This document shows positions 1 to 64,000 of a stretch of DNA of 64,000 bases, piece by piece (positions within the stretch are counted from its first letter, which is position 1; every line of letters starts with the position of its first letter). Source of the stretch: Streptomyces sp. L2 (GTDB taxonomy: Bacteria > Actinomycetota > Actinomycetes > Streptomycetales > Streptomycetaceae); the NCBI RefSeq assembly GCF_004124325.1, contig NZ_QBDT01000001.1, positions 5,022,001-5,086,000 on the forward strand, read 5' to 3'. A program made the position numbers and the translations under genes. The notes under the pieces are model-generated. The model saw nothing but the letters and a program-made list of their open reading frames with translations, did no database searches and was not told the origin of the DNA.

Positions 1-150
1 GCCGGCCTGCTTGCGCCACTGCTGCGCGGCGGCCCCGCCCGCGACGGCCAGGACGACCCCGCCGAGCTGCCGCTTCTTGGTCCAGCGGGCAACGCCGTAC
101 CCCCCGACAAGACCACCGGCGGCAACCACCGCGCTGGGAACCCTGGCCAT
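1..150 (-). CDS. Small conserved protein, 3' end cut by window edge
   Basis: The frame starts at an ATG (positions 150-148) behind a strong AGGAGG site seven bases upstream and runs off the left edge, so about 50 residues are visible (begins MARVPSAVVAAGGLVGGYGV). The visible part has a glycine/alanine-rich segment, a basic WTKKRQ stretch and a second hydrophobic segment, suggesting a small membrane-associated protein. I do not recognise a function. It lies downstream of, and on the same strand as, the serine hydrolase gene, so it may be its operon partner. Confidence 0.55.
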   Translation of the reverse strand, partial: MARVPSAVVAAGGLVGGYGVARWTKKRQLGGVVLAVAGGAAAQQWRKQAG

Positions 151-241
151 TGAGCGCCTCCTCGTACCTCTTCGTGTCTCTGACCCGAGGCTAACCCCGC
201 ACCAACCCGGACGGACGTGGGGGCGGCCTCGACGACCGCAG

Positions 242-1435
242 TCAGCGCAGCGCGCTGCGTACGGCGTCGACGAGCGCCCCCGCGCGAGGGTCCTCGGCGC
301 CTTCGATCACGTGGTTCATCACATAGCCGAAGCCGACCCGGTGCACGGGGTCGGCGAAGGCGAGCGATCCGCCCCGGCCGGGGTGGCCGAAGGCGCTGGA
401 CCCGGTCAGCGGAGCGCCGTCGGTGGGCAGCATGTACCCGGCGCCGAAACGGGACGGCATCACCAGCACCTGGTCCTTCCCGGAGGCCTGTTCCTCGGTC
501 GCCGCCGCAAGCGTCTCCGGGCTGAACAGCCGTACGCCGTCCACCTCGCCGATCAGCGCGGCGTACATGCGGGCCAGTCCGCGCGCGGTGCCGATGCCGT
601 TGGAGGCCGGCAGCTCCGCGGCCTGCACCTCGGGCGAGTTGAAGTCGATCTCGGCCGGATCGGTGACCGCGAACGCCCTGTTCGTCAGCGAGTCCGGGTC
701 ACCCAGGGCGGCGACCATCTCGCGGAACTCCTCGGGGACCGACTCCAGCGGTACGGCACCGAGGTCCGTGTCCGGCTTCTTGTACACCATGCGGCTGACG
801 CGACCGCGCTCTGCTTCGGGCAGCCCGATGAAGAAGTCCACCCCGAGAGGAGCGGCGACCTCTTCCGCGAAGAACTGGCCGGGGGTACGACCGGACACCC
901 GCCGTATCACTTCACCGACCAGCCAGCCCCAGGTCCGCCCGTGGTACCCGTGCGCAGTCCCCGGAGTCCACTGCGGCTGCTGAGCGGCCAGCGCGTCCAC
1001 GATCGGCGTCCAGGCCAAGGCCTCACCCAGCGGCACCGGTCGGTCCAGCGCGACCACCCCGGCCTGGTGGGACAACAGCCACCGCAGAGGTATCTCCCCC
1101 TTGCCGCCCGCGGCGAACTCGGGCCAGTACCGGGCCACCGGCGCGTCCAGGTCCAGCAGACCGCGCTGCACCAGCAGATGCGCGGCGGTCGCGGTGACCC
1201 CCTTCGTCGCCGAGTACACCAGTTGCAACGTGTCCCGCTCCCAGGGCCGCTGGTTGCCGTTGCCGTTCCCGGGATCGGCGACCCCGCCCCACAGATCCAC
1301 CACCGGCCGCCCGTCCACGTACACGCACACCGCGGCCCCGATGTCCCCGTGCCGCGCGAAGTTCTCCGCGAACGCCTCCCGCACACCCTCGAACCCGCCG
1401 GCGACCTCACCCTTGATCATCGTCATGCAGCCCAT
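242..1435 (-). CDS. Class C beta-lactamase-like serine hydrolase (EstB type)
   Basis: The 397-residue product belongs to the beta-lactamase/esterase family (PF00144), whose members hydrolyse esters, beta-lactams or D-peptides through a Ser-x-x-Lys nucleophile. The motif is visible as YSATKG near residue 75, a tyrosine motif sits in GYHGRTWGW and a late HPGRGG matches the C-terminal H/K-x-G box. No signal peptide is seen, so it is probably cytoplasmic and more likely an esterase than a resistance enzyme. The frame is open further upstream, but that part looks non-native. I chose the ATG at 1435; ATGs at 1426 and 1420 are equally possible because no clear ribosome site decides. Confidence 0.85.
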   Translation of the reverse strand: MGCMTMIKGEVAGGFEGVREAFAENFARHGDIGAAVCVYVDGRPVVDLWGGVADPGNGNGNQRPWERDTLQLVYSATKGVTATAAHLLVQRGLLDLDAPVARYWPEFAAGGKGEIPLRWLLSHQAGVVALDRPVPLGEALAWTPIVDALAAQQPQWTPGTAHGYHGRTWGWLVGEVIRRVSGRTPGQFFAEEVAAPLGVDFFIGLPEAERGRVSRMVYKKPDTDLGAVPLESVPEEFREMVAALGDPDSLTNRAFAVTDPAEIDFNSPEVQAAELPASNGIGTARGLARMYAALIGEVDGVRLFSPETLAAATEEQASGKDQVLVMPSRFGAGYMLPTDGAPLTGSSAFGHPGRGGSLAFADPVHRVGFGYVMNHVIEGAEDPRAGALVDAVRSALR

Positions 1436-1503
1436 CGTGGCACTTGTCGCAACGGGAATGTCGGCTCTTGCGGATGCCGGCCAAGGCGGCCGAGATCCGC
1501 CGC

Positions 1504-2097
1504 TCAGGGGTCGGGCCACGCAGCCGCCGCAAAGGCCCGAAGATCCGGAACCCGGGAACCCGAGACACCCTCCGAGGCCGACTCGTCATGGACCCAGCAC
1601 ACTTGCTCCGGTGCACCGTCCCCCGTGTCGAAGAGGCAGCACACCGCACCACTGGCGGCAGCGAGCCCGGTGAACGTCTCCCTGATGCGCCCTGACCGCG
1701 CGAACAAGCGGCTCATCCCCGACGTCGCCGCCCAGAACTCCATCTCCGTGTAACGAGGGTGCGCCCAGGACGCGAACCGGATCGTCAGGTAGACGTACCC
1801 GATCTGGACCCGTCCGTCCTCCCCGGGATCGGGGCCGGACGTCTCGCAGTACTCGCGCAGTGCGTCATCGAGGTCGAACATGATGGACGTATCGAGCTCG
1901 ACCGTCTCGCCTGCGGAGCAGTCGACGGGATCGCTCTTGAAGCCGGATGTGAACGGGAGCGAGACCCGATCACCACCGGGCAGCGCGACCTCCAGCGACG
2001 GCCGCCGGCCCGGTGGCGCCAGCCTGGCCAGCCGGACGAGCGCCCCGGCGACGTTCCGGGGAGGCAGATAGATGCTGTAGCTGTAGATCAGCCCCAT
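1504..2097 (-). CDS. Hypothetical protein, 197 aa
   Basis: The start (MGLIYSYSIYLPPR) is chosen because AGAGGGGAA precedes the ATG at an ideal distance; the frame is open further up but lacks coding character. The protein is acidic, mostly beta-strand in pattern, with a central segment (FDLDDALREYCETSG) and a late block of aromatic residues and cysteines. No signal peptide or membrane segment is present. It resembles uncharacterised Streptomyces proteins of similar length, but I cannot assign a role. The serine hydrolase follows about 70 bases downstream on the same strand. Confidence 0.65.
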   Translation of the reverse strand: MGLIYSYSIYLPPRNVAGALVRLARLAPPGRRPSLEVALPGGDRVSLPFTSGFKSDPVDCSAGETVELDTSIMFDLDDALREYCETSGPDPGEDGRVQIGYVYLTIRFASWAHPRYTEMEFWAATSGMSRLFARSGRIRETFTGLAAASGAVCCLFDTGDGAPEQVCWVHDESASEGVSGSRVPDLRAFAAAAWPDP

Positions 2098-2267
2098 GTT
2101 CCCCTCTACGGGTAGCTCGACAGAATCGCAGCACCTGCCCACGCCCCGGCCCGAGGCGCCTGCCGATTTCGGCGCACCAGCATCCGGTACGGCTCCGGAA
2201 GGACGACACCGTTCTCCGCCTCCCACGCCGCAGTGGCCTCACGTGTTGGTCATGCCGGCATCGGGTT

Positions 2268-2285
2268 TATGCGAGTACACGCATA
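2268..2285. promoter_or_regulatory. Candidate operator, perfect inverted repeat TATGCG-N6-CGCATA
   Basis: Perfect six-base arms with a six-base spacer lie about 90 bases upstream of the 71-aa gene that opens the DUF6879/XRE operon, in an A/T-richer stretch between divergent genes. Regulators of this class commonly bind such sites near their own promoter. Binding by the XRE protein encoded at 3081-3914 is inference. Confidence 0.4.
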
Positions 2286-2372
2286 GTCGCGTTCATGCAT
2301 GGACGATGCGTGCAGTCCCCTCTAGCGTCTTGTACAGACGGCCCAATCGTGGCCAGGGCAAGGGGGTTTGGC

Positions 2373-2588
2373 ATGTCCGAGCGTTCGGCTCTCACCCGAC
2401 TCACGGGCAACGGTAACGGCAACGGAGAGTGCGGAGAGAAGGACTGCCCGAACGTGTACCGCACGGGGACCGGTTCGTTCGTTGTGCAGGGCGACGTGTC
2501 CGACGCCTTCACCCCGCCCGCAGGCGAAGGGATCGTGGAAATCCCCGAGTCGGTCCTCAGGGAGGCTTTCCGTGCACTTGGATGGTGA
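2373..2588 (+). CDS. Small XRE-locus protein, 71 aa
   Basis: The product begins MSERSALTRLTGNGNGN, carries a CGEKDCPNVYRT segment with two closely spaced cysteines, and ends in a hydrophilic IPESVLREAF helix. Similar short proteins are widespread next to Scr1-type XRE regulators in Streptomyces and have no assigned biochemical role. It opens a three-gene unit: the DUF6879 gene starts 17 bases before this gene ends, which implies translational coupling. The GNGNGN stretch gives a short GGYAAC-type repeat in the DNA. Confidence 0.7.
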   Translation: MSERSALTRLTGNGNGNGECGEKDCPNVYRTGTGSFVVQGDVSDAFTPPAGEGIVEIPESVLREAFRALGW

Positions 2589-3084
2589 CGTGTGGAACGA
2601 ATGTTTCGACTCCATGGAGCGAGAGGCCTGGCGGCTCGAAACACTGCCCGCCTACACGATGCCTCAGGAAGCGGAGAGACTGAAGCGATTTCTCGCGGGG
2701 GAAAAGTCGCCTGACGACTACAACTCGGTCTGGATGGACGAGGTGCGACAGTGGACCTCGGTTGGAAAGAGGGTGGGCAGGGTTCATGTCGTGACCCGTC
2801 CCCTCTCCGATTACCTTCGGTTCGAGTTCGAGTACTACTACCGCCACCACGTGAAGGCAGGCGAGGACATTCGCATTCTCGACCTCACTGACCGCGAGAA
2901 CCCGGGGCTGCCCGATCAGGACTTCTGGATTTTCGACGAGTCCAAGGTGGTCCTGATGAACTATCGGGCGGATGGCAGTCAGATGAACCGCGAGTTGTAT
3001 GAGGGAAACCCCGATCCGTACCGGCAGTGGAAGCAGATCGCCATGACGGAAGCCGTCCCGTTCCTGGAGTACGTGAGCGGGTGA
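2572..3084 (+). CDS. DUF6879 family protein
   Basis: The 170-residue product matches the DUF6879 family of Actinobacteria. It has an N-terminal helix-rich part (FDSMEREAWRLET) and a conserved core reading GRVHVVTRPLSDYLRFEFEY, followed by DFWIFDESKVVLMNY. I selected the GTG at 2572 because GGGAGG sits six bases upstream. It overlaps the preceding gene by 17 bases and the following XRE gene by GTGA, so the three are almost certainly one transcript. DUF6879 proteins are recurrent partners of XRE/DUF5753 regulators in Streptomyces. Their biochemical role is unknown; a toxin-antitoxin-like or signalling role has been suggested only from gene neighbourhood. Confidence 0.85.
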   Translation: MHLDGDVWNECFDSMEREAWRLETLPAYTMPQEAERLKRFLAGEKSPDDYNSVWMDEVRQWTSVGKRVGRVHVVTRPLSDYLRFEFEYYYRHHVKAGEDIRILDLTDRENPGLPDQDFWIFDESKVVLMNYRADGSQMNRELYEGNPDPYRQWKQIAMTEAVPFLEYVSG

Positions 3085-3914
3085 CGATCGACCCACAGCG
3101 GCAGGGGCGGCCGGGACAGGAACTGGCAGCCCTGCTGAAAGATCTACGCAAGCGAGCCGGCCTCACCGGGGACCGGCTCGCTCGACGTTGCAACATGTCC
3201 CAGTCGAAGATCAGCCGGATCGAGAACGGAAAGGCACAACCCACACTTGTCGATCTGGAGCGGATCCTCCGGGCGGTCGTCGCTCCACCGGAGGTCATCG
3301 AGGAGGTCGCTGCCCTCGCGAGGCTGGCCAACACCGAATGGCAGGATCTTCGGTCGCTTCGCCGCAAGGGCCTGGAGAAGAAGCAGAGTGAGCTGGCCGC
3401 TCTGGAATCCTCATGTACCGAGTTCCGGTTCTTCTTGCTGTCCATGATTACCGGGTTGCTGTCGACTCCTGAGTACATCCGGGCAAGCCTTGCCAACTCG
3501 CCGACTGATGTGAGCAAGACGATCACCAGGAAGCTGGAGCGACAAGAGGTTCTTTACGACACGAGGAAGCGGTTCACCTTCATTCTCACTGAACAGGCGG
3601 TGAGGTGGCCGCTGTTGCCTCCGGCTGCAATGGCGTTGCAGATCGACCGGCTGGCCTCCCTCACTCGCATGACCAACGTGAAGCTCGGAGTTATCCCGAT
3701 GGCGGGATACAAGCCGATGGCTCCGATGGACACTTTCACCATCTATGACAACATTCTGACCACCGTGGAGAACACCACAGGTGTCGTCGTTCTGAGAGAC
3801 CCGCGCGACATCTCAATGCACCTGGAACTCTTTTCCACACTGAGAAGTTATGCGGTGTTCGAGGATGAAGCCAGAGAACTGTTGGCGGAGTGGTCCGCTG
3901 CCTTTCGCGCATGA
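3081..3914 (+). CDS. XRE regulator with Scr1/DUF5753 domain
   Basis: This 277-residue protein has an N-terminal Cro/C1-type helix-turn-helix (about residues 15-65, core CNMSQSKISRIENGKAQPT) and a C-terminal DUF5753 (Scr1_TA_antitoxin) domain, visible as LLSTPEYIRASLA, ILTEQAVRW and VVVLRDPRDI. Such proteins are pleiotropic regulators in Streptomyces (the AbaA/WhiJ-like group). The GTG start overlaps the DUF6879 stop. The inverted repeat at 2268-2285 is a plausible autoregulatory site. The gene immediately precedes the peptide/JmjC cassette on the same strand, with a 142-base gap, so it might also control that unit. Confidence 0.9.
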   Translation: MTIDPQRQGRPGQELAALLKDLRKRAGLTGDRLARRCNMSQSKISRIENGKAQPTLVDLERILRAVVAPPEVIEEVAALARLANTEWQDLRSLRRKGLEKKQSELAALESSCTEFRFFLLSMITGLLSTPEYIRASLANSPTDVSKTITRKLERQEVLYDTRKRFTFILTEQAVRWPLLPPAAMALQIDRLASLTRMTNVKLGVIPMAGYKPMAPMDTFTIYDNILTTVENTTGVVVLRDPRDISMHLELFSTLRSYAVFEDEARELLAEWSAAFRA

Positions 3915-4056
3915 TCTTTAGTCCATGACAAGCATAAACCAGACAAACGCCGACTCTCGGGTCAATGATTCTCTCCATGGCGGCGACAGCAGGACCCAGA
4001 AAGCTGCTTCCCGCCCAGATCGCAGTGGGAGTTCCCGAGAAGAGAGAGGCAACTCG

Positions 4057-4194
4057 ATGATGGAAGAACGCACCGGTGCGACGGCCCCCCAGGAGGGCGG
4101 CCTGATCGTCGCGAAGCGCAGGATCGTAGCCGCGCGGACGCGTGCCGAGCAGGAGTCAGACGTCAGCAGCGGCCGTTCCGACGGCAACGACTGA
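4057..4194 (+). CDS. Putative modified-peptide precursor, 45 aa
   Basis: The short frame starts at ATGATG behind GAGAGG and ends 14 bases before the JmjC gene. The product begins MMEERTGATAPQEGG, has a basic middle (LIVAKRRIVAARTRAEQE) and an acidic/serine-rich tail (SDVSSGRSDGND). There is no signal peptide and no cysteine. A Gly-Gly pair at residues 14-15 could separate leader from core, but no dedicated peptidase or exporter is visible. Size, position at the head of a coupled operon of tailoring-type enzymes, and low complexity argue for a substrate peptide. Alternatively it is a small accessory protein. The frame is open back to 3925 without a better start. Confidence 0.55.
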   Translation: MMEERTGATAPQEGGLIVAKRRIVAARTRAEQESDVSSGRSDGND

Positions 4195-4208
4195 CGGGAG
4201 CGCCCGCG

Positions 4209-5396
4209 ATGCTTGACGCAGCCTCGTGGGCGGGGCGCCTGGGCGGGGACAGGTTCCTCGCCCAGACGTACCACCGCTCCTACGCGCACTTTGCCGGTGC
4301 CGCCGACGCGGCAGCCCTGTTCTCCTGGGACGACCTGAACCGGATCATCGCCACGCAGCGCCTGGAACCGCCTCGACTGCGTCTGTCGGCCGACGGAGAG
4401 ATGGTCCCCCTTCAGCGTTACGCGGTGCCGACCACGAACCGGCGTGCGGTCACCTGGTCCCGTATTCAGCCGACCGAACTCCACGCCCAACTCAAGGCCG
4501 GAGCATCTCTCGTTCTTGACGCGGTGGAAAAGATCCATCCAGCCGTGAGCGTGGCGGCCGTGGGACTTGAACGGTTTCTCGGAACCTCGGTGCAGGCCAA
4601 CGTGTACGCGTCGTGGACCGAGCGAGAGGGCTTCGGCATGCATTGGGACGACCACGACGTGATCGTGGTTCAGGTGCACGGTTCCAAGCGCTGGCGTCTG
4701 TACGGCACGACTCGTGAGGCTCCCACATTCCGGGATGTCGAATCGCCCGAGCAGCCTGAGGGAGACCCGATGGCCGACCTCGTTCTAGCTCCCGGTGATG
4801 TGCTCTACTTGCCACGAGGCTGGTGGCACGCGGTCACCGCCGATCAAGGAACCGAATCGCTTCACCTGACCTTCGGGCTGGTCCCGCAAACCGGGGCCGA
4901 TCTACTGCTCTGGGCGGTGGATCAACTCCGGTCGTCCCTGACGCTGCGGAAGGACGTTCCGCGCTTCGGCTCGCTCACGGAACGGTCGGTCTTCCTTGAT
5001 GCGCTCCGCGGTGAGGTGGCCGGGAAGCTGGAGGACCCTCATCTGGTCGAGAGGTGGGCCGAATCGACCGACACCACCGACCTCGGCCATGCGATTCCCT
5101 CCCTCCCGTACGTGGACGGGGTCCCCGCGCGGAGGGAGATCACGGTCAGACTCACTGCTCCGCGGGGCCGCCTCTCGGCGAACAGTGCTCAGGGCACGGT
5201 GACCTTCTCGGCAGCAGGTACGGCGTGGGACCTGTCCGAGTCGGCGGCACCCCTGCTGGGTGCCCTGCTGACGAATCAGCCGGCCACCCTGGGAGAGCTC
5301 GCGGACTCGGCCGGACTGGAATTGAAGGACGTGGCCGAGTTGGTCACCGCCCTGATCGAGGGGCAGGCGGTCGCCGTCGTGGGGACGGCGCTGTGA
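4209..5396 (+). CDS. JmjC/cupin Fe(II)/2-oxoglutarate hydroxylase with PqqD-like C-terminus
   Basis: The 395-residue enzyme resembles the cupin_4 (RoxA/MINA-type) oxygenases that hydroxylate protein side chains using Fe(II), O2 and 2-oxoglutarate. The metal triad is visible as H145 and D147 in GMHWDDHD and H207 in LPRGWWHAV; K160 and R161 in HGSKRWRLYG are of the type that contacts the co-substrate. The last 80 or so residues (about 315-395) form a separate region, with a segment PLLGALLTNQPATLGELA that reads like the winged-helix/PqqD fold of RiPP recognition elements. That resemblance is by eye. It overlaps the next gene by GTGA. The enzyme probably modifies the 45-aa peptide or another protein target. 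Confidence 0.85.
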   Translation: MLDAASWAGRLGGDRFLAQTYHRSYAHFAGAADAAALFSWDDLNRIIATQRLEPPRLRLSADGEMVPLQRYAVPTTNRRAVTWSRIQPTELHAQLKAGASLVLDAVEKIHPAVSVAAVGLERFLGTSVQANVYASWTEREGFGMHWDDHDVIVVQVHGSKRWRLYGTTREAPTFRDVESPEQPEGDPMADLVLAPGDVLYLPRGWWHAVTADQGTESLHLTFGLVPQTGADLLLWAVDQLRSSLTLRKDVPRFGSLTERSVFLDALRGEVAGKLEDPHLVERWAESTDTTDLGHAIPSLPYVDGVPARREITVRLTAPRGRLSANSAQGTVTFSAAGTAWDLSESAAPLLGALLTNQPATLGELADSAGLELKDVAELVTALIEGQAVAVVGTAL

Positions 5397-6298
5397 CCGC
5401 CTCGTTGTCCCTGGGGACCTACCGTGTGCGTGCCGTCAGCGTGGCGGCGCGCACGGCCCTGTCCGCCGACAGTCCCTGGCTGGACACGGCGCCCAACTAC
5501 GCGCGTGGGCGGGCTCATGAGGTGCTGCGCCCGGTCCTGGAGGAGTACCCGACTGCCCGGGTCGCCACGAAGACCGGGTTCTTTACGGGAGAAGAGGGCC
5601 GTGCTGCCCGGGCCGCCGGCATGCTCAACCACGAGGTCGTGTCCGGTGGCCACAGCCTTGAGCCGGGCTTCGTCCGTTGGCAGACGGAGCGTTCGCTGGC
5701 CACGCTCGGTCGCGCCGAACTGGTTTTCGTGCACAACCCCGAGCAGCAGATGCACGGCCGTGACCGAGCCGCCCTCCATCGACGTACGCGGGAAGCCTTT
5801 GCCGTGCTGGAAGAATTCGCCCGAGAGGACCGGATCGATGGGTACGGCGTCGCCACATGGTCCGGCCTGCGTTCCGGGGCGTTCGACGTGGCCGACTTGA
5901 TCGCTCTGGCCAGGGAAGCGGCGGGTTCCGACGAACATCACTTCACTGGGTTGCAGATGCCGGTGAGCCTGGTCAGGGCCGAGCCCATCACACAGGCGCT
6001 CAAAGGCTGCGGGCCGCTGGTGCAGGCGAAGGACGCAGGACTGATCACGTTCGGCTCAGCACCTCTGCACGGTGGTGAGCTGCTGGAGGCCATGACGCCT
6101 GAACTGGTCGACTTCATCCGTCCTGGTCTGTCGGCCGCGGCCGCATGCGTCCTGGCCGCGGGATCATGTCCCGCCCTTGACGTCGTTCTTGCCTCCGCGA
6201 GCAGCCGCGAGCACTGGGACGATCTGGTCAATGCCCTGGCCGAGCCTTTGGCGGCCAGTGATCTCAGGAAGGTGACGGATGGACTCGCCTTTGAATGA
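5393..6298 (+). CDS. Aldo/keto reductase-like protein
   Basis: The 301-residue product has the aldo/keto reductase signature. The catalytic tetrad is readable as D31 and Y36 in WLDTAPNYARG, K60 in VATKTGFF and H114 in ELVFVHNPEQQ, at the usual family spacing. Expected chemistry is NAD(P)H-dependent reduction of a carbonyl, or the reverse oxidation. The barrel is complete in length. The GTG start lies inside the stop of the JmjC gene, and its own end overlaps the kinase-like gene by 20 bases, so the three enzymes should be made together. A hydroxylase followed by an oxidoreductase suggests stepwise oxidation of one substrate. Confidence 0.85.
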   Translation: MTASLSLGTYRVRAVSVAARTALSADSPWLDTAPNYARGRAHEVLRPVLEEYPTARVATKTGFFTGEEGRAARAAGMLNHEVVSGGHSLEPGFVRWQTERSLATLGRAELVFVHNPEQQMHGRDRAALHRRTREAFAVLEEFAREDRIDGYGVATWSGLRSGAFDVADLIALAREAAGSDEHHFTGLQMPVSLVRAEPITQALKGCGPLVQAKDAGLITFGSAPLHGGELLEAMTPELVDFIRPGLSAAAACVLAAGSCPALDVVLASASSREHWDDLVNALAEPLAASDLRKVTDGLAFE

Positions 6299-7133
6299 CG
6301 ACGTGCGAACCCTGATGGAGAGAGCCCACTACCGAGCGGCCAATGCCCTGGGCCTTTCGTGCACCGGTCCACCTGTGTGGGGCTTCCTCGGAGTCACTCT
6401 CGGACGGCGCGCGGGGAACCGGTGGCTGAGAGTGAGCCGTACGGTCAGAGCCAACGCAGGCAGGAGGCCGGGGGAAGGCACTGTCGGAGCGGCTGATCTG
6501 GTGCCCGAGGGTGTTCCGCGCCCCCGTCTGCACGCTGTCCACGACTGGACCGAAGGGGAGTGGGCGTTCGAGGCCGAAGTCCTTGATTACGTGGCCCAGT
6601 CCGTCGTGTCCCCGACCCGCGCCGACCTTGCTCACGATCCGCAGTTGCCGGACGGCTGGTGGGCTGACCTGCGCCAAGCCCTTGACCTGCTCGCTCAAGC
6701 GGAGGGCGTTAAGACCACGGTCCGGGACAGCTGGATCGAGCGTGCCTTCCCTCAGTTCCTCGGCATCCCGGCTCCGGCCGCAGTCGAACGTGTCACTGGC
6801 CATGGCGACCTGCATTGGGGCAATCTCACGACCGCGCCGCTGACCCTGCTGGACTGGGAGCGATGGGGCATGGTCCCGTTCGGCTACGATGCGGGCCTCC
6901 TGCATGCGAACAGCCTGCTCGTCCCGGACGCCGCAGCCCGCATCCGTGCCGAGTTCGAGGAGACCCTCGACACACCCGCCGGACGAATCGGGGAACTGTC
7001 CGCCCTTGCGGAGATGCTCCAAGCCGTAGCCCGTGGCTGGTACCCCGAGCTGGCCCCGTGCCTCGTCCACCGCGCGGAGGCTCTGACCGGCGTCCACCCA
7101 CCCCTTCCGGCGTACTCCGAAGTCACCGCGTGA
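6279..7133 (+). CDS. APH-family (aminoglycoside phosphotransferase-like) kinase
   Basis: The 284-residue protein carries the phosphotransferase catalytic loop GHGDLHWGN (H175, D177, N182) and the metal-binding LDWERWG (D192), as in APH and choline/homoserine kinase families. The N-terminal lobe is short and poorly conserved: I see no clear glycine loop, though the segment around residues 34-55 may supply the ATP-binding lysine or arginine. The start at 6279 gives a 20-base overlap with the reductase gene. In this context it may phosphorylate a peptide hydroxyl or a small molecule rather than act in antibiotic resistance. It is the last gene before a strong hairpin. Confidence 0.8.
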   Translation: MDSPLNDDVRTLMERAHYRAANALGLSCTGPPVWGFLGVTLGRRAGNRWLRVSRTVRANAGRRPGEGTVGAADLVPEGVPRPRLHAVHDWTEGEWAFEAEVLDYVAQSVVSPTRADLAHDPQLPDGWWADLRQALDLLAQAEGVKTTVRDSWIERAFPQFLGIPAPAAVERVTGHGDLHWGNLTTAPLTLLDWERWGMVPFGYDAGLLHANSLLVPDAAARIRAEFEETLDTPAGRIGELSALAEMLQAVARGWYPELAPCLVHRAEALTGVHPPLPAYSEVTA

Positions 7134-7181
7134 CAGTTTTGCCCCCACTGGGCTCACCACTCCGAAGCCGCGCGCGGCCTG

Positions 7182-7227
7182 GCTCAGCCTGCCCCGGTCA
7201 GGGCCGCCGGCTGGGGGCAGGCTGAGC
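7182..7227 (+). terminator. Terminator-like hairpin after the peptide/JmjC operon
   Basis: Perfect 14-base arms (GCTCAGCCTGCCCC at 7182-7195 and its complement at 7214-7227) enclose an 18-base loop, 48 bases after the kinase stop codon. There is no T-tract, which is common for Streptomyces terminators. Confidence 0.65.
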
Positions 7228-7290
7228 ACCACGAAGGAACCTCCAGGGCCGTCGGCCGGGGGCAGACTGAGCACCACGAAGGACCCTCTG
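7201..7290. repeat. 45-bp direct tandem repeat, two copies
   Basis: Units 7201-7245 and 7246-7290 differ at only about six positions; the shared core is CAGRCTGAGCACCACGAAGG. The first unit contains the right arm of the hairpin at 7182-7227, so the duplication places a second potential pairing arm downstream. The region up to 7584 has no other gene that I can support. Confidence 0.7.
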
Positions 7291-7584
7291 ACACCGCCCG
7301 ACCGAATGAATCGCCCGTCAATTGCCCGCGCCGTAGCGGCAGCCGCTCTCAAACTCGGCCCGTGCGGCGCCCGAGGGTACGGCTTCCAGTCTGAATTCGA
7401 GGGGTCCGAGGCCGGGTGCACGGGGCGGATGAAGCGGGGTTCGCGCCAATGTCAGGGGTCAGTGCTGGTGGGGCGATCGGGGTTCAGCCAAGCCTGCGAG
7501 GCGCGTCTCCTGCGCCCTGATATCGAACTAGAGTTCCCCTGTTGCCGGATCGACCGACCGGCATCACAACGGGAGGGAACACCT

Positions 7585-8205
7585 ATGCGCACAGCAAGTC
7601 CCTTGTCCGTCATAAGCGTTGGCCTGGCCACGGCCGCCGTCCTGGGGTTCAGCACGTCGGCCTCCGCGATGCCGTCACACGCCTCGGAGCACTCGCACCC
7701 CTCAGTCGGGCACGTGATGGTGGACGGACACCGTGTGGTGACGGGGACCACCGTCGGGGAGTGGGGCAGGACGGCGAACGGTGAGCTGTACTCCTTCACC
7801 TACAAGGCCGGCGAGGCCAAACCCGCCGGGCACGCTGTTCCGGCCGCGGCGAGCTGCTCGGTGTACATATCCGATGTCTCGTTCCACGGGGCGGGCGCCG
7901 GAGCGTGGTTTCAGTGGGAGACCTCGCAGGCGTGCAGCGGCTCGTTCGGATCTCAGAAGCTGCAGACGCAGATGTGGCGTAGCTCGTGGAGCGGGCCGCG
8001 TGGCTACAACAACTGGCACGGCACGGGGCTGACCTCGAACAACTTCATCGACTACGGGTGGTCGACGGACTGTAACGACGGCGGCGGCACCTACACCTAC
8101 TACCCTGTAATGCAGGGCTACGCCAGCGGGATCGGCTGGGGCCCGAAGACCCGCTCCAACAACGATCTACGCAAAGGATGCGGGACCAGGTCTCCGAATC
8201 CGTAG
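7585..8205 (+). CDS. Secreted cysteine-containing protein, 206 aa
   Basis: GGGAGGGAA lies six bases before the ATG. The first 28 residues form a Sec signal peptide with cleavage expected after TSASA. The mature part is His-rich at its start (HASEHSHPSVGH), then contains four cysteines (SCSVYI, SQACSG, STDCNDGG, KGCGTR) likely forming two disulfides, and many aromatic and glycine residues (WGPKTRSNN). The pattern resembles small beta-rich extracellular Streptomyces proteins, but I recognise no enzyme motif. A 55-residue gene follows nine bases after the stop. Confidence 0.75.
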   Translation: MRTASPLSVISVGLATAAVLGFSTSASAMPSHASEHSHPSVGHVMVDGHRVVTGTTVGEWGRTANGELYSFTYKAGEAKPAGHAVPAAASCSVYISDVSFHGAGAGAWFQWETSQACSGSFGSQKLQTQMWRSSWSGPRGYNNWHGTGLTSNNFIDYGWSTDCNDGGGTYTYYPVMQGYASGIGWGPKTRSNNDLRKGCGTRSPNP

Positions 8206-8214
8206 GAGAGACGT

Positions 8215-8382
8215 ATGGTCGAGCAACCCCCCGCGCGGTACTCGCCCGAAGGCACCCCCCTGGGGCGTACGGCGGAAGCCATCCGATTCAGCACCAGCTA
8301 CTCCACCGAGACCCCACGGGCCCGCAAGCTGTGGTGGCGAGTCCGGGACGCGCTTCGTCGGCCGGTGAGGAACGGCACGTAG
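8215..8382 (+). CDS. Small hypothetical protein, 55 aa
   Basis: The start is set by TAGGAGAG five bases upstream of the ATG, overlapping the tail of the secreted-protein gene. The product (begins MVEQPPARYSPEGTPLGRTA) is hydrophilic, with a basic C-terminal stretch (RARKLWWRVRDALRRPVRN) that could form an amphipathic helix. No homology is recognised. Close spacing suggests co-transcription with the secreted protein. Confidence 0.5.
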   Translation: MVEQPPARYSPEGTPLGRTAEAIRFSTSYSTETPRARKLWWRVRDALRRPVRNGT

Positions 8383-8418
8383 AGCCACTGGTCATACGCG
8401 AGCGCCGAGCGCGATGGT

Positions 8419-8451
8419 GCCCTCTCCGCGGGAACGCCTCGCGGGGAGGGC
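8419..8451. terminator. Bidirectional terminator hairpin
   Basis: Twelve-base arms (GCCCTCTCCGCG at 8419-8430, CGCGGGGAGGGC at 8440-8451) pair with one G-T wobble around a nine-base loop. It lies between the plus-strand 55-aa gene and the minus-strand VOC gene, which converge here. Confidence 0.65.
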
Positions 8452-8527
8452 CCGCCGTTGGGAGAGAATCCGTCGAGTGATTGTTAACTCCCGTGGATCA
8501 GTTGAGAGGTTGAAGGCGGGACCACCC

Positions 8528-8914
8528 TCACGAGCGCATGACGCAGAACTCGTTGCCATCGGGGTCGTACATTGTGATCTAGCCCTCACGCTCAGCCTGA
8601 ACCGTTGCCCCGAGTGCGCGTAGCCGCTTGACCTCTGCGGTTGCGTCGCTCGTGCTCAGGTCGAGGTGGACCCGGTTCTTGACCTGCTTGGCCTCTGACA
8701 CCAGTTGGAAAAAGATGCGTGGCAGCTTGCCGTCCGTGCCGACCAGCGGGACCGTAGGGTCGTTTTCCGGATCGTCGATGCCCAAGGAGCGCAGCCGGCT
8801 CAGCTCCTCCTCGTCGTATGGCGCGATTTCATAGTCATCCAGGGCCTGGGCCCAGAACCGGGCGGCCGATGCCGGATGAGGGCTGTCGAAGACGATGTCC
8901 TTGATGGATGCCAC
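8528..8914 (-). pseudogene. VOC/glyoxalase-like protein interrupted by an in-frame amber codon
   Basis: From the GTG at 8914 (GGAG site upstream) the frame gives 111 residues of a glyoxalase/bleomycin-resistance-like fold: VASIKDIVFDSPHPASAARF, then RIFFQLV and NRVHLDLSTSD. It then meets TAG at 8581-8579. Reading through that codon in the same frame gives ITMYDPDGNEFCVMRS and a TGA at 8530-8528, which is exactly the expected family C-terminus containing the DPDGNEF metal-ligand motif. One base change (TGG to TAG) explains the stop. The truncated protein would lack its last metal ligand, so the gene is probably inactive unless the amber codon is suppressed. Confidence 0.8.
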
Positions 8915-9033
8915 AGGATCTCCTTCGGGAACGGATGAAAGCGGTGAGCTACCTTCGTCGGCGGAGCCTCGCGATCGTCCGTCGCGGCCCGAACCTAGCT
9001 GCCACTCACTGTCCACGATTCGAGAAGAAGTCC

Positions 9034-9228
9034 TCACTGGAGCAGGTGGTCGGCCTTGCCTGCCTTGATGTTGAGGATCATGGTCCGTAGGGCCTCTCGG
9101 CTGTCTGTGATGAACCGGTCCTCCTGGCCGCGGACAGCTATGTAGGCACTGCCGGTCTCGTCCACCCCGATCCGGAAGCAGGAGTTGCCCTCCCCACAGA
9201 ACGGCTCTTCCCACTGGATCTCGGACAT
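9034..9228 (-). CDS. DUF397-like small protein, 64 aa
   Basis: The ATG at 9228 lies nine bases after the end of the XRE gene, with its AGGAGG site overlapping that gene's stop. The product (begins MSEIQWEEPFCGEGNSCFRI) contains two cysteines spaced as in short Streptomyces DUF397-like proteins and ends with a helix ALRTMILNIKAGKADHLLQ. DUF397 proteins pair with Scr1/DUF5753 XRE regulators and are thought to be their modulators or antitoxin-like partners. Assignment to DUF397 itself is tentative, because the classical W-x-KSSYS start is absent. Confidence 0.65.
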   Translation of the reverse strand: MSEIQWEEPFCGEGNSCFRIGVDETGSAYIAVRGQEDRFITDSREALRTMILNIKAGKADHLLQ

Positions 9229-9236
9229 GAAGCCTC

Positions 9237-10088
9237 CTAGAGTTCGCGTGCGATGGCTCGAATGAAGTCTCTCGAGTCGTCGGGGGACAGGGCGAGATCC
9301 TCCATGCGATCCAGGTGGGCACGGTACTTCGCCAACTCGGCCTCCGCGTAGAGGAAGTCCGGACCGTGGGAATTGTCGATCTGCACGGTGTCGAGTTGGC
9401 TTGTCGCCCCTTCCGCGTACAGAACGGTCTGCCCGGCACCGGGGAAAGCTCCGTGGGCGAACGGGACGATCACTACGGTGACGCCGTCCATTTCGGCCTG
9501 GGCCACCAGATGGTCGAGCTGCTCTCGGGCGACCAGAGGCCCGCCGAACTGCATACGAAGTGCCGCCTCATGGACGATGCCGGTGAAAGGGGGAGCGGCC
9601 CCGGTGCACAACACCTCTTGGCGGCGGCTGCGATGGGCCGCCCTCATTGTCACTTCGTGTTCTGGTAGATGAGGCAGTACGGCGCGGAACACGGCCATCG
9701 CGTACGCCGTGGTCTGCAAAAGCCCGGGAATGTGCACCGTGCACGCAGCACGCATGCGGGTGGCACGCGCCTCCAACTCCGCGATGTCCAAAAGCCCTTG
9801 GGGCAGCGCATCCCGGTACTGTTCCCACCAGCCCCGGCTTCTGGCCGTGGCCATCTCGACCAGCGCCGTCACATACGTGTCGTCGTCGCAGCGACAGTGT
9901 TTGGCCAGGGCCCGCAAGCGCTCTTCGCTCACGTTCCGGGTCCCTGACTCCATGTACGAGATCTTGCCGCGGTCGACCCGCAGCAGCTTGGCCGCCTCCT
10001 CTGCGGAGACGCCTGCGGCCACGCGCATCCTGCGCAGCTCGTGACCGAGGCGCTTCTGACGTTGAGTTGGAACTGCCGTCACGGCCAT
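9237..10088 (-). CDS. XRE regulator with Scr1/DUF5753 domain
   Basis: The 283-residue protein starts at MAVTAVPTQRQ (GGAAGGAG upstream); the frame open further up is ignored. It has an N-terminal Cro/C1 helix-turn-helix (EEAAKLLRVDRGKISYMESG) and the DUF5753 domain (HIPGLLQTTAYAMAVF, MRAAHRSRRQEVL, VVIVPFAHGAFPG). It is a paralogue of the protein encoded at 3081-3914 but clearly divergent. Its partner gene at 9034-9228 follows, and an ATPase gene diverges upstream. This XRE, DUF397-like and HATPase trio is a common Streptomyces regulatory arrangement. The palindrome at 10172-10183 is a candidate operator. Confidence 0.92.
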   Translation of the reverse strand: MAVTAVPTQRQKRLGHELRRMRVAAGVSAEEAAKLLRVDRGKISYMESGTRNVSEERLRALAKHCRCDDDTYVTALVEMATARSRGWWEQYRDALPQGLLDIAELEARATRMRAACTVHIPGLLQTTAYAMAVFRAVLPHLPEHEVTMRAAHRSRRQEVLCTGAAPPFTGIVHEAALRMQFGGPLVAREQLDHLVAQAEMDGVTVVIVPFAHGAFPGAGQTVLYAEGATSQLDTVQIDNSHGPDFLYAEAELAKYRAHLDRMEDLALSPDDSRDFIRAIAREL

Positions 10089-10171
10089 GTCGCTCCTTCC
10101 GAGTGGGCTCGGACGGCAGTCTGCCAGCCGTCCCTTCAACTCCACGATCGAGCTAATTTGCCGGAGTGGAT

Positions 10172-10183
10172 GGCAAATTTGCC
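10172..10183. promoter_or_regulatory. Candidate operator palindrome GGCAAATTTGCC
   Basis: A perfect 12-base palindrome lies in the 262-base gap between the divergent XRE and ATPase genes; a second half-site (AATTTGCC) lies at 10155-10162. An AT-rich core in otherwise GC-rich DNA, placed near the XRE start, fits a binding site shared by the divergent promoters. Confidence 0.45.
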
Positions 10184-10350
10184 GAATCGTCTTCTAGCTT
10201 GGACGCCATGCCGCTGATGCGCGGCGAGCAGAAATGCATCGCGCACGCCTGCCTGGTCTCTCCTGCCCTGGGAGTGGCGGGCCTGCGCCGGGGTGACAGG
10301 CCACTGCTTGCGAGCGTCGCCGGCCTACGAGTGGGAGAGAGGGTTGAGAC

Positions 10351-11007
10351 ATGGATTGCAACGCGTGTTCACCAAGACGCCCTTGGGAGCTGCCGTTTCT
10401 GGCGGAGCCCGAGGCCGTGGCGGCACTCCGCCGTCTGCTGCGGATCCACTTGGGCCTCTGGGGCCTGCCGGAGTTGACCGACACGGTCCAACTCTGCGTC
10501 AGCGAACTCGTCGGCAACGTGATCGCGCACGTGGGACCGGGGACGCCGGCGACCCTGGCTGTCTCCATGAGGGGCACGCGCCTGCGCATCGAGGTATGGG
10601 ACCCTGACACACGCGCCTTACCGACATTGGTCGATGCGATCGACGAAGCGGAATCAGGACGCGGCATGGTGCTCGTCGCCGCATGCTCCGACCGTTGGGG
10701 TGTCCAACTCCTGCCCGAGCACAAGGTCACCTGGGTCGAACTGACAACCACTTTGGCTTCGCCGAACGGCCACAGCAAGAGCGTGCATGTCTCAAGAGCC
10801 GAGCGCGTCGTTCCCCTCTATGACACAAGCGGGGCGGGAAGCCCCGGCGGAGCGAGCAGGCTGAGTGTCACCACTACGGACCAACTGGTCATTGTGGCCA
10901 TCGCCGATCTTTTGCACTGGCTTCGAGTGCATGGCCGCGATGCGGACGAAGCTCTGGATCGGGCTCAAGCGCGGTTCGAAGCGGAGGGGTGGCAGGTCAC
11001 TCACTGA
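10351..11007 (+). CDS. ATP-binding (RsbW/anti-sigma-like HATPase) protein
   Basis: The 218-residue protein has a GHKL ATPase domain of the anti-sigma-factor type over its first 130 residues: N-box in CVSELVGNVIAHV, G1 in IEVWDPD and G2 in ESGRGMVLVAACSDRWGV. Such proteins bind anti-anti-sigma factors or sigma factors, and in Streptomyces frequently accompany XRE/DUF397 loci. A C-terminal extension of about 80 residues (TTDQLVIVAIADLLHWLRVH) has no recognised family. The start follows GAGAGAGG at a good distance and the gene diverges from the XRE gene. A hairpin follows the stop. Confidence 0.8.
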   Translation: MDCNACSPRRPWELPFLAEPEAVAALRRLLRIHLGLWGLPELTDTVQLCVSELVGNVIAHVGPGTPATLAVSMRGTRLRIEVWDPDTRALPTLVDAIDEAESGRGMVLVAACSDRWGVQLLPEHKVTWVELTTTLASPNGHSKSVHVSRAERVVPLYDTSGAGSPGGASRLSVTTTDQLVIVAIADLLHWLRVHGRDADEALDRAQARFEAEGWQVTH

Positions 11008-11024
11008 GAGCCTTCCGACTTCAC

Positions 11025-11052
11025 GGGCGCCAAGGTGGATCCTTCGGCGCCC
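11025..11052 (+). terminator. Terminator-like hairpin after the ATPase gene
   Basis: GGGCGCCAAGG (11025-11035) pairs with CCTTCGGCGCCC (11041-11052) with one bulged C and a five-base loop. It starts 17 bases past the stop codon. A GTG at 11035 that could start the next gene lies in this hairpin, which argues for a later start there. Confidence 0.5.
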
Positions 11053-11139
11053 GACGGTGTGACGCGCCGGGCACAGACGGTCGGCTCCCCTGGTTACGCT
11101 GCCTGGCGTACGACTCCGTCGTGGGTGTGGGGGTTGCCT

Positions 11140-11889
11140 GTGTGTGAGGGAATCGAATGGCTCGCCGGCCGGGACGAGGGGGTGGACGGTGTGGTGTTCG
11201 CCCGCGACGTCACCGCGGAGGACCTGGCGGTGCGGATGGGTGGTAGGCCCGGCGCCGCAGTGGAGTTGACCGGCCCCGAAGTCTCCTTCCTCCTCGATCG
11301 CTCGGGCACCGGGGACAACGACGTGGTGCGGGTCGCGGCGTGTGGCGCCTGGTCGTACGCGGTGCTGCACCTCGCCGACCCCACGAGCGACAACCCAGCA
11401 GTCCTGGCCTCAGGCGGTGGGGTCGAAGTCATCCACTACGTGGCCATGCCGGATCACCCGCCCGCACAGTTCCGCTATATGCATGACGGTCGAGTTCTGT
11501 GCGGCTTTGGCATCGGAGAGGAAGCACATCGCTGGGGCCGGGATCCGGACATTCTTCTGCCGGTGCTCGTCGCAGCCGGCGTCCTGGCCCCTGGTGGGTC
11601 GAAAGAGCGGGCTGCGCCTGCGGGCTCAGTCGGGAGCAGCCACCGTCTCACCCTTTCGGCTCTCGAGCGGCACTTCGGTTTGTGCTTGCCCCGAAGCAGC
11701 GTGATGGGCGCACCGCTCGCCGCATATACGGTCCGCGGCCGGCTCCTACTGGGCCCCGACTCCGATGTCGAGGCTGTCCGCAGTTGGGCCGCCGAGCACG
11801 GCTATCCGCTGAACTGGGGCCGCAGCGGTCATGTACCGGCCGCCGTCCGTGACGCGTACGCCCACGCCACCGGTACGCGCTCAAACTGA
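11140..11889 (+). CDS. DUF6461-like protein
   Basis: The product (about 249 residues from the GTG at 11140) shows features of the actinobacterial DUF6461 group: an early GIEWLAGRDEG segment followed by VVFARDVTAEDLAVRMGG, a beta-rich centre and a C-terminal helical part with GYPLNWGRSGHVPAAVRDAY. The frame is open back to 11035, but that start falls within a hairpin. GTG 11125 and TTG 11134 are other options, and no ribosome site is decisive. The function of the family is unknown. The gene converges with the methyltransferase operon, about 50 bases apart. Confidence 0.6.
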   Translation: MCEGIEWLAGRDEGVDGVVFARDVTAEDLAVRMGGRPGAAVELTGPEVSFLLDRSGTGDNDVVRVAACGAWSYAVLHLADPTSDNPAVLASGGGVEVIHYVAMPDHPPAQFRYMHDGRVLCGFGIGEEAHRWGRDPDILLPVLVAAGVLAPGGSKERAAPAGSVGSSHRLTLSALERHFGLCLPRSSVMGAPLAAYTVRGRLLLGPDSDVEAVRSWAAEHGYPLNWGRSGHVPAAVRDAYAHATGTRSN

Positions 11890-11938
11890 GGCGGGAACGG
11901 GGTGGCCTACGCGGTGGTTTTTCAGGGACGTCGAATCA

Positions 11939-13291
11939 TCAACCGCGAAGATATTCGTATATCGATGCGGCGATAGCCTTGCCGAGGGGGATGGGGACCG
12001 CGTTTCCGATCTGTGTGGCGATCTCTGTCTTCGACCCGCACCAGCGGAAGTCCAGCGGGAATCCCTGGATCCGGGCTGCCTCGTAGTGTGTGATGGGGCG
12101 GGCCTCAGTCGGATGCAGGTAACGCCCCTTTTCCGGCTTGAAGAATTCGGTGCGGATGGTGACTGACGGATGCCCCTTTCTGAGTCGTCCCATCACGTCA
12201 CCCGTGCCCGTATTGTGGCGGTCCCAACTCTTGGTAGATAGGTACTCGACAGGTGTACGCACGCCCGCGGGGTTGTCGGTGTCGAAGACGTGCACGTCCC
12301 CGAACTCGTCCAACGTGTACCACTTGTCACGCAGATCTTTCCTGTTACCGCCCGGAGGAATCGCGAGGTAGCGAGCTCTCGATAGGGGCTCGGGGTTACG
12401 TCCGAAGTGTAGATCCGGCGTGGTGAAGATTCCTGGAAGCACAGAGTTCACTTCCGGGATGAATTCCTTCCCGTCGGGAAGTTCGGTTCCTCGGATCGTG
12501 CGACTCTTCGACTCGTTGAAGATGCTGTCGACCGCCTGCCAGTACGACATTCCCGTCTCCAACCCGTCAAACGGTCGGTTACCTGTGGGGGCAGGGTTTC
12601 GAGGCCGGCGAAGGTGGGTCTTCGCTGGGTACGCCAGCATTCGGTCGTTGGAGACGTCGCGGCGGACACCCATGACGATGGCCCGACGTCGAGCCTGAGC
12701 CGCACCGTAATCGGCCGAGTTGAGCAGGTACCGCTTGTTCCTTTCGGTGTCGGTGTCCGAAGGCTCGTGGCCGGGAGGGTCGACCAGCCGGTATTCTGCC
12801 AGCTGCCCACCTTTATCGACCTGGCTCAGCAGGTTATGGAACTCACCCGACTTGAGAAAGCGATCGACGTTCTCAATGACGAACACCTTGGGACGAATAG
12901 CGGCGACGATTCTGACGTACTCTTCCCAGAGGCGGTTGCGCTCGCTGCCCGTCTTGTTGCGGTTCAGGGCCGAGAAACCCTGGCAGGGTGGGCCTCCTAC
13001 GACCACGTCCGCGTGAAGTGCTTCCGGGGTCGGTCGCCAGGCTTCGATGTCACCGACGTGCACCCGAGCCGCCGGGATCTTCTCGTTGGTCCGAAGGTCG
13101 CCGAAGTTGACCGCGTACGTAGCAGCCGCGGCGACGTTGTGCTCGACGGCCGCGATGCTGTGGAAGACGGGGCCGTCGGTGCCCGTCCCGGAAGGGCGAA
13201 ACTCGTGGAACCCCTGGGTGAATCCGCCGCAGCCGCTGAACAGGTCAACGACAGTGATCGGATGAGGAGCAACGGGACGGGGTTTGGGCAT
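11939..13291 (-). CDS. DNA (cytosine-5) methyltransferase
   Basis: The 450-residue enzyme has the standard C5-methyltransferase motifs: I (VVDLFSGCGGFTQGF), IV with catalytic C103 (GGPPCQGFSALN), VI (VIENVDRF), VIII (AQARRRAIVMGVRRD) and X (QIGNAVPIPLGKAIA). It transfers a methyl group from S-adenosylmethionine to cytosine in a specific site; the target-recognition region is roughly residues 220-370. It is the last gene of the defence operon, nine bases after the cysteine-less homologue, and is the only methyltransferase of the pair expected to be active. Its product should protect host DNA from the nucleases encoded upstream. Confidence 0.95.
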   Translation of the reverse strand: MPKPRPVAPHPITVVDLFSGCGGFTQGFHEFRPSGTGTDGPVFHSIAAVEHNVAAAATYAVNFGDLRTNEKIPAARVHVGDIEAWRPTPEALHADVVVGGPPCQGFSALNRNKTGSERNRLWEEYVRIVAAIRPKVFVIENVDRFLKSGEFHNLLSQVDKGGQLAEYRLVDPPGHEPSDTDTERNKRYLLNSADYGAAQARRRAIVMGVRRDVSNDRMLAYPAKTHLRRPRNPAPTGNRPFDGLETGMSYWQAVDSIFNESKSRTIRGTELPDGKEFIPEVNSVLPGIFTTPDLHFGRNPEPLSRARYLAIPPGGNRKDLRDKWYTLDEFGDVHVFDTDNPAGVRTPVEYLSTKSWDRHNTGTGDVMGRLRKGHPSVTIRTEFFKPEKGRYLHPTEARPITHYEAARIQGFPLDFRWCGSKTEIATQIGNAVPIPLGKAIAASIYEYLRG

Positions 13292-13300
13292 GGTGCGATC

Positions 13301-15127
13301 TTAGCCTCGGAGCGCGGTTGCGATGGCCAGGCCGACGGCAGTGGCCAGCGGTGGTGGCATGGCATGGCCGACTTGACGATACCTGGACGTCTTGCCACCC
13401 GAGAACCTCCACGTAGTGGGGAAGGCCTGGATCAGAGCCGCTTGTTCGACGGTCAGCCTGGGGTCCTCGTCGACGGGGAAGTCCGGCCCCGGCGGGCTGT
13501 CGCCGAGGCTGGTGCCGTTGACCCCGAGTGCGGCCCAGGCCCTCTTGCTCCCCGTGGGCCCGAGGTCGGCTCCGCCGCGCCGGTCCGAGCCACCGACAAG
13601 CGCGGGAGCGAGCCGATCGGCCCTCTCGATCCAACGGGGGGCGCCCGGCCAGCCGTCCGCGAGCATGGAGGGCCCGAGCACCTGCCCCACGGTGGGAGCC
13701 GGCGATCCGCTCGGCTCGGGCCACGAGAACCGGGAGAAATAGGGTTCCCGGAGTGCTACCAGAAATCCACTCTTTCGGTTCTGGGGCACGCTGAAGTCTC
13801 CGGCATTGAGGACCTTCCAAGTCGAGCGCAGGCCAACCTGACCCAGTTCCCTTTCTATCCAGGCGCGATCGGCTTGAAATTCAGTGCCTGCTACGAGATC
13901 GGGAACGTTCTCGAACAAGACTGCCTTCGGCTTGATTTCACATGCCAAGGTCACTGCCGCACGCAGAACTCGACGTTCATCGGTGTCCTCCGTACGACCG
14001 ACCGTCGCCAGAGATTTCACGCGTGGCAAGCCACCGCTGACGAGATCGACACCCGACACATCGGGACGCAGGTTCGGTCGGAACTGGACCACGTCCATAC
14101 AGATGACGTCCCACCCCGGACGATTGAGGTCGATTGTGAAACAGGCATCGGCCTTGCTGTCGATGAGCACCACCGGGTCGAAACCGGCTCGTTCGAGTCC
14201 CAGGGCCTGAGCTCCCGCGCCGGCGCAGATCTCCAGAGAGCTGAAACGCCCGGTGTGGGTGCCCGCTGGTGGAGCGCTTGCATTTGGCTGGCTCTGCTCT
14301 GTGGAGACAGGAGAAGGGGCCCTGACGGGCCTCGGCTCTGCGGGCACCTTCGAGGCGGCTTCCGGCGGTGACGAGCGGAGGCGCTGAGCGTCCACGCATT
14401 CTTGGGCGACCGAGCGCAACTCCTCGTCCAGCGCCCGCTCCTCGATACCGTCGAACAGAACGAAAGGCGCCAGGCGAAGAAGTCGTTTGAGGAAATCGCG
14501 AAGGGTGTCGCGTTCATGCAGACCGGCGAGATCCAGGTCCTTCCAGACACGCAGAATCGCGCGGACGAGGTGGGGACTCCCGCCGAGTGCGGCGCGGCGA
14601 GCATAGATCTGGTCGAACGCGGCCTCGCCAAGAATCTCGAGAGCTGCGTACGGTTCTGAATCGTCGGGCGAACGAACGAGCTGCGCACGCCACCACAACC
14701 GGCCGAAGACGTGACGGGTGAGGTCGGTCCCGAGAACGCGATCCCCGGGTGGCTGCGGGTAGCGCCAGAACGCCACGTCGGGGAGGAGAACCAGTGCGAG
14801 GAAGGCCCACACGTCCCGGGACGCGGCTTCTGCGGGCACCATGCCCATCTCGGCGTGCAGCAGGGCGGCCAACCGTAGATCGAACTCCGCGTTGCGCCCT
14901 CGGTCGGAGTCGTCGGGGAACCCGGCCTGCTTTGCCAGGTCCAGCACGCCTTCCCGCAGCTCGCGGAGCTGAGCAGCGGCGATACGGTCACCACCGGTGG
15001 CCACGTAGACCGCGGAGTCATGGCTGAGGGCGACGCGGCGAGACAGTTCACCGATCGGGAGCCGTCTGTACTCCTCGAAGAGCGGCTTGGCCTGCTCCGC
15101 GAGCAGGCGAGGATAGAGGAAGCTCAT
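13301..15127 (-). CDS. DUF6339 domain fused to a C5-methyltransferase homologue lacking the catalytic cysteine
   Basis: The 608-residue protein starts at an ATG overlapping the previous stop (TGATG). Residues 1 to about 250 look like DUF6339 (MSFLYPRLLAEQAKPLFEEY). A proline/serine linker follows, then a methyltransferase fold from about 295: motif I LEICAGAGAQALGLERAG, motif VI LFENVPDL, motif VIII QNRKSGFLVAL and motif X GHAMPPPLATAVGLA. Motif IV reads SGGLPRVKS, with R369 where the family has the nucleophilic Cys of PPCQ or VPCP. I rechecked the codons and the frame is intact. It may be a non-catalytic specificity or regulatory partner of the downstream enzyme. Confidence 0.85.
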   Translation of the reverse strand: MSFLYPRLLAEQAKPLFEEYRRLPIGELSRRVALSHDSAVYVATGGDRIAAAQLRELREGVLDLAKQAGFPDDSDRGRNAEFDLRLAALLHAEMGMVPAEAASRDVWAFLALVLLPDVAFWRYPQPPGDRVLGTDLTRHVFGRLWWRAQLVRSPDDSEPYAALEILGEAAFDQIYARRAALGGSPHLVRAILRVWKDLDLAGLHERDTLRDFLKRLLRLAPFVLFDGIEERALDEELRSVAQECVDAQRLRSSPPEAASKVPAEPRPVRAPSPVSTEQSQPNASAPPAGTHTGRFSSLEICAGAGAQALGLERAGFDPVVLIDSKADACFTIDLNRPGWDVICMDVVQFRPNLRPDVSGVDLVSGGLPRVKSLATVGRTEDTDERRVLRAAVTLACEIKPKAVLFENVPDLVAGTEFQADRAWIERELGQVGLRSTWKVLNAGDFSVPQNRKSGFLVALREPYFSRFSWPEPSGSPAPTVGQVLGPSMLADGWPGAPRWIERADRLAPALVGGSDRRGGADLGPTGSKRAWAALGVNGTSLGDSPPGPDFPVDEDPRLTVEQAALIQAFPTTWRFSGGKTSRYRQVGHAMPPPLATAVGLAIATALRG

Positions 15128-16023
15128 CACGGAACCTCGAAGATCTTTACAGCCGCTTGCAGGTCGGATGCGAACAAGGCGGGCGATTGCCTGTGGCGAA
15201 GGCGTACGTCGGTGATCGACTGTCCCGGAAAGAGTTGGTCGAACAGACTGAGCAGAGTCGCTCCCAGGGAGCCGTCCGGGAAGTCGGCGTCCTCGACGAA
15301 GTCGTCGTGTGTCAGGGCATGCTCGATCATGGTTCGGGCGGCGTCCGCGTAGACGGCGGACAGCACCACGCGATCGATGGGCCGGGGCCTTGCCGCGTTT
15401 TGCAGGGCGGTGGCGGTGACGGTGTTCTGCTCGTTGACGAGGAGAAGCAGCGCGCCCATCGTGGCGTGTTCGAGACCTCCGCTGATCTGAAGATGCCATG
15501 CGGCGTTCTCGGGGAACGACGTCCGCGCGAAGTCGATCACCGCCATCGGGAACTGGGGGGCATCGCCCTGAAGGCGTAGCTCCACTCGGTCACTCCACAG
15601 GATGGAACCTGCGCGCCGTGGAGACGAAGGCCGAGCATTGCTCCTCCGCTCGGCGAGAACCAGTGCGGTGTCCAGGAGGAGCAGACCCCCGAGGCCGGTG
15701 CCGCGGAGCAGGATGTCGAACTCCGCCGTGTCGTCACCGCCCGCGGCGAGACGCACGTGCTGCGCGGGGCCGCTCAGGTTGGACCCGGTGGCGGTCCACA
15801 CCGTAGAGAGCAGGAGCGGGGCATCCGCCGGAAGGCCGGACTGTCGGCGAACCCTCTCCACGTCGATGCGCACCGTTCTGCGCAGCCGCAGGTCCATTTG
15901 GTAGTCCCAGTCCGGCAACGCCTCCGGGAGAGCTACCTCGCCTTCCTCGACGACCAGACACCACGGCTCGGCTACGACGACGTCGTCCGTGGGGACACGA
16001 TAGGGAAGGACGCGCCGAGTCAC
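15127..16023 (-). CDS. Unknown protein of the GHKL/Z1 defence operon, 298 aa
   Basis: I do not recognise the family. The GTG start overlaps the ATPase stop (GTGA), and the gene ends one base into the next start, so it is firmly inside the operon. The protein is acidic and beta-rich in its first half (VVVAEPWCLVVEEGEVALPE, LLSTVWTATGSNLSG) and helical toward the end (IDRVVLSAVYADAARTMIEH, LGATLLSLFDQLFPG). There is no nuclease, helicase or membrane signature. The conserved slot between the ATPase and the methyltransferase suggests a bridging or effector-control subunit. Confidence 0.75.
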   Translation of the reverse strand: MTRRVLPYRVPTDDVVVAEPWCLVVEEGEVALPEALPDWDYQMDLRLRRTVRIDVERVRRQSGLPADAPLLLSTVWTATGSNLSGPAQHVRLAAGGDDTAEFDILLRGTGLGGLLLLDTALVLAERRSNARPSSPRRAGSILWSDRVELRLQGDAPQFPMAVIDFARTSFPENAAWHLQISGGLEHATMGALLLLVNEQNTVTATALQNAARPRPIDRVVLSAVYADAARTMIEHALTHDDFVEDADFPDGSLGATLLSLFDQLFPGQSITDVRLRHRQSPALFASDLQAAVKIFEVP

Positions 16024-17987
16024 GGGGTCTTCACCGCCTCGACCTTGATCCCGATCTCTGTCATGGTGTCCGGCGCCGGACGCACGACCGCACGCCAGAC
16101 CGTTTCGCCGCCCACGAGTTCCTGCGGGTCCGACACGAAGAGGTTCCCGACGCCGTCCTCCCAACCGATCAGCTCGGGCATGCCGGCGCCGATGGGCGGA
16201 TCGGTCTCACGCCCACCGGTTCCGGGAAGCGTGACGGCGAGGTCGATGCGCACGCGCTGTGGTCCCGGCACGGGAAGTCGGAATTCCTGAACCAGGACGG
16301 AGTCGCTCCCGCGGTCGTCGAAGTAGGGATCGCCGAGGTACTGCACCCGGAGCCGGCGGACGCCCGTGGCGACAGCGTCCGAACCACTCGTGAACGGAGG
16401 GCCGTCCGCACCGTTCGTCCCGGAGCCGGTGACCGGTGACTCGAGCGGCCGAGAAGCGCGGTCTGTACGATCTCGGTTCCGAACACCCGTTGGTTCATTG
16501 GTGTCCGCCTTGGCACCGGGCCTCGCGGTGCTCCCGGGTTTGGAATAGGCCGTGGCACCACCGATGCCCCAGGCACCGCCTACGAGACCCGAGAACATAG
16601 AACTCGCTGCACCGAGCGCCACACTGCTCGCCCCCGCGCGAGCCACGCCGTTGAGAGACAACAAATTGTCCAGCGCTTCGCTGATGCGTCGGAACGTTGT
16701 CTGTACGTAGGTACTCTCGGGCCGTTCGAGGGATTGGGGATTCCAGGCGTCGTGAGTGGGTGGTTCCGCCTTGGCGTAGACGTCGTCCATTGTCTCGGCG
16801 GCACGGAAGACCCCGGCGTAGCCCTGGTTCGCGCTGGGTGGCTTGGGCCCTGCGTGATAGGTGACGACGAGTTCTGCCGGACGCATCAGACAGACGTGGT
16901 GGATCAGGTCGTCGATGTCCAGCATGAGTGACGCGCGTGTCGGTTCGAGAGCGGGCATGATGCGCTTCACAAGCCCCAAGCGCCCCAAGTGCCGCTTGGG
17001 CCGGTGGCAGTCGAGGTCACGTCCGTCGGGACCCGCCATCTCCTCGTACGCCGCGACGAACATGTTGAGTGGACGCGTGCCACGGGGGTCCGGGACAGGA
17101 TGCTCAACTCCGTCGCAGGTCACGGAGAAGCGCATGGACGGTGCCTCGCCGGCCGCGGAAATCATCTTGGGCCACAGGTGCCAGGCGATAGTCTCGCCCA
17201 GGTAGTCGGCCGCCGCTGGTGCTTCGAGGTCGTCGAGGTGGGGGTCGACGACGAGGACGGTGGTCCCGGTCTCGTGCGCCCCGAACGATTTGAGGCCGAG
17301 GCGTTGCGCGACTTTCTCGGCCTCTTCACCCACGAAAGGTTCGACGACGGAGCCGGAAGTATCGCCCCACCAGTGCCGGCCTGTGTATCGACACGGACCA
17401 TCGGCCTCGCTCACCGCGTAACTCTTCCACAGCGCACAGCCGATGAGACGGGTCTCGTACGAACCCCCCGGAGTGCGGCACCGCGAATGGACCAGGATCG
17501 TTCCCGGCTGGGACAGCAGGTAGAAGATGCCCTTGCCGAAGCCGTAGGTACCGCCCCCCAGCGCCGTTTCGCGCGGTTCGCCGATGTTGCGGATGAAAGA
17601 CACGAAATCGCGGTCGGGACCCACAGCATGGTCTGCGCGCGTTGGCCCTCCGAGGCCCCGGGTACCGCGATCGGACACCGCCAGAACTCGGATCGTGCTG
17701 TGCCTGAGCGAGTCGCGCAAGGGGAAATTGTCTCCGCCGGGAGCACCGGCGAGCAGAAGTTCCCGCCACGCCCCGGTGTGAGCGGGGCCGACGGCCCACA
17801 TGTCGATGCGGTAGTCGACCGGCACCGTGGAATCAGGGAGCCGGGCGTCCCAACTGTTCTGGGCGGATTCGCGCACCAGGATGGTGAGCAGATCCAACTC
17901 CGGACGGCCCAGCTGGTTGCGGATGCCTTCGGCGGCACTCGCGCCTTCCGGCGGGTACTGCTGGGAGAACCACTGCGGGCTGGTCAC
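16020..17987 (-). CDS. GHKL (MutL/MORC-like) ATPase of a restriction-type system
   Basis: The 655-residue protein starts at a GTG that overlaps the nuclease stop. Its N-terminal GHKL domain shows the N-box LVRESAQNSWDA (E40, N44), the G1 region VLAVSDRGTRGLGG (D106) and the G2 glycine loop GGGTYGFGKG (about 145-152). The middle resembles the transducer domain; residues 450-600 are low-complexity with an alanine/glycine-rich hydrophobic stretch, and the C-terminus is beta-rich. MutL/MORC-type ATPases occur in restriction-modification neighbourhoods together with Z1 ATPases, DUF4420 nucleases and Vsr. Expected role is an ATP-gated clamp or DNA-loop sensor. Confidence 0.88.
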   Translation of the reverse strand: MTSPQWFSQQYPPEGASAAEGIRNQLGRPELDLLTILVRESAQNSWDARLPDSTVPVDYRIDMWAVGPAHTGAWRELLLAGAPGGDNFPLRDSLRHSTIRVLAVSDRGTRGLGGPTRADHAVGPDRDFVSFIRNIGEPRETALGGGTYGFGKGIFYLLSQPGTILVHSRCRTPGGSYETRLIGCALWKSYAVSEADGPCRYTGRHWWGDTSGSVVEPFVGEEAEKVAQRLGLKSFGAHETGTTVLVVDPHLDDLEAPAAADYLGETIAWHLWPKMISAAGEAPSMRFSVTCDGVEHPVPDPRGTRPLNMFVAAYEEMAGPDGRDLDCHRPKRHLGRLGLVKRIMPALEPTRASLMLDIDDLIHHVCLMRPAELVVTYHAGPKPPSANQGYAGVFRAAETMDDVYAKAEPPTHDAWNPQSLERPESTYVQTTFRRISEALDNLLSLNGVARAGASSVALGAASSMFSGLVGGAWGIGGATAYSKPGSTARPGAKADTNEPTGVRNRDRTDRASRPLESPVTGSGTNGADGPPFTSGSDAVATGVRRLRVQYLGDPYFDDRGSDSVLVQEFRLPVPGPQRVRIDLAVTLPGTGGRETDPPIGAGMPELIGWEDGVGNLFVSDPQELVGGETVWRAVVRPAPDTMTEIGIKVEAVKTP

Positions 17988-19009
17988 ACGGACTCCCTGA
18001 TCATTCGGTCGAGGACCTCGACCACGCCGTCCTGGGGAAGGGAAGCCGGTGGGTCCTTGGGGAGGTCGATCGTGTACTCCACGTCCTGCACGGAAATCGG
18101 TACGCCTGCTTCGAGAAGGGCGCGGGTGGTCAGGCGGGGGAAGTCGGACGTCACGCGATACCACCTCTCCTCACCGATCGCAAAGCGAACGTTCTGGTAC
18201 TTGTCGGCGTCCGTCGCCAGGTAGCCCGTCGCGGCCAACATGCCGCTGAGGGCGCTCTCGTCGTCGCAAAGACGGAGAGCCCGCTCAATCAACTCCAGGA
18301 ACCCGAGCCCGGGACCGCTTCGTGGAGACGGATCCAATCGGAACCATGCAAGGAACAGGGCACCGCCCGGCGGAGCGTCCAACTGGTCGAGACCGTGGAT
18401 CCTGGCGGTTCTGCTTCCGCCCACAGAACTTGTCTTGACCTCGATGGCGTCCGCTCCGCCCAGGAAGTCATGGTGGTGCCCCTCGGGTCCTCGCCAGAGA
18501 CGATGCGCGCTGGAGTCGCGTTCCAGGAGTCGACTCAGCACGAGTAGTTCACCGAACAGGCCCGCGATCTGTTCGGGTCCGAGCGCGGTGTGCTGCGACT
18601 GGAAGAGAGCCTTCCAACGGTCCAGCACTCTGTACAGCGCCTTGACCGGGTTCTCGGGCAGCGCCGCGACCGCCCTCAACACGTCAACGCACAACCCGGT
18701 GAACAAGTCATTCAGATCTGTGCGGAGGCAGGAGAGGTCGGCGTACGTCTGGTAGGTCTCGGCGTCCTCCAACGGGCGTTTGATCAGTCGGAGCACTGGG
18801 CCGTCGAGACCGGTTCGTATCTTCCGGTGCGAGTGCACCGGTATCAGGATGTGACGGATTCCTTCGTGATCCATCCCTGCGATCAGCCGGCCCTGCGCGG
18901 TCGCCGTGGGGAGTTGTGCCACGCGCATGCGGCGTGCGCCGGTTGGCTGCTCGACCTCCAGCGCCGCCCAGTGCTCCTCGAGCAGTTCCCTGACGGCGTC
19001 CTCGCTCAC
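17984..19009 (-). CDS. PD-(D/E)XK nuclease-motif protein (DUF4420)
   Basis: The 341-residue product matches the DUF4420/PD-(D/E)XK family. The active-site pattern is visible as an upstream glutamate in GLFGELLVLSRLL (E154) and then D181/D187, E190 and K192 in DFLGGADAIEVKTSS. The family is predicted to be the endonuclease of GHKL/Z1 defence operons. The GTG start overlaps the Z1 stop codon, and its own stop overlaps the ATPase start, so stoichiometric coupled synthesis is likely. Confidence 0.9.
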   Translation of the reverse strand: MSEDAVRELLEEHWAALEVEQPTGARRMRVAQLPTATAQGRLIAGMDHEGIRHILIPVHSHRKIRTGLDGPVLRLIKRPLEDAETYQTYADLSCLRTDLNDLFTGLCVDVLRAVAALPENPVKALYRVLDRWKALFQSQHTALGPEQIAGLFGELLVLSRLLERDSSAHRLWRGPEGHHHDFLGGADAIEVKTSSVGGSRTARIHGLDQLDAPPGGALFLAWFRLDPSPRSGPGLGFLELIERALRLCDDESALSGMLAATGYLATDADKYQNVRFAIGEERWYRVTSDFPRLTTRALLEAGVPISVQDVEYTIDLPKDPPASLPQDGVVEVLDRMIRESV

Positions 19010-21561
19010 GAGTCTTCGCCTTCGACGAGCAGGCTGTAGTCCTCGTCCTCGATGCTCACCCCGGAGAGGTCGGCGGAGATGTACTTTTCCACCGTGCTGT
19101 CCCCTGCACGCGGCTCGGGGAAGACGAGCCCGACACCCATCACGTGCTCCTCGGCGTTCAGGGGGGCACGGAGCTTCTTCGCCGGACTCGGCGCGGAGAC
19201 CTTGTCGATCGGGTAGAGAACGAGCAGTCCGGTGTCCGGGAGGAGTTCACGGCGCTTGTCCATGATCCCCTTTTCCGTCAGTTTCGCGGTGTCTTCGTCC
19301 AGGTCCACGGCTGCGTCCCGACGACTCATCAGGGTCTTGATGTCGGCGAAGTGAGGGTCGGTACCGCCCGTGGTGAGACGAGCACGCATGTTCCGACCGA
19401 CACGGACACCCGGAGCGAAGTCGAACGGCTCTCCCTGGGGGTTTCCGACCAGTGCCACGTTCCACCGGCGCAGGGAGCCAGCTGCCGTAACTCGCTTGCG
19501 AATGTAGTCAGTGATGAGGTCGGCGTCATTCTCGGGCGACTTTTCGTGGAACTTGTAGAGGCTCAAGAAGTCAGTCACGACGTCATGGGGGACGTCACGG
19601 AAAACGTAACGCCCTTCGGCCGACCGGTCCTCGATCCGGACGCAATTCGCCACGGAAGCGTCCACCAGATTGCGTGCCGCGTTGATGTTGCTCCTGAGCC
19701 ACTCGGCATCCGTGCGGAAGTAGTGCGTCTGAACCCGCTTGCCGCCGTAGGAGGAAGCCGCCGTGACGGCGTCGCGCATCTTGGCTGCCGCGGTGACCCG
19801 TAGTGCCGGGTGCGTGCGGAGACGAACGGCGAAGGTCAGCGGGGTTTCTGCTTCGGTCATGTAGATGTCGATGTCGCGGCGCATCTCGGTCTCTACCGTG
19901 GCGAGATGCCGGAACCAGTCGGCCAGTTCGTCGGTCATCCAGATACGCGGCAGATCGGCATAGCCGTTTCTGAAACCGAACCACCTACCCATCTGCAACA
20001 GTGTGTCGTAGGCGGAGACAGCTCGCACGAAGTAGCTGACCGACAGACCTTCGAGGGTGAGACCGCGGGAGAGAGTGTTGCCCCCTACCGCTATTGCCAC
20101 AACAGGCCCGTTCTCGTAGTCGAGACGGTCCTCGCTGCTGGAGTTGTCCATGATGACGCGACAGCTACGGAGTACGCCGGGCAACTCCCCGACCAACGCT
20201 TCGAACGCCATCTTCTCCTCACCGAACTCGTCGGCGGGGACGCGTTTGGTCTCCTCGTCCCAGATGCCCCGAAGCCGAGAGAGGAACGCCACGTCGGCGA
20301 GGGACTGTGCCGCCTCGTCCAGCAGGCGTCGCAACGGGCGCTTGAAGCTGTTATGCACGGACGTATTGACGCTGGTGTGTATGAGCATCGTGCTGTGCGG
20401 ATTCCCACTGCGGCGTACCCGGCGAGCCGCCGTGACGAGCCAGAAGTATTCGACGGCCCTACGGAGGGCGTCGGTGACGACGGGCTCGAAGCCCTCGATG
20501 TCGGCCTTGGTGGCAGGGCGGACGCACGGCACGTCGTCGTCGGGGACCGAACGGATCATGTCGTATCCGTCGTCAACCTGCTCGGGGTCCTCGCCGTCCA
20601 GTGCGTAGCGACCGAACAAAACCTCTGTTCCGAAGTGGCCCTGCGGTTTCGGCAGGTTCACAACGAAGTCTCGGGGGTAGAGGTCCTGGGCGCTCGGATC
20701 GATGAGCAGGTTGGCGAAGGGCGACGCCGTGTATCCCACGTAGGCGGACCGCGGCAGGCTACTCATGATGCTGAGGATCAGCGGATTGATGGACTTCGTG
20801 GCCACCGTCGCCTGGTCGGCCTCGTCATCGATGATCAACGCAGGGCAGTCCTGCAGGTAGTCGGCCGCCTTGTTGAGCCAACGGGCGAGCTTCCGCAGGA
20901 CCGTGGCGTTCTTCTTGACCACGCACAGCACGTGCGTCTTGTTGCTCTTGCCGAAGTACCCAGCCGGGTTCTCGGTCGGGGTGAAGTCCTTGTCCAGGCC
21001 GGTCAACTGGGACCACATGGACGGGTTCGGCTCCACGAGCTGCTGGATCAGACGTGCCTGGGTCTGGCGGCGGAGTCCGTTGTGAATGCCGGCCAGGACG
21101 ATGAAGAGCTTGTAGCCGCGATCCGCCGCCTTGGCCATGACAGAGGTGAAGTTCGTGGTCTTGCCGGACTGCACGTAGCCGACGACCAGGCCCCGAGTGG
21201 AGAACGACTTCTCCTTGGGATGGTTCAGGAGCGAGACCACGCGGGTCGAGGAGTCGTCGAGCTGGCGAATGGCGGGTTCCTCGGGCCAGCCGTCCTTGCG
21301 CAAGAGTCCGACGATGGCCGGCCAGCACTTGTCCTTGTCCTGAGGACCGGTGTACCAGGTGTCACGGTTGCCGAGAACGACGGCGTGCGGTTCTTCGAGT
21401 TCCTTGATGCGTATCGTCTGCTGCTCGTGATGGTCACGGATCTGCTGGACGATCTCGGGGCTGACGCCGAGCAGTTCCAGTCGCTTGACGGCTTCGGACG
21501 GAGGGAAGGCGTCCAGGACTGCCTTGAACGTCTCGTACATGCCGTCGAATTCGTCGGTCAT
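19006..21561 (-). CDS. Z1-domain superfamily 2 helicase-like ATPase
   Basis: The 851-residue protein has the Z1 endonuclease/ATPase core. Walker A is GYVQSGKTTN (K134), Walker B is LIIDDEADQ (residues 245-249), and a late helicase motif reads GGNTLSRGLTLEGLSVSYFV followed by QMGRWFGFRNGY with the arginine finger. Z1 proteins couple ATP hydrolysis to DNA translocation or recognition in restriction-type systems containing GHKL ATPases. The start at 21561 has no strong ribosome site; an ATG seven codons later is an alternative. It is the second gene of the operon, 138 bases after Vsr. Confidence 0.93.
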   Translation of the reverse strand: MTDEFDGMYETFKAVLDAFPPSEAVKRLELLGVSPEIVQQIRDHHEQQTIRIKELEEPHAVVLGNRDTWYTGPQDKDKCWPAIVGLLRKDGWPEEPAIRQLDDSSTRVVSLLNHPKEKSFSTRGLVVGYVQSGKTTNFTSVMAKAADRGYKLFIVLAGIHNGLRRQTQARLIQQLVEPNPSMWSQLTGLDKDFTPTENPAGYFGKSNKTHVLCVVKKNATVLRKLARWLNKAADYLQDCPALIIDDEADQATVATKSINPLILSIMSSLPRSAYVGYTASPFANLLIDPSAQDLYPRDFVVNLPKPQGHFGTEVLFGRYALDGEDPEQVDDGYDMIRSVPDDDVPCVRPATKADIEGFEPVVTDALRRAVEYFWLVTAARRVRRSGNPHSTMLIHTSVNTSVHNSFKRPLRRLLDEAAQSLADVAFLSRLRGIWDEETKRVPADEFGEEKMAFEALVGELPGVLRSCRVIMDNSSSEDRLDYENGPVVAIAVGGNTLSRGLTLEGLSVSYFVRAVSAYDTLLQMGRWFGFRNGYADLPRIWMTDELADWFRHLATVETEMRRDIDIYMTEAETPLTFAVRLRTHPALRVTAAAKMRDAVTAASSYGGKRVQTHYFRTDAEWLRSNINAARNLVDASVANCVRIEDRSAEGRYVFRDVPHDVVTDFLSLYKFHEKSPENDADLITDYIRKRVTAAGSLRRWNVALVGNPQGEPFDFAPGVRVGRNMRARLTTGGTDPHFADIKTLMSRRDAAVDLDEDTAKLTEKGIMDKRRELLPDTGLLVLYPIDKVSAPSPAKKLRAPLNAEEHVMGVGLVFPEPRAGDSTVEKYISADLSGVSIEDEDYSLLVEGEDS

Positions 21562-21699
21562 AGGACCCGACCGCCCCCGTTCTGCTCGCCCAAGGTCTGG
21601 ACTGTTCTGTCACGATTTCCGCTGAACCGCTGCCAGCTGTTGGATGGCATCAGCATGTAGTTGTAGCCGGTACGGGCTCATCTTTACACCGTCTCCACA

Positions 21700-22164
21700 T
21701 TATTCTGTCAGGGCGATCCGTCCGCCGGCCGAGCCCTCCCCGGTCCGTGTGCGTACGAACATCACCAATGTGGCGATTCGCTGTGCGACATCGTCGGGGC
21801 GCTCGTGCTCCCAGAAGCGCAACACCGTCCACCCGGTAGCGGTCAGGTGCTCCGTTGTCTCCACGTCTCGCGCCATGTTCTTGTCGAGCTTGGCGCGCCA
21901 CCACTCAGCGTTGGATTTCGGATGCGTAGCGTGTTCGGGGCACCCGTGCCAGAAGCAGCCGTCCAGGAAGACGGCGATCTTCACCCGGGGAAAGACGATG
22001 TCGATGGTGCGGCGGGCCATGCCGGGAACCGGCGCGTTCACGCGGTAGCGCAGACCGGCGGCGTGCAGGAGTCTCCGGACGGCGATCTCTGGAGCCGTGT
22101 CGCGAGAGCCCTGCTTGCTCATACGGGCAGAGACGGCGGCTGATGATGGAACTGCGTCCGGCAC
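21700..22164 (-). CDS. vsr: Very-short-patch-repair (Vsr) endonuclease
   Basis: The product has the Vsr/XorII fold signature: KQGSRDTAPEIAVRRLLHAA, GLRYRVNAPVPG, RTIDIVFPRVKIAVFLDG and the zinc/catalytic segment CFWHGCPEHA, followed by NAEWWRAKLDKN. Vsr enzymes nick next to T:G mismatches arising from deamination of 5-methylcytosine, so the gene fits with the C5 methyltransferase at the operon end. I chose GTG 22164 (154 residues), giving a short N-terminal tail as in homologues; ATG 22122 is the alternative. The gene probably opens the transcript, with about 220 bases of upstream DNA free for a promoter. Confidence 0.88.
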   Translation of the reverse strand: MPDAVPSSAAVSARMSKQGSRDTAPEIAVRRLLHAAGLRYRVNAPVPGMARRTIDIVFPRVKIAVFLDGCFWHGCPEHATHPKSNAEWWRAKLDKNMARDVETTEHLTATGWTVLRFWEHERPDDVAQRIATLVMFVRTRTGEGSAGGRIALTE

Positions 22165-22386
22165 ACAAGCATTCTGCCGGCGTGGTCGTGCGGACCGGAA
22201 CGCCCTGCTGGCCAAGCACAGGGGGAGGTGCTCATTTCTGGCCGTACACGCAACGTATGACAGCGACGCGCAGAAGTGCAGGGCCACCCAAGACCCGGGC
22301 CGCTCCAGCACGGGGAAGAAACGAGTGGGCGGCCCGGAAGGAAGAGGGTGACCAGTGAGGCGCGGGCCGTAAGGTGCCCGCCCGGG

Positions 22387-23397
22387 TCACGCCCCGTGGC
22401 AGACCTCGTAGCTATCCGGTGATCCGCACCAGCACACAGCCCCCCGCTGCGGCGGCCAGGCTACCGCTCGTCCGCGGGCCGCCAGTGTCGTCGCGTACTG
22501 GGGGAGCAGGGTGGGGTCGGACGGGGTGGAGCCCTCGGAGGCTGCGAAGGCCTCGTAGGAGGGGACCGTGCCTGTGACGATGCCCAGGTTGGGGGTGCCG
22601 GAGGTGGCGAGTTCGCGGAGGGAGGACTCTATGGTCGAGAGGTGGGCCTCGTGGGAGGGGTACTCCGTGGCGAGGGCCGGGTAGGCCGCCAGGAGTTCGG
22701 TGAGTTCGGGGGCCGGCCAGTGGAGGACCGCCACCGGGAAGGGGCGGGAGAGGGCCTCTCGGTAGGCGCCCAGTTCCGCGCGGAGGCGGGAGATCTCGGC
22801 CAGGAGTTCCGCCGGGTTCTCGGAGCCGAGGGACCAGACGCGTTTGGGGTCGTGGAGTTCGTCCAGGCTGACCGGGGACGTGTGGAGGGTGTCCGCGAGG
22901 GTGTCCCAGTCGTCGTGGGCCAGGCCCAGCATGCGGCGGACGCGGTGGCGGCCGTAGAGGAGGGGGTGGGCCGCGTACGGGGGTTCCGTCGAGTCGGGGA
23001 GGAGCAGGCGGGCGGCCTGGGTGAACGTCTCCTCCGCCGCCTCCAACTCGTCGTGTGACTCCAGGGCCTCGGCGATGATCACCCAGGGCGCCGGGTCGGC
23101 CGGGGTGGTGGCGCGCAGGCCGTCGATGATCGCCCGGGCCTCGGCCTCGTGGCCGTACTCCCAGAGGTTGGACGCCTTCAGGGCGCGGACCAGGGACGGG
23201 CTGTCCAGGGAGTCGGCGGACAGCAGCAGGCGGTCGTAGAGCGCGGTCGCGGCGGGGCGGTCGCCGGACAGTTCCAGGTGGGCCGCAGCGCGCAGGAGGA
23301 GGGTCTCGGCGTCCTCGGGGTAGAGGCCGGCGGTCCGCTCCAGGCGTGCCGCTTCCGCGGTGTGGTCGACGTTTTCGGCGGGCGTGTCGGGGCGCAT
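22387..23397 (-). CDS. TPR-like protein with C-terminal SEC-C zinc motif
   Basis: The 336-residue product is mostly helical, with repeats of the tetratricopeptide kind (LLLRAAAHLELSGDRPAATA; WVIIAEALESHDELEAAEET). It ends in a SEC-C motif (VCWCGSPDSYEVCHG) that binds zinc, as at the SecA C-terminus. Such proteins are common in Streptomyces and have no defined function; protein-protein or ribosome contacts are plausible. A GTG three codons upstream (23406) is another possible start. The gene diverges from the permease gene. Confidence 0.8.
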   Translation of the reverse strand: MRPDTPAENVDHTAEAARLERTAGLYPEDAETLLLRAAAHLELSGDRPAATALYDRLLLSADSLDSPSLVRALKASNLWEYGHEAEARAIIDGLRATTPADPAPWVIIAEALESHDELEAAEETFTQAARLLLPDSTEPPYAAHPLLYGRHRVRRMLGLAHDDWDTLADTLHTSPVSLDELHDPKRVWSLGSENPAELLAEISRLRAELGAYREALSRPFPVAVLHWPAPELTELLAAYPALATEYPSHEAHLSTIESSLRELATSGTPNLGIVTGTVPSYEAFAASEGSTPSDPTLLPQYATTLAARGRAVAWPPQRGAVCWCGSPDSYEVCHGA

Positions 23398-23541
23398 GGG
23401 TGACACCGTACTGCCGGGCGCCCGGATTGGTGAGGCCGGTGCAGGTCAGGGGAGGGGGGACGGGGTGAGCGTGGGGTGCCCGTTCGGGGGCGCGGGCCCC
23501 AGCCGCTATCTTCGGTCCGGCATCGATCGGGTGGAGTCGGC

Positions 23542-24750
23542 ATGCGGAAGACGGCGGGTGGGCTCGTCCCGGGAGCGGGAGCGGGAGCGGGAGCGGGAGC
23601 GGGAGCGGCAGCGGGAGCAGGGGCAGGGGCAGGGGCAGGGGCAACGGCAGGGGTGGGGGCAACGGCAGGGGCAGGGGCAACGGCAGGGGTGGGGGATGAG
23701 GCGGTGGGCGGTGCGGCCGTCGAAAGTGGTGTCGAGGGTGCGGGCAGCGCGGCCCTCGACCGTGGCGTCGAGGGTGCCGGCGGTGCGGCGCGCGAACTGC
23801 CCCGGCACTGGGCGCTGCTGCTGATCACTGCGGCCGTTGTGCCCGGTACGCTCCTTTTCGTCCTGGGACGTTGGGGGGACACCCCCGCGATGCAGGCCTG
23901 GCGGACGGTGTGTCTGGCCATCACCGTGCAGGCCACACCCTTCCTGCTGCTCGGCACGGTGCTGTCCGGCGCCATCAACGCCTTCGTTCCGGAGCGGGTG
24001 TTCACCCGGCTGTTGCCTCGCCGGGCCGGGCTCGCGGTGCCCGTCGCCGGAGTCGCGGGCGTGGTGCTGCCCGGCTGCGAGTGCGCCTCGGTGCCCGTGG
24101 CGAACAGCCTGATCGGGCGCGGCGTGCCGCCGGCCGCCGCCTTCGCGTTCCTGCTGTCCGCGCCGGCCGTCAACCCGGTCGTGCTCACCGCGACCGCCAT
24201 CGCCTTCCCCGGCCATCCGGAGATGGTGCTCGCCCGGCTCGCCGCCTCGCTCCTCACCGCCGTCGTCATGGGGTGGCTGTGGCTCTGCTTCGGCCGGGCG
24301 AAGTGGCTGCGGCCGGCGGTACGGCACAGCGGACACCAGCACGGGCGCAGCCGCTGGGAGGAGTTCCGGCTCGGCTTCCAGCACGACTTCCTGCAGACCG
24401 CAGGGTTCCTCGTCCTCGGCGCCATGGCGGCGGCCACCTTCAACGTGGCCGTACCGAGGTCCGTGCTCGACACCTTCGCCGGGGCGCCCTGGCTGTCCAT
24501 CGCGTTCCTGGCCGCGCTCGCCATCCTGCTCGCCGTCTGCTCCGAGGCCGACGCGTTCCTCGCCGCGTCCCTCACCGGGTTCTCGCCGGCCGCACGGCTG
24601 GCGTTCATGGTGGTGGGGCCGATGGTCGACCTGAAGCTCATCGCCCTCCAGGCGGGCACGTTCGGGCGGGCCTTCGCCGTACGGTTCTCCGCCGCGACCG
24701 TCGTCGTCGCCGTCCTGTCCAGCGCGCTGATCGGAGGCGTCCTGCTGTGA
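23542..24750 (+). CDS. Permease of the DUF318/YcgR family
   Basis: The 402-residue protein starts with about 75 residues of Gly/Ala/Val repeats encoded by a hexanucleotide microsatellite. It then has eight or so membrane segments with the family signature LPGCECASVPVANSL and SAPAVNPVVL. GTGGAG lies five bases before the ATG. In Bacillus subtilis the YcgR/YcgQ pair of this type belongs to the Zur (zinc) regulon; here the partner is the next gene, overlapping by GTGA. Transport of a divalent metal or metal complex is therefore likely but not shown by the sequence. The N-terminal repeats should be length-variable. Confidence 0.85.
   Translation: MRKTAGGLVPGAGAGAGAGAGAAAGAGAGAGAGATAGVGATAGAGATAGVGDEAVGGAAVESGVEGAGSAALDRGVEGAGGAARELPRHWALLLITAAVVPGTLLFVLGRWGDTPAMQAWRTVCLAITVQATPFLLLGTVLSGAINAFVPERVFTRLLPRRAGLAVPVAGVAGVVLPGCECASVPVANSLIGRGVPPAAAFAFLLSAPAVNPVVLTATAIAFPGHPEMVLARLAASLLTAVVMGWLWLCFGRAKWLRPAVRHSGHQHGRSRWEEFRLGFQHDFLQTAGFLVLGAMAAATFNVAVPRSVLDTFAGAPWLSIAFLAALAILLAVCSEADAFLAASLTGFSPAARLAFMVVGPMVDLKLIALQAGTFGRAFAVRFSAATVVVAVLSSALIGGVLL
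23571..23690 (+). repeat. Coding hexanucleotide microsatellite (GGGAGC / GGGGCA)
   Basis: Six consecutive GGGAGC units are followed by degenerate GGGGCA/ACGGCA units, all in frame with the permease gene and encoding Gly-Ala/Gly-Val dipeptides. Units are multiples of three, so copy-number change keeps the frame. Confidence 0.8.
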
Positions 24751-25505
24751 AGCGGTCCCTGCAGGCGGTCCTGCTCGTCCTCTCCGGCGTGGCCCTGCTG
24801 CGCATCTCACTCTTCAGCGACGTTTGCCTGCGCTACGTCAAGGAAGGCATGCGGCCACTCCTCATCGCCTCCGGGGTGGTGCTGCTCCTGCTGGGCGCGG
24901 CGAGCGCCGTCCTCGATCGCCGGGGGCGAGGGCGAGAAGAGCCCGCGGAGCACCATGACCAGGCCCGGCAAGAGGAAGGGCACGGGCATGACCACTCCGG
25001 CGTTCCCCGTGTCGCCTGGCTGCTGCTCCTCCCCGCGCTCAGCCTCCTCTTCTACGCCCCGCCCGCCCTCGGTGCCTACACCGCCTCCCGGCAGCCGCCG
25101 AAGGCGGTCGTCGCGCAGGACGACGACTTCGGTCCGCTGCCGCGCACCTCGCCGCTGCCCATGACCCTCTCCCACTTCACGGAGCGGGTGCGGCAGGACC
25201 GGCGACAGGCCATCCGGGGGCGCGACATCGAGATGACCGGGTTCGTCACCCCGGCGCCGGCGGGGGGCTCCTGGGACCTGACCCGGATCATCATCAACTG
25301 CTGTGCGGCGGACGCCCAGTCGGTGAAGGTACGGATCTACAGCGGCCAGGTCCCGCCCGCCGACACCTGGGTGACCGTCACCGGGAACTGGCACCCGGGC
25401 GGGCGGCTGGGCACCGGGTCCGCGCCGGTCGCGCTGGACGCGCACACCGTCAAGAAGGTCGCCAAGCCCGTGAACGCCTACTCCGACGCCCTTCCGCTGC
25501 CCTGA
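24747..25505 (+). CDS. TIGR03943-family (YcgQ-like) putative permease subunit
   Basis: The 252-residue product begins VKRSLQAVLLVLSGVALLR and has two N-terminal membrane helices, a His-rich loop (EEHHDQARQEEGHGHDHSG), a third helix and an extracytoplasmic domain with the conserved IIINCCAADAQ cysteine pair. The family pairs with DUF318 permeases. The loop histidines and the cysteines suggest metal binding, consistent with the zinc-regulated YcgR/YcgQ pair of Bacillus. The GTG start overlaps the permease stop. Confidence 0.85.
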   Translation: MKRSLQAVLLVLSGVALLRISLFSDVCLRYVKEGMRPLLIASGVVLLLLGAASAVLDRRGRGREEPAEHHDQARQEEGHGHDHSGVPRVAWLLLLPALSLLFYAPPALGAYTASRQPPKAVVAQDDDFGPLPRTSPLPMTLSHFTERVRQDRRQAIRGRDIEMTGFVTPAPAGGSWDLTRIIINCCAADAQSVKVRIYSGQVPPADTWVTVTGNWHPGGRLGTGSAPVALDAHTVKKVAKPVNAYSDALPLP

Positions 25506-25604
25506 CGGGTCTTGCCGGCCCTCGGCTCTGGTGAGTTGAAGACCCTGCCCTTATCGTGCGGGCGGTGCGGGCGGCCCTCACGGCGACGCGGCGGAGGTGG
25601 GCGC

Positions 25605-26453
25605 GTGCGGGTACGGGCAGGGGACCGGGTACGGGCAGGAGACCGGGTACGGGTACGGGCGCGGGTACGAGTCGTAGGGCACCAGGACCGCCGCCGGCGC
25701 GCCCGGCGGAGGCAGGCCCTGTGGGCCGGGGGCGAGCTGCTGGTCACCGCCGGCGTCGTGCTGATGCTGCTCGTCGTGCACCAGCTGTGGTGGACCAACC
25801 GGGAGGCGCGGCGCGGAGCAGAGCGGCAGGTGGAGGCACTGGAGCGGCAGTGGGCCGGGGATGGGGCCGGGGGCGGTGACGGTTCCGGCTCCCCTTCCAC
25901 CGGTACGGCGCCCGCGTCCACGCCGACGCCGGCCGTCGGGAAGGCACCGCTCCGCCCCCAGGGCTCGTACGTCTCGCAACACATCACCCCTCCGCACCGC
26001 TCGCAGGCGTACGCGATCCTCGTCGTCCCGCGCCTGGGCCTGCGGGTGCCGGTCGCGGAGGGCGTGAGCAAGCGGGACGTCCTCGACAAGGGATACGTCG
26101 GCCACTATCCCGGCACCGGGCAGCCCGGCCAGGCGGGCAACTTCGCTCTCGCGGGGCACCGGAACACGCACGGGGAGCCGTTCCGTCACCTGCCCCGGCT
26201 GCGGCGCGGGGACACGGTGGAGGTCGAGACGCGGTCGGCGACGTACACGTACCGGGTCGACCGGATCCTGCCGCAGACGTCGCCCCGTGACTCGGGCGTC
26301 ATCCGTCCTGTCCCCCGCTCCCTCACCCGGCCCTCCTACGGCTACGCCGAGCCCGGTCACTACATCACCCTGACTACCTGCACCCCCGACTTCACCTCGC
26401 GCTACCGGATGGCGGTGTGGGGAAAGCTGGTGTCCGGGGAACCTCGGGCGTAG
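25605..26453 (+). CDS. Class E sortase
   Basis: The 282-residue transpeptidase has an arginine-rich cytoplasmic head, one membrane anchor (ELLVTAGVVLMLLVVHQLWW), a linker, and the sortase barrel. The catalytic residues are readable as His in ALAGHRNTHGEPF (about 183), Cys in TLTTCTPDFTSRYR (about 259) and Arg a few residues later. I chose GTG 25605 because GGAGGTG lies upstream; an earlier TTG at 25512 would add 31 unlikely residues. Class E enzymes of Streptomyces anchor LAxTG proteins such as chaplins. The 32407-33249 product carries LAGTG and is a candidate substrate. Confidence 0.9.
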   Translation: MRVRAGDRVRAGDRVRVRARVRVVGHQDRRRRARRRQALWAGGELLVTAGVVLMLLVVHQLWWTNREARRGAERQVEALERQWAGDGAGGGDGSGSPSTGTAPASTPTPAVGKAPLRPQGSYVSQHITPPHRSQAYAILVVPRLGLRVPVAEGVSKRDVLDKGYVGHYPGTGQPGQAGNFALAGHRNTHGEPFRHLPRLRRGDTVEVETRSATYTYRVDRILPQTSPRDSGVIRPVPRSLTRPSYGYAEPGHYITLTTCTPDFTSRYRMAVWGKLVSGEPRA

Positions 26454-26532
26454 CCGGACCCGTCCTGTATAAGTGACTGGAGTGGCCGACAGGGGTCACA
26501 GCAGACATCGGCAGGAGAGGGGAGGGGAGTCC

Positions 26533-26844
26533 ATGGTGGGCAGCCGGATCGGTGTGCGTCCCGCCGCCGTGCTCTTCCTCGTCCTCCTCAACCTCGCCCT
26601 GCTCGACACCGGCACGCTCACCGCGACCGTCGCCCTCGCCGCCACCGCGGCGGCCGGGGCCGCGCTCGCCGTCTGCGCGCTCATCGCCGCGCGCTGCGTC
26701 CCCGCCGTGCCGCCCACCCGGGTCCGTACGGCCATCAGGGACCGGGACCGACGTACGGCGTTCCTGCCCCAACGCGATCCCGACGCCTCCGGCCGGCCGC
26801 GGCCCAGGGCACCCGGACACGCCCTCCCGGCGACCACCGCGTAG
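26533..26844 (+). CDS. DUF6412 membrane protein
   Basis: A GGAGGGGAG site precedes this ATG; an upstream in-frame start at 26473 lacks one. The 103-residue product has two hydrophobic helices (AAVLFLVLLNLALLDTGTL and an Ala-rich second one) and a basic, proline-rich tail. DUF6412 genes occur just upstream of a second YidC gene in Streptomyces, as here, and the two are likely co-expressed. The role is unknown; helping the neighbouring insertase is an inference from position. Confidence 0.75.
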   Translation: MVGSRIGVRPAAVLFLVLLNLALLDTGTLTATVALAATAAAGAALAVCALIAARCVPAVPPTRVRTAIRDRDRRTAFLPQRDPDASGRPRPRAPGHALPATTA

Positions 26845-26990
26845 GGCACGCACGCGTACGTACGTAAGCGCACGTACGGACGTGAGCGTCAGCATCCCCT
26901 GTCTTCCCTGACCACGGGCCCGCGCGGGTCGTCATGCCGTCACGCACCTCCCTGACCCCGGCACGACGAGACCCCCCGGAGGGCTCACCC

Positions 26991-27746
26991 ATGTCCGTTT
27001 TCGCCAGCCTGGTCGAGCAGCTCGCCGACCTGCTCCAGCCGCTGTTCCACACCTCGGCGGCCGCCGCCGCGATCGTCCTGTTCACCGCGCTCGTACGACT
27101 GCTCGTGCATCCCCTGTCCCGGGCCGCCGCCCGCGGCCAGCGCGCCCAGGCCGCACTGCGGCCCCGGATCGCCGAACTGCGCGAGAAGCACGCCAAGAAT
27201 CCGGAGCGGTTGCAGAAGGCGGTGATGGAACTGCACGCCGAGGAGAAGGTGTCCCCGCTGTCCGGCTGCCTGCCGAGCCTGCTCCAGATCCCGGCCTTCT
27301 TCCTCCTCTACCACCTGTTCTCCAACACCACGATCGGCGGCCACGCCAACGGGCTGCTGTCGCACCAGCTGTTCGCCGCCCCGCTCGGCGGGCGGTGGGC
27401 CGACGCGCTGGGGGCCGGCGGCGCGTTCGGCGGGGCCGGGCTGGTCTACCTCGGGCTGTTCGCCCTCGTCGCGGCCGTCGCGTCGTTCAATTTCGTCCGC
27501 ACCCGGCGGCGGATCGCCGGCGGCGGCCTGATGCCGGTGGGCGGGGCGCCGATGGGCGCAGGCTCGATGGGCGGGGCGTCGGCAGGCACGGCGCCGGTGG
27601 CGGGGCTCGGGGCCCTCAACAAGGTCATGCCCTTCATGTCCTTCTTCACCCTCGTCACCGTGGCGGTGGTGCCGCTCGCCGCCGCGCTGTACGTCGTCAC
27701 CAGCACGACGTGGAGCGCGGTGGAACGGGCCGTGCTGTACCCGTAG
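26991..27746 (+). CDS. yidC2: YidC/Oxa1/Alb3 family membrane insertase, second copy
   Basis: The 251-residue protein (MSVFASLVEQLADLLQPLFH) has the YidC core: a first helix, a basic cytoplasmic hairpin (LRPRIAELREKHAKNPERL), the conserved SPLSGCLPSLLQIPAFFLLY segment and three further helices. It is shorter than the housekeeping actinobacterial YidC and lacks its long basic tail. It inserts membrane proteins alone or with SecYEG. The start is set by CGGAGGG ahead of the ATG. The gene follows DUF6412 by 146 bases; the spacer contains ACGTACGT-type palindromes. Confidence 0.9.
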   Translation: MSVFASLVEQLADLLQPLFHTSAAAAAIVLFTALVRLLVHPLSRAAARGQRAQAALRPRIAELREKHAKNPERLQKAVMELHAEEKVSPLSGCLPSLLQIPAFFLLYHLFSNTTIGGHANGLLSHQLFAAPLGGRWADALGAGGAFGGAGLVYLGLFALVAAVASFNFVRTRRRIAGGGLMPVGGAPMGAGSMGGASAGTAPVAGLGALNKVMPFMSFFTLVTVAVVPLAAALYVVTSTTWSAVERAVLYP

Positions 27747-27894
27747 GTGCCCGCAGGGGAGCGCGCCGGCCGGGTTACGGTCCAGTACGTGAACAGGGTC
27801 TTGCCCGGTGGACCGGCTGATTGGAGGATCGGCCAAGTCCACCGGTGGCTGCACCCATCGGCCCGGGCGCCCGCGATCGAGGGAGATGGTGACC

Positions 27895-28752
27895 ATGAAG
27901 CTGCTGCGTGTCGGTACGGCGGGGGCGGAGCGGCCCGCGCTGCTGGACGCCGACGGGACGTTGCGGGACCTGTCCGGGCTGGTCTACGACATCGACGGGG
28001 CGCTCCTCGCCGACGACACCGCCCTCGACCGGGTACGGGCCGCCGCCGCGAGCGGTGAGCTGCCCGTACTGGACGCCACCGGGCTGCGCATCGGGCCGCC
28101 GGTGGGCCGCATCGGCAAGATCGTGTGCATCGGGCTCAACTACCACGACCACGCCCGCGAGACCGGGGCCGAGCCGCCCGCCGAGCCGGTGATCTTCTTC
28201 AAGGCGCCGGACACGGTCGTCGGCCCGAACGACACGGTGCTCGTGCCGCGCGGGTCCACCAAGACCGACTGGGAGGTGGAGCTGGCCGTCGTCATCGGGC
28301 GTACGGCCCGCTACCTGGAGTCGGCGGAGGAGGCGCTCGCGCACGTCGCCGGGTACGCCGTGGCGCACGACGTGTCCGAGCGGGAGTTCCAGATCGAGCG
28401 CGGCGGGACGTGGGACAAGGGCAAGAACTGCGAGACGTTCAACCCGCTCGGGCCGTGGCTGGTCACCGCGGACGAGGTGCCCGATCCGCAGCGGCTGCCG
28501 CTGAAGCTGTGGGTCAACGGCGAGCTGAAGCAGGACGGTACGACCGCGGAGCAGATCTTCTCCGTGGCCGAAGTCGTGCGGTACGTCAGCCAGTTCATGA
28601 CTCTGTATCCCGGGGACGTCATCAACACGGGGACGCCGGCGGGGGTGGCTATGGGCCAGCCCGAGCCGAAGCCCTATCTTCGGGGCGGGGATGTGGTCGA
28701 GCTGGAGGTCGGGGGGTTGGGGCGGCAGCGGCAGGAGCTCAAGAACGCGTAG
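27895..28752 (+). CDS. Fumarylacetoacetate hydrolase family protein
   Basis: The 285-residue product has the FAH C-terminal domain: GRIGKIVCIGLNYHDHA, metal-ligand acidic residues in TDWEVELAVVIG and VAHDVSERE, the substrate segment GGTWDKGKNCETFNPLGPWL, and GDVINTGTPAGV near the end. Members hydrolyse or decarboxylate 2-oxo or enol acids in aromatic and sugar-acid degradation. The ATG at 27895 is chosen because GAGGGAG is correctly spaced for it and too close to an ATG at 27886. Substrate cannot be read from the sequence. Confidence 0.9.
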   Translation: MKLLRVGTAGAERPALLDADGTLRDLSGLVYDIDGALLADDTALDRVRAAAASGELPVLDATGLRIGPPVGRIGKIVCIGLNYHDHARETGAEPPAEPVIFFKAPDTVVGPNDTVLVPRGSTKTDWEVELAVVIGRTARYLESAEEALAHVAGYAVAHDVSEREFQIERGGTWDKGKNCETFNPLGPWLVTADEVPDPQRLPLKLWVNGELKQDGTTAEQIFSVAEVVRYVSQFMTLYPGDVINTGTPAGVAMGQPEPKPYLRGGDVVELEVGGLGRQRQELKNA

Positions 28753-28884
28753 GCGTTCCACTGGGTTGCCGGGTAACTGCGGTCGTGTGTCGGGCGCGGG
28801 TGCGTCGTGGTTTCTCGCGCCCGCGCGGCGGAGCCGCAATTCGATACAGCCCCGCGCCCCTTGGGTGGGTGTGTGGCCCCGGCG

Positions 28885-29955
28885 CTACAAAGTCACCGTT
28901 GCTTCAGTGCTTGCTGACTTGCGGGCCGCCTCCAGTACGTCCAGGGTTGCCGCCGCCTCCAGGGCCGTTACCGGGTTGGGGCCCGTGCCCGTGAGGGCGT
29001 GGGCCACTGCCGTGTAGTAGGCCGGGTAGTCGCCGGGGGTGGTGGGGACCGGGGTGCCGCCGTTGGTGAGGGGGGACTCTCCGGAGCCCAGGGCGCCCCA
29101 GAGGGACTCGGGTTCCGTGCCCCAGTCGGGGGTTTCGGGGCGCAGGCCCTCGCGGAGGGCCGCCTCCTGGGGGTCGAGGCCGTACTTGACGTAGCCGGCC
29201 TGTGAGCCCAGTACCCGGAAGCGGGGGCCGAGTTGGGCCGCCGTCGCCGAGACGTAGAGGTGGGAGCGGACGCCGGAGGCGTGGGTGATCGCGATGAACG
29301 TGTCGTCGTCGGTCTCGGCGCCCGGGCGGCGGATGTCCGTCTCGGCGTACACCTGGGCGGCCGGGCCGAAGAGGAGCAGGGCCTGGTCGACGACGTGGCT
29401 GCCGAGGTCGTAGAGGAGGCCGCCGATCTCCGCCGGGTCGCCGGACTCGCGCCAGCCGCCCTTGGGGCGCGGGCGCCAGCGCTCGAAGCGGGACTCGAAC
29501 CGCCATACGTCGCCCAGCGCGCCCTCGGCGAGGAGCCGGCGGAGCGTGAGGAAGTCGTTGTCCCAGCGCCGGTTCTGGAAGACGGAGAGGAGCAGGCCCC
29601 GGTCGTCGGCCAGGGCCGCCAGGGCGCGGGCCTCGGCGGCCGTCCCGGAGACCGGTTTGTCGACCACGACCGGCAGGCCCGCTTCCAGGGAGGCGGTGGC
29701 CAGCGGGACGTGGGTCTTGTTCGGGGAGGCGACGACGACCAGGTCCAGCTCGTCGGCGCGGTCGAACAGCTCCTCGGGCGTGGCGGCGAGCCGGACGTCC
29801 GGGAACTCGGCGAGGGCCTGCTTCCGTCGCTCGGGGTTCGCGGTGACCACCGTGTCCAGGGCGAGGCCCTCGGTGGCGGCGATCAGCGGGGCGTGGAAGA
29901 CGGAGCCTGCGAGGCCGTAGCCGACCAGGCCGACGCGGAGGGGGATGGCAGTCAT
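28885..29955 (-). CDS. Gfo/Idh/MocA-family oxidoreductase
   Basis: The 356-residue enzyme has an N-terminal Rossmann fold (RVGLVGYGLAGSVFHAP), the family DKPVSG in place of the typical EKP with its catalytic lysine, and the C-terminal alpha/beta domain (GGLLYDLGSHVVDQALLLFG) with a conserved Asp and His. NAD(P)-dependent oxidation or reduction of a sugar, inositol or related polyol is expected. It diverges from the ROK repressor gene with a perfect operator in the 56-base gap, so it is very likely the main target of that repressor and its substrate may be the inducing sugar. Confidence 0.92.
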   Translation of the reverse strand: MTAIPLRVGLVGYGLAGSVFHAPLIAATEGLALDTVVTANPERRKQALAEFPDVRLAATPEELFDRADELDLVVVASPNKTHVPLATASLEAGLPVVVDKPVSGTAAEARALAALADDRGLLLSVFQNRRWDNDFLTLRRLLAEGALGDVWRFESRFERWRPRPKGGWRESGDPAEIGGLLYDLGSHVVDQALLLFGPAAQVYAETDIRRPGAETDDDTFIAITHASGVRSHLYVSATAAQLGPRFRVLGSQAGYVKYGLDPQEAALREGLRPETPDWGTEPESLWGALGSGESPLTNGGTPVPTTPGDYPAYYTAVAHALTGTGPNPVTALEAAATLDVLEAARKSASTEATVTL

Positions 29956-29961
29956 GGGCCC

Positions 29962-29988
29962 CACTTTGGCAACGCTGTTGCCAAAGTG
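29962..29988. promoter_or_regulatory. Operator: perfect 12-base inverted repeat between oxidoreductase and ROK genes
   Basis: CACTTTGGCAAC, a three-base spacer and GTTGCCAAAGTG form a perfect 27-bp dyad, seven bases from the oxidoreductase start and 23 from the ROK start. The arms (TTGGCAA...TTGCCAA) are of the kind seen for ROK and LacI-type sugar repressors. Overlap with both starts suits dual repression. Confidence 0.75.
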
Positions 29989-30011
29989 CAAGCGGGGGGC
30001 ACAATGGACAG

Positions 30012-31217
30012 GTGAACAGGACGAGGAGCGGGTCCGCCGGGGCGAACCTGCCGAGGGTGCGCCATCACAACACCGCGCTGGTGCTGGAGCTGCTGCGGGC
30101 GGCCGGCGGGGAGGGGATCAGCCGGCTCGAACTGGCCGAGCGCACCGGGCTCACTCCGCAGGCCGTCAGCAAGATCACCGCACGGCTGCGCGAGGAGGGC
30201 CTGGCGGCGGAGGCCGGGCACCGGGCGTCGACCGGGGGCAAGCCGAGGACCGTGCTGCGGCTGGTGCCCGGGGCAGGGCGCGCGGTCGGCGTCCAGCTGG
30301 ACCGGGACGAACTGCGTCTGGTGCTCGTCGAGTTGGACGGGACGGTGGTGGGGCGGCGGTGCGCCGCGCTGAACCTGGGGGCCGGTTCGCAGACCGTGCT
30401 CGGGGTGGTGCACCGGGAGGTCGCAGCACTGATCGCCGAAGAGCTGGGCCCCGAAGGGCTGGGAGGGGGAGGGCTTGGCGGACTTGCCGCTGAGGAGCCG
30501 GGCGGCGGGGAAGAGGCGGGGGCAGAGGCGGAAGACGGGTTCGGCGGGGTCCGGTCGCTGCTCGGGGTCGGCGTCGCGCTGCCGGGGCCGCTCGATCACG
30601 CCCAGGGCGTGCTGCACCGGGTCACCGGCTTCCCGGAGTGGGACGGGTTCCCGCTGCGGGACGCGCTGACGGAGCGGCTCGGGGTCCCGGTCGTCGTCGA
30701 CAAGGACACCAACGCGGCCACGCTGGGGCTGGCGGTACGGGGGGTCGGCTCGTCCTTCGCGTATCTGCACCTCGGTACGGGACTCGGGGCCGGGCTCGCC
30801 GTCGGCGGTGCCGTGCACCGGGGCGCGCGCAACCGGGCGGGGGAGTTCGGCCACCAGGTGATCCAGCTCGACGGCCCGCTGTGCGGGTGCGGCGATCGGG
30901 GGTGCGTCGAGGCGCTGTGCCTGGCGGCGGTGGCCCGCGGTGACCTGGTCGAGGCGGCCCGGGTGCTGGGGGTCGCGGCCGGGAACCTGGTGGGACTGCT
31001 GGACATCGACCGCGTCCTGCTCGGCGGGCGGACGGTCGCCACGGCACCTGACGTCTTCGTGACCGGCGTCGCCGGCGTCCTTGACGCCCGCACCTGGCGC
31101 GAGGGAGGCATGCGCGAGTCGGTACCGGTCGCCGTCGCGCCGGGCGGGGAGTGGGGCGTCGCCGAGGGCGCGGCCCAACTGCTGCTCGCACCGGTGTTCG
31201 GCCGGGAGGACGGCTGA
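30012..31217 (+). CDS. ROK-family transcriptional repressor
   Basis: The 401-residue protein has a MarR-like winged helix-turn-helix (ISRLELAERTGLTPQAVSKI, about residues 35-60), then the ROK sugar-kinase fold: DKDTNAATLG, YLHLGTGLGAGL, GEFGHQV and the zinc site CGCGDRGCVEALC (about 292-304). A glycine/glutamate-rich insert sits at about residues 140-175. The GTG start is supported by context rather than by a good ribosome site; a CACAAT hexamer eight bases upstream might be a -10 box of a leaderless transcript. It should bind the dyad at 29962-29988 and respond to a sugar or sugar phosphate. Confidence 0.92.
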   Translation: MNRTRSGSAGANLPRVRHHNTALVLELLRAAGGEGISRLELAERTGLTPQAVSKITARLREEGLAAEAGHRASTGGKPRTVLRLVPGAGRAVGVQLDRDELRLVLVELDGTVVGRRCAALNLGAGSQTVLGVVHREVAALIAEELGPEGLGGGGLGGLAAEEPGGGEEAGAEAEDGFGGVRSLLGVGVALPGPLDHAQGVLHRVTGFPEWDGFPLRDALTERLGVPVVVDKDTNAATLGLAVRGVGSSFAYLHLGTGLGAGLAVGGAVHRGARNRAGEFGHQVIQLDGPLCGCGDRGCVEALCLAAVARGDLVEAARVLGVAAGNLVGLLDIDRVLLGGRTVATAPDVFVTGVAGVLDARTWREGGMRESVPVAVAPGGEWGVAEGAAQLLLAPVFGREDG

Positions 31218-31420
31218 GGGGACGCCCGGGGGGGGCGATCAAGGACGGCTGAGGGCGCCCTGAGGTCGGCTGGCGGAGGCCGTGGGCCGGCTGCGGGTGA
31301 GCGAGGGTCGGCCTCGACCGCGTCTGGGGGGGGAGGGAGGGGGCCCGGGGGCAGGCCGGATCCGCCCGGAACGATCACCAGCGGCTGCCCTGGGCATGGG
31401 TGGCGGCACGGGCCGTGGCG

Positions 31421-31551
31421 CGTGGCGCCGGGCGCAAGCGTGGCGCCGGGCGCAAGCGTGGCGCCGGGCGCAAGCCGTGACCCTGGGCATGGGTGGCGGC
31501 CCCCGGCCAGGCCGCAGCTCCGGCCAGGCCGCAGCCCCGGCCAGGCCGCAG
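31421..31551. repeat. Tandem minisatellites in the ROK-pyrF gap
   Basis: Three copies of an 18-mer (CGTGGCGCCGGGCGCAAG, 31421-31474) and three of a 17-mer (CYCCGGCCAGGCCGCAG, 31501-31551) lie in the 371-base gap. A CCTGGGCATGGGTGGCGGC block occurs before and after the first array. No gene is supported here. Confidence 0.75.
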
Positions 31552-31588
31552 CCCGGGCACCAGCCGCGGCCCCGGGCACAATGGCCGC

Positions 31589-32287
31589 GTGGATGCGAAC
31601 GCCCGGATCATCGTCGCCCTGGACTGCGACAGTCGTGCGGCCGCCGAGGGTGTCGTCGACCGGATCGGTGACGGGTGCCGGTTCTACAAGGTGGGCCTGG
31701 AACTCCTCACGGCGGGCGGACCCGAGGTCGTGCGGGGGCTCGTCGCCCGGGGCAAGGAGGTCTTCCTGGATCTCAAGCTCTTCGAGATCCCCACCTCCGT
31801 CGCCGGCGCGGTGCGTGCCGCGGGTGAGCTGGGGGTGTCGATGGTGACCGTGCACGGCATGGGCGGTACGGGCATCATGTCGGCCGCCGTCGACGCGGCC
31901 CGCGACTACCCCGGCCTGCGGATCCTCGCGCTCACCGTCGTCACCAGCATGACCGACGGCGACCTCGCGGACATCGGTGTCGGCAGCCCCGTCGACGAAC
32001 AGGTGCTGCGGCTGGCGGGGCTGGCGCGCGAGGCGGGATGCCACGGGGTCATCGCCTCGCCCCGGGACGTCGCGGCACTGCGCGGCACGCTGGGCGCCGG
32101 CGCGCTCGTCGTCACCCCGGGCGTCACGCTGCCCGGCGAGTCCCCGGCCGAGCACGCCCGCCCCGGCACCCCGCGGGCCGCCGTCGACGCCGGTGCGTCC
32201 CATGTCGTGGTCGGCCGTGCGGTCACTCGTGCCGCCGATCCGGCGGCCGCCTTCGAGCGCGTACGCGACGACCTCGTACGTCCGTAG
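31589..32287 (+). CDS. pyrF: Orotidine-5'-phosphate decarboxylase-like protein (divergent)
   Basis: The 232-residue barrel has the E. coli-type PyrF order: IIVALDC, RFYKVGLELL (K34), FLDLKLFEIPTSV, MVTVHGMGG, GALVVTPGVTL and HVVVGRAV. OMP decarboxylases make UMP using a D-K-D catalytic array. Here D61 and K63 are present, but the third acid is E66 rather than Asp, and the phosphate-binding GRPI/GRPIT box reads GRAV. Streptomyces usually carry another PyrF type in the main pyrimidine operon, so this may be a paralogue with altered substrate. GTG 31589 is chosen from homology; a CACAAT box just upstream suggests a leaderless message. Confidence 0.75.
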   Translation: MDANARIIVALDCDSRAAAEGVVDRIGDGCRFYKVGLELLTAGGPEVVRGLVARGKEVFLDLKLFEIPTSVAGAVRAAGELGVSMVTVHGMGGTGIMSAAVDAARDYPGLRILALTVVTSMTDGDLADIGVGSPVDEQVLRLAGLAREAGCHGVIASPRDVAALRGTLGAGALVVTPGVTLPGESPAEHARPGTPRAAVDAGASHVVVGRAVTRAADPAAAFERVRDDLVRP

Positions 32288-32406
32288 GCGGTACGGCGGG
32301 ACCGTGCGGCCGTACCGTCGGCCCTGCGCTGATCGAGCGGACTTGGGGCCCGTCCCCGGAGTGGCGGCCCCGGCGCCCCACCCCGACCCGGCATGGTCAT
32401 GTGTTC

Positions 32407-33249
32407 ATGCGATTGTCGGTCTCCTTGTCCCCGCCGCCGTCCGTGTCCTCCGCTCACCGTTCCCTCCCCTCCGGCCGCCTCCGCCGCCACCTCACCGCCG
32501 CGGTCGCCGCTGCCGTCGTGGTCCTGCCCGGCGTCCCCGCCGCGGCCCTCGCCGCCACCACCGTGCCGTCCTGTGCCCCGCCCGGCGACCACGCCTTCCC
32601 GCTGGCCACCCGCATCCGCGGCGGTCCGGCGTCGTACGAGGCGGGCGGCGGCTACGGCACCTGGTACATCGACCTCACCAACACCACGCGCCGGACCTGC
32701 ACCGACGTACACCCGGTCGTCGTGCTGGTCGACGACCACCACGTGCTCCGGCCGTCCCAGCCGAAGCTGGACTTCTACGACGGCTCGCGTGCCCGGAACG
32801 TCCGGTTCCGGCGGACCGACGAGGACGAGCTGGTTGGCGTGCTCGACGGCGCGGGGTTCGCCGGGTTCACGGTCGGCCCCGGCAAGACCGTCTCCGTCCG
32901 GGTCAGGTTCTCCGTCACCTCCGACGCCGTACCCGACCGTGTCACCGTCAACGCCGCCGTGGTCCAGCGGCGCGGTGCCGACGGCGACTGGATCGGGGAG
33001 TCCAACGACTACGCGTTCGGCATCGGGGACGGGGGCGGGGACAGCACGGCCTCCGCCCCGCCCTCCTCCACCTCCACCGGCTCCGCGCGGCCCGCCCTGC
33101 CGTCCCCGGGCGCCACCGACGAGACCGGTCAGCCGGCCTGGGAGCTGGCCGGCACGGGGATCGGGCTCGCCGAGGGGCTGCTCGCGGCCACCGCGGCCCT
33201 GCTCGCCGCCGGCGCCACCGCGTTCGTCGTGGCCCGCGGCCGCCGCTGA
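32407..33249 (+). CDS. Cell-wall-anchored protein with LAGTG sorting signal
   Basis: The 280-residue product has a signal peptide of about 50 residues with Ala/Val-rich core (cleavage near AALAA), a beta-sandwich-like body (RIRGGPASYEAGGGYGTWYI; VGPGKTVSVRVRFSV), a Ser/Pro/Thr linker, then ELAGTG followed by a hydrophobic span and the basic end ARGRR. That is a LAxTG sorting signal for class E sortase. The sortase gene at 25605-26453 is the obvious in-window candidate. GTG 32401 is an alternative start. The body has no enzyme motif. Confidence 0.75.
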   Translation: MRLSVSLSPPPSVSSAHRSLPSGRLRRHLTAAVAAAVVVLPGVPAAALAATTVPSCAPPGDHAFPLATRIRGGPASYEAGGGYGTWYIDLTNTTRRTCTDVHPVVVLVDDHHVLRPSQPKLDFYDGSRARNVRFRRTDEDELVGVLDGAGFAGFTVGPGKTVSVRVRFSVTSDAVPDRVTVNAAVVQRRGADGDWIGESNDYAFGIGDGGGDSTASAPPSSTSTGSARPALPSPGATDETGQPAWELAGTGIGLAEGLLAATAALLAAGATAFVVARGRR

Positions 33250-33474
33250 GCCACCACATCTCCGTACGGGCTCACGTCTGCTCCCGTGCGGGTTCACGGC
33301 ACGTGTGCTCCGCCGCGGGCTCACGAGTGCTCCTGCGGGCCCACCTGCCCACCCGCTCACCTGCCGAACGACCGGGGTCGAGATCAGCGTCTCCTGATTA
33401 CGCTGGGGGCGTCGGTACGCCGTGGTTCCGGCGCCCCCGCTCTGACCGTTACGCACGCAGGAGACGCACAGCAC

Positions 33475-34254
33475 ATGGCAGACCGCAAGCCCGTCGAGTC
33501 GTGGCTCACCGACATGGACGGCGTCCTGATCCACGAGGGCGTCCCGATCCCCGGCGCCGACGCCTTCCTGAAGAAGCTCCGTGACTCCGGGCGGCCCTTC
33601 CTGGTCCTCACCAACAATTCCATCTACACCGCCCGCGACCTGCACGCCCGGCTTCGCCGGATGGGTCTCGACGTGCCCGTGGACAACATCTGGACCTCGG
33701 CCCTGGCCACCGCCCAGTTCCTGGACGACCAGCGGCCCGGCGGCAGCGCCTACGTCATCGGCGAGGCCGGCCTGACCACCGCGCTGCACGACATCGGCTA
33801 CATCCTCACCGACCACGAGCCCGACTTCGTGATCCTCGGCGAGACCCGTACGTATTCCTTCGAGGCCCTGACGAAGGCCGTGCGGCTCATCAACGACGGC
33901 GCCCGCTTCATCGCCACCAATCCCGACAACGTCGGCCCCTCCGCCGAGGGCGACCTGCCCGCCACCGGCTCGGTCGCCGCCCTGATCACTGCCGCGACCG
34001 GCAAGAAGCCGTACTTCGTCGGCAAGCCCAACCCGCTGATGATGCGGGCCGGGCTGAACGCGATCGGCGCGCACTCGGAGACCTCCGCGATGATCGGCGA
34101 CCGCATGGACACCGACGTCCTCGCGGGCCTGGAGGCCGGCATGCGGACCTTCCTGGTCCTCACCGGCGTCACCCAGCCCAAGGACGTCGACCGCTACCCC
34201 TTCCGGCCGTCCCAGGTCGTCGACTCCATCGCGGACCTCGTCGACCTGATTTGA
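33475..34254 (+). CDS. HAD-superfamily IIA hydrolase (NagD-like)
   Basis: The 259-residue phosphatase has motif I WLTDMDGVLIHEG (nucleophile DxD), motif II LVLTNNS, a class IIA cap, and motif III/IV KPNPLMMRAG followed by MIGDRMDTDVLAGLEAG. NagD-like enzymes dephosphorylate nucleotides or sugar phosphates in the cytoplasm. GCAGGAG precedes the ATG. Downstream, three 12-base repeats begin directly at the stop codon. The 33250-33474 leader region has several imperfect GCTCCxGCGGGxTCAC repeats and no gene. Confidence 0.92.
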   Translation: MADRKPVESWLTDMDGVLIHEGVPIPGADAFLKKLRDSGRPFLVLTNNSIYTARDLHARLRRMGLDVPVDNIWTSALATAQFLDDQRPGGSAYVIGEAGLTTALHDIGYILTDHEPDFVILGETRTYSFEALTKAVRLINDGARFIATNPDNVGPSAEGDLPATGSVAALITAATGKKPYFVGKPNPLMMRAGLNAIGAHSETSAMIGDRMDTDVLAGLEAGMRTFLVLTGVTQPKDVDRYPFRPSQVVDSIADLVDLI

Positions 34255-34288
34255 GACCTGAGCTGAGACCTGAGCTGAGACCTGATCC
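34253..34288. repeat. 12-bp tandem repeat, three copies
   Basis: GAGACCTGAGCT occurs twice exactly and once as GAGACCTGATCC, starting in the stop codon of the HAD gene. It is followed to 34424 by the upstream region of the next gene. Confidence 0.7.
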
Positions 34289-34424
34289 GAGGCAGGTGCC
34301 TGAGTCGCCACGGACGGGATAAACGCCCCCCGACCACCCGTCACCCGAGTGGAGCAATCCGGGCGTCGCCGAGGATGCGGCGGCGCCCCGCCCGGGGGAG
34401 CCTCCTGGTATCTGGAGGTTCACG

Positions 34425-35015
34425 ATGGGCTCACTACGCCTCACTCTCTGTACCGGGCTCCTGGTCGCGGCGGCACTCACCCCGGCCGCGTACGCGGCGG
34501 ACGCCGGCCGGGACGTCTCCGTGACCCCCGCCTCGCCGGCCCCGGGCGCCGACGTCACCCTGCAGGTGCGCGGCTGCTCGGGCCGGCAGGGCACCGCCGC
34601 CTCGGCCGTGTTCGTCTCCGACGCGCGGCTCACCGGCACCCAGGGCACGCTTGCCGGCGACACCCGGGTCCGCTCCACGGCCCGGCCGGGCGCCTACGAC
34701 GTCCAGATCACCTGCGCCGACTACGTGATCAAGGGCAAGATCACCGTCGTGGCGAAGGCCGCGCGCGGGAACTCCGGACACTCCACCGTGCCCGCCCCGG
34801 CCGCACCGACCGTCCCGTCGGCACCGTCCGCCGCGCCCGCGAGCCCCGTCGCCCCGGTCGACGCGGGCGGTGGCGGTGCCTACTTCGCCACCGTGGACAC
34901 CAGCAGCACCGGCCCCGGCACCGGTCAGGCCGTGACCGGGCTCGTGCTCGCCGCCGTCGCCGCCGTGTCCGTCGCACTGCTCGGCGCCCGGCGCCGGCGC
35001 AACGGCACCCACTGA
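34425..35015 (+). CDS. Membrane-anchored surface protein, sortase F neighbour
   Basis: TGGAGGTT precedes the ATG. The 196-residue product has a Sec signal peptide (cleavage near AYAAD), an immunoglobulin-like domain (VSVTPASPAPGADVTLQVRG, with a Cys pair CSG/ITCADY), a Pro/Ala/Ser linker and a C-terminal membrane helix ending in GARRRRNGTH. No clear LPxTG or LAxTG is present; SSTGPGTGQ just before the helix is the nearest match. Two bases separate it from the class F sortase gene, so it may be its substrate or partner. Confidence 0.8.
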   Translation: MGSLRLTLCTGLLVAAALTPAAYAADAGRDVSVTPASPAPGADVTLQVRGCSGRQGTAASAVFVSDARLTGTQGTLAGDTRVRSTARPGAYDVQITCADYVIKGKITVVAKAARGNSGHSTVPAPAAPTVPSAPSAAPASPVAPVDAGGGGAYFATVDTSSTGPGTGQAVTGLVLAAVAAVSVALLGARRRRNGTH

Positions 35016-35017
35016 CC

Positions 35018-35689
35018 GTGGCGGACGACGCCGGGCGCTCCTCCGGCGCCGCACGCCTCCTCACCGGCCTGGCCTGGGCGGTCCTGCTGCTCGGGCTGTG
35101 GCTGTGGGGGCGCGGGGTGAGCGACGTGGAGCACCACACGGCCGGGCCGGTCACGGGTGACGTGGCCGGCCTCGGCCGTCCCGCCGAGGAGGTGCGCCTG
35201 CCGGCCCCGGCCGAGCCGCTGTCCGCCGCCCGGCCGCAGCGCATCGACATCCCCGCACTCGGCGTCCAGGCCCCCGTGGTGAACCGGGGTCTCGACAGCC
35301 GGGGTGCCCTCGACCCGCCGCCCTACGATCAGCCGGGCGTGGTCGGCTGGTACGGCTCCGGAGCGACCCCCGGCGCCCCCGGCGCCGCTCTGATGGTGGG
35401 ACACGTGGACACCAGGACCCGGCCCGCCGTCTTCTACAAGCTGAGCACCCTCAAGGCCGGCGCGACGATCCGCGTGGTCCGCGCCGACGGCAAGGTCGCC
35501 GAGTTCACCGTCGACGACGTCCGCGTGCTGCTCCGCGACCACTTCGACGCCCGCGCGGCCTACGGCCCCCGCAGGCCCGGCCGCGCCGAACTCCGCCTCC
35601 TGACCTGCGGCGGCACCTTCGACCGGACCAGGAACACCTACACGGCCAACGTGGTCGTCTCGGCGTACCTCACTGGCCGTGGACTGTGA
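35018..35689 (+). CDS. Class F sortase
   Basis: The 223-residue protein starts at a GTG two bases after the preceding stop. An N-terminal membrane anchor (LTGLAWAVLLLGLWLWGRG) is followed by the sortase barrel: RIDIPALGVQAPVV, catalytic His in ALMVGHVDTRTRPAVFYKL (about 128), Cys in LRLLTCGGTFDR (about 196) and Arg in RTRNTYTANV. Class F sortases are widespread in Actinobacteria and their substrates are poorly defined. Pairing with the preceding surface protein suggests a dedicated two-gene unit. Confidence 0.9.
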   Translation: MADDAGRSSGAARLLTGLAWAVLLLGLWLWGRGVSDVEHHTAGPVTGDVAGLGRPAEEVRLPAPAEPLSAARPQRIDIPALGVQAPVVNRGLDSRGALDPPPYDQPGVVGWYGSGATPGAPGAALMVGHVDTRTRPAVFYKLSTLKAGATIRVVRADGKVAEFTVDDVRVLLRDHFDARAAYGPRRPGRAELRLLTCGGTFDRTRNTYTANVVVSAYLTGRGL

Positions 35690-35798
35690 GTGAACCGGGG
35701 CCCCTGGTTCGACGGCATCCCGGGGGCCCCGGAACCCCCCCTTTTTCGGGGTCGCTGGTTCGCCGCGGGCCGGTGGGGGCTGGTCGCGCAGTTCCCCG

Positions 35799-35815
35799 CG
35801 CCCCTTTCAGGGGCG
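35799..35815 (+). terminator. Hairpin after sortase F gene
   Basis: CGCCCCT-TTC-AGGGGCG is a perfect seven-base stem about 110 bases past the stop, within the GCGCAGTTCCCCGCGCCCCT-type intergenic sequence that recurs in Streptomyces genomes. Confidence 0.45.
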
Positions 35816-35863
35816 TGATTCCCGCGTTCCTTCAGGGGTGCGGGGAAGCCGCGTGGAAACAGA

Positions 35864-35907
35864 GATGGCGAGGCCGGTTCGCGGATTCGCGAACGTGCCT
35901 CGCCATC
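35864..35907 (-). terminator. Terminator of the first tRNA-Lys
   Basis: GATGGCGAGG (35864-35873) pairs with CCTCGCCATC (35898-35907), with a further inner stem GTTCGCG/CGCGAAC. It begins eight bases beyond the 3' end of the tRNA on the minus strand. Confidence 0.7.
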
Positions 35908-35914
35908 GTCATCG

Positions 35915-35988
35915 TGCGCCGCCAGGGACTCGAACCCCGGACCCGCTGATTAAGAGTCAGCTGCTCTAACCAACTGAGCTAGCGGCGC
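35915..35988 (-). tRNA. tRNA-Lys (anticodon CTT)
   Basis: The minus strand folds into a full cloverleaf: acceptor GCGCCGC/GCGGCGC, D-loop CAGTTGGTTAGAG, anticodon arm GCTGA-CTCTTAA-TCAGC with CTT, T-arm with GGTTCGAGTCC, and discriminator A. CCA is not encoded. An identical copy lies at 45032-45105. Confidence 0.97.
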
Positions 35989-36173
35989 CTGCTGACATCG
36001 AGAACTCTACCGGACGGTCCGGGGTGCTCCTGACCACCCGCACCGGCGTGCACCCCCTGGGGGTGGGTGCCGTACATCATTCGGACCGTCAGCATGCGCG
36101 TCCCGACCACAGTTGTGAAACTGATCAACGTGACAATCACGGACATTTCCACCCTGAAGGTGAGTGACGTCGT

Positions 36174-37307
36174 ATGACCGCTCCGGTGTTCGAGGAGTTC
36201 GACCCGGCGAGCGACTGCGACTGCGCCGGCTGCGTCCACCGGCGGCGGGTGAGTCCCCGCCCGCTGCCGGGCCGCTTCGGCGGCCACCCGGCGGCCCGGG
36301 GGATCGTGATCGTGGCCGCCGCCACGTCCGCCGCGCTCGGCGCGGCACCGGCGGCGACCGCCGCCGTCCGGTCCCCTTCCGGCCCCGATTCCCCCGATGC
36401 TCCCGGTCACCAGGACGGCCGGGGTGCCCGGGCCGTCCCCGTCCACCCGGAGCCCGCCACCCCGCAGGGCCGCAGGTCCCCGCTGCACGGCCGCGGCGCG
36501 GAACCGGCCGCGCCGGGGGACGTCGAGCCCCCGGCCACCACCCGCGCTGCGATCATCAACCGGGCCAAGGTCTGGGTGGCCGCGCAGGTGCCGTACAGCA
36601 TGGACGAGTACTGGTCCGACGGGTACCGGCAGGACTGTTCCGGTTATGTGTCCATGGCCTGGGGCCTGCCCGGCAACGAGTGGACCGGCAGCCTGGACCA
36701 GTTCGGGGTGCGGATCACCAAGGAGGAACTGGAGCCGGGCGACATCCTGCTCTACCACAACCCCGACAACCCGGAATCGGGCTCGCACGTGGTGATCTTC
36801 GGCGGCTGGACGGACTACACGCGCACCTACTACCTGGTCTACGAGCAGACGCCGCCGCACACCCGAAGTAGGCCCACCCCCTATTCGTACTGGAGCAACG
36901 CCGACAAGTACGTGCCCTACCGGTACAAGGGCGTGACCCCGGAGAAGGCGCGTACGAAGGCGCATGCGATGCCGGGTGCGAAGGCGCGCGGGGTGACGGG
37001 CGTGAAGGCGGTCTTCGGCGCGGTCGCCGGTTCGGCCGGCCCCTCCCCGCAGCCCGCCTCGCACGGCGTGTCCGGCTATCCCGGCCGCAACCTCTTCCGC
37101 CCGGGCGCGGAGAACCCCTACGTCACCCAACTCGGCCGGCGCCTCGTGGAGAAAGGATTCGGCAGGTTCTACGCCACCGCACCCAGGCCCCGCTGGAGCG
37201 AGGCCGACCGGCGGGCCGTGGAGGCGTTCCAGCGCCGCCAGGGCTGGCGCGGCGGCGCGGCCGACGGCTACCCCGGACCGGAGACCTGGCGCCGGCTGTT
37301 CTCGTGA
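36174..37307 (+). CDS. NlpC/P60-like protein with C-terminal peptidoglycan-binding region
   Basis: The 377-residue product starts MTAPVFEEFDPASDCDCAGC, with a CxCxxC cluster ahead of a membrane helix (GIVIVAAATSAALGAAPAAT), so it is probably a type II-anchored or exported protein with a cytoplasmic metal-binding head. The central domain has a cysteine-peptidase-like pattern: QDCSGYVSMAWGL (Cys about 155) and GSHVVIFGGW (His about 205). The last 70 residues (NPYVTQLGRRLVEKGFGRF; DRRAVEAFQRRQGW) form a peptidoglycan-binding module. A role in cell-wall peptide cleavage is likely. GAAGGTGA upstream is a weak ribosome site. Confidence 0.82.
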   Translation: MTAPVFEEFDPASDCDCAGCVHRRRVSPRPLPGRFGGHPAARGIVIVAAATSAALGAAPAATAAVRSPSGPDSPDAPGHQDGRGARAVPVHPEPATPQGRRSPLHGRGAEPAAPGDVEPPATTRAAIINRAKVWVAAQVPYSMDEYWSDGYRQDCSGYVSMAWGLPGNEWTGSLDQFGVRITKEELEPGDILLYHNPDNPESGSHVVIFGGWTDYTRTYYLVYEQTPPHTRSRPTPYSYWSNADKYVPYRYKGVTPEKARTKAHAMPGAKARGVTGVKAVFGAVAGSAGPSPQPASHGVSGYPGRNLFRPGAENPYVTQLGRRLVEKGFGRFYATAPRPRWSEADRRAVEAFQRRQGWRGGAADGYPGPETWRRLFS

Positions 37308-37373
37308 GCCGCCCACCGGACCCTCACATCCACCCACGTTCATGACGCATCTGGCGCGGAGGCTGGAGCACGC

Positions 37374-38501
37374 ATGAGTACGACGACGTCACACACGCCC
37401 GAGTCCGAGGAGCATCCGGAGACCACGGCCACCCGACCGGCCCGGCTGATCCAGAACGAGGCGACCACCGAGATCCCCGTCCACCTGCTGTTCCGCGACG
37501 ACCCCGACCCGGTGGCCGTCCCACTGCGGCCCGCCGTGGTGGCCCGCCGGCAGGGCACCGGTGAACAGCCCCGCCTCCGACGCCCGGCCCCGGCCCGCCG
37601 GATCGCCGTACCGCAGCTGGACCCGGAGCTGACCGAACGGCCGGGGCGGGCGCTGCCGGGCGCGGCCGGGGTGCTCGCCGGGGTCGGCGGGCTGACCGGC
37701 TGCCTGGCCACCTGCTGGTGGGCCGGCGTGCTGCCGCCGCTCGCCGCCCAGGCGCTGCACCTGCCGGCGTACGCGGGCGCGGGCCTCGGACCGGCGCAGT
37801 GGGCGGCGTACGCCGGGGCCGGGGCGCTCGGCCTGGCCGGGTTCGGCGGGCTGGCCCGGGGCACAACCGGCCGGGCCTGGGTGCTCGGCCTGTTCGGCCG
37901 CTACCGGGGCACGGTACGGCGCACCGGCCTGCTCTGGGTGAACCCGCTGCTGCGCCGCCGCCGGGTGGACGTACGGCTGCGGCACTGGCGCAGCGAGACC
38001 ATGCCGGCGGCGGACTCCAGCGGGGTGGCGCTGCGGGTGGTGGTGCTGGTGGTGTGGCGGGTACGGGACACCGCGCGGGCCGCGCTCGGCATCGAGGACC
38101 ACGAGTCCTATCTGCGCGAGTGCGTGGAGGCGGCACTGGCCCGGGTCCCGGTGGACATGCCGGGCGGGGCGCGGGGCGCGGGCGCGGCGGAGGCGGCCGG
38201 CGAGGCGCTGACCCGGCTGGTGGCGTCGGAGGCGGCGCCGGTGGGCGTGGAGGTGTTCTCGGTACGGCCGGTGCGCATGGAGTACGCCCCGGAGGTGGCC
38301 GCCGCGATGAACCGCCGCCGCATCGCCGCCCTGGACGCGGCGCAGCGGGCCACCATGCTCACCTCGGTCGTCGACTCGGTGGAGGACACGGTGACCCGCC
38401 TGACCATGCGCGGTCTGGTCGAACTGGACGACTACGAACGCAAGGTGCTGGTCCGGGACCTGACGGTGGCGTTCTGCGCGGGCCGCGAACCGTCGTCCTG
38501 A
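37374..38501 (+). CDS. SPFH/band-7 domain protein
   Basis: The 375-residue protein begins MSTTTSHTPESEEHPETTAT and has an extended hydrophilic N-terminus, two membrane helices (about residues 98-120 and 140-165) and the SPFH domain (LRRRRVDVRLRHWRSETMPA, VALRVVVLVVWRVRDTARA, EALTRLVASEAAPVGVEVF). SPFH proteins build membrane-scaffold assemblies. The ATG follows GGAG. The last codons and the stop TGA lie in the first unit of the 24-bp minisatellite that fills the gap to the convergent glycosyltransferase gene. Confidence 0.88.
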   Translation: MSTTTSHTPESEEHPETTATRPARLIQNEATTEIPVHLLFRDDPDPVAVPLRPAVVARRQGTGEQPRLRRPAPARRIAVPQLDPELTERPGRALPGAAGVLAGVGGLTGCLATCWWAGVLPPLAAQALHLPAYAGAGLGPAQWAAYAGAGALGLAGFGGLARGTTGRAWVLGLFGRYRGTVRRTGLLWVNPLLRRRRVDVRLRHWRSETMPAADSSGVALRVVVLVVWRVRDTARAALGIEDHESYLRECVEAALARVPVDMPGGARGAGAAEAAGEALTRLVASEAAPVGVEVFSVRPVRMEYAPEVAAAMNRRRIAALDAAQRATMLTSVVDSVEDTVTRLTMRGLVELDDYERKVLVRDLTVAFCAGREPSS

Positions 38502-38957
38502 CCGGGCCGAGAGCCGGGTTCCGGCCCGGGCCGTGAGTCGGCGTTCTGACCGGGCTGCGAGCGCGCGTCCTGGCCGGGCCGGGAGTCGTCGCCCAGGCCG
38601 GTCAGTGAACCTGCGTCCTGACCGGACCGGGAGTCGTCGCCCAGGCCGGTCAGTGAGCCTACGTCCTGGCCCGGCCGGGAGTCGGGTTCCTGGCCGGGTC
38701 GGGAGTCATCGCCCTGGCCGGGTCCGGAGTCGTCGCCCTGGCCGGTCAGTGAGCCTGCGTCCTGACCGGGCCGGGAGTCGTCGCCCAGGCCGGTCAGTGA
38801 GCCTACGTCCTGGCCCGGCCGGGAGTCGTCGCCCTGGCCGGGTCCGGAGCCATCGTCCTGGCCGGTCAGTGAGCCTGCGCCCTGACCGGGCCGGGAGTCG
38901 TCGCCCAGGCCGGTCAGTGAGCCTGCGCCCTGGCCGGCGCGGAAGTTGTCGCCCGGC
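38478..38957. repeat. 24-bp minisatellite, about 20 units, spanning the 3' ends of two convergent genes
   Basis: From 38502 the sequence divides into nineteen consecutive 24-bp units, with a degenerate twentieth at 38478. The two main forms are CCGGGCCGGGAGTCGTCGCC+CAGG and CCGGTCAGTGAGCCTGCGTC+CTGA, often alternating as a 48-bp higher-order unit. The array is an exact multiple of three, giving 8-residue peptide repeats in both directions (GDDSRPGQ-DAGSLTGL on the minus strand, RAGSRRPG on the plus). The SPFH stop lies in the first unit and the glycosyltransferase stop in the eighteenth of the nineteen. Confidence 0.9.
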
Positions 38958-40170
38958 CCGTGCCGGTCAAGGCGAGCAGCCGCCGTGCGGCCACCGTGGC
39001 GCCGTCCGTGCGGATCGTGCCGGCGACCGTCCTCGCGCGGGCGCGTGTCTCGGGGGTCAGGCAGCCGGCCAGTGCCGCGGTCAGGGAGGCGACGGTGGGG
39101 ACCGGGCCGTCGTGGGCCGTGCCGATGCCGAGTCCGGCGACGCGGCCGGCCCAGAACGGCTGGTCGGCGATCTGCGGGACGATCACCTGGGGTGCGCCGG
39201 CCCGGGTCGCCGTCGTCGTCGTACCGGCGCCGCCGTGGTGCACGACGGCGGCGACCCGGCGGAACAGGGCCTGCTGGTTGACCTCGCCGACGACGAAGCA
39301 GTCGTCGCCGTCGTCGACGCGGTCCAGGGCGGCCCAGCCGCGGCCGAGGAGGACGCGGTGGCCGTGTGCGCGGACGGCCTCGACGGCCACCCGGGCGGCG
39401 TCCTTCGCGGTGTGCATGGCCATCGAGCCGAAGCCCACGTACACCGGTGGCGCGCCGGCGTCCAGGAACGCCTCCAGGTCCTCGGGGAGAGGACGGCTGT
39501 CGGGCAGGATCCACGCGCCGGTCTGCACGAGGTCGAGGTCGGTCGTCTCCCGCCCCGGCAGCAGGACCGGGTCGGCGGCCAGCCAGGGCCGGTCCGTGAA
39601 CACATGGTCACGGACGTTGTCCACCGGCGGCAGCCCGAGCGCCTCCCGGTGCTCGGCCAGCGCCCCGCCGTAGAGGGAGTTGACGCGCTGGGCGTCCTGT
39701 TCCCACAGCACCTTGTTGTCGGTCTCGTCGTCCGGCGACGGCGTACCCGGCCGCCTCGGCGGACGGGAGCGGTGCGAGGGCAGCCCGAGGGTGTGGAAGC
39801 ACCCGTACACGTAGGGGATGCCCAGCTTCTCGGCCACCGAGCGCGCGCCGGCCGGCATCAGGCCGGTCGCCAGCAGCGCGTCGGCGCCCTCGGCCGCCTC
39901 GGGGAGCGTCGCGAACCGCGCGGCGACCAGCTCGGGCGCGAGCCGGAACGCGTCCGCCGCCGACGGCGGACGCGTTCCGGTCACCACCGAGCGCACCGAC
40001 GGCCCGAGCGGCACCATCGGCACCCCGGCACCGTCCAGCAGCGCCTCGAACTCCTCGTCCGGAGGCACGCACACCCGTGCCTCCGCGCCGAGTTCCCGCA
40101 GCGCCACCGCCAGCCCCGCCAGTGGTTCCACGTCCCCACGCGAGCCCCATGACGTCAATACCACACGCAT
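38914..40170 (-). CDS. Macrolide/UDP-glycosyltransferase-type glycosyltransferase (GT1)
   Basis: The 418-residue product starts MRVVLTSWGSRGDVEPLAGL, with GGGGGA upstream; the longer frame is ignored. It has the GT-B fold with the sugar-nucleotide signature VVHHGGAGTTTTATRAGAP followed by QIADQPFWAGRVAGLGIG, as in GT1 enzymes that glycosylate macrolides and other small molecules. No biosynthetic cluster is beside it, so detoxification or tailoring of an unknown aglycone is likely. The last 15 codons lie in the 24-bp repeat array. An inverted repeat at 40186-40225 sits just upstream. Confidence 0.9.
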   Translation of the reverse strand: MRVVLTSWGSRGDVEPLAGLAVALRELGAEARVCVPPDEEFEALLDGAGVPMVPLGPSVRSVVTGTRPPSAADAFRLAPELVAARFATLPEAAEGADALLATGLMPAGARSVAEKLGIPYVYGCFHTLGLPSHRSRPPRRPGTPSPDDETDNKVLWEQDAQRVNSLYGGALAEHREALGLPPVDNVRDHVFTDRPWLAADPVLLPGRETTDLDLVQTGAWILPDSRPLPEDLEAFLDAGAPPVYVGFGSMAMHTAKDAARVAVEAVRAHGHRVLLGRGWAALDRVDDGDDCFVVGEVNQQALFRRVAAVVHHGGAGTTTTATRAGAPQVIVPQIADQPFWAGRVAGLGIGTAHDGPVPTVASLTAALAGCLTPETRARARTVAGTIRTDGATVAARRLLALTGTGRATTSAPARAQAH

Positions 40171-40185
40171 GCCGCAATTCCCCCA

Positions 40186-40225
40186 ATACCTCAGGTTCCG
40201 GTCTCGGCCGCCCATCCTGAGGTAT
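40186..40225. promoter_or_regulatory. Inverted repeat ATACCTCAGG-N20-CCTGAGGTAT upstream of the glycosyltransferase
   Basis: Perfect 10-base arms separated by 20 bases lie 16 bases upstream of the glycosyltransferase ATG on its coding strand. This is a plausible repressor site; no regulator gene is adjacent. Confidence 0.45.
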
Positions 40226-40227
40226 GA

Positions 40228-40251
40228 GGGGGGTCTTGCCGCAAGCCCCCC
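40228..40251 (-). terminator. Terminator of the secreted-protein gene
   Basis: GGGGGG-T-CTTG, loop CCG, CAAG-CCCCCC forms a near-perfect stem with one bulge. It lies about 70 bases past the stop of the gene at 40323-40781 and before the glycosyltransferase start. Confidence 0.6.
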
Positions 40252-40322
40252 GGTGCGCTATAGGTTGATAGTGGCAAGGAGTATCGATTCGACCTCCTTG
40301 CCTTTTGTTCTGCCGGCGGCCG

Positions 40323-40781
40323 TCAGCGGCAGGTGCCGCGCTTCCAGCCGGGCCAGGAGTGGCCATTGAAGACGTTCTTCCAGACGCCCGCGCCGTTGGC
40401 CACCACGGAGACACAGCGGTGGCTGCCGTTCTTGCTCCAGTCGTAGATCTTGTCGCCGCGCCCGTTGCCGGGCATCTCCTTCCAGCCGCCGGCGTTGGCC
40501 CACACGTGCCAGATCTCGCGGTTGGGCGCGATGACGAAGACCTCGTCCGTGCTGCCGCTGTGGTTCCAGTCGATGGCCTTGTAGTGGCCCCCGCCGCACA
40601 TCCGGTAGCCGGTGTAACCCCACGCCTTGACCTTCACCTTGCAGGCGGCGGCGCTCCGAACCCCGTGATCGGCCGTCCCCGTCGCCCCTGTCGCCGCCGT
40701 CGCCGGGGCGATGCCGGCGACCAGCGCCCCGGCCGCGACCACCGCGGCCAGGCCGGTCCTGCGCGTGCTGCTGCTTCGCAT
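40323..40781 (-). CDS. Secreted protein of 152 aa with W/G repeats
   Basis: GGGGGAAC precedes the ATG. A 40-residue signal peptide (MRSSSTRRTGLAAVVAAGAL, cleavage near ATAAT) leads to a mature domain with four cysteines (AACKVK, RMCGGG, HRCVSV, GTCR) and repeated Trp-containing motifs (AWGYTG, IDWNHSG, WHVWANAGGW, WKNVFNGHSWPGW). The pattern suggests a small beta-rich extracellular protein stabilised by two disulfides. No enzymatic motif or known family is recognised. Confidence 0.75.
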   Translation of the reverse strand: MRSSSTRRTGLAAVVAAGALVAGIAPATAATGATGTADHGVRSAAACKVKVKAWGYTGYRMCGGGHYKAIDWNHSGSTDEVFVIAPNREIWHVWANAGGWKEMPGNGRGDKIYDWSKNGSHRCVSVVANGAGVWKNVFNGHSWPGWKRGTCR

Positions 40782-41097
40782 GGTTGTTCCCCCTGTCACT
40801 GAAGTGCCTCCGAAGAGGCGGTCAGTGGAGACCGTACGGGCCGCCGGCGGGCCCGGTCGTCCCACGACGGTTGGAACTCGGGGCTACGGCGACGGGGGCA
40901 CGGCCGGTAAACCCTCGCGGTAGGGCGGTGGTTCCACGCCTGCTCGGAGGACGGCACCCTCCGGCGTCCGCCCGATGCCTGCCCGAGGCTCGTCCGGCGC
41001 TCGCCCGGGGTAGGGTCCGCGTGCGCCGCCGACGGCCTTTCCGTCGGCGGCGCACATGAGTACCGACGACCGACGACATACGGGGGAACCGCTCGCC

Positions 41098-41529
41098 ATG
41101 GACGCCATGTTCGACATAACCATGCTCGCGCTGCTCGCCATCTTCGTCTGCTGCGGTGTGGCCCTGGTCCGCCGGACCCGGCAGCGGCGCGAGGCCTGGG
41201 CGAGCGGCATGACCGCGCAGGCGCGGGTGTTACGTGCCTGGGTCACCACGCGTATGGTCAACAGCGTGGTCCAGCGCGTCCAGTGGCACGAGTACGACTA
41301 CACCACGGCGGACGGCCGGGCCGTCCGCTTCGAGGAGTCCGGCGGCCCCCGCGACCAAGCCGCGGGCGACACCGTCCTCGTCCACTACGCCCCGAACGCC
41401 CCCGAACGGGCCACCACCTCCGAGCCGCAGCCCGGCAAGGACATGACGGCCACCGCGATCTGGCTGGCCGTCATGGCGGCCTGCGCGATCTACCTGATCC
41501 ACGAGTGGGTGGAGCTCTCGCGGTTCTGA
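41098..41529 (+). CDS. DUF3592-type membrane protein (copy 1)
   Basis: The 143-residue product (start MDAMFDITMLALL, CGGGGGAACC upstream) has an N-terminal helix, a basic segment, a beta-rich domain ending in GGPRDQAAGDTVLVHYAPNAP and a second helix near the C-terminus. This is the DUF3592 layout: two helices flanking an OB-like domain. Function unknown. The next gene is a paralogue. Confidence 0.75.
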   Translation: MDAMFDITMLALLAIFVCCGVALVRRTRQRREAWASGMTAQARVLRAWVTTRMVNSVVQRVQWHEYDYTTADGRAVRFEESGGPRDQAAGDTVLVHYAPNAPERATTSEPQPGKDMTATAIWLAVMAACAIYLIHEWVELSRF

Positions 41530-41617
41530 GCTTCGCTTGAGGCCGATCGCCGTGCGGCGCGGGTAAGTTCCCCGCACGCCGATCACCTGGCCGGCGTACC
41601 GGACCACGGGGGCCTCG

Positions 41618-42079
41618 ATGGAACTGATCTTCTACGTTCTGCCCATTTTTATGATCGTCGGCATGGTGGCCATGGCGACCGTCATGCTCCGCCGCTCGCA
41701 GCAGATCGGCCGCGCCTGGGAGAACGGGCTGACCGCGCAGGGCCGTTGTCTGCGGACGTACACCACGACAAGCGGAGGCGGCAGCACGTCGGTGAGCACC
41801 AGCCTGCACCACGTGTACGAGTTCACGACGCTGGACGGCCGTCCGGTCCGCTTCGACGAGGCGCACGGACCGGCCACCGTCGTGGAGGGCGACCTCGTCA
41901 CCGTCCACTACCTGCCCGACCACCCCGAGCAGGCCACCGCCCACGCCCCGGCCCGGGGCAAGCTCGCCGCGTCCACGGGCTGCGTGGTGGCCTTCTTCGG
42001 CGTCGGCATCGCCTTCTGCCTGGGCTTCATGGCCGTCGTCCACATCGTCTTCGCGGAGTCGTCGAGCCTGATGCCGTAG
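41618..42079 (+). CDS. DUF3592-type membrane protein (copy 2)
   Basis: The 153-residue paralogue of the preceding protein shares the same architecture: FMIVGMVAMATVMLRRSQQI helix, GLTAQGRCLRTYTTTSGGGS, a domain ending GDLVTVHYLPDHPEQATA, and a C-terminal helix. Seventeen of the aligned domain positions around DGRPVRFDEAHGP/DGRAVRFEESGGP are shared or similar. The two genes are 88 bases apart and look like a tandem duplication. A hairpin at 42143-42191 follows. Confidence 0.75.
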   Translation: MELIFYVLPIFMIVGMVAMATVMLRRSQQIGRAWENGLTAQGRCLRTYTTTSGGGSTSVSTSLHHVYEFTTLDGRPVRFDEAHGPATVVEGDLVTVHYLPDHPEQATAHAPARGKLAASTGCVVAFFGVGIAFCLGFMAVVHIVFAESSSLMP

Positions 42080-42142
42080 GCGGGACGGCTCTGGAGGCCG
42101 GGGCTGCGGACGCTTTTCGGCCTGCTCCGAAAAGCCTTCACG

Positions 42143-42191
42143 GGCGCTCCCCGCGGGGGCCAGTCTGGCCCCGGCCGGAGCGGGGAGCGCC
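42143..42191 (+). terminator. Terminator hairpin after the DUF3592 pair
   Basis: GGCGCTCCCCGC (42143-42154) pairs perfectly with GCGGGGAGCGCC (42180-42191); an inner GGCCAG/CTGGCC pair extends the structure. Confidence 0.7.
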
Positions 42192-42238
42192 GAGCCCGGC
42201 CGGCCGGACCAGAGGACCAACCGAACGGGGAGACGTAC

Positions 42239-42892
42239 GTGACCAAGACACGCACCTCACGCAGCACCTCACGCAGCATCGCCTGTGGCATCGCCGCCCT
42301 CGCCGTCGTCGTCGGCAGCGCGTCGGCGGCCAGCGCGCAGCCGCCCGGCGGCACCCACCCGACGTCGAAGTGGGTGCACGGCTACCAGTTCCACACGGAG
42401 CCCTACGGCATGAACGGCGCCTGGTGCGGACCGGCCGCCACCCGGCTCGCGCTCACCGCACAGGGCAAGAAGCCGTGGCAGAAGACGCTGGCGGCCGAAC
42501 AGCACGCCGGTGACTCCAGGACCGGCCCCGGCACCGACAACATCACCCTGATCACCAGGTCGCTCAACAAGCACCTGGGCAGCGGCTTCTACCAGAGCAA
42601 GTCCGCGAAGAGCCTGTCCAAGCTCAAGAGCGACCTCTTCTACGACATCCCGCACGGGTACGTCATCGTCGCGAACGTCAAGGGCAGCGCGAAGGACACC
42701 AAGGGACACACGCACAACTACGGCGGCGGCCACTACCTCGACGTCGTCGGCTACTACGGCGACGGAGCCCACGTGACCATCGAGGACATCGCCTACGCCC
42801 GCTCGGACTCGCACCGCCGGTACAACATGAGCACCGCGACGTTCCTCAAGTGGATCCACTTCATCCCCGGCAAGGGCGGCTACTCCGCCTGA
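42239..42892 (+). CDS. Secreted C39-like cysteine peptidase family protein
   Basis: The 217-residue product starts at a GTG behind GGGGAGA. Residues 1-34 are a signal peptide (cleavage near ASAQ). The mature protein has a papain-like C39 layout: NGAWCGPAATRLAL (Cys about 63), a central helical part, and GGGHYLDVVGYYGDGAHVTI (His about 164) followed by EDIAYA. A C39-type extracellular peptidase or peptidase-like fold is likely. No ABC domain is attached, so it is not a bacteriocin exporter. Confidence 0.8.
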   Translation: MTKTRTSRSTSRSIACGIAALAVVVGSASAASAQPPGGTHPTSKWVHGYQFHTEPYGMNGAWCGPAATRLALTAQGKKPWQKTLAAEQHAGDSRTGPGTDNITLITRSLNKHLGSGFYQSKSAKSLSKLKSDLFYDIPHGYVIVANVKGSAKDTKGHTHNYGGGHYLDVVGYYGDGAHVTIEDIAYARSDSHRRYNMSTATFLKWIHFIPGKGGYSA

Positions 42893-42987
42893 CCCGGCCC
42901 CGGCGTGCCACGGCCCCCGCCCACGGGGGCCGTGGTTCGGTGGTGGGCGCAGGGTGTTCGACCCGTGCGCCCGTCCGAGGAGGTCCG

Positions 42988-43347
42988 ATGGAACCCAGCG
43001 GCATCACACCGAACCTGCGCGTCACCGACATCGGCGCCGCCCGGGACTTCTACACCGGCTATCTCGGCCTGAGCGTCGAGTCGTTGAACATGGGATGGGT
43101 GGCGCGGTACGAGTCGCCCGACGGCCGGGCGCGGCTGCAACTGGTCACGCGGGACGCCACCGCGCCCGTGGACTCGGTGGTCTCGGTCATGGCCGGGGCG
43201 GCCGTCGGCGAGGCGTACGCCGAGGCGCGCCGGCGCGGGTACGAGATCGTGTATCCGCTCACCGAGGAACCCTGGGGCCTGCGCCGGTTCTTCGTCCGCG
43301 ACCCCGCCGGCAACGTCCTGAACATCGTCAGCCACCCGGACGACTGA
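42988..43347 (+). CDS. VOC-family (glyoxalase/bleomycin resistance-like) protein
   Basis: GAGGAGG lies five bases before the ATG. The 119-residue product has two beta-alpha-beta-beta-beta units: ITPNLRVTDIGAARDFYTGY and VSVMAGAAVGEAYAEARRRG, ending with RRFFVRDPAGNVLNIVSHPDD, which holds the usual metal-ligand glutamate or its replacement. Small-molecule binding or resistance is possible; the exact role cannot be read. Confidence 0.88.
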   Translation: MEPSGITPNLRVTDIGAARDFYTGYLGLSVESLNMGWVARYESPDGRARLQLVTRDATAPVDSVVSVMAGAAVGEAYAEARRRGYEIVYPLTEEPWGLRRFFVRDPAGNVLNIVSHPDD

Positions 43348-43404
43348 GGGCCACCAGCCCCGCGCCACTGTCCATCTGATGGCCCGTCAATTACCGTGCC
43401 CGCC

Positions 43405-45066
43405 ATGGACTCCAAGGCGCGCACGGTCGCCGAGCTGGTCGCCGCCCGGTGGGACGACCACCGTCCGCGGTTGTGGTGCGAGGAGCGGGTGCTCAGCGGG
43501 CACGAGGTGGCCGCCGGTGCCGCCGCCCGGGCCGCGCTGCTCGGCGACCTGCTGCCCGCCGGTGCCGTACCGCACCTCGGGGTGCTCCTCGACAACACCG
43601 AGGAGTTCCCGCTGTGGCTGGGCGCCGCCGCGCTCGCCGGGGCCGCCGTCGCCGGGATCAACCCGACCCGGCGCGGTGCCGAGCTGGCGCGGGACATCCT
43701 GCACACCGAGTGCGCCCTGCTGGTCACCGAGCGGGCCCACCTGTCGCTGCTGGACGGACTGGAGCTGCCCGGCGTGCGGCTGCTCGTCACGGACACGCCC
43801 GGGTACGGCGAGCTGCTCGCGCCGTACGCCGGTGCCGTGCCCGACCCGGGGCGGGCCGCGCCCCGCGACCGGCTGCTGCTCTACTTCACCTCCGGGTCCA
43901 CCGGCGCGCCCAAGGCCGCGATCTGCACCCAGGGCCGGCTCGCCGCCGCCGGGTACGCGCTGGCCGGGCAGTTCGGGGTGCGGCCCGACGACGTGCACTA
44001 CGTCTGCATGCCGATGTTCCACGGCAACGCGGTGATCGCGGACTGGGCGCCGGCGCTGGCCGCCGGGGCCGGGGTGGCGCTGCGGCGGCGGTTCTCGGCC
44101 TCCGGGTTCCTCGCGGATGTCCGCGGGTACGGGGCGACGTACTTCACCTACGTGGGGCGGGCCGTCCAGTACATCCTGGCCACCGAGGAGCGCGACGACG
44201 ACCGGGACAATCCGCTCCGGGTCGGTTTCGGCACCGAGGCGGGCGCGGTGGACGCGGCGGCCTTCGAGCGGCGGTTCGGGGTGCGGCTGGTGGAGGGCTA
44301 CGGCTCCTCCGAGGGCGGGGCGGCCGTGCAGTGGTCGCCGGGCACCCCGGCCGGGGCCGTGGGGCGGGCGGCGCCCGGTCTCGTCGTACTCGACCAGGAG
44401 ACCCGCGCCGAGTGCCCGCGCGCCGTCTTCGACCGGGCGGGCCGGTTGCTGAACGGGGACGAGGCGATAGGGGAGCTGGTCAATCGGGGGCCGAACCCCT
44501 TCGAGGGGTACTGGCGCAACCCGGAGGCGGAGCGGGAGCGGCGGCGCGACGACGGGTACTGGACGGGCGACCTGTTCTACCGGGACCCCGACGGCTACCT
44601 CTACTTCGCCGGCCGCACCGACGACCGGATCCGGGTCGACGGCGAGAACCTGGCCGCCGCGATGATCGAGAACATCCTCGCCCGGTACGACGGTGCCGAC
44701 GCGGTCGCCGTCTACGCGGTGCCGGACCCGGTGACCGGGGACCAGGTGATGGCGACGATCGCCGGGAGGTTCGAGCCGGCGGCCTTCGCGGAGTTCCTGG
44801 GCGCACAGCCGGACCTCGGGACGAAGATGGCGCCCCGGTTCGTGCGGGTGGTCGAGCGGATGCCGGTCACGGCGACGAACAAGATCCAGCGGGGGCGGCT
44901 GCGGAGGGAGGGGGTGCGGTGCGGGGATCCGGTGTGGTGGTGTCCGCCGGAGGAGGGGGTGTATCGGGTGCTGGGGGTGGAGGACGTCGAAGGGCCCCTC
45001 GTCCCGGGGGATGAGGGGCCCTTCTGTGCTGTGCGCCGCCAGGGACTCGAACCCCGGACCCGCTGA
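43405..45066 (+). CDS. Acyl-CoA synthetase (FadD17-like), C-terminus running into tRNA-Lys
   Basis: The 553-residue adenylate-forming enzyme has the ATP loop LYFTSGSTGAPKAAI, the aromatic motif VEGYGSSEGG, the hinge DGYLYFAGRTDDRIRVDGEN and the catalytic lysine in TATNKIQRGR. It activates fatty or related acids to acyl-CoA via acyl-AMP. After the normal family end, around CGDPVWWC, the frame has no stop: it reads through the tRNA terminator hairpin and into the antisense of tRNA-Lys, ending CAVRRQGLEPRTR with TGA at 45064-45066. GTG 43396 is an alternative start. Confidence 0.88.
   Translation: MDSKARTVAELVAARWDDHRPRLWCEERVLSGHEVAAGAAARAALLGDLLPAGAVPHLGVLLDNTEEFPLWLGAAALAGAAVAGINPTRRGAELARDILHTECALLVTERAHLSLLDGLELPGVRLLVTDTPGYGELLAPYAGAVPDPGRAAPRDRLLLYFTSGSTGAPKAAICTQGRLAAAGYALAGQFGVRPDDVHYVCMPMFHGNAVIADWAPALAAGAGVALRRRFSASGFLADVRGYGATYFTYVGRAVQYILATEERDDDRDNPLRVGFGTEAGAVDAAAFERRFGVRLVEGYGSSEGGAAVQWSPGTPAGAVGRAAPGLVVLDQETRAECPRAVFDRAGRLLNGDEAIGELVNRGPNPFEGYWRNPEAERERRRDDGYWTGDLFYRDPDGYLYFAGRTDDRIRVDGENLAAAMIENILARYDGADAVAVYAVPDPVTGDQVMATIAGRFEPAAFAEFLGAQPDLGTKMAPRFVRVVERMPVTATNKIQRGRLRREGVRCGDPVWWCPPEEGVYRVLGVEDVEGPLVPGDEGPFCAVRRQGLEPRTR
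44990..45023 (-). terminator. Terminator of the second tRNA-Lys, inside the acyl-CoA synthetase frame
   Basis: AAGGGCCCCTC (44990-45000) and GAGGGGCCCTT (45013-45023) form a perfect 11-base stem, starting nine bases past the tRNA 3' end on the minus strand. On the plus strand the same bases are codons of the synthetase. Confidence 0.75.
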
Positions 45067-45105
45067 TTAAGAGTCAGCTGCTCTAACCAACTGAGCTAGC
45101 GGCGC
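45032..45105 (-). tRNA. tRNA-Lys (anticodon CTT), second copy
   Basis: The 74 bases are identical to the gene at 35915-35988, including discriminator A and anticodon CTT. Flanking sequences differ immediately outside the mature tRNA, so only the gene itself is duplicated. Confidence 0.97.
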
Positions 45106-45250
45106 GTGACTCTCGCCGTCCGCGGTGTTTCGCGGGCGGCGACGAAGAAAATAGTACCTGGTCCTGAGGGGTGCTTCTGACCAGGGCGGGGTGCGTGGGG
45201 GCGGGGGCGGTTATGGGCGCCGCACACTGGGTGGTGCGGCTGCGCCCACC

Positions 45251-45271
45251 CGTGCCGCCCCTTGCGGCACG
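45251..45271 (-). terminator. Terminator hairpin after the IclR gene
   Basis: CGTGCCGC-CCCTT-GCGGCACG is a perfect eight-base stem 20 bases past the IclR stop on the minus strand. Confidence 0.65.
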
Positions 45272-45291
45272 CATGCCCGCAGCTACGTCGC

Positions 45292-46050
45292 TCAGATCGT
45301 CAGTGACAGGAGTACCGGGGTTGCGCATTTGTTCAGGGTGTTCGCCGCCGCCTTCAGGCGGTGGGCGTGTTCCAGGGGGAGGGAGAGGGCCAGGCAGCCG
45401 ACTGTGGTGCCGGCGGTGATGGGGACGGCGGCGCAGACCGTGCCGATCGCGTACTCCTGCAGGTCCAGGACGGGCACCGAGGACGGCTGGGAGTCGAGGC
45501 GGGAGAGGAGCAGCTTGTCGCTGGTGATGGTGCGCGAGGTGAGGCGGGCCATCTTGTGCCGGGACAGGTGGTCGCGGCGGGCGCCCGGGTCCAGCTGGGT
45601 GAGCAGGCTCTTGCCGACGGCGGTGGCGTGGGCGCAGGAGCGGAAGTCGACCCACTCGTTGACCGCCGGGGTGGCCGGGCCGTCGGCGTACTGGGTGACG
45701 CTGACCTCGCCGTCGACGTACCGGCTCAGGTAGACGGCCGCGCCGACCGAGTCGCGCAGCCGGTCCAGGGTCTGCTGGAGCTTCTCGCGTACGGCACCCT
45801 CGCGGCCGTGGGCCGAGGCGAGGCGGCGCAGGGTCTCGCCGGTGACGTACGCCCGGTCGGTGAGCTGGGTGACGTACCCCTCGCGGCGCAGCATGCGCAG
45901 CAGCGCGGTCAGCCGCTCGGGCCGCAGGCGGGTGCGGCGGGCCAGCTCGGTGTCGGTGACGCCGGCGGAGTGCCGGGCCACGGTCTCCAGCACGCGCAGC
46001 GCGTCCTGGGCGGAGTGGTACGGGGTGGTCGGCTCGTTCGTCAGCGCCAC
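45292..46050 (-). CDS. IclR-family transcriptional regulator
   Basis: The 252-residue protein starts at GTG 46050 (AAGGGGAAG upstream); the longer frame is ignored. It has an N-terminal winged helix (AQDALRVLETVARHSAGVTD, ELARRTRLRPERLTALLRML) and an effector-binding domain (AAVYLSRYVDGEVSVTQYAD, FRSCAHATAVGKSLL, IGTVCAAVPI). It lies directly downstream of the ABC importer genes on the same strand, separated by 292 bases that contain two palindromes. It probably senses the imported compound or a catabolite and controls this cluster. Confidence 0.92.
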   Translation of the reverse strand: MALTNEPTTPYHSAQDALRVLETVARHSAGVTDTELARRTRLRPERLTALLRMLRREGYVTQLTDRAYVTGETLRRLASAHGREGAVREKLQQTLDRLRDSVGAAVYLSRYVDGEVSVTQYADGPATPAVNEWVDFRSCAHATAVGKSLLTQLDPGARRDHLSRHKMARLTSRTITSDKLLLSRLDSQPSSVPVLDLQEYAIGTVCAAVPITAGTTVGCLALSLPLEHAHRLKAAANTLNKCATPVLLSLTI

Positions 46051-46153
46051 GGTGCTTCCCCTTGCGCTCGCCTGTCCGGCCGCGGGATCCGGCCGGCGGA
46101 CGGTGTCGTGGAACAAGTGGAACGGGTGTCCGGAACGGTGTCCGGAACGGGTT

Positions 46154-46172
46154 TCGTGGAACGGGTCCACGA
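46154..46172. promoter_or_regulatory. Candidate IclR operator TCGTGGA-N5-TCCACGA
   Basis: Perfect seven-base arms with a five-base spacer lie about 105 bases upstream of the IclR start. Neighbouring GTGGAACGG/CCGGAACGG direct repeats (46105-46165) give further half-sites. Confidence 0.4.
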
Positions 46173-46251
46173 TAGCGGTCAAGGCGGCCGGGGGGAGGGG
46201 GTGTTGGCGAGATTGTGGTCCTCGCCCACACCCCTCAGCAGGGACGCAGGC

Positions 46252-46271
46252 CTGTTGGCATATGCCAGCAG
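46252..46271. promoter_or_regulatory. Palindrome CTGTTGGCATATGCCAGCAG in the IclR upstream region
   Basis: A perfect 12-base core (TGGCATATGCCA) is flanked by CTG/CAG with one mismatched pair between. It lies between the ehuA stop and the IclR gene. It could be an operator or part of an attenuator for read-through from ehuA. Confidence 0.4.
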
Positions 46272-46342
46272 TACCATCTGGCGACCCGACCTCCCCCTTT
46301 TCGGCCGACTGCGGTCCGGAGTCCGTCGCACACGTTCCGTGA

Positions 46343-47125
46343 CTACAGGACCGCGCCGAGGAACTCCCGGGTGCGGTCCTGCTCCGGGTCGCTGAAGATC
46401 TTCTCCGGGGGCCCGGACTCGATGATCCGCCCCGAGTCGAACATCAGGACCTGGTCGGAGATGTCCCGGGCGAAGTTCATCTCGTGGGTCACGCACAGCA
46501 TCGTGATGTCCGTGCTGCGGGCGATGTCCCGGAGCAGGTCCAGCACGCCCGCGACCAGCTCGGGGTCGAGCGCCGAGGTGACCTCGTCCAGCAGCAGCAC
46601 CCGCGGCCGCATCGCCAGCGCCCGGGCGATCGCCACCCGCTGCTGCTGGCCGCCGGACAGCTGGGTCGGCCGCGCGTCGCACTTGTCGGCCAGACCCACC
46701 AGGTCCAGCAGACCGCGGGCGCGCTCCTCGGCCTCGTCCTTGGACAGGCCCAGCACGGTCACCGGCGCCTCGGTGATGTTCCGCAGCACGCTCATGTTCG
46801 GGAACAGGTTGAACTGCTGGAACACCATTCCGATCTTCTTGCGCACCTCCCGGCACTGCTTCTCCGACGCCGGGAACAACTGCTCCCCGTCGACGGTGAT
46901 CGTGCCCTCGTCGGGCTTGGTCAGCGTCATCAGGAGTCTGAGGATCGTCGTCTTGCCCGATCCGGACGGCCCGATGAGCGTGACGTGTTTGCCCGCGTCC
47001 ACGGAGAAGTCGAGGTGGTCCAGGACCGTGTTGTCCCCGAACCGCTTGGTCACCTGGTCCAGGCGGACCAGCGGGCTGCCCTGCGTGGCGGGGTCGGTCG
47101 GCTGCTTGCTGGTGTCAACGGACAA
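46343..47125 (-). CDS. ehuA: Polar-amino-acid/ectoine-type ABC transporter ATPase
   Basis: The 260-residue ATPase has Walker A GPSGSGKTT, Q-loop QQFNLFPNMSV, signature LSGGQQQRVAIARAL, Walker B VLLLDEVTSALDP and the H-switch VTHEMNFA. It energises the two permeases encoded upstream. The start is TTG 47125, chosen because GGAG is correctly spaced and the product then begins MSVDTSKQ-like; it overlaps the ehuD stop by 11 bases. Closest family by eye is EhuA of ectoine/hydroxyectoine uptake; the true substrate here is uncertain. Confidence 0.88.
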   Translation of the reverse strand: MSVDTSKQPTDPATQGSPLVRLDQVTKRFGDNTVLDHLDFSVDAGKHVTLIGPSGSGKTTILRLLMTLTKPDEGTITVDGEQLFPASEKQCREVRKKIGMVFQQFNLFPNMSVLRNITEAPVTVLGLSKDEAEERARGLLDLVGLADKCDARPTQLSGGQQQRVAIARALAMRPRVLLLDEVTSALDPELVAGVLDLLRDIARSTDITMLCVTHEMNFARDISDQVLMFDSGRIIESGPPEKIFSDPEQDRTREFLGAVL

Positions 47126-47765
47126 GGCGTCGCTCCAGGGTGCGAAGGAGAAGGGAGGCGAGGTAGGACAGGACGATGAAGGCGACACCGATCACGGTCA
47201 CCGGCTCGGTGAACTGGAAGTGCTGCTGGGAGAAGAGCCGGGCCTGGCCCATCATGTCCAGCACGGTGATCACCATCAGCAGCGGCGTGTCCTTGAGCAT
47301 GGCGATCACGTAGTTGCCGAGCACCGGCACCACGCGGCGGATCGCCTGCGGCAGGATCACCGTCGTCCAGGTCCGCCGCCGCGGCAGGTTCAGCGCGGTC
47401 GCCGCCTCCCACTGGCCCACGGGCACGGCCTCGATGCCGGCCCGGTAGACCTGCATCGTGTACGTCGAGTAGTGCAGGCCGATCGCGACGACACCGGTGG
47501 TCAGCGCCGAGAACGTCAGCCCCCACTCCGGCAGCACGTAGAAGAGGAAGAACAGCTGCACCAGCAGCGGGGTGTTGCGCACGAACTCGGTGACGATCCC
47601 GACCGGCCAGCGCACCAGCCGGGTCGGCGTGCGCATCAGCAGCGTCCACACCAGGCCCAGCCCGAACGAGATCAGCGAACCCAGCGCCAGCGCCTCCAGG
47701 GTGACCAGCAGGCCGTCCCAGAAGTGCGGCATGAAGTCGCTCACGGCGTTCCAGTCCCACTTCAC
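47115..47765 (-). CDS. ehuD: ABC transporter permease EhuD-like
   Basis: The 216-residue membrane protein begins MKWDWNAVSDFMPHFWDGLL, has about five helices of the HisMQ type and the EAA loop GQWEAATALNLPRRRTWTTV, which contacts the ATPase. The GTG start overlaps the ehuC stop by four bases. It pairs with EhuC as a heterodimeric channel. Confidence 0.9.
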   Translation of the reverse strand: MKWDWNAVSDFMPHFWDGLLVTLEALALGSLISFGLGLVWTLLMRTPTRLVRWPVGIVTEFVRNTPLLVQLFFLFYVLPEWGLTFSALTTGVVAIGLHYSTYTMQVYRAGIEAVPVGQWEAATALNLPRRRTWTTVILPQAIRRVVPVLGNYVIAMLKDTPLLMVITVLDMMGQARLFSQQHFQFTEPVTVIGVAFIVLSYLASLLLRTLERRLVR

Positions 47766-48496
47766 GACGCACCTCCGGCGACACCCGCGACACCCGCGCC
47801 GGTGGTCTCGGCGCGCTTCGGCTCACGCGCGGACACCGCGCGCTCCGGTCCCCTGCCGACCCCGGCCTTCAGCCGCCGCTCCAGCGCCCGCATCAGCCGG
47901 GTGAGGACGAAGGCGATCACGAAGTAGATCAGCAGGATGTACGTGTAGATCTCCGCGCTCTCCTGCAGCGCGAGCCGCACCAGCTTGCCGCTGAACGTCA
48001 GGTCGCCCATGCCCATCACCGACACCAGCGCGGTGCCCTTGAGCAGTTCCACCAGCAGGTTGCTGAACGGCGGGATCATCTCCGGCACCGCCTGCGGCAG
48101 CAGGATCTTGCGCAGCCGCTGGCCCGGGGTGAAACCGAGCGCGACCCCGCCCTCCTGCTGCGCCGGGTCCACCGCCTTCAGGGCGCCGCGCACGATCTCC
48201 GCGCCGTACGCCCCGTACGTCATGCCGAGCGCCAGCGTGCCCGCCCACATCGGGACCAGCTGCCAGCCGAAGGCCAGCGGCAGCACGAAGAACACCCAGA
48301 AGATCATCACCAGCGCCGAGGTCCCGCGGAACACCTCGGTGTAGAAGCCCGCGACGAAGCGGACGATCCACAGCCGGCTGGTGCGCGCGATCCCCACGCC
48401 GAACGACACCGCGGCCCCCAGCAGCGCGCTGAAGAACAGCAGTTGGAGCGTGACCCACACGCCCCTCAGTACGAGTTCCCACAGTCCCGAGGTCAT
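47762..48496 (-). CDS. ehuC: ABC transporter permease EhuC-like
   Basis: The 244-residue permease starts at an ATG that overlaps the ehuB stop (ATGA). It has HisMQ-type helices, the EAA loop QEGGVALGFTPGQRLRKILL, and an extended hydrophilic C-terminus (GRGPERAVSAREPKRAETTG) not needed for transport. It works with EhuD. A GTG/ATG three codons upstream (48505) is another possible start. Confidence 0.9.
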   Translation of the reverse strand: MTSGLWELVLRGVWVTLQLLFFSALLGAAVSFGVGIARTSRLWIVRFVAGFYTEVFRGTSALVMIFWVFFVLPLAFGWQLVPMWAGTLALGMTYGAYGAEIVRGALKAVDPAQQEGGVALGFTPGQRLRKILLPQAVPEMIPPFSNLLVELLKGTALVSVMGMGDLTFSGKLVRLALQESAEIYTYILLIYFVIAFVLTRLMRALERRLKAGVGRGPERAVSAREPKRAETTGAGVAGVAGGAS

Positions 48497-49407
48497 CCGC
48501 CGCACAGCTCCTTCGCGGTCAGATCCGTCATCTCGGCCTCGGTGAACCCGAACGGCTTGAGGATCCGGAAGAGTTCACCGCTCTTCTTCAGCTTGCGCAG
48601 CTCGACGTTGAAGGCGTCCCGCAGGTTCGTCTCGGTCGGCCGGAACGCGAACGCGCCCCCGTCGACGTGCCGTTTGCCGTCCACGATCGGCGCGAACGCC
48701 TTCGTCGCCTCCGCCTTCGAGGACTTCTTCACCACCTCGCGGACGGTCAGCGCCGTCCCCGAGAAGACGTCCGCGCGTCCCGCCTCGACCGCGTTCAGGC
48801 CCGCGACCTGGTCCGGGACGATCAGGATGTCGCTCTGCTTGTAGCCCGCGTCGATCGCGTACTGGATCTCCGCGTAACCGGTGCCCGTCGCGAACTTCGC
48901 CTTCTTCGCGACGATGTCCTGGTAGTTGTGCAGGCCCTTCGGATTGCCCTTGCGCACGATGAACGCGTCGAGCATCTGGTAGTCCGGATCGGCGAAGATC
49001 ACCTGCGCGCAGCGGTCCGGATTGACGTACATCCCGGCCGCGACGACGTCGAACTGCTGCGAGTTGAGGCCGGGGATCAGCGAGCCGAACTCGGTCGGCA
49101 CGGGCTGCACCCGGTCCACCCCGAGCCGTTTGAAGATCACCCTGGCGAGTTCGGGCGCCTCACCGGTCAGGTCGCCGTTCTTGTCGATGTACCCGAACGG
49201 TATCTCGCCGGCGATCCCGAGCCGTACGACCCCCTGGGCGCGCAGGCGCCGCAGCAGGTCACCACCCTTGACCGTGGAGGCGGAGGCCACCCGGGAGCAC
49301 CCGGCGGCACCCAGGGCACCGAGCGCCGCCACCCCCGCGAGCAGCGACCGGCGAGAGGGTCCGTTTGTGTGCACGCCATGACGTGAATGTCTGTGTGGTG
49401 GAGCCAT
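48493..49407 (-). CDS. ehuB: Solute-binding lipoprotein EhuB-like
   Basis: The periplasmic-type binding protein has a twin-arginine lipoprotein leader (PSRRSLLAGVAALGALGAAGC, cut at the Cys near residue 37 from this start) and a class II amino-acid-binding fold: RLGIAGEIPFGYIDKNGDLT, RLGVDRVQPVPTEFGSLIPG, DVVAAGMYVNPDRCAQVIFA. EhuB members bind ectoines. Start is unsure: ATG 49407 leaves only 47 bases to the divergent DUF3830 start, while GTG 49374 gives a more usual leader. Confidence 0.85.
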   Translation of the reverse strand: MAPPHRHSRHGVHTNGPSRRSLLAGVAALGALGAAGCSRVASASTVKGGDLLRRLRAQGVVRLGIAGEIPFGYIDKNGDLTGEAPELARVIFKRLGVDRVQPVPTEFGSLIPGLNSQQFDVVAAGMYVNPDRCAQVIFADPDYQMLDAFIVRKGNPKGLHNYQDIVAKKAKFATGTGYAEIQYAIDAGYKQSDILIVPDQVAGLNAVEAGRADVFSGTALTVREVVKKSSKAEATKAFAPIVDGKRHVDGGAFAFRPTETNLRDAFNVELRKLKKSGELFRILKPFGFTEAEMTDLTAKELCGG

Positions 49408-49454
49408 GGCGGCGCGGCTACCCAACCGCTTGCGATGTATGCACCATGGAATTC

Positions 49455-49949
49455 ATGACGGACCGCTACCTGGAAGTGTCCCTGGTCAAGCGCGGAATCA
49501 CGTGCACGGCACGGCTCCTCGACGAACGCGCGCCCCGCACCTGCGCCGCGGTGTGGGACGCGCTGCCGCTCGCCGGCGACGTCTACCACGCCAAGTACGC
49601 GCGCAACGAGATCTACGCCCTCTTCCCGCCGTTCGCGGCGACGGAGCCGCCGCTGGAGAACCCGACCGTCACCCCGATCCCCGGAGACCTCTGCTACTTC
49701 TCCTTCGCCGGCGCCGAACTCGGCACGCGGGCCTACGGCTACGACCGCGAGGTACGCCCCGGCACCACCGTCGTCGACCTCGCCCTCTTCTACGAGCGCA
49801 ACAACCTCCTCCTCAACGCCGACGTCGGCTGGGTCCCCGGCACGGTCTGGGGCCAGATCACCGACAACCTCGACGCCCTGGCCGAAGCCTGCAACGACCT
49901 GTGGCGCACGGGAGCGGCAGGGGAGACGCTGAGCTTCCGCAGGGCCTGA
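49455..49949 (+). CDS. DUF3830 family protein
   Basis: The 164-residue product (MTDRYLEVSLVKRGITCTAR) matches DUF3830, a cyclophilin-like beta-barrel family that occurs in catabolic clusters with Asp/Glu-racemase-type enzymes and ABC importers. Conserved-looking segments are RTCAAVWDALPLAGDVYHAKYAR, GDLCYFSFAGAE and FYERNNLLLN. Its catalytic role is unknown. An ATG three codons upstream (49446) is also possible. It diverges from ehuB across a very short gap, implying joint control. Confidence 0.85.
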   Translation: MTDRYLEVSLVKRGITCTARLLDERAPRTCAAVWDALPLAGDVYHAKYARNEIYALFPPFAATEPPLENPTVTPIPGDLCYFSFAGAELGTRAYGYDREVRPGTTVVDLALFYERNNLLLNADVGWVPGTVWGQITDNLDALAEACNDLWRTGAAGETLSFRRA

Positions 49950-49960
49950 CGCGCCGGGGC

Positions 49961-50080
49961 CCGCCGAGCTTGACCTCTGCGGGTCCGTCGGGTGTGGCCC
50001 TTGCGGGTCCGTCGGGCGTGGCCCTTGCGGGTCCGCCGAGCTCGACTCCTGCGGGTCCGCCGGGCCTGACCCGCTGGGGC
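49961..50080. repeat. 24-bp minisatellite, five units
   Basis: Five consecutive 24-bp units of the form CCGTCGGGYGTGGCCCTTGC+GGGT begin 12 bases after the DUF3830 stop. Period and location between convergent genes mirror the larger array at 38478-38957. Confidence 0.8.
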
Positions 50081-50159
50081 CCCGGCCGGGCGGACCCGAT
50101 GCCGGCCCGCCGGGCCTGCTCCGATGTCGGCCCGCCGAGCCCGCCCGCGCACCTCATTT

Positions 50160-50190
50160 CCGCCGCGACGGTGCTCAGCCGTCGCGGCGG
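50160..50190. terminator. Bidirectional terminator between DUF3830 and amidase genes
   Basis: CCGCCGCGACGG, a seven-base loop and CCGTCGCGGCGG form a perfect 12-base stem located between the two convergent stops. Confidence 0.75.
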
Positions 50191-50212
50191 TGTTCGCGGT
50201 GCCGGGGGTATC

Positions 50213-51613
50213 TCAGGTCGCGGGGGCCGGGGGCGAGGTCGCGAGCCCCGCTTCGTACAGGGCGTGGGCCGTGCGCAGGACCAGGGGGTCCTGGTGGCGG
50301 GCGGCGATGATCTGGAGGCCGACCGGGAGGCCGTCGGCGTCCGTGCCGACGGGGACCGTGGCCGCGGGCTGCTGAGTGAGGTTGAAGGGGTAGGTGAACG
50401 GCGTCCAGCCGGTCCAGCGGCGCAGCCCCGAGCCCGGCGGCACCTCCACGCCCGCCCCGAACGCCGTGAGCGGCAGCGTCGGCGTGACCAGCAGGTCGTA
50501 CGACTCGTGGAAGCGGCCCATCCGGCGCCCGAGATCCATCCGGACGTCCACCGCGGCCAGATAGTCCAGCGCGCTCAGCCGCCCGCCCAGCACGCACACC
50601 TCCCGCAACCCCGGGTCCAGCAGCTGCCGCTTGTGCGCGGACAGCCGCTGGGTGACGCGGGCCGCGCCGCTGAACCACAGCGTGTGGAACGCCTCCAGCG
50701 GATCACTGAAGTCCGGGTCGGTCTCCTCGACGAACGCCCCGAGGTCCGCGAGCCCCGCCACCGCCCGCCGTACCGCCGACGCGACCGCCGGGCGTACGGC
50801 CACCTGCCCGCCCAGCGACGGCGAGTACGCCACCCGTAGCCCCCGCACCCCGCCCTCCAGGCCCGTCACATACGACTCCGGCGCCGGCGGCAGCGCCGAC
50901 CAGTCGCGGGCGTCGGCGCCGCCGATGACGTCCATCATCAGCGCCGCGTCCGCCGCGTCCCGGCTCATCGGCCCGACGTGCGCCAGCGTGCCGAACGCGC
51001 TCGCCGGATACAGCGGCACCCTGCCGTACGTCGGTTTCAGCCCGAAGATCCCGCAGAAGGACGCCGGGATGCGCACGCTGCCCCCGCCGTCCGTGCCCAG
51101 CGACAGCGGACCCGCGCCGAGCGCGACGGCCGCCGCGCTGCCCCCGCTGGAGCCGCCCGCCGTACGCGACGGGTCGTGCGGGTTGCGGGTGACCCCGGAC
51201 AGCGGCGAGTCGGTGACCGCCTTCCAGCCGAACTCCGGAGTCGTCGTCTTCCCGATGAACACCGCGCCGTGCTCCCGCAGCCGGGCCACGGACGGCGCGT
51301 CCTCCTCCCAACTCCCCTGCTCAGGGATCGTCCTGGAACCGCGCAGGGTGGGCAGCCCGCGCTGCAGCAGGATGTCCTTCACCGTCACCGGCACCCCGTC
51401 CAGCAGCCCCTCCGGCTCGCCGCGCCGCCAGCGTGCCTCCGACTCCCGCGCGCGGGCGAGGGCGTCCTCCTCGGTGAGCCGCACGAACGCGTTCACCTCC
51501 GGCTGGATGCTCCGTGCCCGCTCCAGGGCCTCGCCGGTGGCCTCCACCGGACTGAACTCGGCCTTGCGGTAGCCGTCGAGGAGCTGGACGGCGGTGAGGT
51601 CGGTGAGCTGCAT
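50213..51613 (-). CDS. Amidase signature-family hydrolase
   Basis: The 466-residue enzyme has the Ser-cisSer-Lys triad: K79 in GVPVTVKD, S155 in TAGGSSGGSAAAVALG and S179 in GTDGGGSVRIPA. It hydrolyses a C-N amide bond to acid plus ammonia or amine. GGGAGGG precedes the ATG and overlaps the dehydrogenase stop region (15-base gap), so it is transcribed with that gene. In this cluster it may open or deamidate a dicarboxylic-acid amide. Confidence 0.9.
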   Translation of the reverse strand: MQLTDLTAVQLLDGYRKAEFSPVEATGEALERARSIQPEVNAFVRLTEEDALARARESEARWRRGEPEGLLDGVPVTVKDILLQRGLPTLRGSRTIPEQGSWEEDAPSVARLREHGAVFIGKTTTPEFGWKAVTDSPLSGVTRNPHDPSRTAGGSSGGSAAAVALGAGPLSLGTDGGGSVRIPASFCGIFGLKPTYGRVPLYPASAFGTLAHVGPMSRDAADAALMMDVIGGADARDWSALPPAPESYVTGLEGGVRGLRVAYSPSLGGQVAVRPAVASAVRRAVAGLADLGAFVEETDPDFSDPLEAFHTLWFSGAARVTQRLSAHKRQLLDPGLREVCVLGGRLSALDYLAAVDVRMDLGRRMGRFHESYDLLVTPTLPLTAFGAGVEVPPGSGLRRWTGWTPFTYPFNLTQQPAATVPVGTDADGLPVGLQIIAARHQDPLVLRTAHALYEAGLATSPPAPAT

Positions 51614-51628
51614 GCACCCTCCCGGGGG

Positions 51629-52591
51629 TCAGTGACCGGGTACGTATCCGCGCTTCTTGTCCACCACGTTCACCAGTGATCTGCCCAGCGCCCACCGCTC
51701 GTACAACTCCACGAACTGATGACCCAGTTCATCCCGCCAGCCGACCGTGTCACCGCTCATGTGCGGGGACACGATGAGCCCCTCCAGCTCCCACAACGGA
51801 CTGTCCGCGGGCAGCGGTTCCGCGGTGAACACGTCCAGCGCGGCGCCCGCGATCCAGCGCCGCCGCAGCGCCTCGGCGAGGGCCTCCTCGTCGACGAGCT
51901 GCCCGCGGCCGACGTTCACGAAGAACGCCGACGGCTGCATCACGCCGAAACGCCGGGCGTCGAACATGCCGTACGTCTGCTCGGTCAGCGGGGCCGCGGC
52001 GATCACCCAGTCCGCGCGGGACAGCAGCCGGTCCAGGTCCTCCGGGCCGTGCACGCCGTCCCGGGCGGACCGCCCGACCAGGGCGGTCGTCACGTCCAGG
52101 GCGCCGAGGGTGCGGGCGATCGCCCGGCCGATCGGCCCGGAGCCCACCACGCACGCGCGCGTGCCCGCCACCCGCCTGCTCTCCCGGTGCCGCCAGGTCC
52201 GCTCCCGCTGGAGGGCCAGGGTGCGCGGCAGGTCCTTCGCGGCGGCCAGCACCAGGGCGGCCACGTACTCGGCGATCGGCTGGTCGAAGATCCCGCGCGC
52301 GTTGGTCACCACCGTGTCCGAGGCGGCCAGCTCCGGGCACATCAGATGGTCCACGCCCGCGCTCGCCGAGTGCACCCAGCCCGGCCGCGGCCCGTCGCCC
52401 GGCCAGGCCTCACGGACCGCGTGCGAGGTGAAGTCCCACACCAGCAGGACGTCCGCCTCGGGCAGCCGTCCGGCCAGCCCGGCCGCGTCGGTGTGCACGA
52501 TCCGGGCCCGCCCGGTGAGCCGGCCGAGCCGGGGCGGCGGGTCGGCGTCCAGGACGAGGAGGGTGGGACGGTCGGCGAGGGGAGCCTGCAA
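51629..52591 (-). CDS. D-2-hydroxyacid dehydrogenase
   Basis: The 320-residue product shows the NAD-binding loop CVVGSGPIGRAIARTLGA, catalytic Arg in FVNVGRGQLVDE, Glu in DVFTAEPLP and His in SPHMSGDTVG. It interconverts 2-oxo and D-2-hydroxy acids with NAD(P)H. TTG 52591 is chosen because GGAGG lies six bases upstream; GTG 52615 is an alternative. It diverges from the isomerase pair across a 184-base gap that should hold both promoters. Confidence 0.88.
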   Translation of the reverse strand: MQAPLADRPTLLVLDADPPPRLGRLTGRARIVHTDAAGLAGRLPEADVLLVWDFTSHAVREAWPGDGPRPGWVHSASAGVDHLMCPELAASDTVVTNARGIFDQPIAEYVAALVLAAAKDLPRTLALQRERTWRHRESRRVAGTRACVVGSGPIGRAIARTLGALDVTTALVGRSARDGVHGPEDLDRLLSRADWVIAAAPLTEQTYGMFDARRFGVMQPSAFFVNVGRGQLVDEEALAEALRRRWIAGAALDVFTAEPLPADSPLWELEGLIVSPHMSGDTVGWRDELGHQFVELYERWALGRSLVNVVDKKRGYVPGH

Positions 52592-52775
52592 GCCGGTCCT
52601 CCGAAAGTCGGACACGCACGGACGGGAACAGTCTGGGGCACACGGCGGCACCCGATCGGAAAGTGTCTGAGATGCGCGGATTGACCACGCTCGCACCCGA
52701 ACCTACCGTCGTCAACACGGGCGTACCCACGATCCGTTGCCCAGCCCTCTTTCGAGCGTGAGGCCGGTGTCTGCC

Positions 52776-53564
52776 ATGGACATCTCCTTTCTCGGCGGCC
52801 CCCGCCCCCAGCGCGGCGTCGGCGTCGTGGCGCCCTTCGACTTCGCGCTCGACCGCGAGCTGTGGCGCTGGGTCCCCGACGACGTGTCCCTGCACCTGAC
52901 CCGGACGCCGTACGTGCCCGTCGAGGTCAGCCTGGACCTGGCCCGGCTGGTCAGCGAGCACGAGACCCTCGGTGACGCCGTCCGCGCCCTGACCGCCGTA
53001 GCACCCGAGGTCGTCGCCTACGCCTGCACCTCCGGCAGCTTCGTCGGCGGCATCGCCGGCGAGCGGGCCATGTGCGAGGCGATGACCCGGTCCGGCGCGC
53101 TGCCCTCGGTCACCACCTCCGGGGCGCTGCTGGAGGCCTTCGAAGAGCTGCGGATACGCCGGGTCGCGCTGGTCACGCCGTACACCGTGTCCGTGACGCG
53201 GGTGCTGGAGGAGTACGTCGCCGAGGCCGGCGTCCAGGTCACGGGCTGCGCCTTCATGGGGCTGACCCGGCACATCTGGCGGGTGCCGTACCGGGACGTC
53301 GTCGACATGGCCCGGCACGCGGTCCGGCCCGGCGCCGCCGACGCGCTCTTCATCTCCTGCACGAACCTGCCGACGTACGACGTCATCCCGCAGCTGGAGG
53401 CCGAACTGCGCATCCCGGTCCTCTCGGCCAACCAGGTCACGATGTGGGCGGCGCTGCGCCGGCTGGGTACCCGAGCGGTGGGGCCCTATCAGGCGCTGCT
53501 GGACGAGGCCGCGCGGGCGTGGCCCCCCGTACTGCCCGAAGAGACGCAGGAAGGCTGGACATGA
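52776..53564 (+). CDS. Asp/Glu racemase superfamily protein (maleate isomerase/arylmalonate decarboxylase type), both cysteines present
   Basis: The 262-residue protein has the two-domain fold with the two active-site cysteines, C84 in YACTSGSFVGG and C195 in LFISCTNLPTYD. Family members racemise acidic amino acids, isomerise maleate or decarboxylate substituted malonates without cofactor. The ATG start is supported by family alignment; GAGG lies 13 bases upstream. The following paralogue overlaps by ATGA. Confidence 0.85.
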   Translation: MDISFLGGPRPQRGVGVVAPFDFALDRELWRWVPDDVSLHLTRTPYVPVEVSLDLARLVSEHETLGDAVRALTAVAPEVVAYACTSGSFVGGIAGERAMCEAMTRSGALPSVTTSGALLEAFEELRIRRVALVTPYTVSVTRVLEEYVAEAGVQVTGCAFMGLTRHIWRVPYRDVVDMARHAVRPGAADALFISCTNLPTYDVIPQLEAELRIPVLSANQVTMWAALRRLGTRAVGPYQALLDEAARAWPPVLPEETQEGWT

Positions 53565-54292
53565 CAGCACTCGGATTCCTTTACCCGGGCCACTCCGGCG
53601 AGGACGACTATCCGCGCATCGAGCAGCTCCTGGGCAGCGACATCCGGGTGGACCTGGTCCACACCGACATCGGCGAGGACGCGCACCGCGTGGACGCGCT
53701 GCGCGAGATGGGCTCCGCGGAGCGGCTCGCCGGCGGCATGGAGGGGCTGCGGCTGGCCGGCGCCGAGACGGTGGTGTGGGCGTGCACCAGCGGCAGCTTC
53801 GTCTACGGCTGGGAGGGCGCCCAGGAGCAGGTGCGCGGGCTGGCCCGGCTGGCCGGGATGCCGGCGTCCTCGACGTCCTTCGCGTTCGTGCAGTCGGCGC
53901 GGGAGCTGGGGGTACGGCGGGTGGCCGTGGGGGCGACGTACCCGGAGGACGTGGCCGCCCTGTTCGCGGAGTTCCTGCGAGCCGGCGGGCTGGAGGTCAC
54001 CGGGGTCCGGTCGTCGGGGATCATCACGGCGGCGGAGGTCGGGACGTGGGGCGAGGAGGAGGTCCTGACCTTGGCGCGCTCCGCGGACTCGCCCGAGGCG
54101 GAGGCCGTCCTCCTGCCGGACACGGCCCTGCATACGGCGGCGCACGTACCGGCCCTGGAGAAGGCCCTCTCCAAGCCGGTCCTCACGGCCAACCAGGTCA
54201 CGGTCTGGGAGGGCCTGAGGCTGGCCGACCGCCGAGTGAACGCGCCGGCACTGGGGGCGCTGTTCACTCGGGAGCCGTTGGTCCAGGCGTGA
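53561..54292 (+). CDS. Asp/Glu racemase superfamily paralogue, second cysteine replaced by Asp
   Basis: The 243-residue paralogue keeps the N-terminal cysteine (C75 in WACTSGSFVYGW) but has LLPDTALHTAAHVP, with D187 where the partner has C195. A one-cysteine enzyme cannot use the two-base racemase mechanism. It may be a decarboxylase or lyase with different chemistry, or a regulatory or structural partner of the upstream protein. ATGA overlap indicates coupled translation. The stop lies 14 bases from the convergent lipoprotein gene. Confidence 0.82.
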   Translation: MTALGFLYPGHSGEDDYPRIEQLLGSDIRVDLVHTDIGEDAHRVDALREMGSAERLAGGMEGLRLAGAETVVWACTSGSFVYGWEGAQEQVRGLARLAGMPASSTSFAFVQSARELGVRRVAVGATYPEDVAALFAEFLRAGGLEVTGVRSSGIITAAEVGTWGEEEVLTLARSADSPEAEAVLLPDTALHTAAHVPALEKALSKPVLTANQVTVWEGLRLADRRVNAPALGALFTREPLVQA

Positions 54293-54306
54293 GCGAAAGA
54301 TCGAGG

Positions 54307-55020
54307 CTAACCGGTATGCACCTGTCCACTCTTCGAGACTGTGTAATAGTCGGGTGCGGTAAGTTCGAGTTTGAACACCATGCCGTATCGTTTACGGATG
54401 GCTGTCACTGATTGCATTTCGCGTTCTCGCACACACCTGCGCACGGGCGGGTCACTTCCGACGCACTGATCCGGCTCCGTGATGGTCAGAGATGGGCGGT
54501 CGTCACGCACCGGGTCCCACGACAGGGTATGCGATGGAAGGGAAAGTTGTGGAACTTCCGCATGGCCGTCGGTATGCCGGTAGTAGTTGACGAACTGCCC
54601 ATTGGCTTGATGGGTAAACGGAATGGCAGATCCGCTTTTATCGCCAGCGGCCAGTACGCCGTCAAGCACGGAAACGATTTTCTTGGGATCAGCTCCGTAA
54701 TATGCGGTGACCTGTATTGAGCAGCGAATCTTATAGGTGTCGGCCCCGTTTGAGTCGATCCACTGTTTTGCTCGGCCACCGATGCAGTTGTCTCGCAGAA
54801 CGAGCATACCGAGTTTGAGGGGGGTTCGGTCGGCATAGGCGTGCACAACGTCTCGGAGTCGGCTCTCGGTTTTCTGTCGAGCTTGGGCCGCCTGAGCGCT
54901 GCCAGCGAGCCTTCGGACCTCTTTCGGGCTGGTGGCGCGGACCTGAGATGAGCATGCAGAGAGGGCCACCACGATGATGGTGGCGACGGTGCCCCACATG
55001 GTCTTTCGAGAGCCCGGCAT
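54307..55020 (-). CDS. Lipoprotein, 237 aa
   Basis: The start is MPGSRKTMWGTVATIIVVAL, with GAGAGGA upstream, leading to a lipobox ALSAC. The mature protein is hydrophilic, contains paired cysteines (DNCIGG, IRCSIQ, DQCVGS, RRCVRE) and an acidic/aromatic C-terminal half. No family is recognised. It lies at the start of the A/T-richer segment of secreted proteins. Confidence 0.75.
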   Translation of the reverse strand: MPGSRKTMWGTVATIIVVALSACSSQVRATSPKEVRRLAGSAQAAQARQKTESRLRDVVHAYADRTPLKLGMLVLRDNCIGGRAKQWIDSNGADTYKIRCSIQVTAYYGADPKKIVSVLDGVLAAGDKSGSAIPFTHQANGQFVNYYRHTDGHAEVPQLSLPSHTLSWDPVRDDRPSLTITEPDQCVGSDPPVRRCVREREMQSVTAIRKRYGMVFKLELTAPDYYTVSKSGQVHTG

Positions 55021-55118
55021 GTTCCTGTCCTCTCTCGGTGCGCGCCCTCGGCGCCCTTCTTGCAACTGTCCCGCATCGCGGGCAGGTTGCGCCTGAGTAC
55101 CCGTACCTATGTGCGGCC

Positions 55119-55154
55119 GCTCCGGGGCAGCACGCGTTCGCGCTGCCCCGGAGC
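55119..55154 (-). terminator. Terminator of the 1,357-aa secreted protein gene
   Basis: GCTCCGGGGCAGC (55119-55131) pairs perfectly with GCTGCCCCGGAGC (55142-55154), five bases beyond the stop codon on the minus strand. Confidence 0.75.
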
Positions 55155-55159
55155 TCTCG

Positions 55160-58100
55160 CTAGAGACTCATGCCGGCCATGACGCGCTCGAGCGCGTTGG
55201 CGTAGAGACGCGCTCCACCGATCTTCGGGTGGAACGACTCAGCAGACAGTCCGTAGTTACGGAGAATCGGCCAGTCTCGCAGAGGATTGTCCGAGGTGGT
55301 GAGGGTCTTGACGATGCCGTGGACCTGTTCTGGGTCCCCGCATACCCCCTTGCCCGCGAAGTCGGTCGCCGGGTTGGAGTACCAGGCGAACTGACCCTGT
55401 TGGTTCACGTCGTCGACCGCAGCCTGCATGGCCGTAGCCAGCGTGCCGGCGGTGTTGTTGAGCCAGTTCGTGGAGTCCGCGGACAGTCCGAGCTGAGCGG
55501 CTCCGACCCCGACCCGCAGACAGGACCCGCTGTCGGAGATCAGGGGAGGGTAGCCCATGAGAACGACTTTCGCGTCTGGGGCGTTGATGTGGATCTCTTT
55601 CAGCGTCTTCACGATGTCTGGGCGAACAATTTCGTTGATGATGCCTGGCACGGCCGTTTTCAACGGTTGCCCGATGAACTTGTCGTCCCGTTGATTGACA
55701 TACGGGTCCGTGTCGCCGGCACCGAACGTCTTGTCGCCACAGTTGCCGACTCCGAATGAGATCAGGCACTTTTGCACGATGTCGCCGAACCGCGCATCGT
55801 TGCCGCCGATGGAAATCGTGACCAAGGTCGTGTTGTTGTCGAGGTAGCCTTGATCGATCTGTGGTATCTCCCCACCATTTTTCTGTGTTACTCCCAGGAC
55901 ATTATAAGTTCGAGCACCAGAACAGGCGATGAGGTGGTAATCCATGCGCGCGCTCCACGAGTCGTCCAGGTCTGAAGTCGGAAGTTCTTCTCCTGGCAGC
56001 TTCGCTTGCCTGGACCAGGCTTGACGGGAGCGGTGACAGGCATCACGCGTATTGTCGTCCCGGTAGTTACTCTCCGGGTAGTAGTCCTTGTTGCCCTCTG
56101 AGGCTCCTTCGCCGGATGAGTAGGAGTCGCCCATGGCGACGACCGAGTGGTTCGGTTTTCCGGGGAGTGCCTGGAAGGCGACGGTGTCCCAGGCGATGTC
56201 CTCGTCTGCTGTGCCGTCGTCGGTGGCGTTGGTCAGTGTGACACTGGGGGTTCCGGTGAAGTGGAAGGCGCCGAGGCTGACCCAGCGGTTCCCGCGCTGC
56301 TCCACGATGCGCTGGCTGGAAGTGCTGTCGGAGCCGCCGACTACGTATGCCGCTTGTCTCGTCTGCGCTCCGGTGTCGGGGAGGTGTACGAGGACACGTG
56401 CCCAGGACACCCTCTGGTTGAGCTTCCAAATCCCTCTGATGGTCATCAGTCCGCTGTCCCCGCCGAGATGGGCGATGTTGCGGGCGTGGGCGTACCAGAA
56501 GTGGCCGCCGTAGCCTCCGCCGACCTGGTGGAGGTCTGCTTTGGCTTCGTAGTGGTTGCTGGTGTCAGATGTGAAGCTGAGTTTGAAGCTCCCCGCGGAC
56601 TTGAGTTTGTCGCAGTCGTTGTTCCCGGTCCATGTCGGGGTGCCGTCGGGTAGGGAGGTGATGATCATCCAGGAGGCCGGGGCTCCGGTGCATTGGGGGG
56701 TGCCGTATTGGAGGCGGGTTCCGCGTCCTGGTTCCTGGACGAGCGTCTTGTATTTGATGAGTTCGTGGCCGCAGCTGGTGTCGCAGTCGCTCTTCCAGGT
56801 CGCGTTGGGGGCGTGCCACCAGTACTGGGCGTAGCAGTCTGTGGTGTGGCAGTCGGGTGGGTTGGTGGAGTTGCAGTTGTTGTAGCCGTTGCAGAAGGTG
56901 TTGATCGGTGGGGAGACCTGGCTGCGCTGTTTGGTGTAGAGCCACCAGGCGGGCCGGAAGCCGGCGGAGGAGTAACCGGATTCGCCGGGCCAGTCCTGGC
57001 GGCCGGAGGTGGCGTAGGAGTAGCCGGTGTCGATGGACCAGGCGGACCAGCCCATCACCTTTTCCTCGTACGGCCAGTCCTGGGGGTGGGCGGCGTCGTG
57101 GTTGGCGTTGGTGCCGTCCACGTCGGTGTCCATGAAGGGGTGGTTCCAGCTCTTCTTGTAGATGGGGTTGGCGGGGTTGTTGTACCAGCCGAGGCCCCAG
57201 GGGCCGCTGGAGTGGGGGGCAGGGGGGTTGAAGCCGAGGTTGTAGTTCCACACGGCGGTGAACCAGTTCTCCACCCGTGAGGGGTCGTCGTTGTTGACGG
57301 TGACTTTCTGGCCGGGCTTGTGGACCTCGTTCCACTTGTCGGCGAGGATCTTCATGGACGCGGCGATGTTCGTCGCGTAGTCGATGGCGACGGCTTTCTG
57401 CAGCTGCGGCGACAGGCTGGTCTCGCCGGTCTTTTCGTGTCCGGCCAGGCGCATGCCGTCGGTGACCTGTCCGACGCCGTAGCCGCAGTCGGAGTTGGTC
57501 CAGTCGATCTTCCAGTAGGAGTCCGGGTTGTCCGGGTCGGTCTTGTGCCCGTAGTAGCCGTCCACCGCGGCGAGCGGGTTGCCCATCTGACCGGGGATGA
57601 CGCCGCGTTCGGCCTGCCAGAGGTTGGATTCCTGGGCCATGATGCCCAGCATCACGTTCGCGGGGATTCTGCCTCCGCCGAGCAGGGTGGGCGGTTTGAA
57701 CAGGCCCTGCGGGTCGATGGTGAGCAGGCCCGTCTGGAGGCGGTAGCCGCCCTGGCGGAGGTAGCCGCCACGGAGATCACCGCGGATGGCCATGTCGACG
57801 GCCCATTCGACCTGGTTGGGAGTCGGCTGCAAGGCTTGGGCGTGGACATCGTTGCGGGAGACGGCGCACCAGCGGTCGGGGTCGGTCGGGTCGTTCGAGA
57901 CGGCCGTCGCGGTCCGCGTCAGCGGCGATGTTCCTCCTGCGGCTGCCTTGTGACCGGCGGTCAGGGCGGGTGAGATCCGGCTGTGCCCTGTGGGTGCCGT
58001 GCTGCTGGTGAGTGACTGGCTGATCCTGGTACCGGTGGTGGTCGCGGTGGACGTCACAGTCACCGGAGCGGAGCTGTCCAGCGTGCCCGGGGCCTGCGCC

Positions 58101-59233
58101 GACGTGGGGTGCGAGCCTTCGGTCTTGGTGAATCCCCGGCCCGCGTTCTTGATCCTTGCGATGCCTGCGCGCATGCCGGGCGTGAGGACCGGGTCGACGG
58201 CCAGACGCCCCTGGCTGGAGATGTCCGTGTCGGCCGAGGCGCTGATCGGGGTGATTCCGCTGCCTTCGACCTGGGGGGTGCCGGTGGGATGCCCCGTGAG
58301 GAACACCTTCGTGGACCCGCTGCGCTTCAGGTCGAGATCGCCGAGCGTGCCCGTGGCGATCGTGACCGTCGTGCCATGCCGCTTCCAAACTCTGGCGCGG
58401 GCTTTCGTGGTTCCGTCGCGCTCGACGAAGGCGACGTTCCCGTCGCCGATGGGGTGGATGTCGAAGGGCACACCACCGGTCGTGAGAAGGTTCTTGACCT
58501 TGCCGGAACGGCCGAGGTGTACCAGATGGTGGCCCAGGGAGGCGACCGTGCCGTCCTTGACGGGGACGGCGCTGGTGACCTCACCCTTGGCCGCCGCCTG
58601 GCCCAGAACCTTCCCAGAGGTGTTCACGCTCACCACACGGGTCCTCGTGTGGCCGGCGTCGTTCATGTCGCGGAAGGCGGTGAACGCGGCGGTGCGGGTC
58701 GCCGGGTTGCAGGCCGGGTCGAAGTAGGCCAGTGACGCGGTGAACGGCAGCTTCGTCACACGGCCGGTGGCCAGGTCGACGACGGCCGCGAAAGCACCGC
58801 CCTGCATGAGATCCGGCTTGTTCTGGAACGTACGCGGCGCGTACACGACGGCAGCGTGGTCGTGATCCATGACGCACTGGTTGCCGATCCACGAATCCGC
58901 AGGCATTCCCGGCTCGTTGAGGACGGCGGCCGTCTTCCAGGAGTACGCCTTGCTGCTGTCGGCGACGAGGATCTTCAGGCCGTCGGCGTCGGCGGCAGCG
59001 GTCACCGCCCGGTCGTCGCTCGCCTTCCACCCCTTGCCAAGCTTCTTGTCCGGATCACTGACCCGGACGGGAGAGGCCGGCTGGCCATGTCCCGGCGCCG
59101 GCTTGCCCCCATGCCCCGGGGTGGGACTCGTCCGCGACGCCGCAAGAGCTGGCGCGGAATGCATGAAGCCGCATGTCAGTGCGGCGCAAGTGACCAGAGC
59201 GGCCGCATGCGCGCGCGTTCGTCTGAGTACCAA
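55160..59233 (-). CDS. Large secreted multidomain protein: transglycosylase-like, golvesin-like and SGNH hydrolase domains
   Basis: The 1,357-residue protein has a signal peptide (cleavage near ALAAS) and an N-terminal half (about 50-380) of repeated beta-strand segments suggesting a propeller or sandwich. A central part carries a lytic-transglycosylase-like motif (IMAQESNLWQAERG near residue 535; DCGYGVGQVTDGM), and a golvesin-type beta domain follows (LVHLPDTGAQTRQAAYVV). The SGNH/GDSL hydrolase spans about 1026-1357: GDSYSSGEG (1035-1043), ACSGA, GGND (1143-1146) and SFHP with Ser/His 1333-1335. It is likely a cell-wall or envelope-glycan processing enzyme that cuts glycan and removes acyl groups. 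Confidence 0.88.
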   Translation of the reverse strand: MVLRRTRAHAAALVTCAALTCGFMHSAPALAASRTSPTPGHGGKPAPGHGQPASPVRVSDPDKKLGKGWKASDDRAVTAAADADGLKILVADSSKAYSWKTAAVLNEPGMPADSWIGNQCVMDHDHAAVVYAPRTFQNKPDLMQGGAFAAVVDLATGRVTKLPFTASLAYFDPACNPATRTAAFTAFRDMNDAGHTRTRVVSVNTSGKVLGQAAAKGEVTSAVPVKDGTVASLGHHLVHLGRSGKVKNLLTTGGVPFDIHPIGDGNVAFVERDGTTKARARVWKRHGTTVTIATGTLGDLDLKRSGSTKVFLTGHPTGTPQVEGSGITPISASADTDISSQGRLAVDPVLTPGMRAGIARIKNAGRGFTKTEGSHPTSAQAPGTLDSSAPVTVTSTATTTGTRISQSLTSSTAPTGHSRISPALTAGHKAAAGGTSPLTRTATAVSNDPTDPDRWCAVSRNDVHAQALQPTPNQVEWAVDMAIRGDLRGGYLRQGGYRLQTGLLTIDPQGLFKPPTLLGGGRIPANVMLGIMAQESNLWQAERGVIPGQMGNPLAAVDGYYGHKTDPDNPDSYWKIDWTNSDCGYGVGQVTDGMRLAGHEKTGETSLSPQLQKAVAIDYATNIAASMKILADKWNEVHKPGQKVTVNNDDPSRVENWFTAVWNYNLGFNPPAPHSSGPWGLGWYNNPANPIYKKSWNHPFMDTDVDGTNANHDAAHPQDWPYEEKVMGWSAWSIDTGYSYATSGRQDWPGESGYSSAGFRPAWWLYTKQRSQVSPPINTFCNGYNNCNSTNPPDCHTTDCYAQYWWHAPNATWKSDCDTSCGHELIKYKTLVQEPGRGTRLQYGTPQCTGAPASWMIITSLPDGTPTWTGNNDCDKLKSAGSFKLSFTSDTSNHYEAKADLHQVGGGYGGHFWYAHARNIAHLGGDSGLMTIRGIWKLNQRVSWARVLVHLPDTGAQTRQAAYVVGGSDSTSSQRIVEQRGNRWVSLGAFHFTGTPSVTLTNATDDGTADEDIAWDTVAFQALPGKPNHSVVAMGDSYSSGEGASEGNKDYYPESNYRDDNTRDACHRSRQAWSRQAKLPGEELPTSDLDDSWSARMDYHLIACSGARTYNVLGVTQKNGGEIPQIDQGYLDNNTTLVTISIGGNDARFGDIVQKCLISFGVGNCGDKTFGAGDTDPYVNQRDDKFIGQPLKTAVPGIINEIVRPDIVKTLKEIHINAPDAKVVLMGYPPLISDSGSCLRVGVGAAQLGLSADSTNWLNNTAGTLATAMQAAVDDVNQQGQFAWYSNPATDFAGKGVCGDPEQVHGIVKTLTTSDNPLRDWPILRNYGLSAESFHPKIGGARLYANALERVMAGMSL

Positions 59234-59694
59234 GAGAGCGTTCCCCGTTTCTCATCGAGGTATCCGTGCTTTTAAAGGCACGGCTCCACCCGCGCACTGC
59301 CAACGCAGAGATTGAGAGTTACCGGGCGGAAGTTCGGGTGGCCGGGCGGTGGTGCCGCACGAACCGTTTCCGACGCGGAAGTTACGTCTGCAAGTTGGTC
59401 CGGCCGCATCAGTGCATCGGGGGCTAATTGCGCAACACGACCACCGTGTCGGCTTTGATGTGAAGCATCGGGTGGCGCTTCGACTCTGACTTACCGGGTC
59501 ATGGCCGCGGGCTCTGCTGCTGGCGCGCGCAATTGGGCCCCTTCTGCTCTCCCGCCAGGCCCGTCGGATGCGCAGGCCAATGAGCAACAGCACTGGGTGA
59601 GGAGGCTATGTACGACTGCGGCAGGGCCCGGCCGATATGGCTCTGCCGCAGCACGAACATCATCAGTGTGAAGTGGTCAAATCCTCACAATGAG
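59234..59694. other. Intergenic region without a supported gene
   Basis: The 461 bases hold the upstream region of the large secreted-protein gene. A near-palindrome CCGTGC-N8-GCACGG lies at 59264-59283 around TTTTAAAG, a possible promoter-proximal site. Open frames here (for example 59252-59593 minus) have no coding signature. Confidence 0.5.
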
Positions 59695-60390
59695 TCAGGA
59701 ACGTTTGACCTGGAAGACGTCGACCTTGTCATTCCAGTTACCACCGCCGGGGTAGTTCATGTTCTTAAAGTTCGACCAGCCATGCGGCGGTATGAGGTCA
59801 CGCTGCCGATCGTGGAGCGGCCATGAACGAGAATCCCAGATCGTCGCGATGCCGTAGTTGAGGGGCCACCGGAGGACCCAATAGTAGACAGAGCTGAGTC
59901 TGTCACGGAAACCATAGTCCGCGAGGTCCTTCTTACCGCTGCTGGAGAACTGGAGACGCCGGCCTTTGTAGTTGGCGTCCTGATACAAGCACCAGTAGTC
60001 AGCGGCACAGTTGTGGTGTGAGTCAGACGCTTGCTGCAGAGAGGCCTTGCGGGTGTCTTTGCGGACTTGGGTGGGCAGGTCCGGGTCGGCCAGAGACTCC
60101 TCGTCCGTGTCGTAGCAGTGAACCTCACCGGTGGGAAGTTCGGTGCAGACGTTGGCGCCTTCCCACGATTTGGCGAGGTTGATCTTCCTTCCGTCGTAGT
60201 CCGCGATCACCGGGTTCGACGGGACCATCGCCGATGGTTCTGCTGTCGGTTCGGTGGTGGGATCCAAGGTGGTCGTGGCCGACGGCGCTGGGGTAGCCTC
60301 CGCCGCGTGCACCAGTGAGCCCGTGCTGAGTACGAGGGCTCCTGCAGCGGTCACGGCTAACAGGCCGGATACAAATGGTCTGCGTATCAA
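59695..60390 (-). CDS. Secreted peptidase inhibitor family I36-like protein
   Basis: The start is a TTG at 60390 whose last bases overlap the preceding stop (TTGA) behind GGAGAG. The 231-residue product has a signal peptide (RRPFVSGLLAVTAAGALVLS), a Thr/Pro/Glu-rich linker, a Cys-containing segment (GANVCTELPTGEVHCYD) and a C-terminal I36 domain: NCAADYWCLYQDANYKG, LADYGFRDRLSSVYYW. I36 proteins (as in Streptomyces SMI) inhibit metalloproteases. The gene is translationally coupled to the lipoprotein gene at 60387-60782. Confidence 0.82.
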   Translation of the reverse strand: MIRRPFVSGLLAVTAAGALVLSTGSLVHAAEATPAPSATTTLDPTTEPTAEPSAMVPSNPVIADYDGRKINLAKSWEGANVCTELPTGEVHCYDTDEESLADPDLPTQVRKDTRKASLQQASDSHHNCAADYWCLYQDANYKGRRLQFSSSGKKDLADYGFRDRLSSVYYWVLRWPLNYGIATIWDSRSWPLHDRQRDLIPPHGWSNFKNMNYPGGGNWNDKVDVFQVKRS

Positions 60391-60782
60391 GAGGTTCTCT
60401 CCACACTCGTGTCGAAGTGGTGCAACCTGGTCCCGTCCGGGCTGTAGACGTTCAGCACGTAGCCCCGATCGAGACTGACGCCTTGTTGCGCAAGAAAGGA
60501 CGTCAATGTCTTGGCGAAGTGGTCGAAACTGCTTCCATAGCCAGACTGTTTGTGAGTCCACACAGTCAGCCTGAGCACGCCTTCGTGGTTCTTTGCATAC
60601 TTGAGCCCGTATACGCTGGGGTCGCCGCCGGCGTGCCGGTAGCGTCCCGCCAAGTCGCCGTCCACGTTGGACGGCGATGTGCTCATGGACGGCGAGGTAT
60701 TGCCGTGGCTCGAATGGCCCGCACTGCAACCAGACAGTAGAACGACTGCGGTCAACAGGAGGGCGGAAAGAGTCCGTTTCAT
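60387..60782 (-). CDS. Small lipoprotein, 131 aa
   Basis: The product begins MKRTLSALLLTAVVLLSGC with a clear lipobox (LSGC), followed by a Ser/Thr-rich spacer and a globular part with RYRHAGGDPSVYGLKYAKNH and TSFLAQQGVSLDRGYVLNVY. No family is recognised. Its stop overlaps the I36-like gene start, so both are exported from one message; it may position or modulate the inhibitor at the membrane. Confidence 0.75.
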   Translation of the reverse strand: MKRTLSALLLTAVVLLSGCSAGHSSHGNTSPSMSTSPSNVDGDLAGRYRHAGGDPSVYGLKYAKNHEGVLRLTVWTHKQSGYGSSFDHFAKTLTSFLAQQGVSLDRGYVLNVYSPDGTRLHHFDTSVERTS

Positions 60783-61601
60783 GGACTCAGTGTGCCAACT
60801 ACTCCGCTTCAGAGTAGAAGTGGGGCCGGATTAATGAGTTCCGGTACGTTGTTTATCGGACACGGCCCAACGAGGCGCAATCTGCACCAAGTTGGCGTAC
60901 ATGCCAAAGAAGTGGCGCATGGTCATGATGTAGCCCTTCCCCCGCGGCGACACCGTTCCCCCGTCGCCCGATTGACTGGCGTGCACGGCGACGGAGTGGT
61001 CATTCCGTCGCGTCTGGCTCTCACGATAGGCACTGGTGGGAGTGGTGTGGCAAGCGGAAATCCCGGACTCTCGATCCACTTGACGAGAAATAGGCCTTCT
61101 GTGGCCACATCTGAACCGGCTCGGCACAGGTGCGGCCAACTCAAGTTCATCTTCGGTGCCTGGAAGTGAGCAGGTCGTTCAGGAGCAGCCGTGAAGAGGG
61201 GCCAGCAAGGACCACCTGAGTCAAGGGCGCAGGAGGCCGGTCAGGGCGTCCGCGTCGGCCGCCACACCGACCTGAGATCCTCGTCCGCGCGGTGCATGAA
61301 GGTGATGGTCAGGAGGTGGCTGGCGAGGAGTGCTGGTGACTCGGTCGACAGAGTAGCCAGGAGGTGTCCTGACGGCCTTCTGCCCCCGGCGAGATGCCTG
61401 ACGCGACGCCCCCGCGCTTCCTGTCCGGACCAGGGTGGGTGTTCGGCCGTGTGAACGAAGAGGCAGCCAATGTCCGGCCGGGCCGGTTCCTGGGCGGCGC
61501 GTGGATGGGCTCGGTGGAGGCGCCGGGCACCGGAATACGGCGGGCGTTTTCCCTGTTGAGCGAGGGCAGGAACGTTTCGGCTGGAGCAGGAGGCCCGTAC
61601 C
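60783..61601. other. Intergenic region of about 820 bases, no supported gene
   Basis: Both strands contain only short open frames with irregular codon use, none with a ribosome site and family signature. The first 50 bases are the lipoprotein promoter region (CTACTCCGCTTCAGAGTAG dyad at about 60796-60814). The last 40 bases hold the AGGAGG site of the monooxygenase. The middle looks like degenerate coding DNA, but I cannot identify a parent gene. Confidence 0.5.
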
Positions 61602-62690
61602 GTGGCGGTTGAGGAGATACGCGGAGTCGTGCGGGGCACCGCGCCCGTGCCGTTGTCCGTGCTGGATCTGGTGACCGTCGGCGCCGGGAGCACCGCGTCG
61701 GACGCGCTGCGGACCAGCGTGGCGCTGGCCCGGCGGGCGGAGGCGCGTGGGTTCCACCGGTACTGGGTGGCCGAGCACCACTCGATGCCGGGCGTGGCCT
61801 CCTCCTCGCCGGCCGTGATCCTCGCCCACCTCGCCGCCCACACCGACCGCATCCGGCTCGGCTCGGGCGGGGTCATGCTGCCCAACCACGCGCCGCTGGT
61901 GATCGCCGAGCAGTTCGGGACGCTGGAGGCGATGGCGCCCGGGCGGATCGACCTCGGGCTCGGGCGGGCGCCCGGGACCGACGGGGCGACGGCCGCCGCG
62001 CTGCGCCGTACCGACAGGCTCCCCGACGGGGCCGACGACTTTCCGGAGCAGCTCGCCGAGCTGACCAGGTTCCTGGACGACGACTTCCCCGACGGGCACC
62101 CCTACGGGCGGATCCATGCCATCCCCGGCCCGGTGCAGGGCAGCAGCCCCGGCGGCGTGCAGTCGCCGCACCGCCCGCCGGTCTGGCTGCTCGGCTCCTC
62201 CGGGTTCAGCGCCCGGCTGGCCGGTCTGCTGGGCCTGCCCTTCGCCTTCGCGCACCACTTCTCCGCGCAGAACACCATCCCGGCCCTCGACCTCTACCGG
62301 GAGACCTTCCGGCCCTCCACGGTGCTCGACGAGCCGTACGCCCTCATCGGCGTCTCCGCGCTCGCCACGGACGACGAGCGCGAGGCCCGGCGCCAGGTGC
62401 GGGCCGCGGCGCTGAACATGATCCGGCTGCGCACCGGCCGGCCCGGCCTCTTCCCCGACCCGGAGGAGGCGGAGCGCTACGAACTCAGCCCCATGGAGGA
62501 GGAGTTCACCGCCTCCTGGACCAATAACATCGTGCACGGCACCGCCGACGAGGTCCGCAGCGGCCTGGACGACCTGCACAAGCGCACCGGCGCCGACGAG
62601 TTGATGCTCACCTCGCACGCCCACCGGGGCGAGCTGCGCCTGCGCTCCTACGAACTCATCGCCGACGCCTACGGCTTGCCCACCGCGTAG
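61602..62690 (+). CDS. Luciferase-like (LLM) flavin-dependent monooxygenase
   Basis: The 362-residue TIM-barrel protein starts at a GTG eight bases after AGGAGG. Family motifs are [60 protein letters not shown] and [15 protein letters not shown]. It belongs to the MsnO8-like group of LLM oxidoreductases that use reduced FMN and oxygen; the substrate is unknown. Its 3' end overlaps the convergent GGDEF-EAL gene by 22 bases. Confidence 0.9.
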
Positions 62691-64000
62691 GCCTCCACCA
62701 GCAGCTCGGAGATACGATCCGGCGGCACCGGACGGGAGTACAGCCAGCCCTGCCCGGTGTCGCAGCCGATCCGCCGCAGCCGGGTGGCCTGCGCCGAGGT
62801 CTCCACGCACTCGGCGGTGACGGTCAGCCCCAGCCGGTGGGCGAGCTGGATCATCGCCTCGACGATCACCTCGTCGGCCGGGTTGGGCGTGATCTCCGGG
62901 CTCTTGTCTGCCTCGTACTGGAAGCCCCGGACGAACGACCCGTCGAGCTTCAGTGCCGACACCGGCAGCCTGCTGAGGTAGGCGAGGTTCGAGTAGCCGG
63001 TGCCGAAGTCGTCGATGGCGATGCGGACACCCATGTCGCTGAGGGCCTGGAGGGCCTGGATGGGGCGGCCCGCCGAGCCCATCACCGCCGACTCGGTCAG
63101 CTCCAACTGGAGCAGATGCGGGGCCAGTCCGGTCTCCGCGAGGGTCTCCGCCACGTCCGCCACCAGGTCGGAGTCCCACACCTGCCGTACGGCGACGTTG
63201 ACGCTGACGAAGATCGGCGGTCCGTCGGGGTTGTCCACCTGCCAGCGGCGGGCCTGCCGGCACGCGGTCACCAGCGCCCAGCGGCCGAGCTGGACGATCG
63301 AACCGTCCTCCTCCGCCAGTCCGATGAACCGATTCGGCGTCAGTGTGCCGAACTGAGGATGATTCCAGCGGACCAACGCCTCGACCCCGCTGAGCCGTCC
63401 GTCCTCCATGCCGACCAACGGCTGGTAGTCCAGGATGAATTCACCGCGCTCGATGGCGGGGCGCAGGGTGGAGGACAGTGCCTGGCGGGTCATGCGGTGC
63501 GCGTTGCGCTCGGGGTCGAACAGGGTCCAGCGGCCCTTGCCGTCGGCCTTCGCCCAGTACAGCGTCGTGTCGGCGGCCTGCATCAGACCGGTCGCCGTCG
63601 TGCCCGCCGCGTGCCGCTCGACGACCCCGATCGACGCCGTCAACGACAGCCGCTGACCGGCCAGTTCGAAGGGGTCCTCCAGGGCCTTCAGCGCGGACTC
63701 GGCGAGGTCGGAGAGCTGCTCGGTGCCGGTGGAGTCCTCAACGAGCAGCGCGAACTCGTCGCCGCCGAGCCGGGCCACCAGGGGTGTGCCGGAGCGGGCG
63801 TACCCGGCCTCGTCGGCGACCCGGGTCAGCCGCTCGGCGACGGCGGCCAGCAGCCGGTCGCCCACCCGGTGCCCGAGGGTGTCGTTGACGGCCTTGAACC
63901 CGTCCAGGTCCAGGTAGCACAGGCCGATCCGGCCGGTGCCGCTGCGCTCGTACGACTCCGCCTCCAGCGCGGCCGTCAGCCGCTCGAAGAACAGCGTCCG
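62669..64000 (-). CDS. GGDEF-EAL cyclic-di-GMP signalling protein, N-terminus beyond window
   Basis: The frame enters at the right edge and gives 443 residues: the end of a GGDEF domain ([16 protein letters not shown], then [11 protein letters not shown]) and a full EAL domain ([65 protein letters not shown]). The GGDEF motif and the EAL metal and base residues are present, so it could both make and cleave c-di-GMP, a key switch in Streptomyces development through BldD. N-terminal sensory domains and the true start lie outside. Confidence 0.93.

Follow-up and report, generated by a model that had tools for sequence, protein, structure and literature searches.

A candidate RiPP operon combining a small peptide with a JmjC-winged helix hydroxylase, an aldo/keto reductase and an APH-fold kinase-like protein in Streptomyces

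The window, a 64,000-nt stretch of the Streptomyces sp. L2 genome, carried a compact run of four plus-strand genes for a small peptide (PEP), a JmjC hydroxylase, an aldo/keto reductase (AKR) and an APH-fold protein. The coordinates given for them in the original prediction were confirmed, as were the 14-nt gap between PEP and the JmjC gene and the overlaps of 4 nt (JmjC/AKR) and 20 nt (AKR/APH). The features of the locus are listed below.

2373..2588, plus strand: small open reading frame (MSERSALTRL...), accessory gene upstream
2575..3084, plus strand: DUF6879 protein, accessory gene upstream (Pfam PF21806, 175.5 bits)
3027..3914, plus strand: XRE/DUF5753 regulator (Pfam HTH_31 and DUF5753 matches)
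4042..4049, plus strand: ribosome-site-like GAGAGAGG, read from the sequence, 7 nt ahead of ATG 4057
4057..4194, plus strand: PEP, 45-codon precursor-like peptide gene, ATG at 4057 or 4060; leader GGLIVAKRRIVAARTRAEQE and core SDVSSGRSDGND, boundary assumed
4209..5396, plus strand: JmjC_2 (ribosomal-oxygenase-like) 2OG/Fe(II) hydroxylase, 395 aa (Pfam PF08007, 106.7 bits), Fe ligands H145/D147/H207
5121..5396, plus strand: predicted C-terminal winged helix of the JmjC protein, residues 305-395, RRE-like fold
5393..6298, plus strand: AKR, aldo/keto reductase family protein with GTG start (Pfam PF00248, Aldo_ket_red, 42.0 bits), tetrad D31/Y36/K60/H114
6279..7133, plus strand: APH-fold kinase-like protein (Pfam PF01636, 20.6 bits, just below the cut-off of 23.2), catalytic residues H175/D177/N182/D192
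7182..7227, plus strand: strong hairpin 3' of APH, possible terminator (−45.5 kcal/mol, z −2.14)

A candidate for the ribosome site proposed for the 45-codon gene was present. The genes were also said to end at a strong hairpin. For an 81-nt piece, 7 of 200 shuffles folded equally well, and for a 127-nt piece 19 of 200 were as good (z −1.40). The hairpin was not among the predictions of the terminator scan; "strong hairpin" is therefore a fair description, and its role as a terminator is possible.

The three upstream genes (XRE/DUF5753, DUF6879 and the small open reading frame) had gone unmentioned in the original prediction. Open reading frames resembling the DUF6879 gene and the 2373..2588 frame were seen in 8 and 7 of 45 loci, respectively, when matched to the window by eye. 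The XRE/DUF5753 gene stood beside some relatives only and is therefore possibly a regulator, not a constant part. A defence system was rejected, as the HTH portion of the XRE protein gave the only PADLOC match among four cassette/regulator proteins. NCBIfam at E ≤ 1 gave no family for PEP, JmjC or AKR and weak kinase matches only for APH, and the PDB sequence search returned no chain matching AKR (E ≤ 0.01) or APH (E ≤ 1).

Relatives were gathered by a JmjC search alone, and 182 distinct JmjC loci were examined. The cassette-type set (n = 149) comprised loci in which the JmjC was complete to 90% or more and shared 45% identity or more with any of six cassette JmjCs. Of the clades that supplied these six queries, three (D, E and peptidase type) had been picked after inspection of their loci. 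Among the remaining 33 of 182 loci, 25 shared less than 45% identity with the six queries; L136 was the one among them with both AKR and APH, and the other 24 carried neither. In a further eight the match covered less than 90% of the JmjC: L077, at a contig end; L078, a degenerate locus whose peptide continues into a shortened JmjC; L079, with an intron; and L131, L137, L219, L225 and L226. In L092 and L187 the peptide pattern was matched by Gly/Ala/Asp repeats alone, and neither was counted as a relative.

A small gene was found upstream of JmjC in 148 of the 149 cassette-type loci by pattern and in the last (L122) by eye, so homologous operons without it numbered 0 of 149 among these nearly full-length loci. 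The proposed search for four-gene co-occurrence was likewise borne out: outside the peptidase subfamily, AKR and APH occurred together in 116 of 128 loci, with the peptide upstream. The peptidase subfamily consists of 21 loci having an S9-peptidase gene upstream of the peptide-JmjC pair (Pfam run on one, L185). The cassette is spread over three or more families of actinomycetes (f1, f17 and f18).

A hydrophobic leader and, behind it, a core rich in Asp/Ser/Thr/Gly are common to the peptides; the leader motif is constant and the core varies between clades, with the exact boundary assumed. This architecture extends to clades whose JmjCs are 27–30% identical to that of the window, and conservation of the enzymes without that of the peptide was not observed. 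Inside the window's clade the peptide showed purifying selection (dN/dS about 0.26), with variation in codons 16-45 mostly at third positions (0.053/0.026/0.181). A chance open reading frame was ruled out by this conservation and selection. PEP had 26 database relatives besides itself, and the named ones were hypothetical or uncharacterized. Every core holds Asp, Ser/Thr and Gly, and Arg, Lys, His, Asn and aromatics are each absent from some cores; the shortest cores were SDSDGSDG and ADPDGSDG. Within the last 24 residues, Cys was absent from 147 of 148 pattern-found peptides. The locus thus shows a short precursor gene beside modifying enzymes, conserved jointly with them, and a leader/core organisation (boundary assumed), as looked for in a RiPP cluster.

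All catalytic residues predicted for the three enzymes were present and conserved among the family members alignable in full. H145, D147 and H207 of JmjC were kept in 148/148 aligned proteins (of 149), and D31, Y36, K60 and H114 of AKR in 122/122 (of 122). H175, D177 and D192 of APH were kept in 99/99 and N182 in 98/99; the 20 unaligned proteins from the total of 119 were cut by locus ends or incomplete. By sequence and by model, JmjC was nearest to the ribosomal oxygenases NO66/MINA/YcfD. The 175 locus proteins were placed in a midpoint-rooted tree together with 3 further JmjC_2 proteins from the window's genome. The tree, with several weak nodes, showed two AKR/APH-bearing groups with JmjCs of other contexts alongside. 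This contradicts one exclusive clade of cassette JmjCs, and recruitment of the partners may have happened repeatedly.

The JmjC tail, modelled alone, was confidently predicted as a winged helix of three strands and three helices, the fold looked for in an RRE; JmjC plus a C-terminal winged helix is also the arrangement looked for in ROX proteins. The best structural matches of the tail model were the MINA53 and NO66 tails. It resembled, less well, the RRE domains of TigE, PqqD, TbiB1, MccB and McbBCD, and several winged helices unrelated to RiPPs scored about as well as the RREs. The Pfam scan of the tail at E ≤ 1 gave no PqqD match. The "PqqD-like tail" of the original prediction therefore stands as a predicted fold resembling PqqD/RRE structures, with no PqqD match in the Pfam scan.

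On this evidence the cassette is quite probably a minimal RiPP operon, in which a precursor would undergo hydroxylation by JmjC, phosphorylation by APH and redox chemistry by AKR. An operon without the small gene, a peptide that drifts while the enzymes are kept and a tail of another fold had been named as the findings against such a role, and none of them came out; we infer, with good support from the genomics, that the peptide is an enzyme substrate. The 45-aa product would be the precursor: behind a variable N-terminus comes the leader GLIVAKRRIVAARTRA, hydrophobic and probably helical, and then an Asp/Ser/Gly/Asn core. Leader binding by the JmjC would most likely use the RRE-like winged helix at its C-terminus, and the enzyme would hydroxylate a core side chain, most likely an Asp of the S/T-D-G unit. 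Asp is favoured because Asp, Ser/Thr and Gly alone occur in every core, provided that the reaction is common to the family. Hydroxylation of Arg, Lys, Orn or His as the common reaction is unlikely, because the clade A GVSD variant, SDSDGSDG and ADPDGSDG do not contain these residues; many other cores do contain Arg, Lys or His, and such a reaction is possible within single clades. In the putative later steps, the APH-fold protein would phosphorylate Ser/Thr or the newly made hydroxyl, and the AKR would perform NAD(P)-dependent carbonyl/hydroxyl redox on the modified core to give the presumed product. AKR and APH may also have roles other than peptide modification. Leader cleavage and export would be supplied from outside the cassette; the sister subfamily has its own prolyl-oligopeptidase. 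Lanthipeptide-like dehydration was rejected, as the window has no HopA1 match and its peptide core has no Cys.

The original interpretation is supported in part: the peptide as substrate fits the genomics, the modifications it foresaw (+16, −2 and +80 Da) are putative, and the tail fold is better matched by ribosomal oxygenases than by RREs. As the tail is inherited ribosomal-oxygenase architecture, its shape is no proof of leader binding. It might be merely a structural winged helix, the leader being bound by another surface or not at all, which we consider somewhat unlikely. The ranking of the MINA53/NO66 tails above the RREs, the similar scores of unrelated winged helices and the Pfam result all favour this, as does the unconvincing charge co-variation: leader/tail complementarity was dropped as evidence of RRE binding because rho was −0.24 with the tail and −0.53 with the catalytic part. 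Of the enzymes, APH is the most loosely attached. It is co-directional or inverted among relatives, with the inverted orientation in the majority of clade B/C/E loci, is absent from 9 E-type loci and was not found in the 21 peptidase-type loci. These observations would suit a kinase for self-protection, which would phosphorylate the finished product as aminoglycoside phosphotransferases do with their drugs, with only JmjC (and perhaps AKR) modifying the peptide. We regard this as rather unlikely, since the window APH overlaps AKR by 20 nt, APH was present in 69/69 A-type loci having PEP and AKR, and APH-family kinases acting on RiPP precursors are already established (PMC9486802).

The kinship of JmjC to ribosomal oxygenases also raises the question of whether the small protein is a partner or regulator of JmjC, whose target would then be a ribosomal or other cellular protein, as for YcfD, NO66 and MINA. 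The peptide core is nearly invariant in the window's clade, and neither peptidase nor transporter was recognised among the scanned window neighbours of the cassette, both in agreement with this idea. It nevertheless appears improbable: the leader holds its position across clades that differ in their cores, short D/S/G-rich tails would fit substrates better than folded partners, and AKR and APH are not known to have a place in ribosome oxygenation. The peptide could also, in a pearlin-like manner, serve as a scaffold for the assembly and release of a small molecule, the product being an amino-acid derivative. The C-terminal ND or NDT of most peptides in the window's clade and the missing transporter point that way, but C-termini vary from clade to clade and no amino-acid-adding enzyme was recognised among the scanned neighbours, making the scaffold highly improbable. 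The peptide-tailoring operon remains our preferred reading.

In the biphenomycin pathway, ornithine of the precursor is hydroxylated by the JmjC enzyme BipG (PMC12707348), and BipG/BpmG resemble the proposed cassette in placing a JmjC 2OG/Fe hydroxylase on a RiPP precursor (PMC12707348, PMC12257519). Unlike the cassette, biphenomycin systems have F-R/Orn-F cores, an MNIO, a B12-rSAM enzyme, an HExxH hydroxylase and a TldD-type protease. The words "aldo" and "phosphotransferase" do not occur in these two texts (PMC12707348, PMC12257519), and cassette-family cores can be without Arg/Lys, unlike the ornithine target. No MNIO stands beside the JmjC: the single MNIO (PF05114) match of the genome lies outside the window, and F-R-F is absent from the listed cores. 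YcfD, NO66 and MINA53 share with the cassette JmjC the whole-protein fold, including the winged helix, and the Fe-ligand motif; they hydroxylate ribosomal proteins (per solved-entry names), whereas the cassette JmjC is associated with a peptide gene as well as with AKR and APH. In contrast to PqqD and other stand-alone RREs, the cassette domain is fused behind JmjC and has no Pfam PqqD match. Bregman et al. 2025 state in one sentence that bacterial homologues of JmjC (PF08007)-RRE fusions lie in RiPP-like contexts (PMC12710340). These fusions are like the cassette in joining JmjC to an RRE-like domain; the passage concerned deals with proteins of fish and algae and with relatives from bacteria that are about 30% identical, and the words "aldo" and "kinase" are absent from the text, unlike the cassette with its AKR and APH. 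For the kinase, PMC9486802 describes APH-family CaoK as phosphorylating Ser/Thr of a RiPP precursor, and CaoK, LxmK and TvaC of class V lanthipeptides/thioamitides share this kinase type with the cassette. They pair with a HopA1-like lyase to dehydrate Ser/Thr, whereas the cassette core has no Cys. Neither the HopA1-like lyase nor the core Cys of the class V (LanK/LanY) type was found at the locus; the two HopA1 matches of the genome lie about 1.6 and 2.1 Mb away.

The literature search found no description of the peptide-JmjC-AKR-APH cassette and no RiPP precedent for JmjC-winged helix, AKR and APH kinase together. Work by Xia et al. in 2025 reportedly deals with 2OG-dioxygenase macrocyclisation in RiPPs and might concern a relative of the cassette. 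The cassette has the look of a so far unexplored group of peptides that are made on ribosomes and tailored by enzymes. From one operon the picture has grown to a family that has a precursor motif, comes with three or more partner sets and lends itself to heterologous expression. A bolder version, which we hold tentatively and at somewhat below even confidence, is an uncharted RiPP superclass in several actinomycete families, with the JmjC winged helix as a true RRE, Asp beta-hydroxylation in S/T-D-G cores and lineage-specific partners. If this is true, the YcfD/NO66/MINA winged helix and RREs would be variants of a single module for handling peptides, and ribosome oxygenation would be linked to RiPP biosynthesis. 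The partner sets of such a superclass would be AKR plus APH kinase, AKR plus a neighbouring Suc_Fer-like protein, and S9 peptidase; a Suc_Fer-like gene was seen nearby in both APH-less E-type loci checked (L177 and L180). The family would supply candidate Asp hydroxylases and peptide kinases, and it would make it easy to test whether the winged helices of ribosomal oxygenases bind peptides like RREs. Its peptide stays unannotated in databases, and the trait appears to be fairly common in the genus, as JmjC matches of at least 47% identity, partial matches included, were present in 38 of 295 genomes.

The peptide/JmjC/AKR/APH cassette is real, conserved and widespread in actinomycetes, and it very probably represents a RiPP family, with chemistry that is putative. 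In the 8.07 Mb host genome, all four genes lay where the original prediction had placed them, followed by a hairpin:

4057-4194: PEP, the precursor-like peptide gene
4209-5396: JmjC, hydroxylase (Pfam JmjC_2, 106.7 bits)
5393-6298: AKR, aldo/keto reductase family protein, GTG start (Pfam Aldo_ket_red, 42.0 bits)
6279-7133: APH, kinase-like protein (Pfam APH, 20.6 bits, slightly under the 23.2 cut-off)
7182-7227: hairpin

The H/D/N/D residues of APH were all intact despite its sub-threshold score. The closest named relatives of the window JmjC were from Streptomyces. An XRE/DUF5753 regulator, a DUF6879 gene and a small ORF lay 5' of the cassette. The Pfam scan of ten surrounding window proteins showed beta-lactamase-family, glyoxalase, second XRE/DUF5753, HATPase, Lsr2-type and DUF6879 matches, two DNA cytosine methylases and two unmatched proteins; none of the ten fell in a peptidase or transporter family. 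An adjacent pair of C-5 cytosine DNA methylase genes was located at 11939-15499 on the minus strand (PF00145, 165 and 117.8 bits).

The locus survey used the JmjC protein alone as query. The protein was searched in 295 genomes of the genus and the named genome collection (44 loci), and a JmjC alignment was run against 394 class-level genomes. Surroundings were fetched for a selection of the matches, and collapsing identical JmjC DNA left 182 distinct loci. JmjC was cassette-type in 149 of these, matching one of six cassette JmjCs over at least 90% of its length with an identity of 45% or more. A small gene of PEP architecture preceded JmjC in 148/149 loci by pattern and in the last, L122, by eye. 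The distance from PEP stop to JmjC start was at most 30 nt in 84 of these 148 loci (every A, D and B type, numbering 70, 7 and 6, plus 1/15 C) and 31-184 nt in the other 64. Among the 128 loci outside the peptidase subfamily, AKR was present in 122, APH in 119, both in 116 and neither in 3; such counts refer to loci and not to independent events, because many loci are closely related (a single tight clade holds 51). Most APH genes of the B/C/E-type group lay on the other strand and pointed toward AKR; those of L095, L113 and L132 were co-directional. This variable orientation indicates that the gene association outlasts rearrangement. The DUF5753 regulator was inconstant among relatives. In L076, L223 and L224, PEP, JmjC and APH were present and AKR was not found, with (S/P)DGGGTGKGDGND cores where listed. 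A small ORF containing a single hydrophobic stretch that resembles a membrane helix recurred upstream of the peptide in 20/45 loci (e.g., L079:2647-2877), between the XRE and peptide genes; the 142-nt gap in the window is too short for it.

The peptide of the window's clade, split at an assumed leader/core boundary, was GLLVAKRKIVAARTRAEQE-SDVSSGRSDGND, with the core variants SDNTGGKSDMNDT, SDGGSTGRTDGND, SDGGGTGKGDGND and SDGGSTGVSDTND. In a different actinomycete family that has these enzymes too, the peptide was VAVEEI...RSR..QP-SDGGGTGRSDTNDG. The second large group showed LLVAVEELTAVHDRYDSLR-SDNQGSSGDAPWPGGDGNLHDSE, LLIAVEELATAHDRSESER-SDITSSQNSAGDDGDNRDLNLPKE and DLLIGVESLIRVQDRFTAAAAE-SDSTGTSAGDDGENRDGLNLPQE, and its shortest cores were SDSDGSDG and ADPDGSDG. 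Between clades the cores varied and the leader position was constant; a fixed leader with clade-specific cores is the pattern usual for RiPP precursors. Selection was analyzed on 34 distinct peptide genes of the window's tight clade, giving a dN/dS of about 0.26 over 551 pairs. Mean pairwise differences at the three codon positions were 0.053, 0.026 and 0.181 for codons 16-45, mostly at the third, and 0.132, 0.136 and 0.152 for the first 15 codons, which were drifting. Apart from the window peptide itself, 26 related proteins turned up in the protein search, and the named ones were all called hypothetical or uncharacterized.

If all members of the family share one JmjC reaction, its target has to be a residue present in every core, and the cores SDSDGSDG and ADPDGSDG reduce the candidates to Ser, Asp and Gly. 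Known targets of JmjC-type hydroxylases are Asp, Asn, His, Arg and Lys. Asp is thus favoured, and our best guess, by analogy and under the same assumption, is that JmjC would hydroxylate core Asp. Orn is a further JmjC-type target in the consulted part of PMC12707348, and BipG of biphenomycin is described as a JmjC acting on a RiPP in the consulted parts of PMC12707348 and PMC12257519. Fold matches of the JmjC C-terminal tail included non-RRE ones. AKR would putatively interconvert carbonyl and hydroxyl on the core. APH may phosphorylate Ser/Thr or the hydroxyl made by JmjC, because CaoK, an APH-family kinase, phosphorylates Ser/Thr of a RiPP precursor (PMC9486802, in the part consulted). No HopA1 match was found in the window, so an elimination step is not predicted.

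We recognised no description of this cassette in the literature searched, which is weak evidence of absence as subscription journals fell mostly outside. The decRiPPter text (PMC7794033) lacked 'JmjC', 'cupin' and 'aldo' and used 'phosphotransferase' 4 times, on a lanthipeptide cluster. JmjC, cupin, aldo, phosphotransferase, hydroxylase and Jumonji were all absent from the RRE-Finder text (PMC7470986).

A tRNA-Leu(GAG) gene was located downstream in 15/43 scanned named loci, and two copies flanked an 8.6-kb stretch containing the cassette in L079. Resolvase-like genes were seen in 9/45 and integrase-like genes in 8/45 loci, labelled by eye. On this evidence, part of the cassette's distribution may reflect movement on islands. 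The only tRNA genes of the window were two tRNA-Lys, more than 28 kb from the cassette. This tRNA-Lys(CTT) pair (35914-35988 and 45031-45105, minus strand) was 9 kb apart, and no integrase was recognised by eye among ORFs of at least 200 aa between them. A group II intron (RF00029, 59 bits) interrupted JmjC past residue ~150 in L079:2883-8475 (Streptomyces roseoverticillatus NRRL B-3500) and in L025, with a reverse-transcriptase-like ORF inside it by eye.

Judged from their sequences, 21 loci (L184-L186, L190-L207) form a RiPP-like sister subfamily. They carried an S9 prolyl-oligopeptidase-like gene upstream of the peptide-JmjC pair (tblastn; Pfam on L185) and a peptide end of ...EVTSRDITAGGDSDGTDSSSDFI type; AKR and APH were not found in them. 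L185 also had an ABC transporter gene nearby. SDSDGSDG- or ADPDGSDG-type cores occurred in nine loci (L175-L177, L180, L210, L213-L216), in which APH was not found; the two checked, L177 and L180, had a convergent Suc_Fer-like gene. In L085, L100 and L104, JmjC was near a small peptide, ending in ...FAKTHNRAGVPDF(T/S)QMFGDSAK in L085 and L100. Arginase-family and radical SAM proteins adjoined in L100, and look-alikes of its radical SAM protein were seen by eye in L085 and L104. Conversion of Arg to Orn, then hydroxylation, is perhaps what these three loci carry out.
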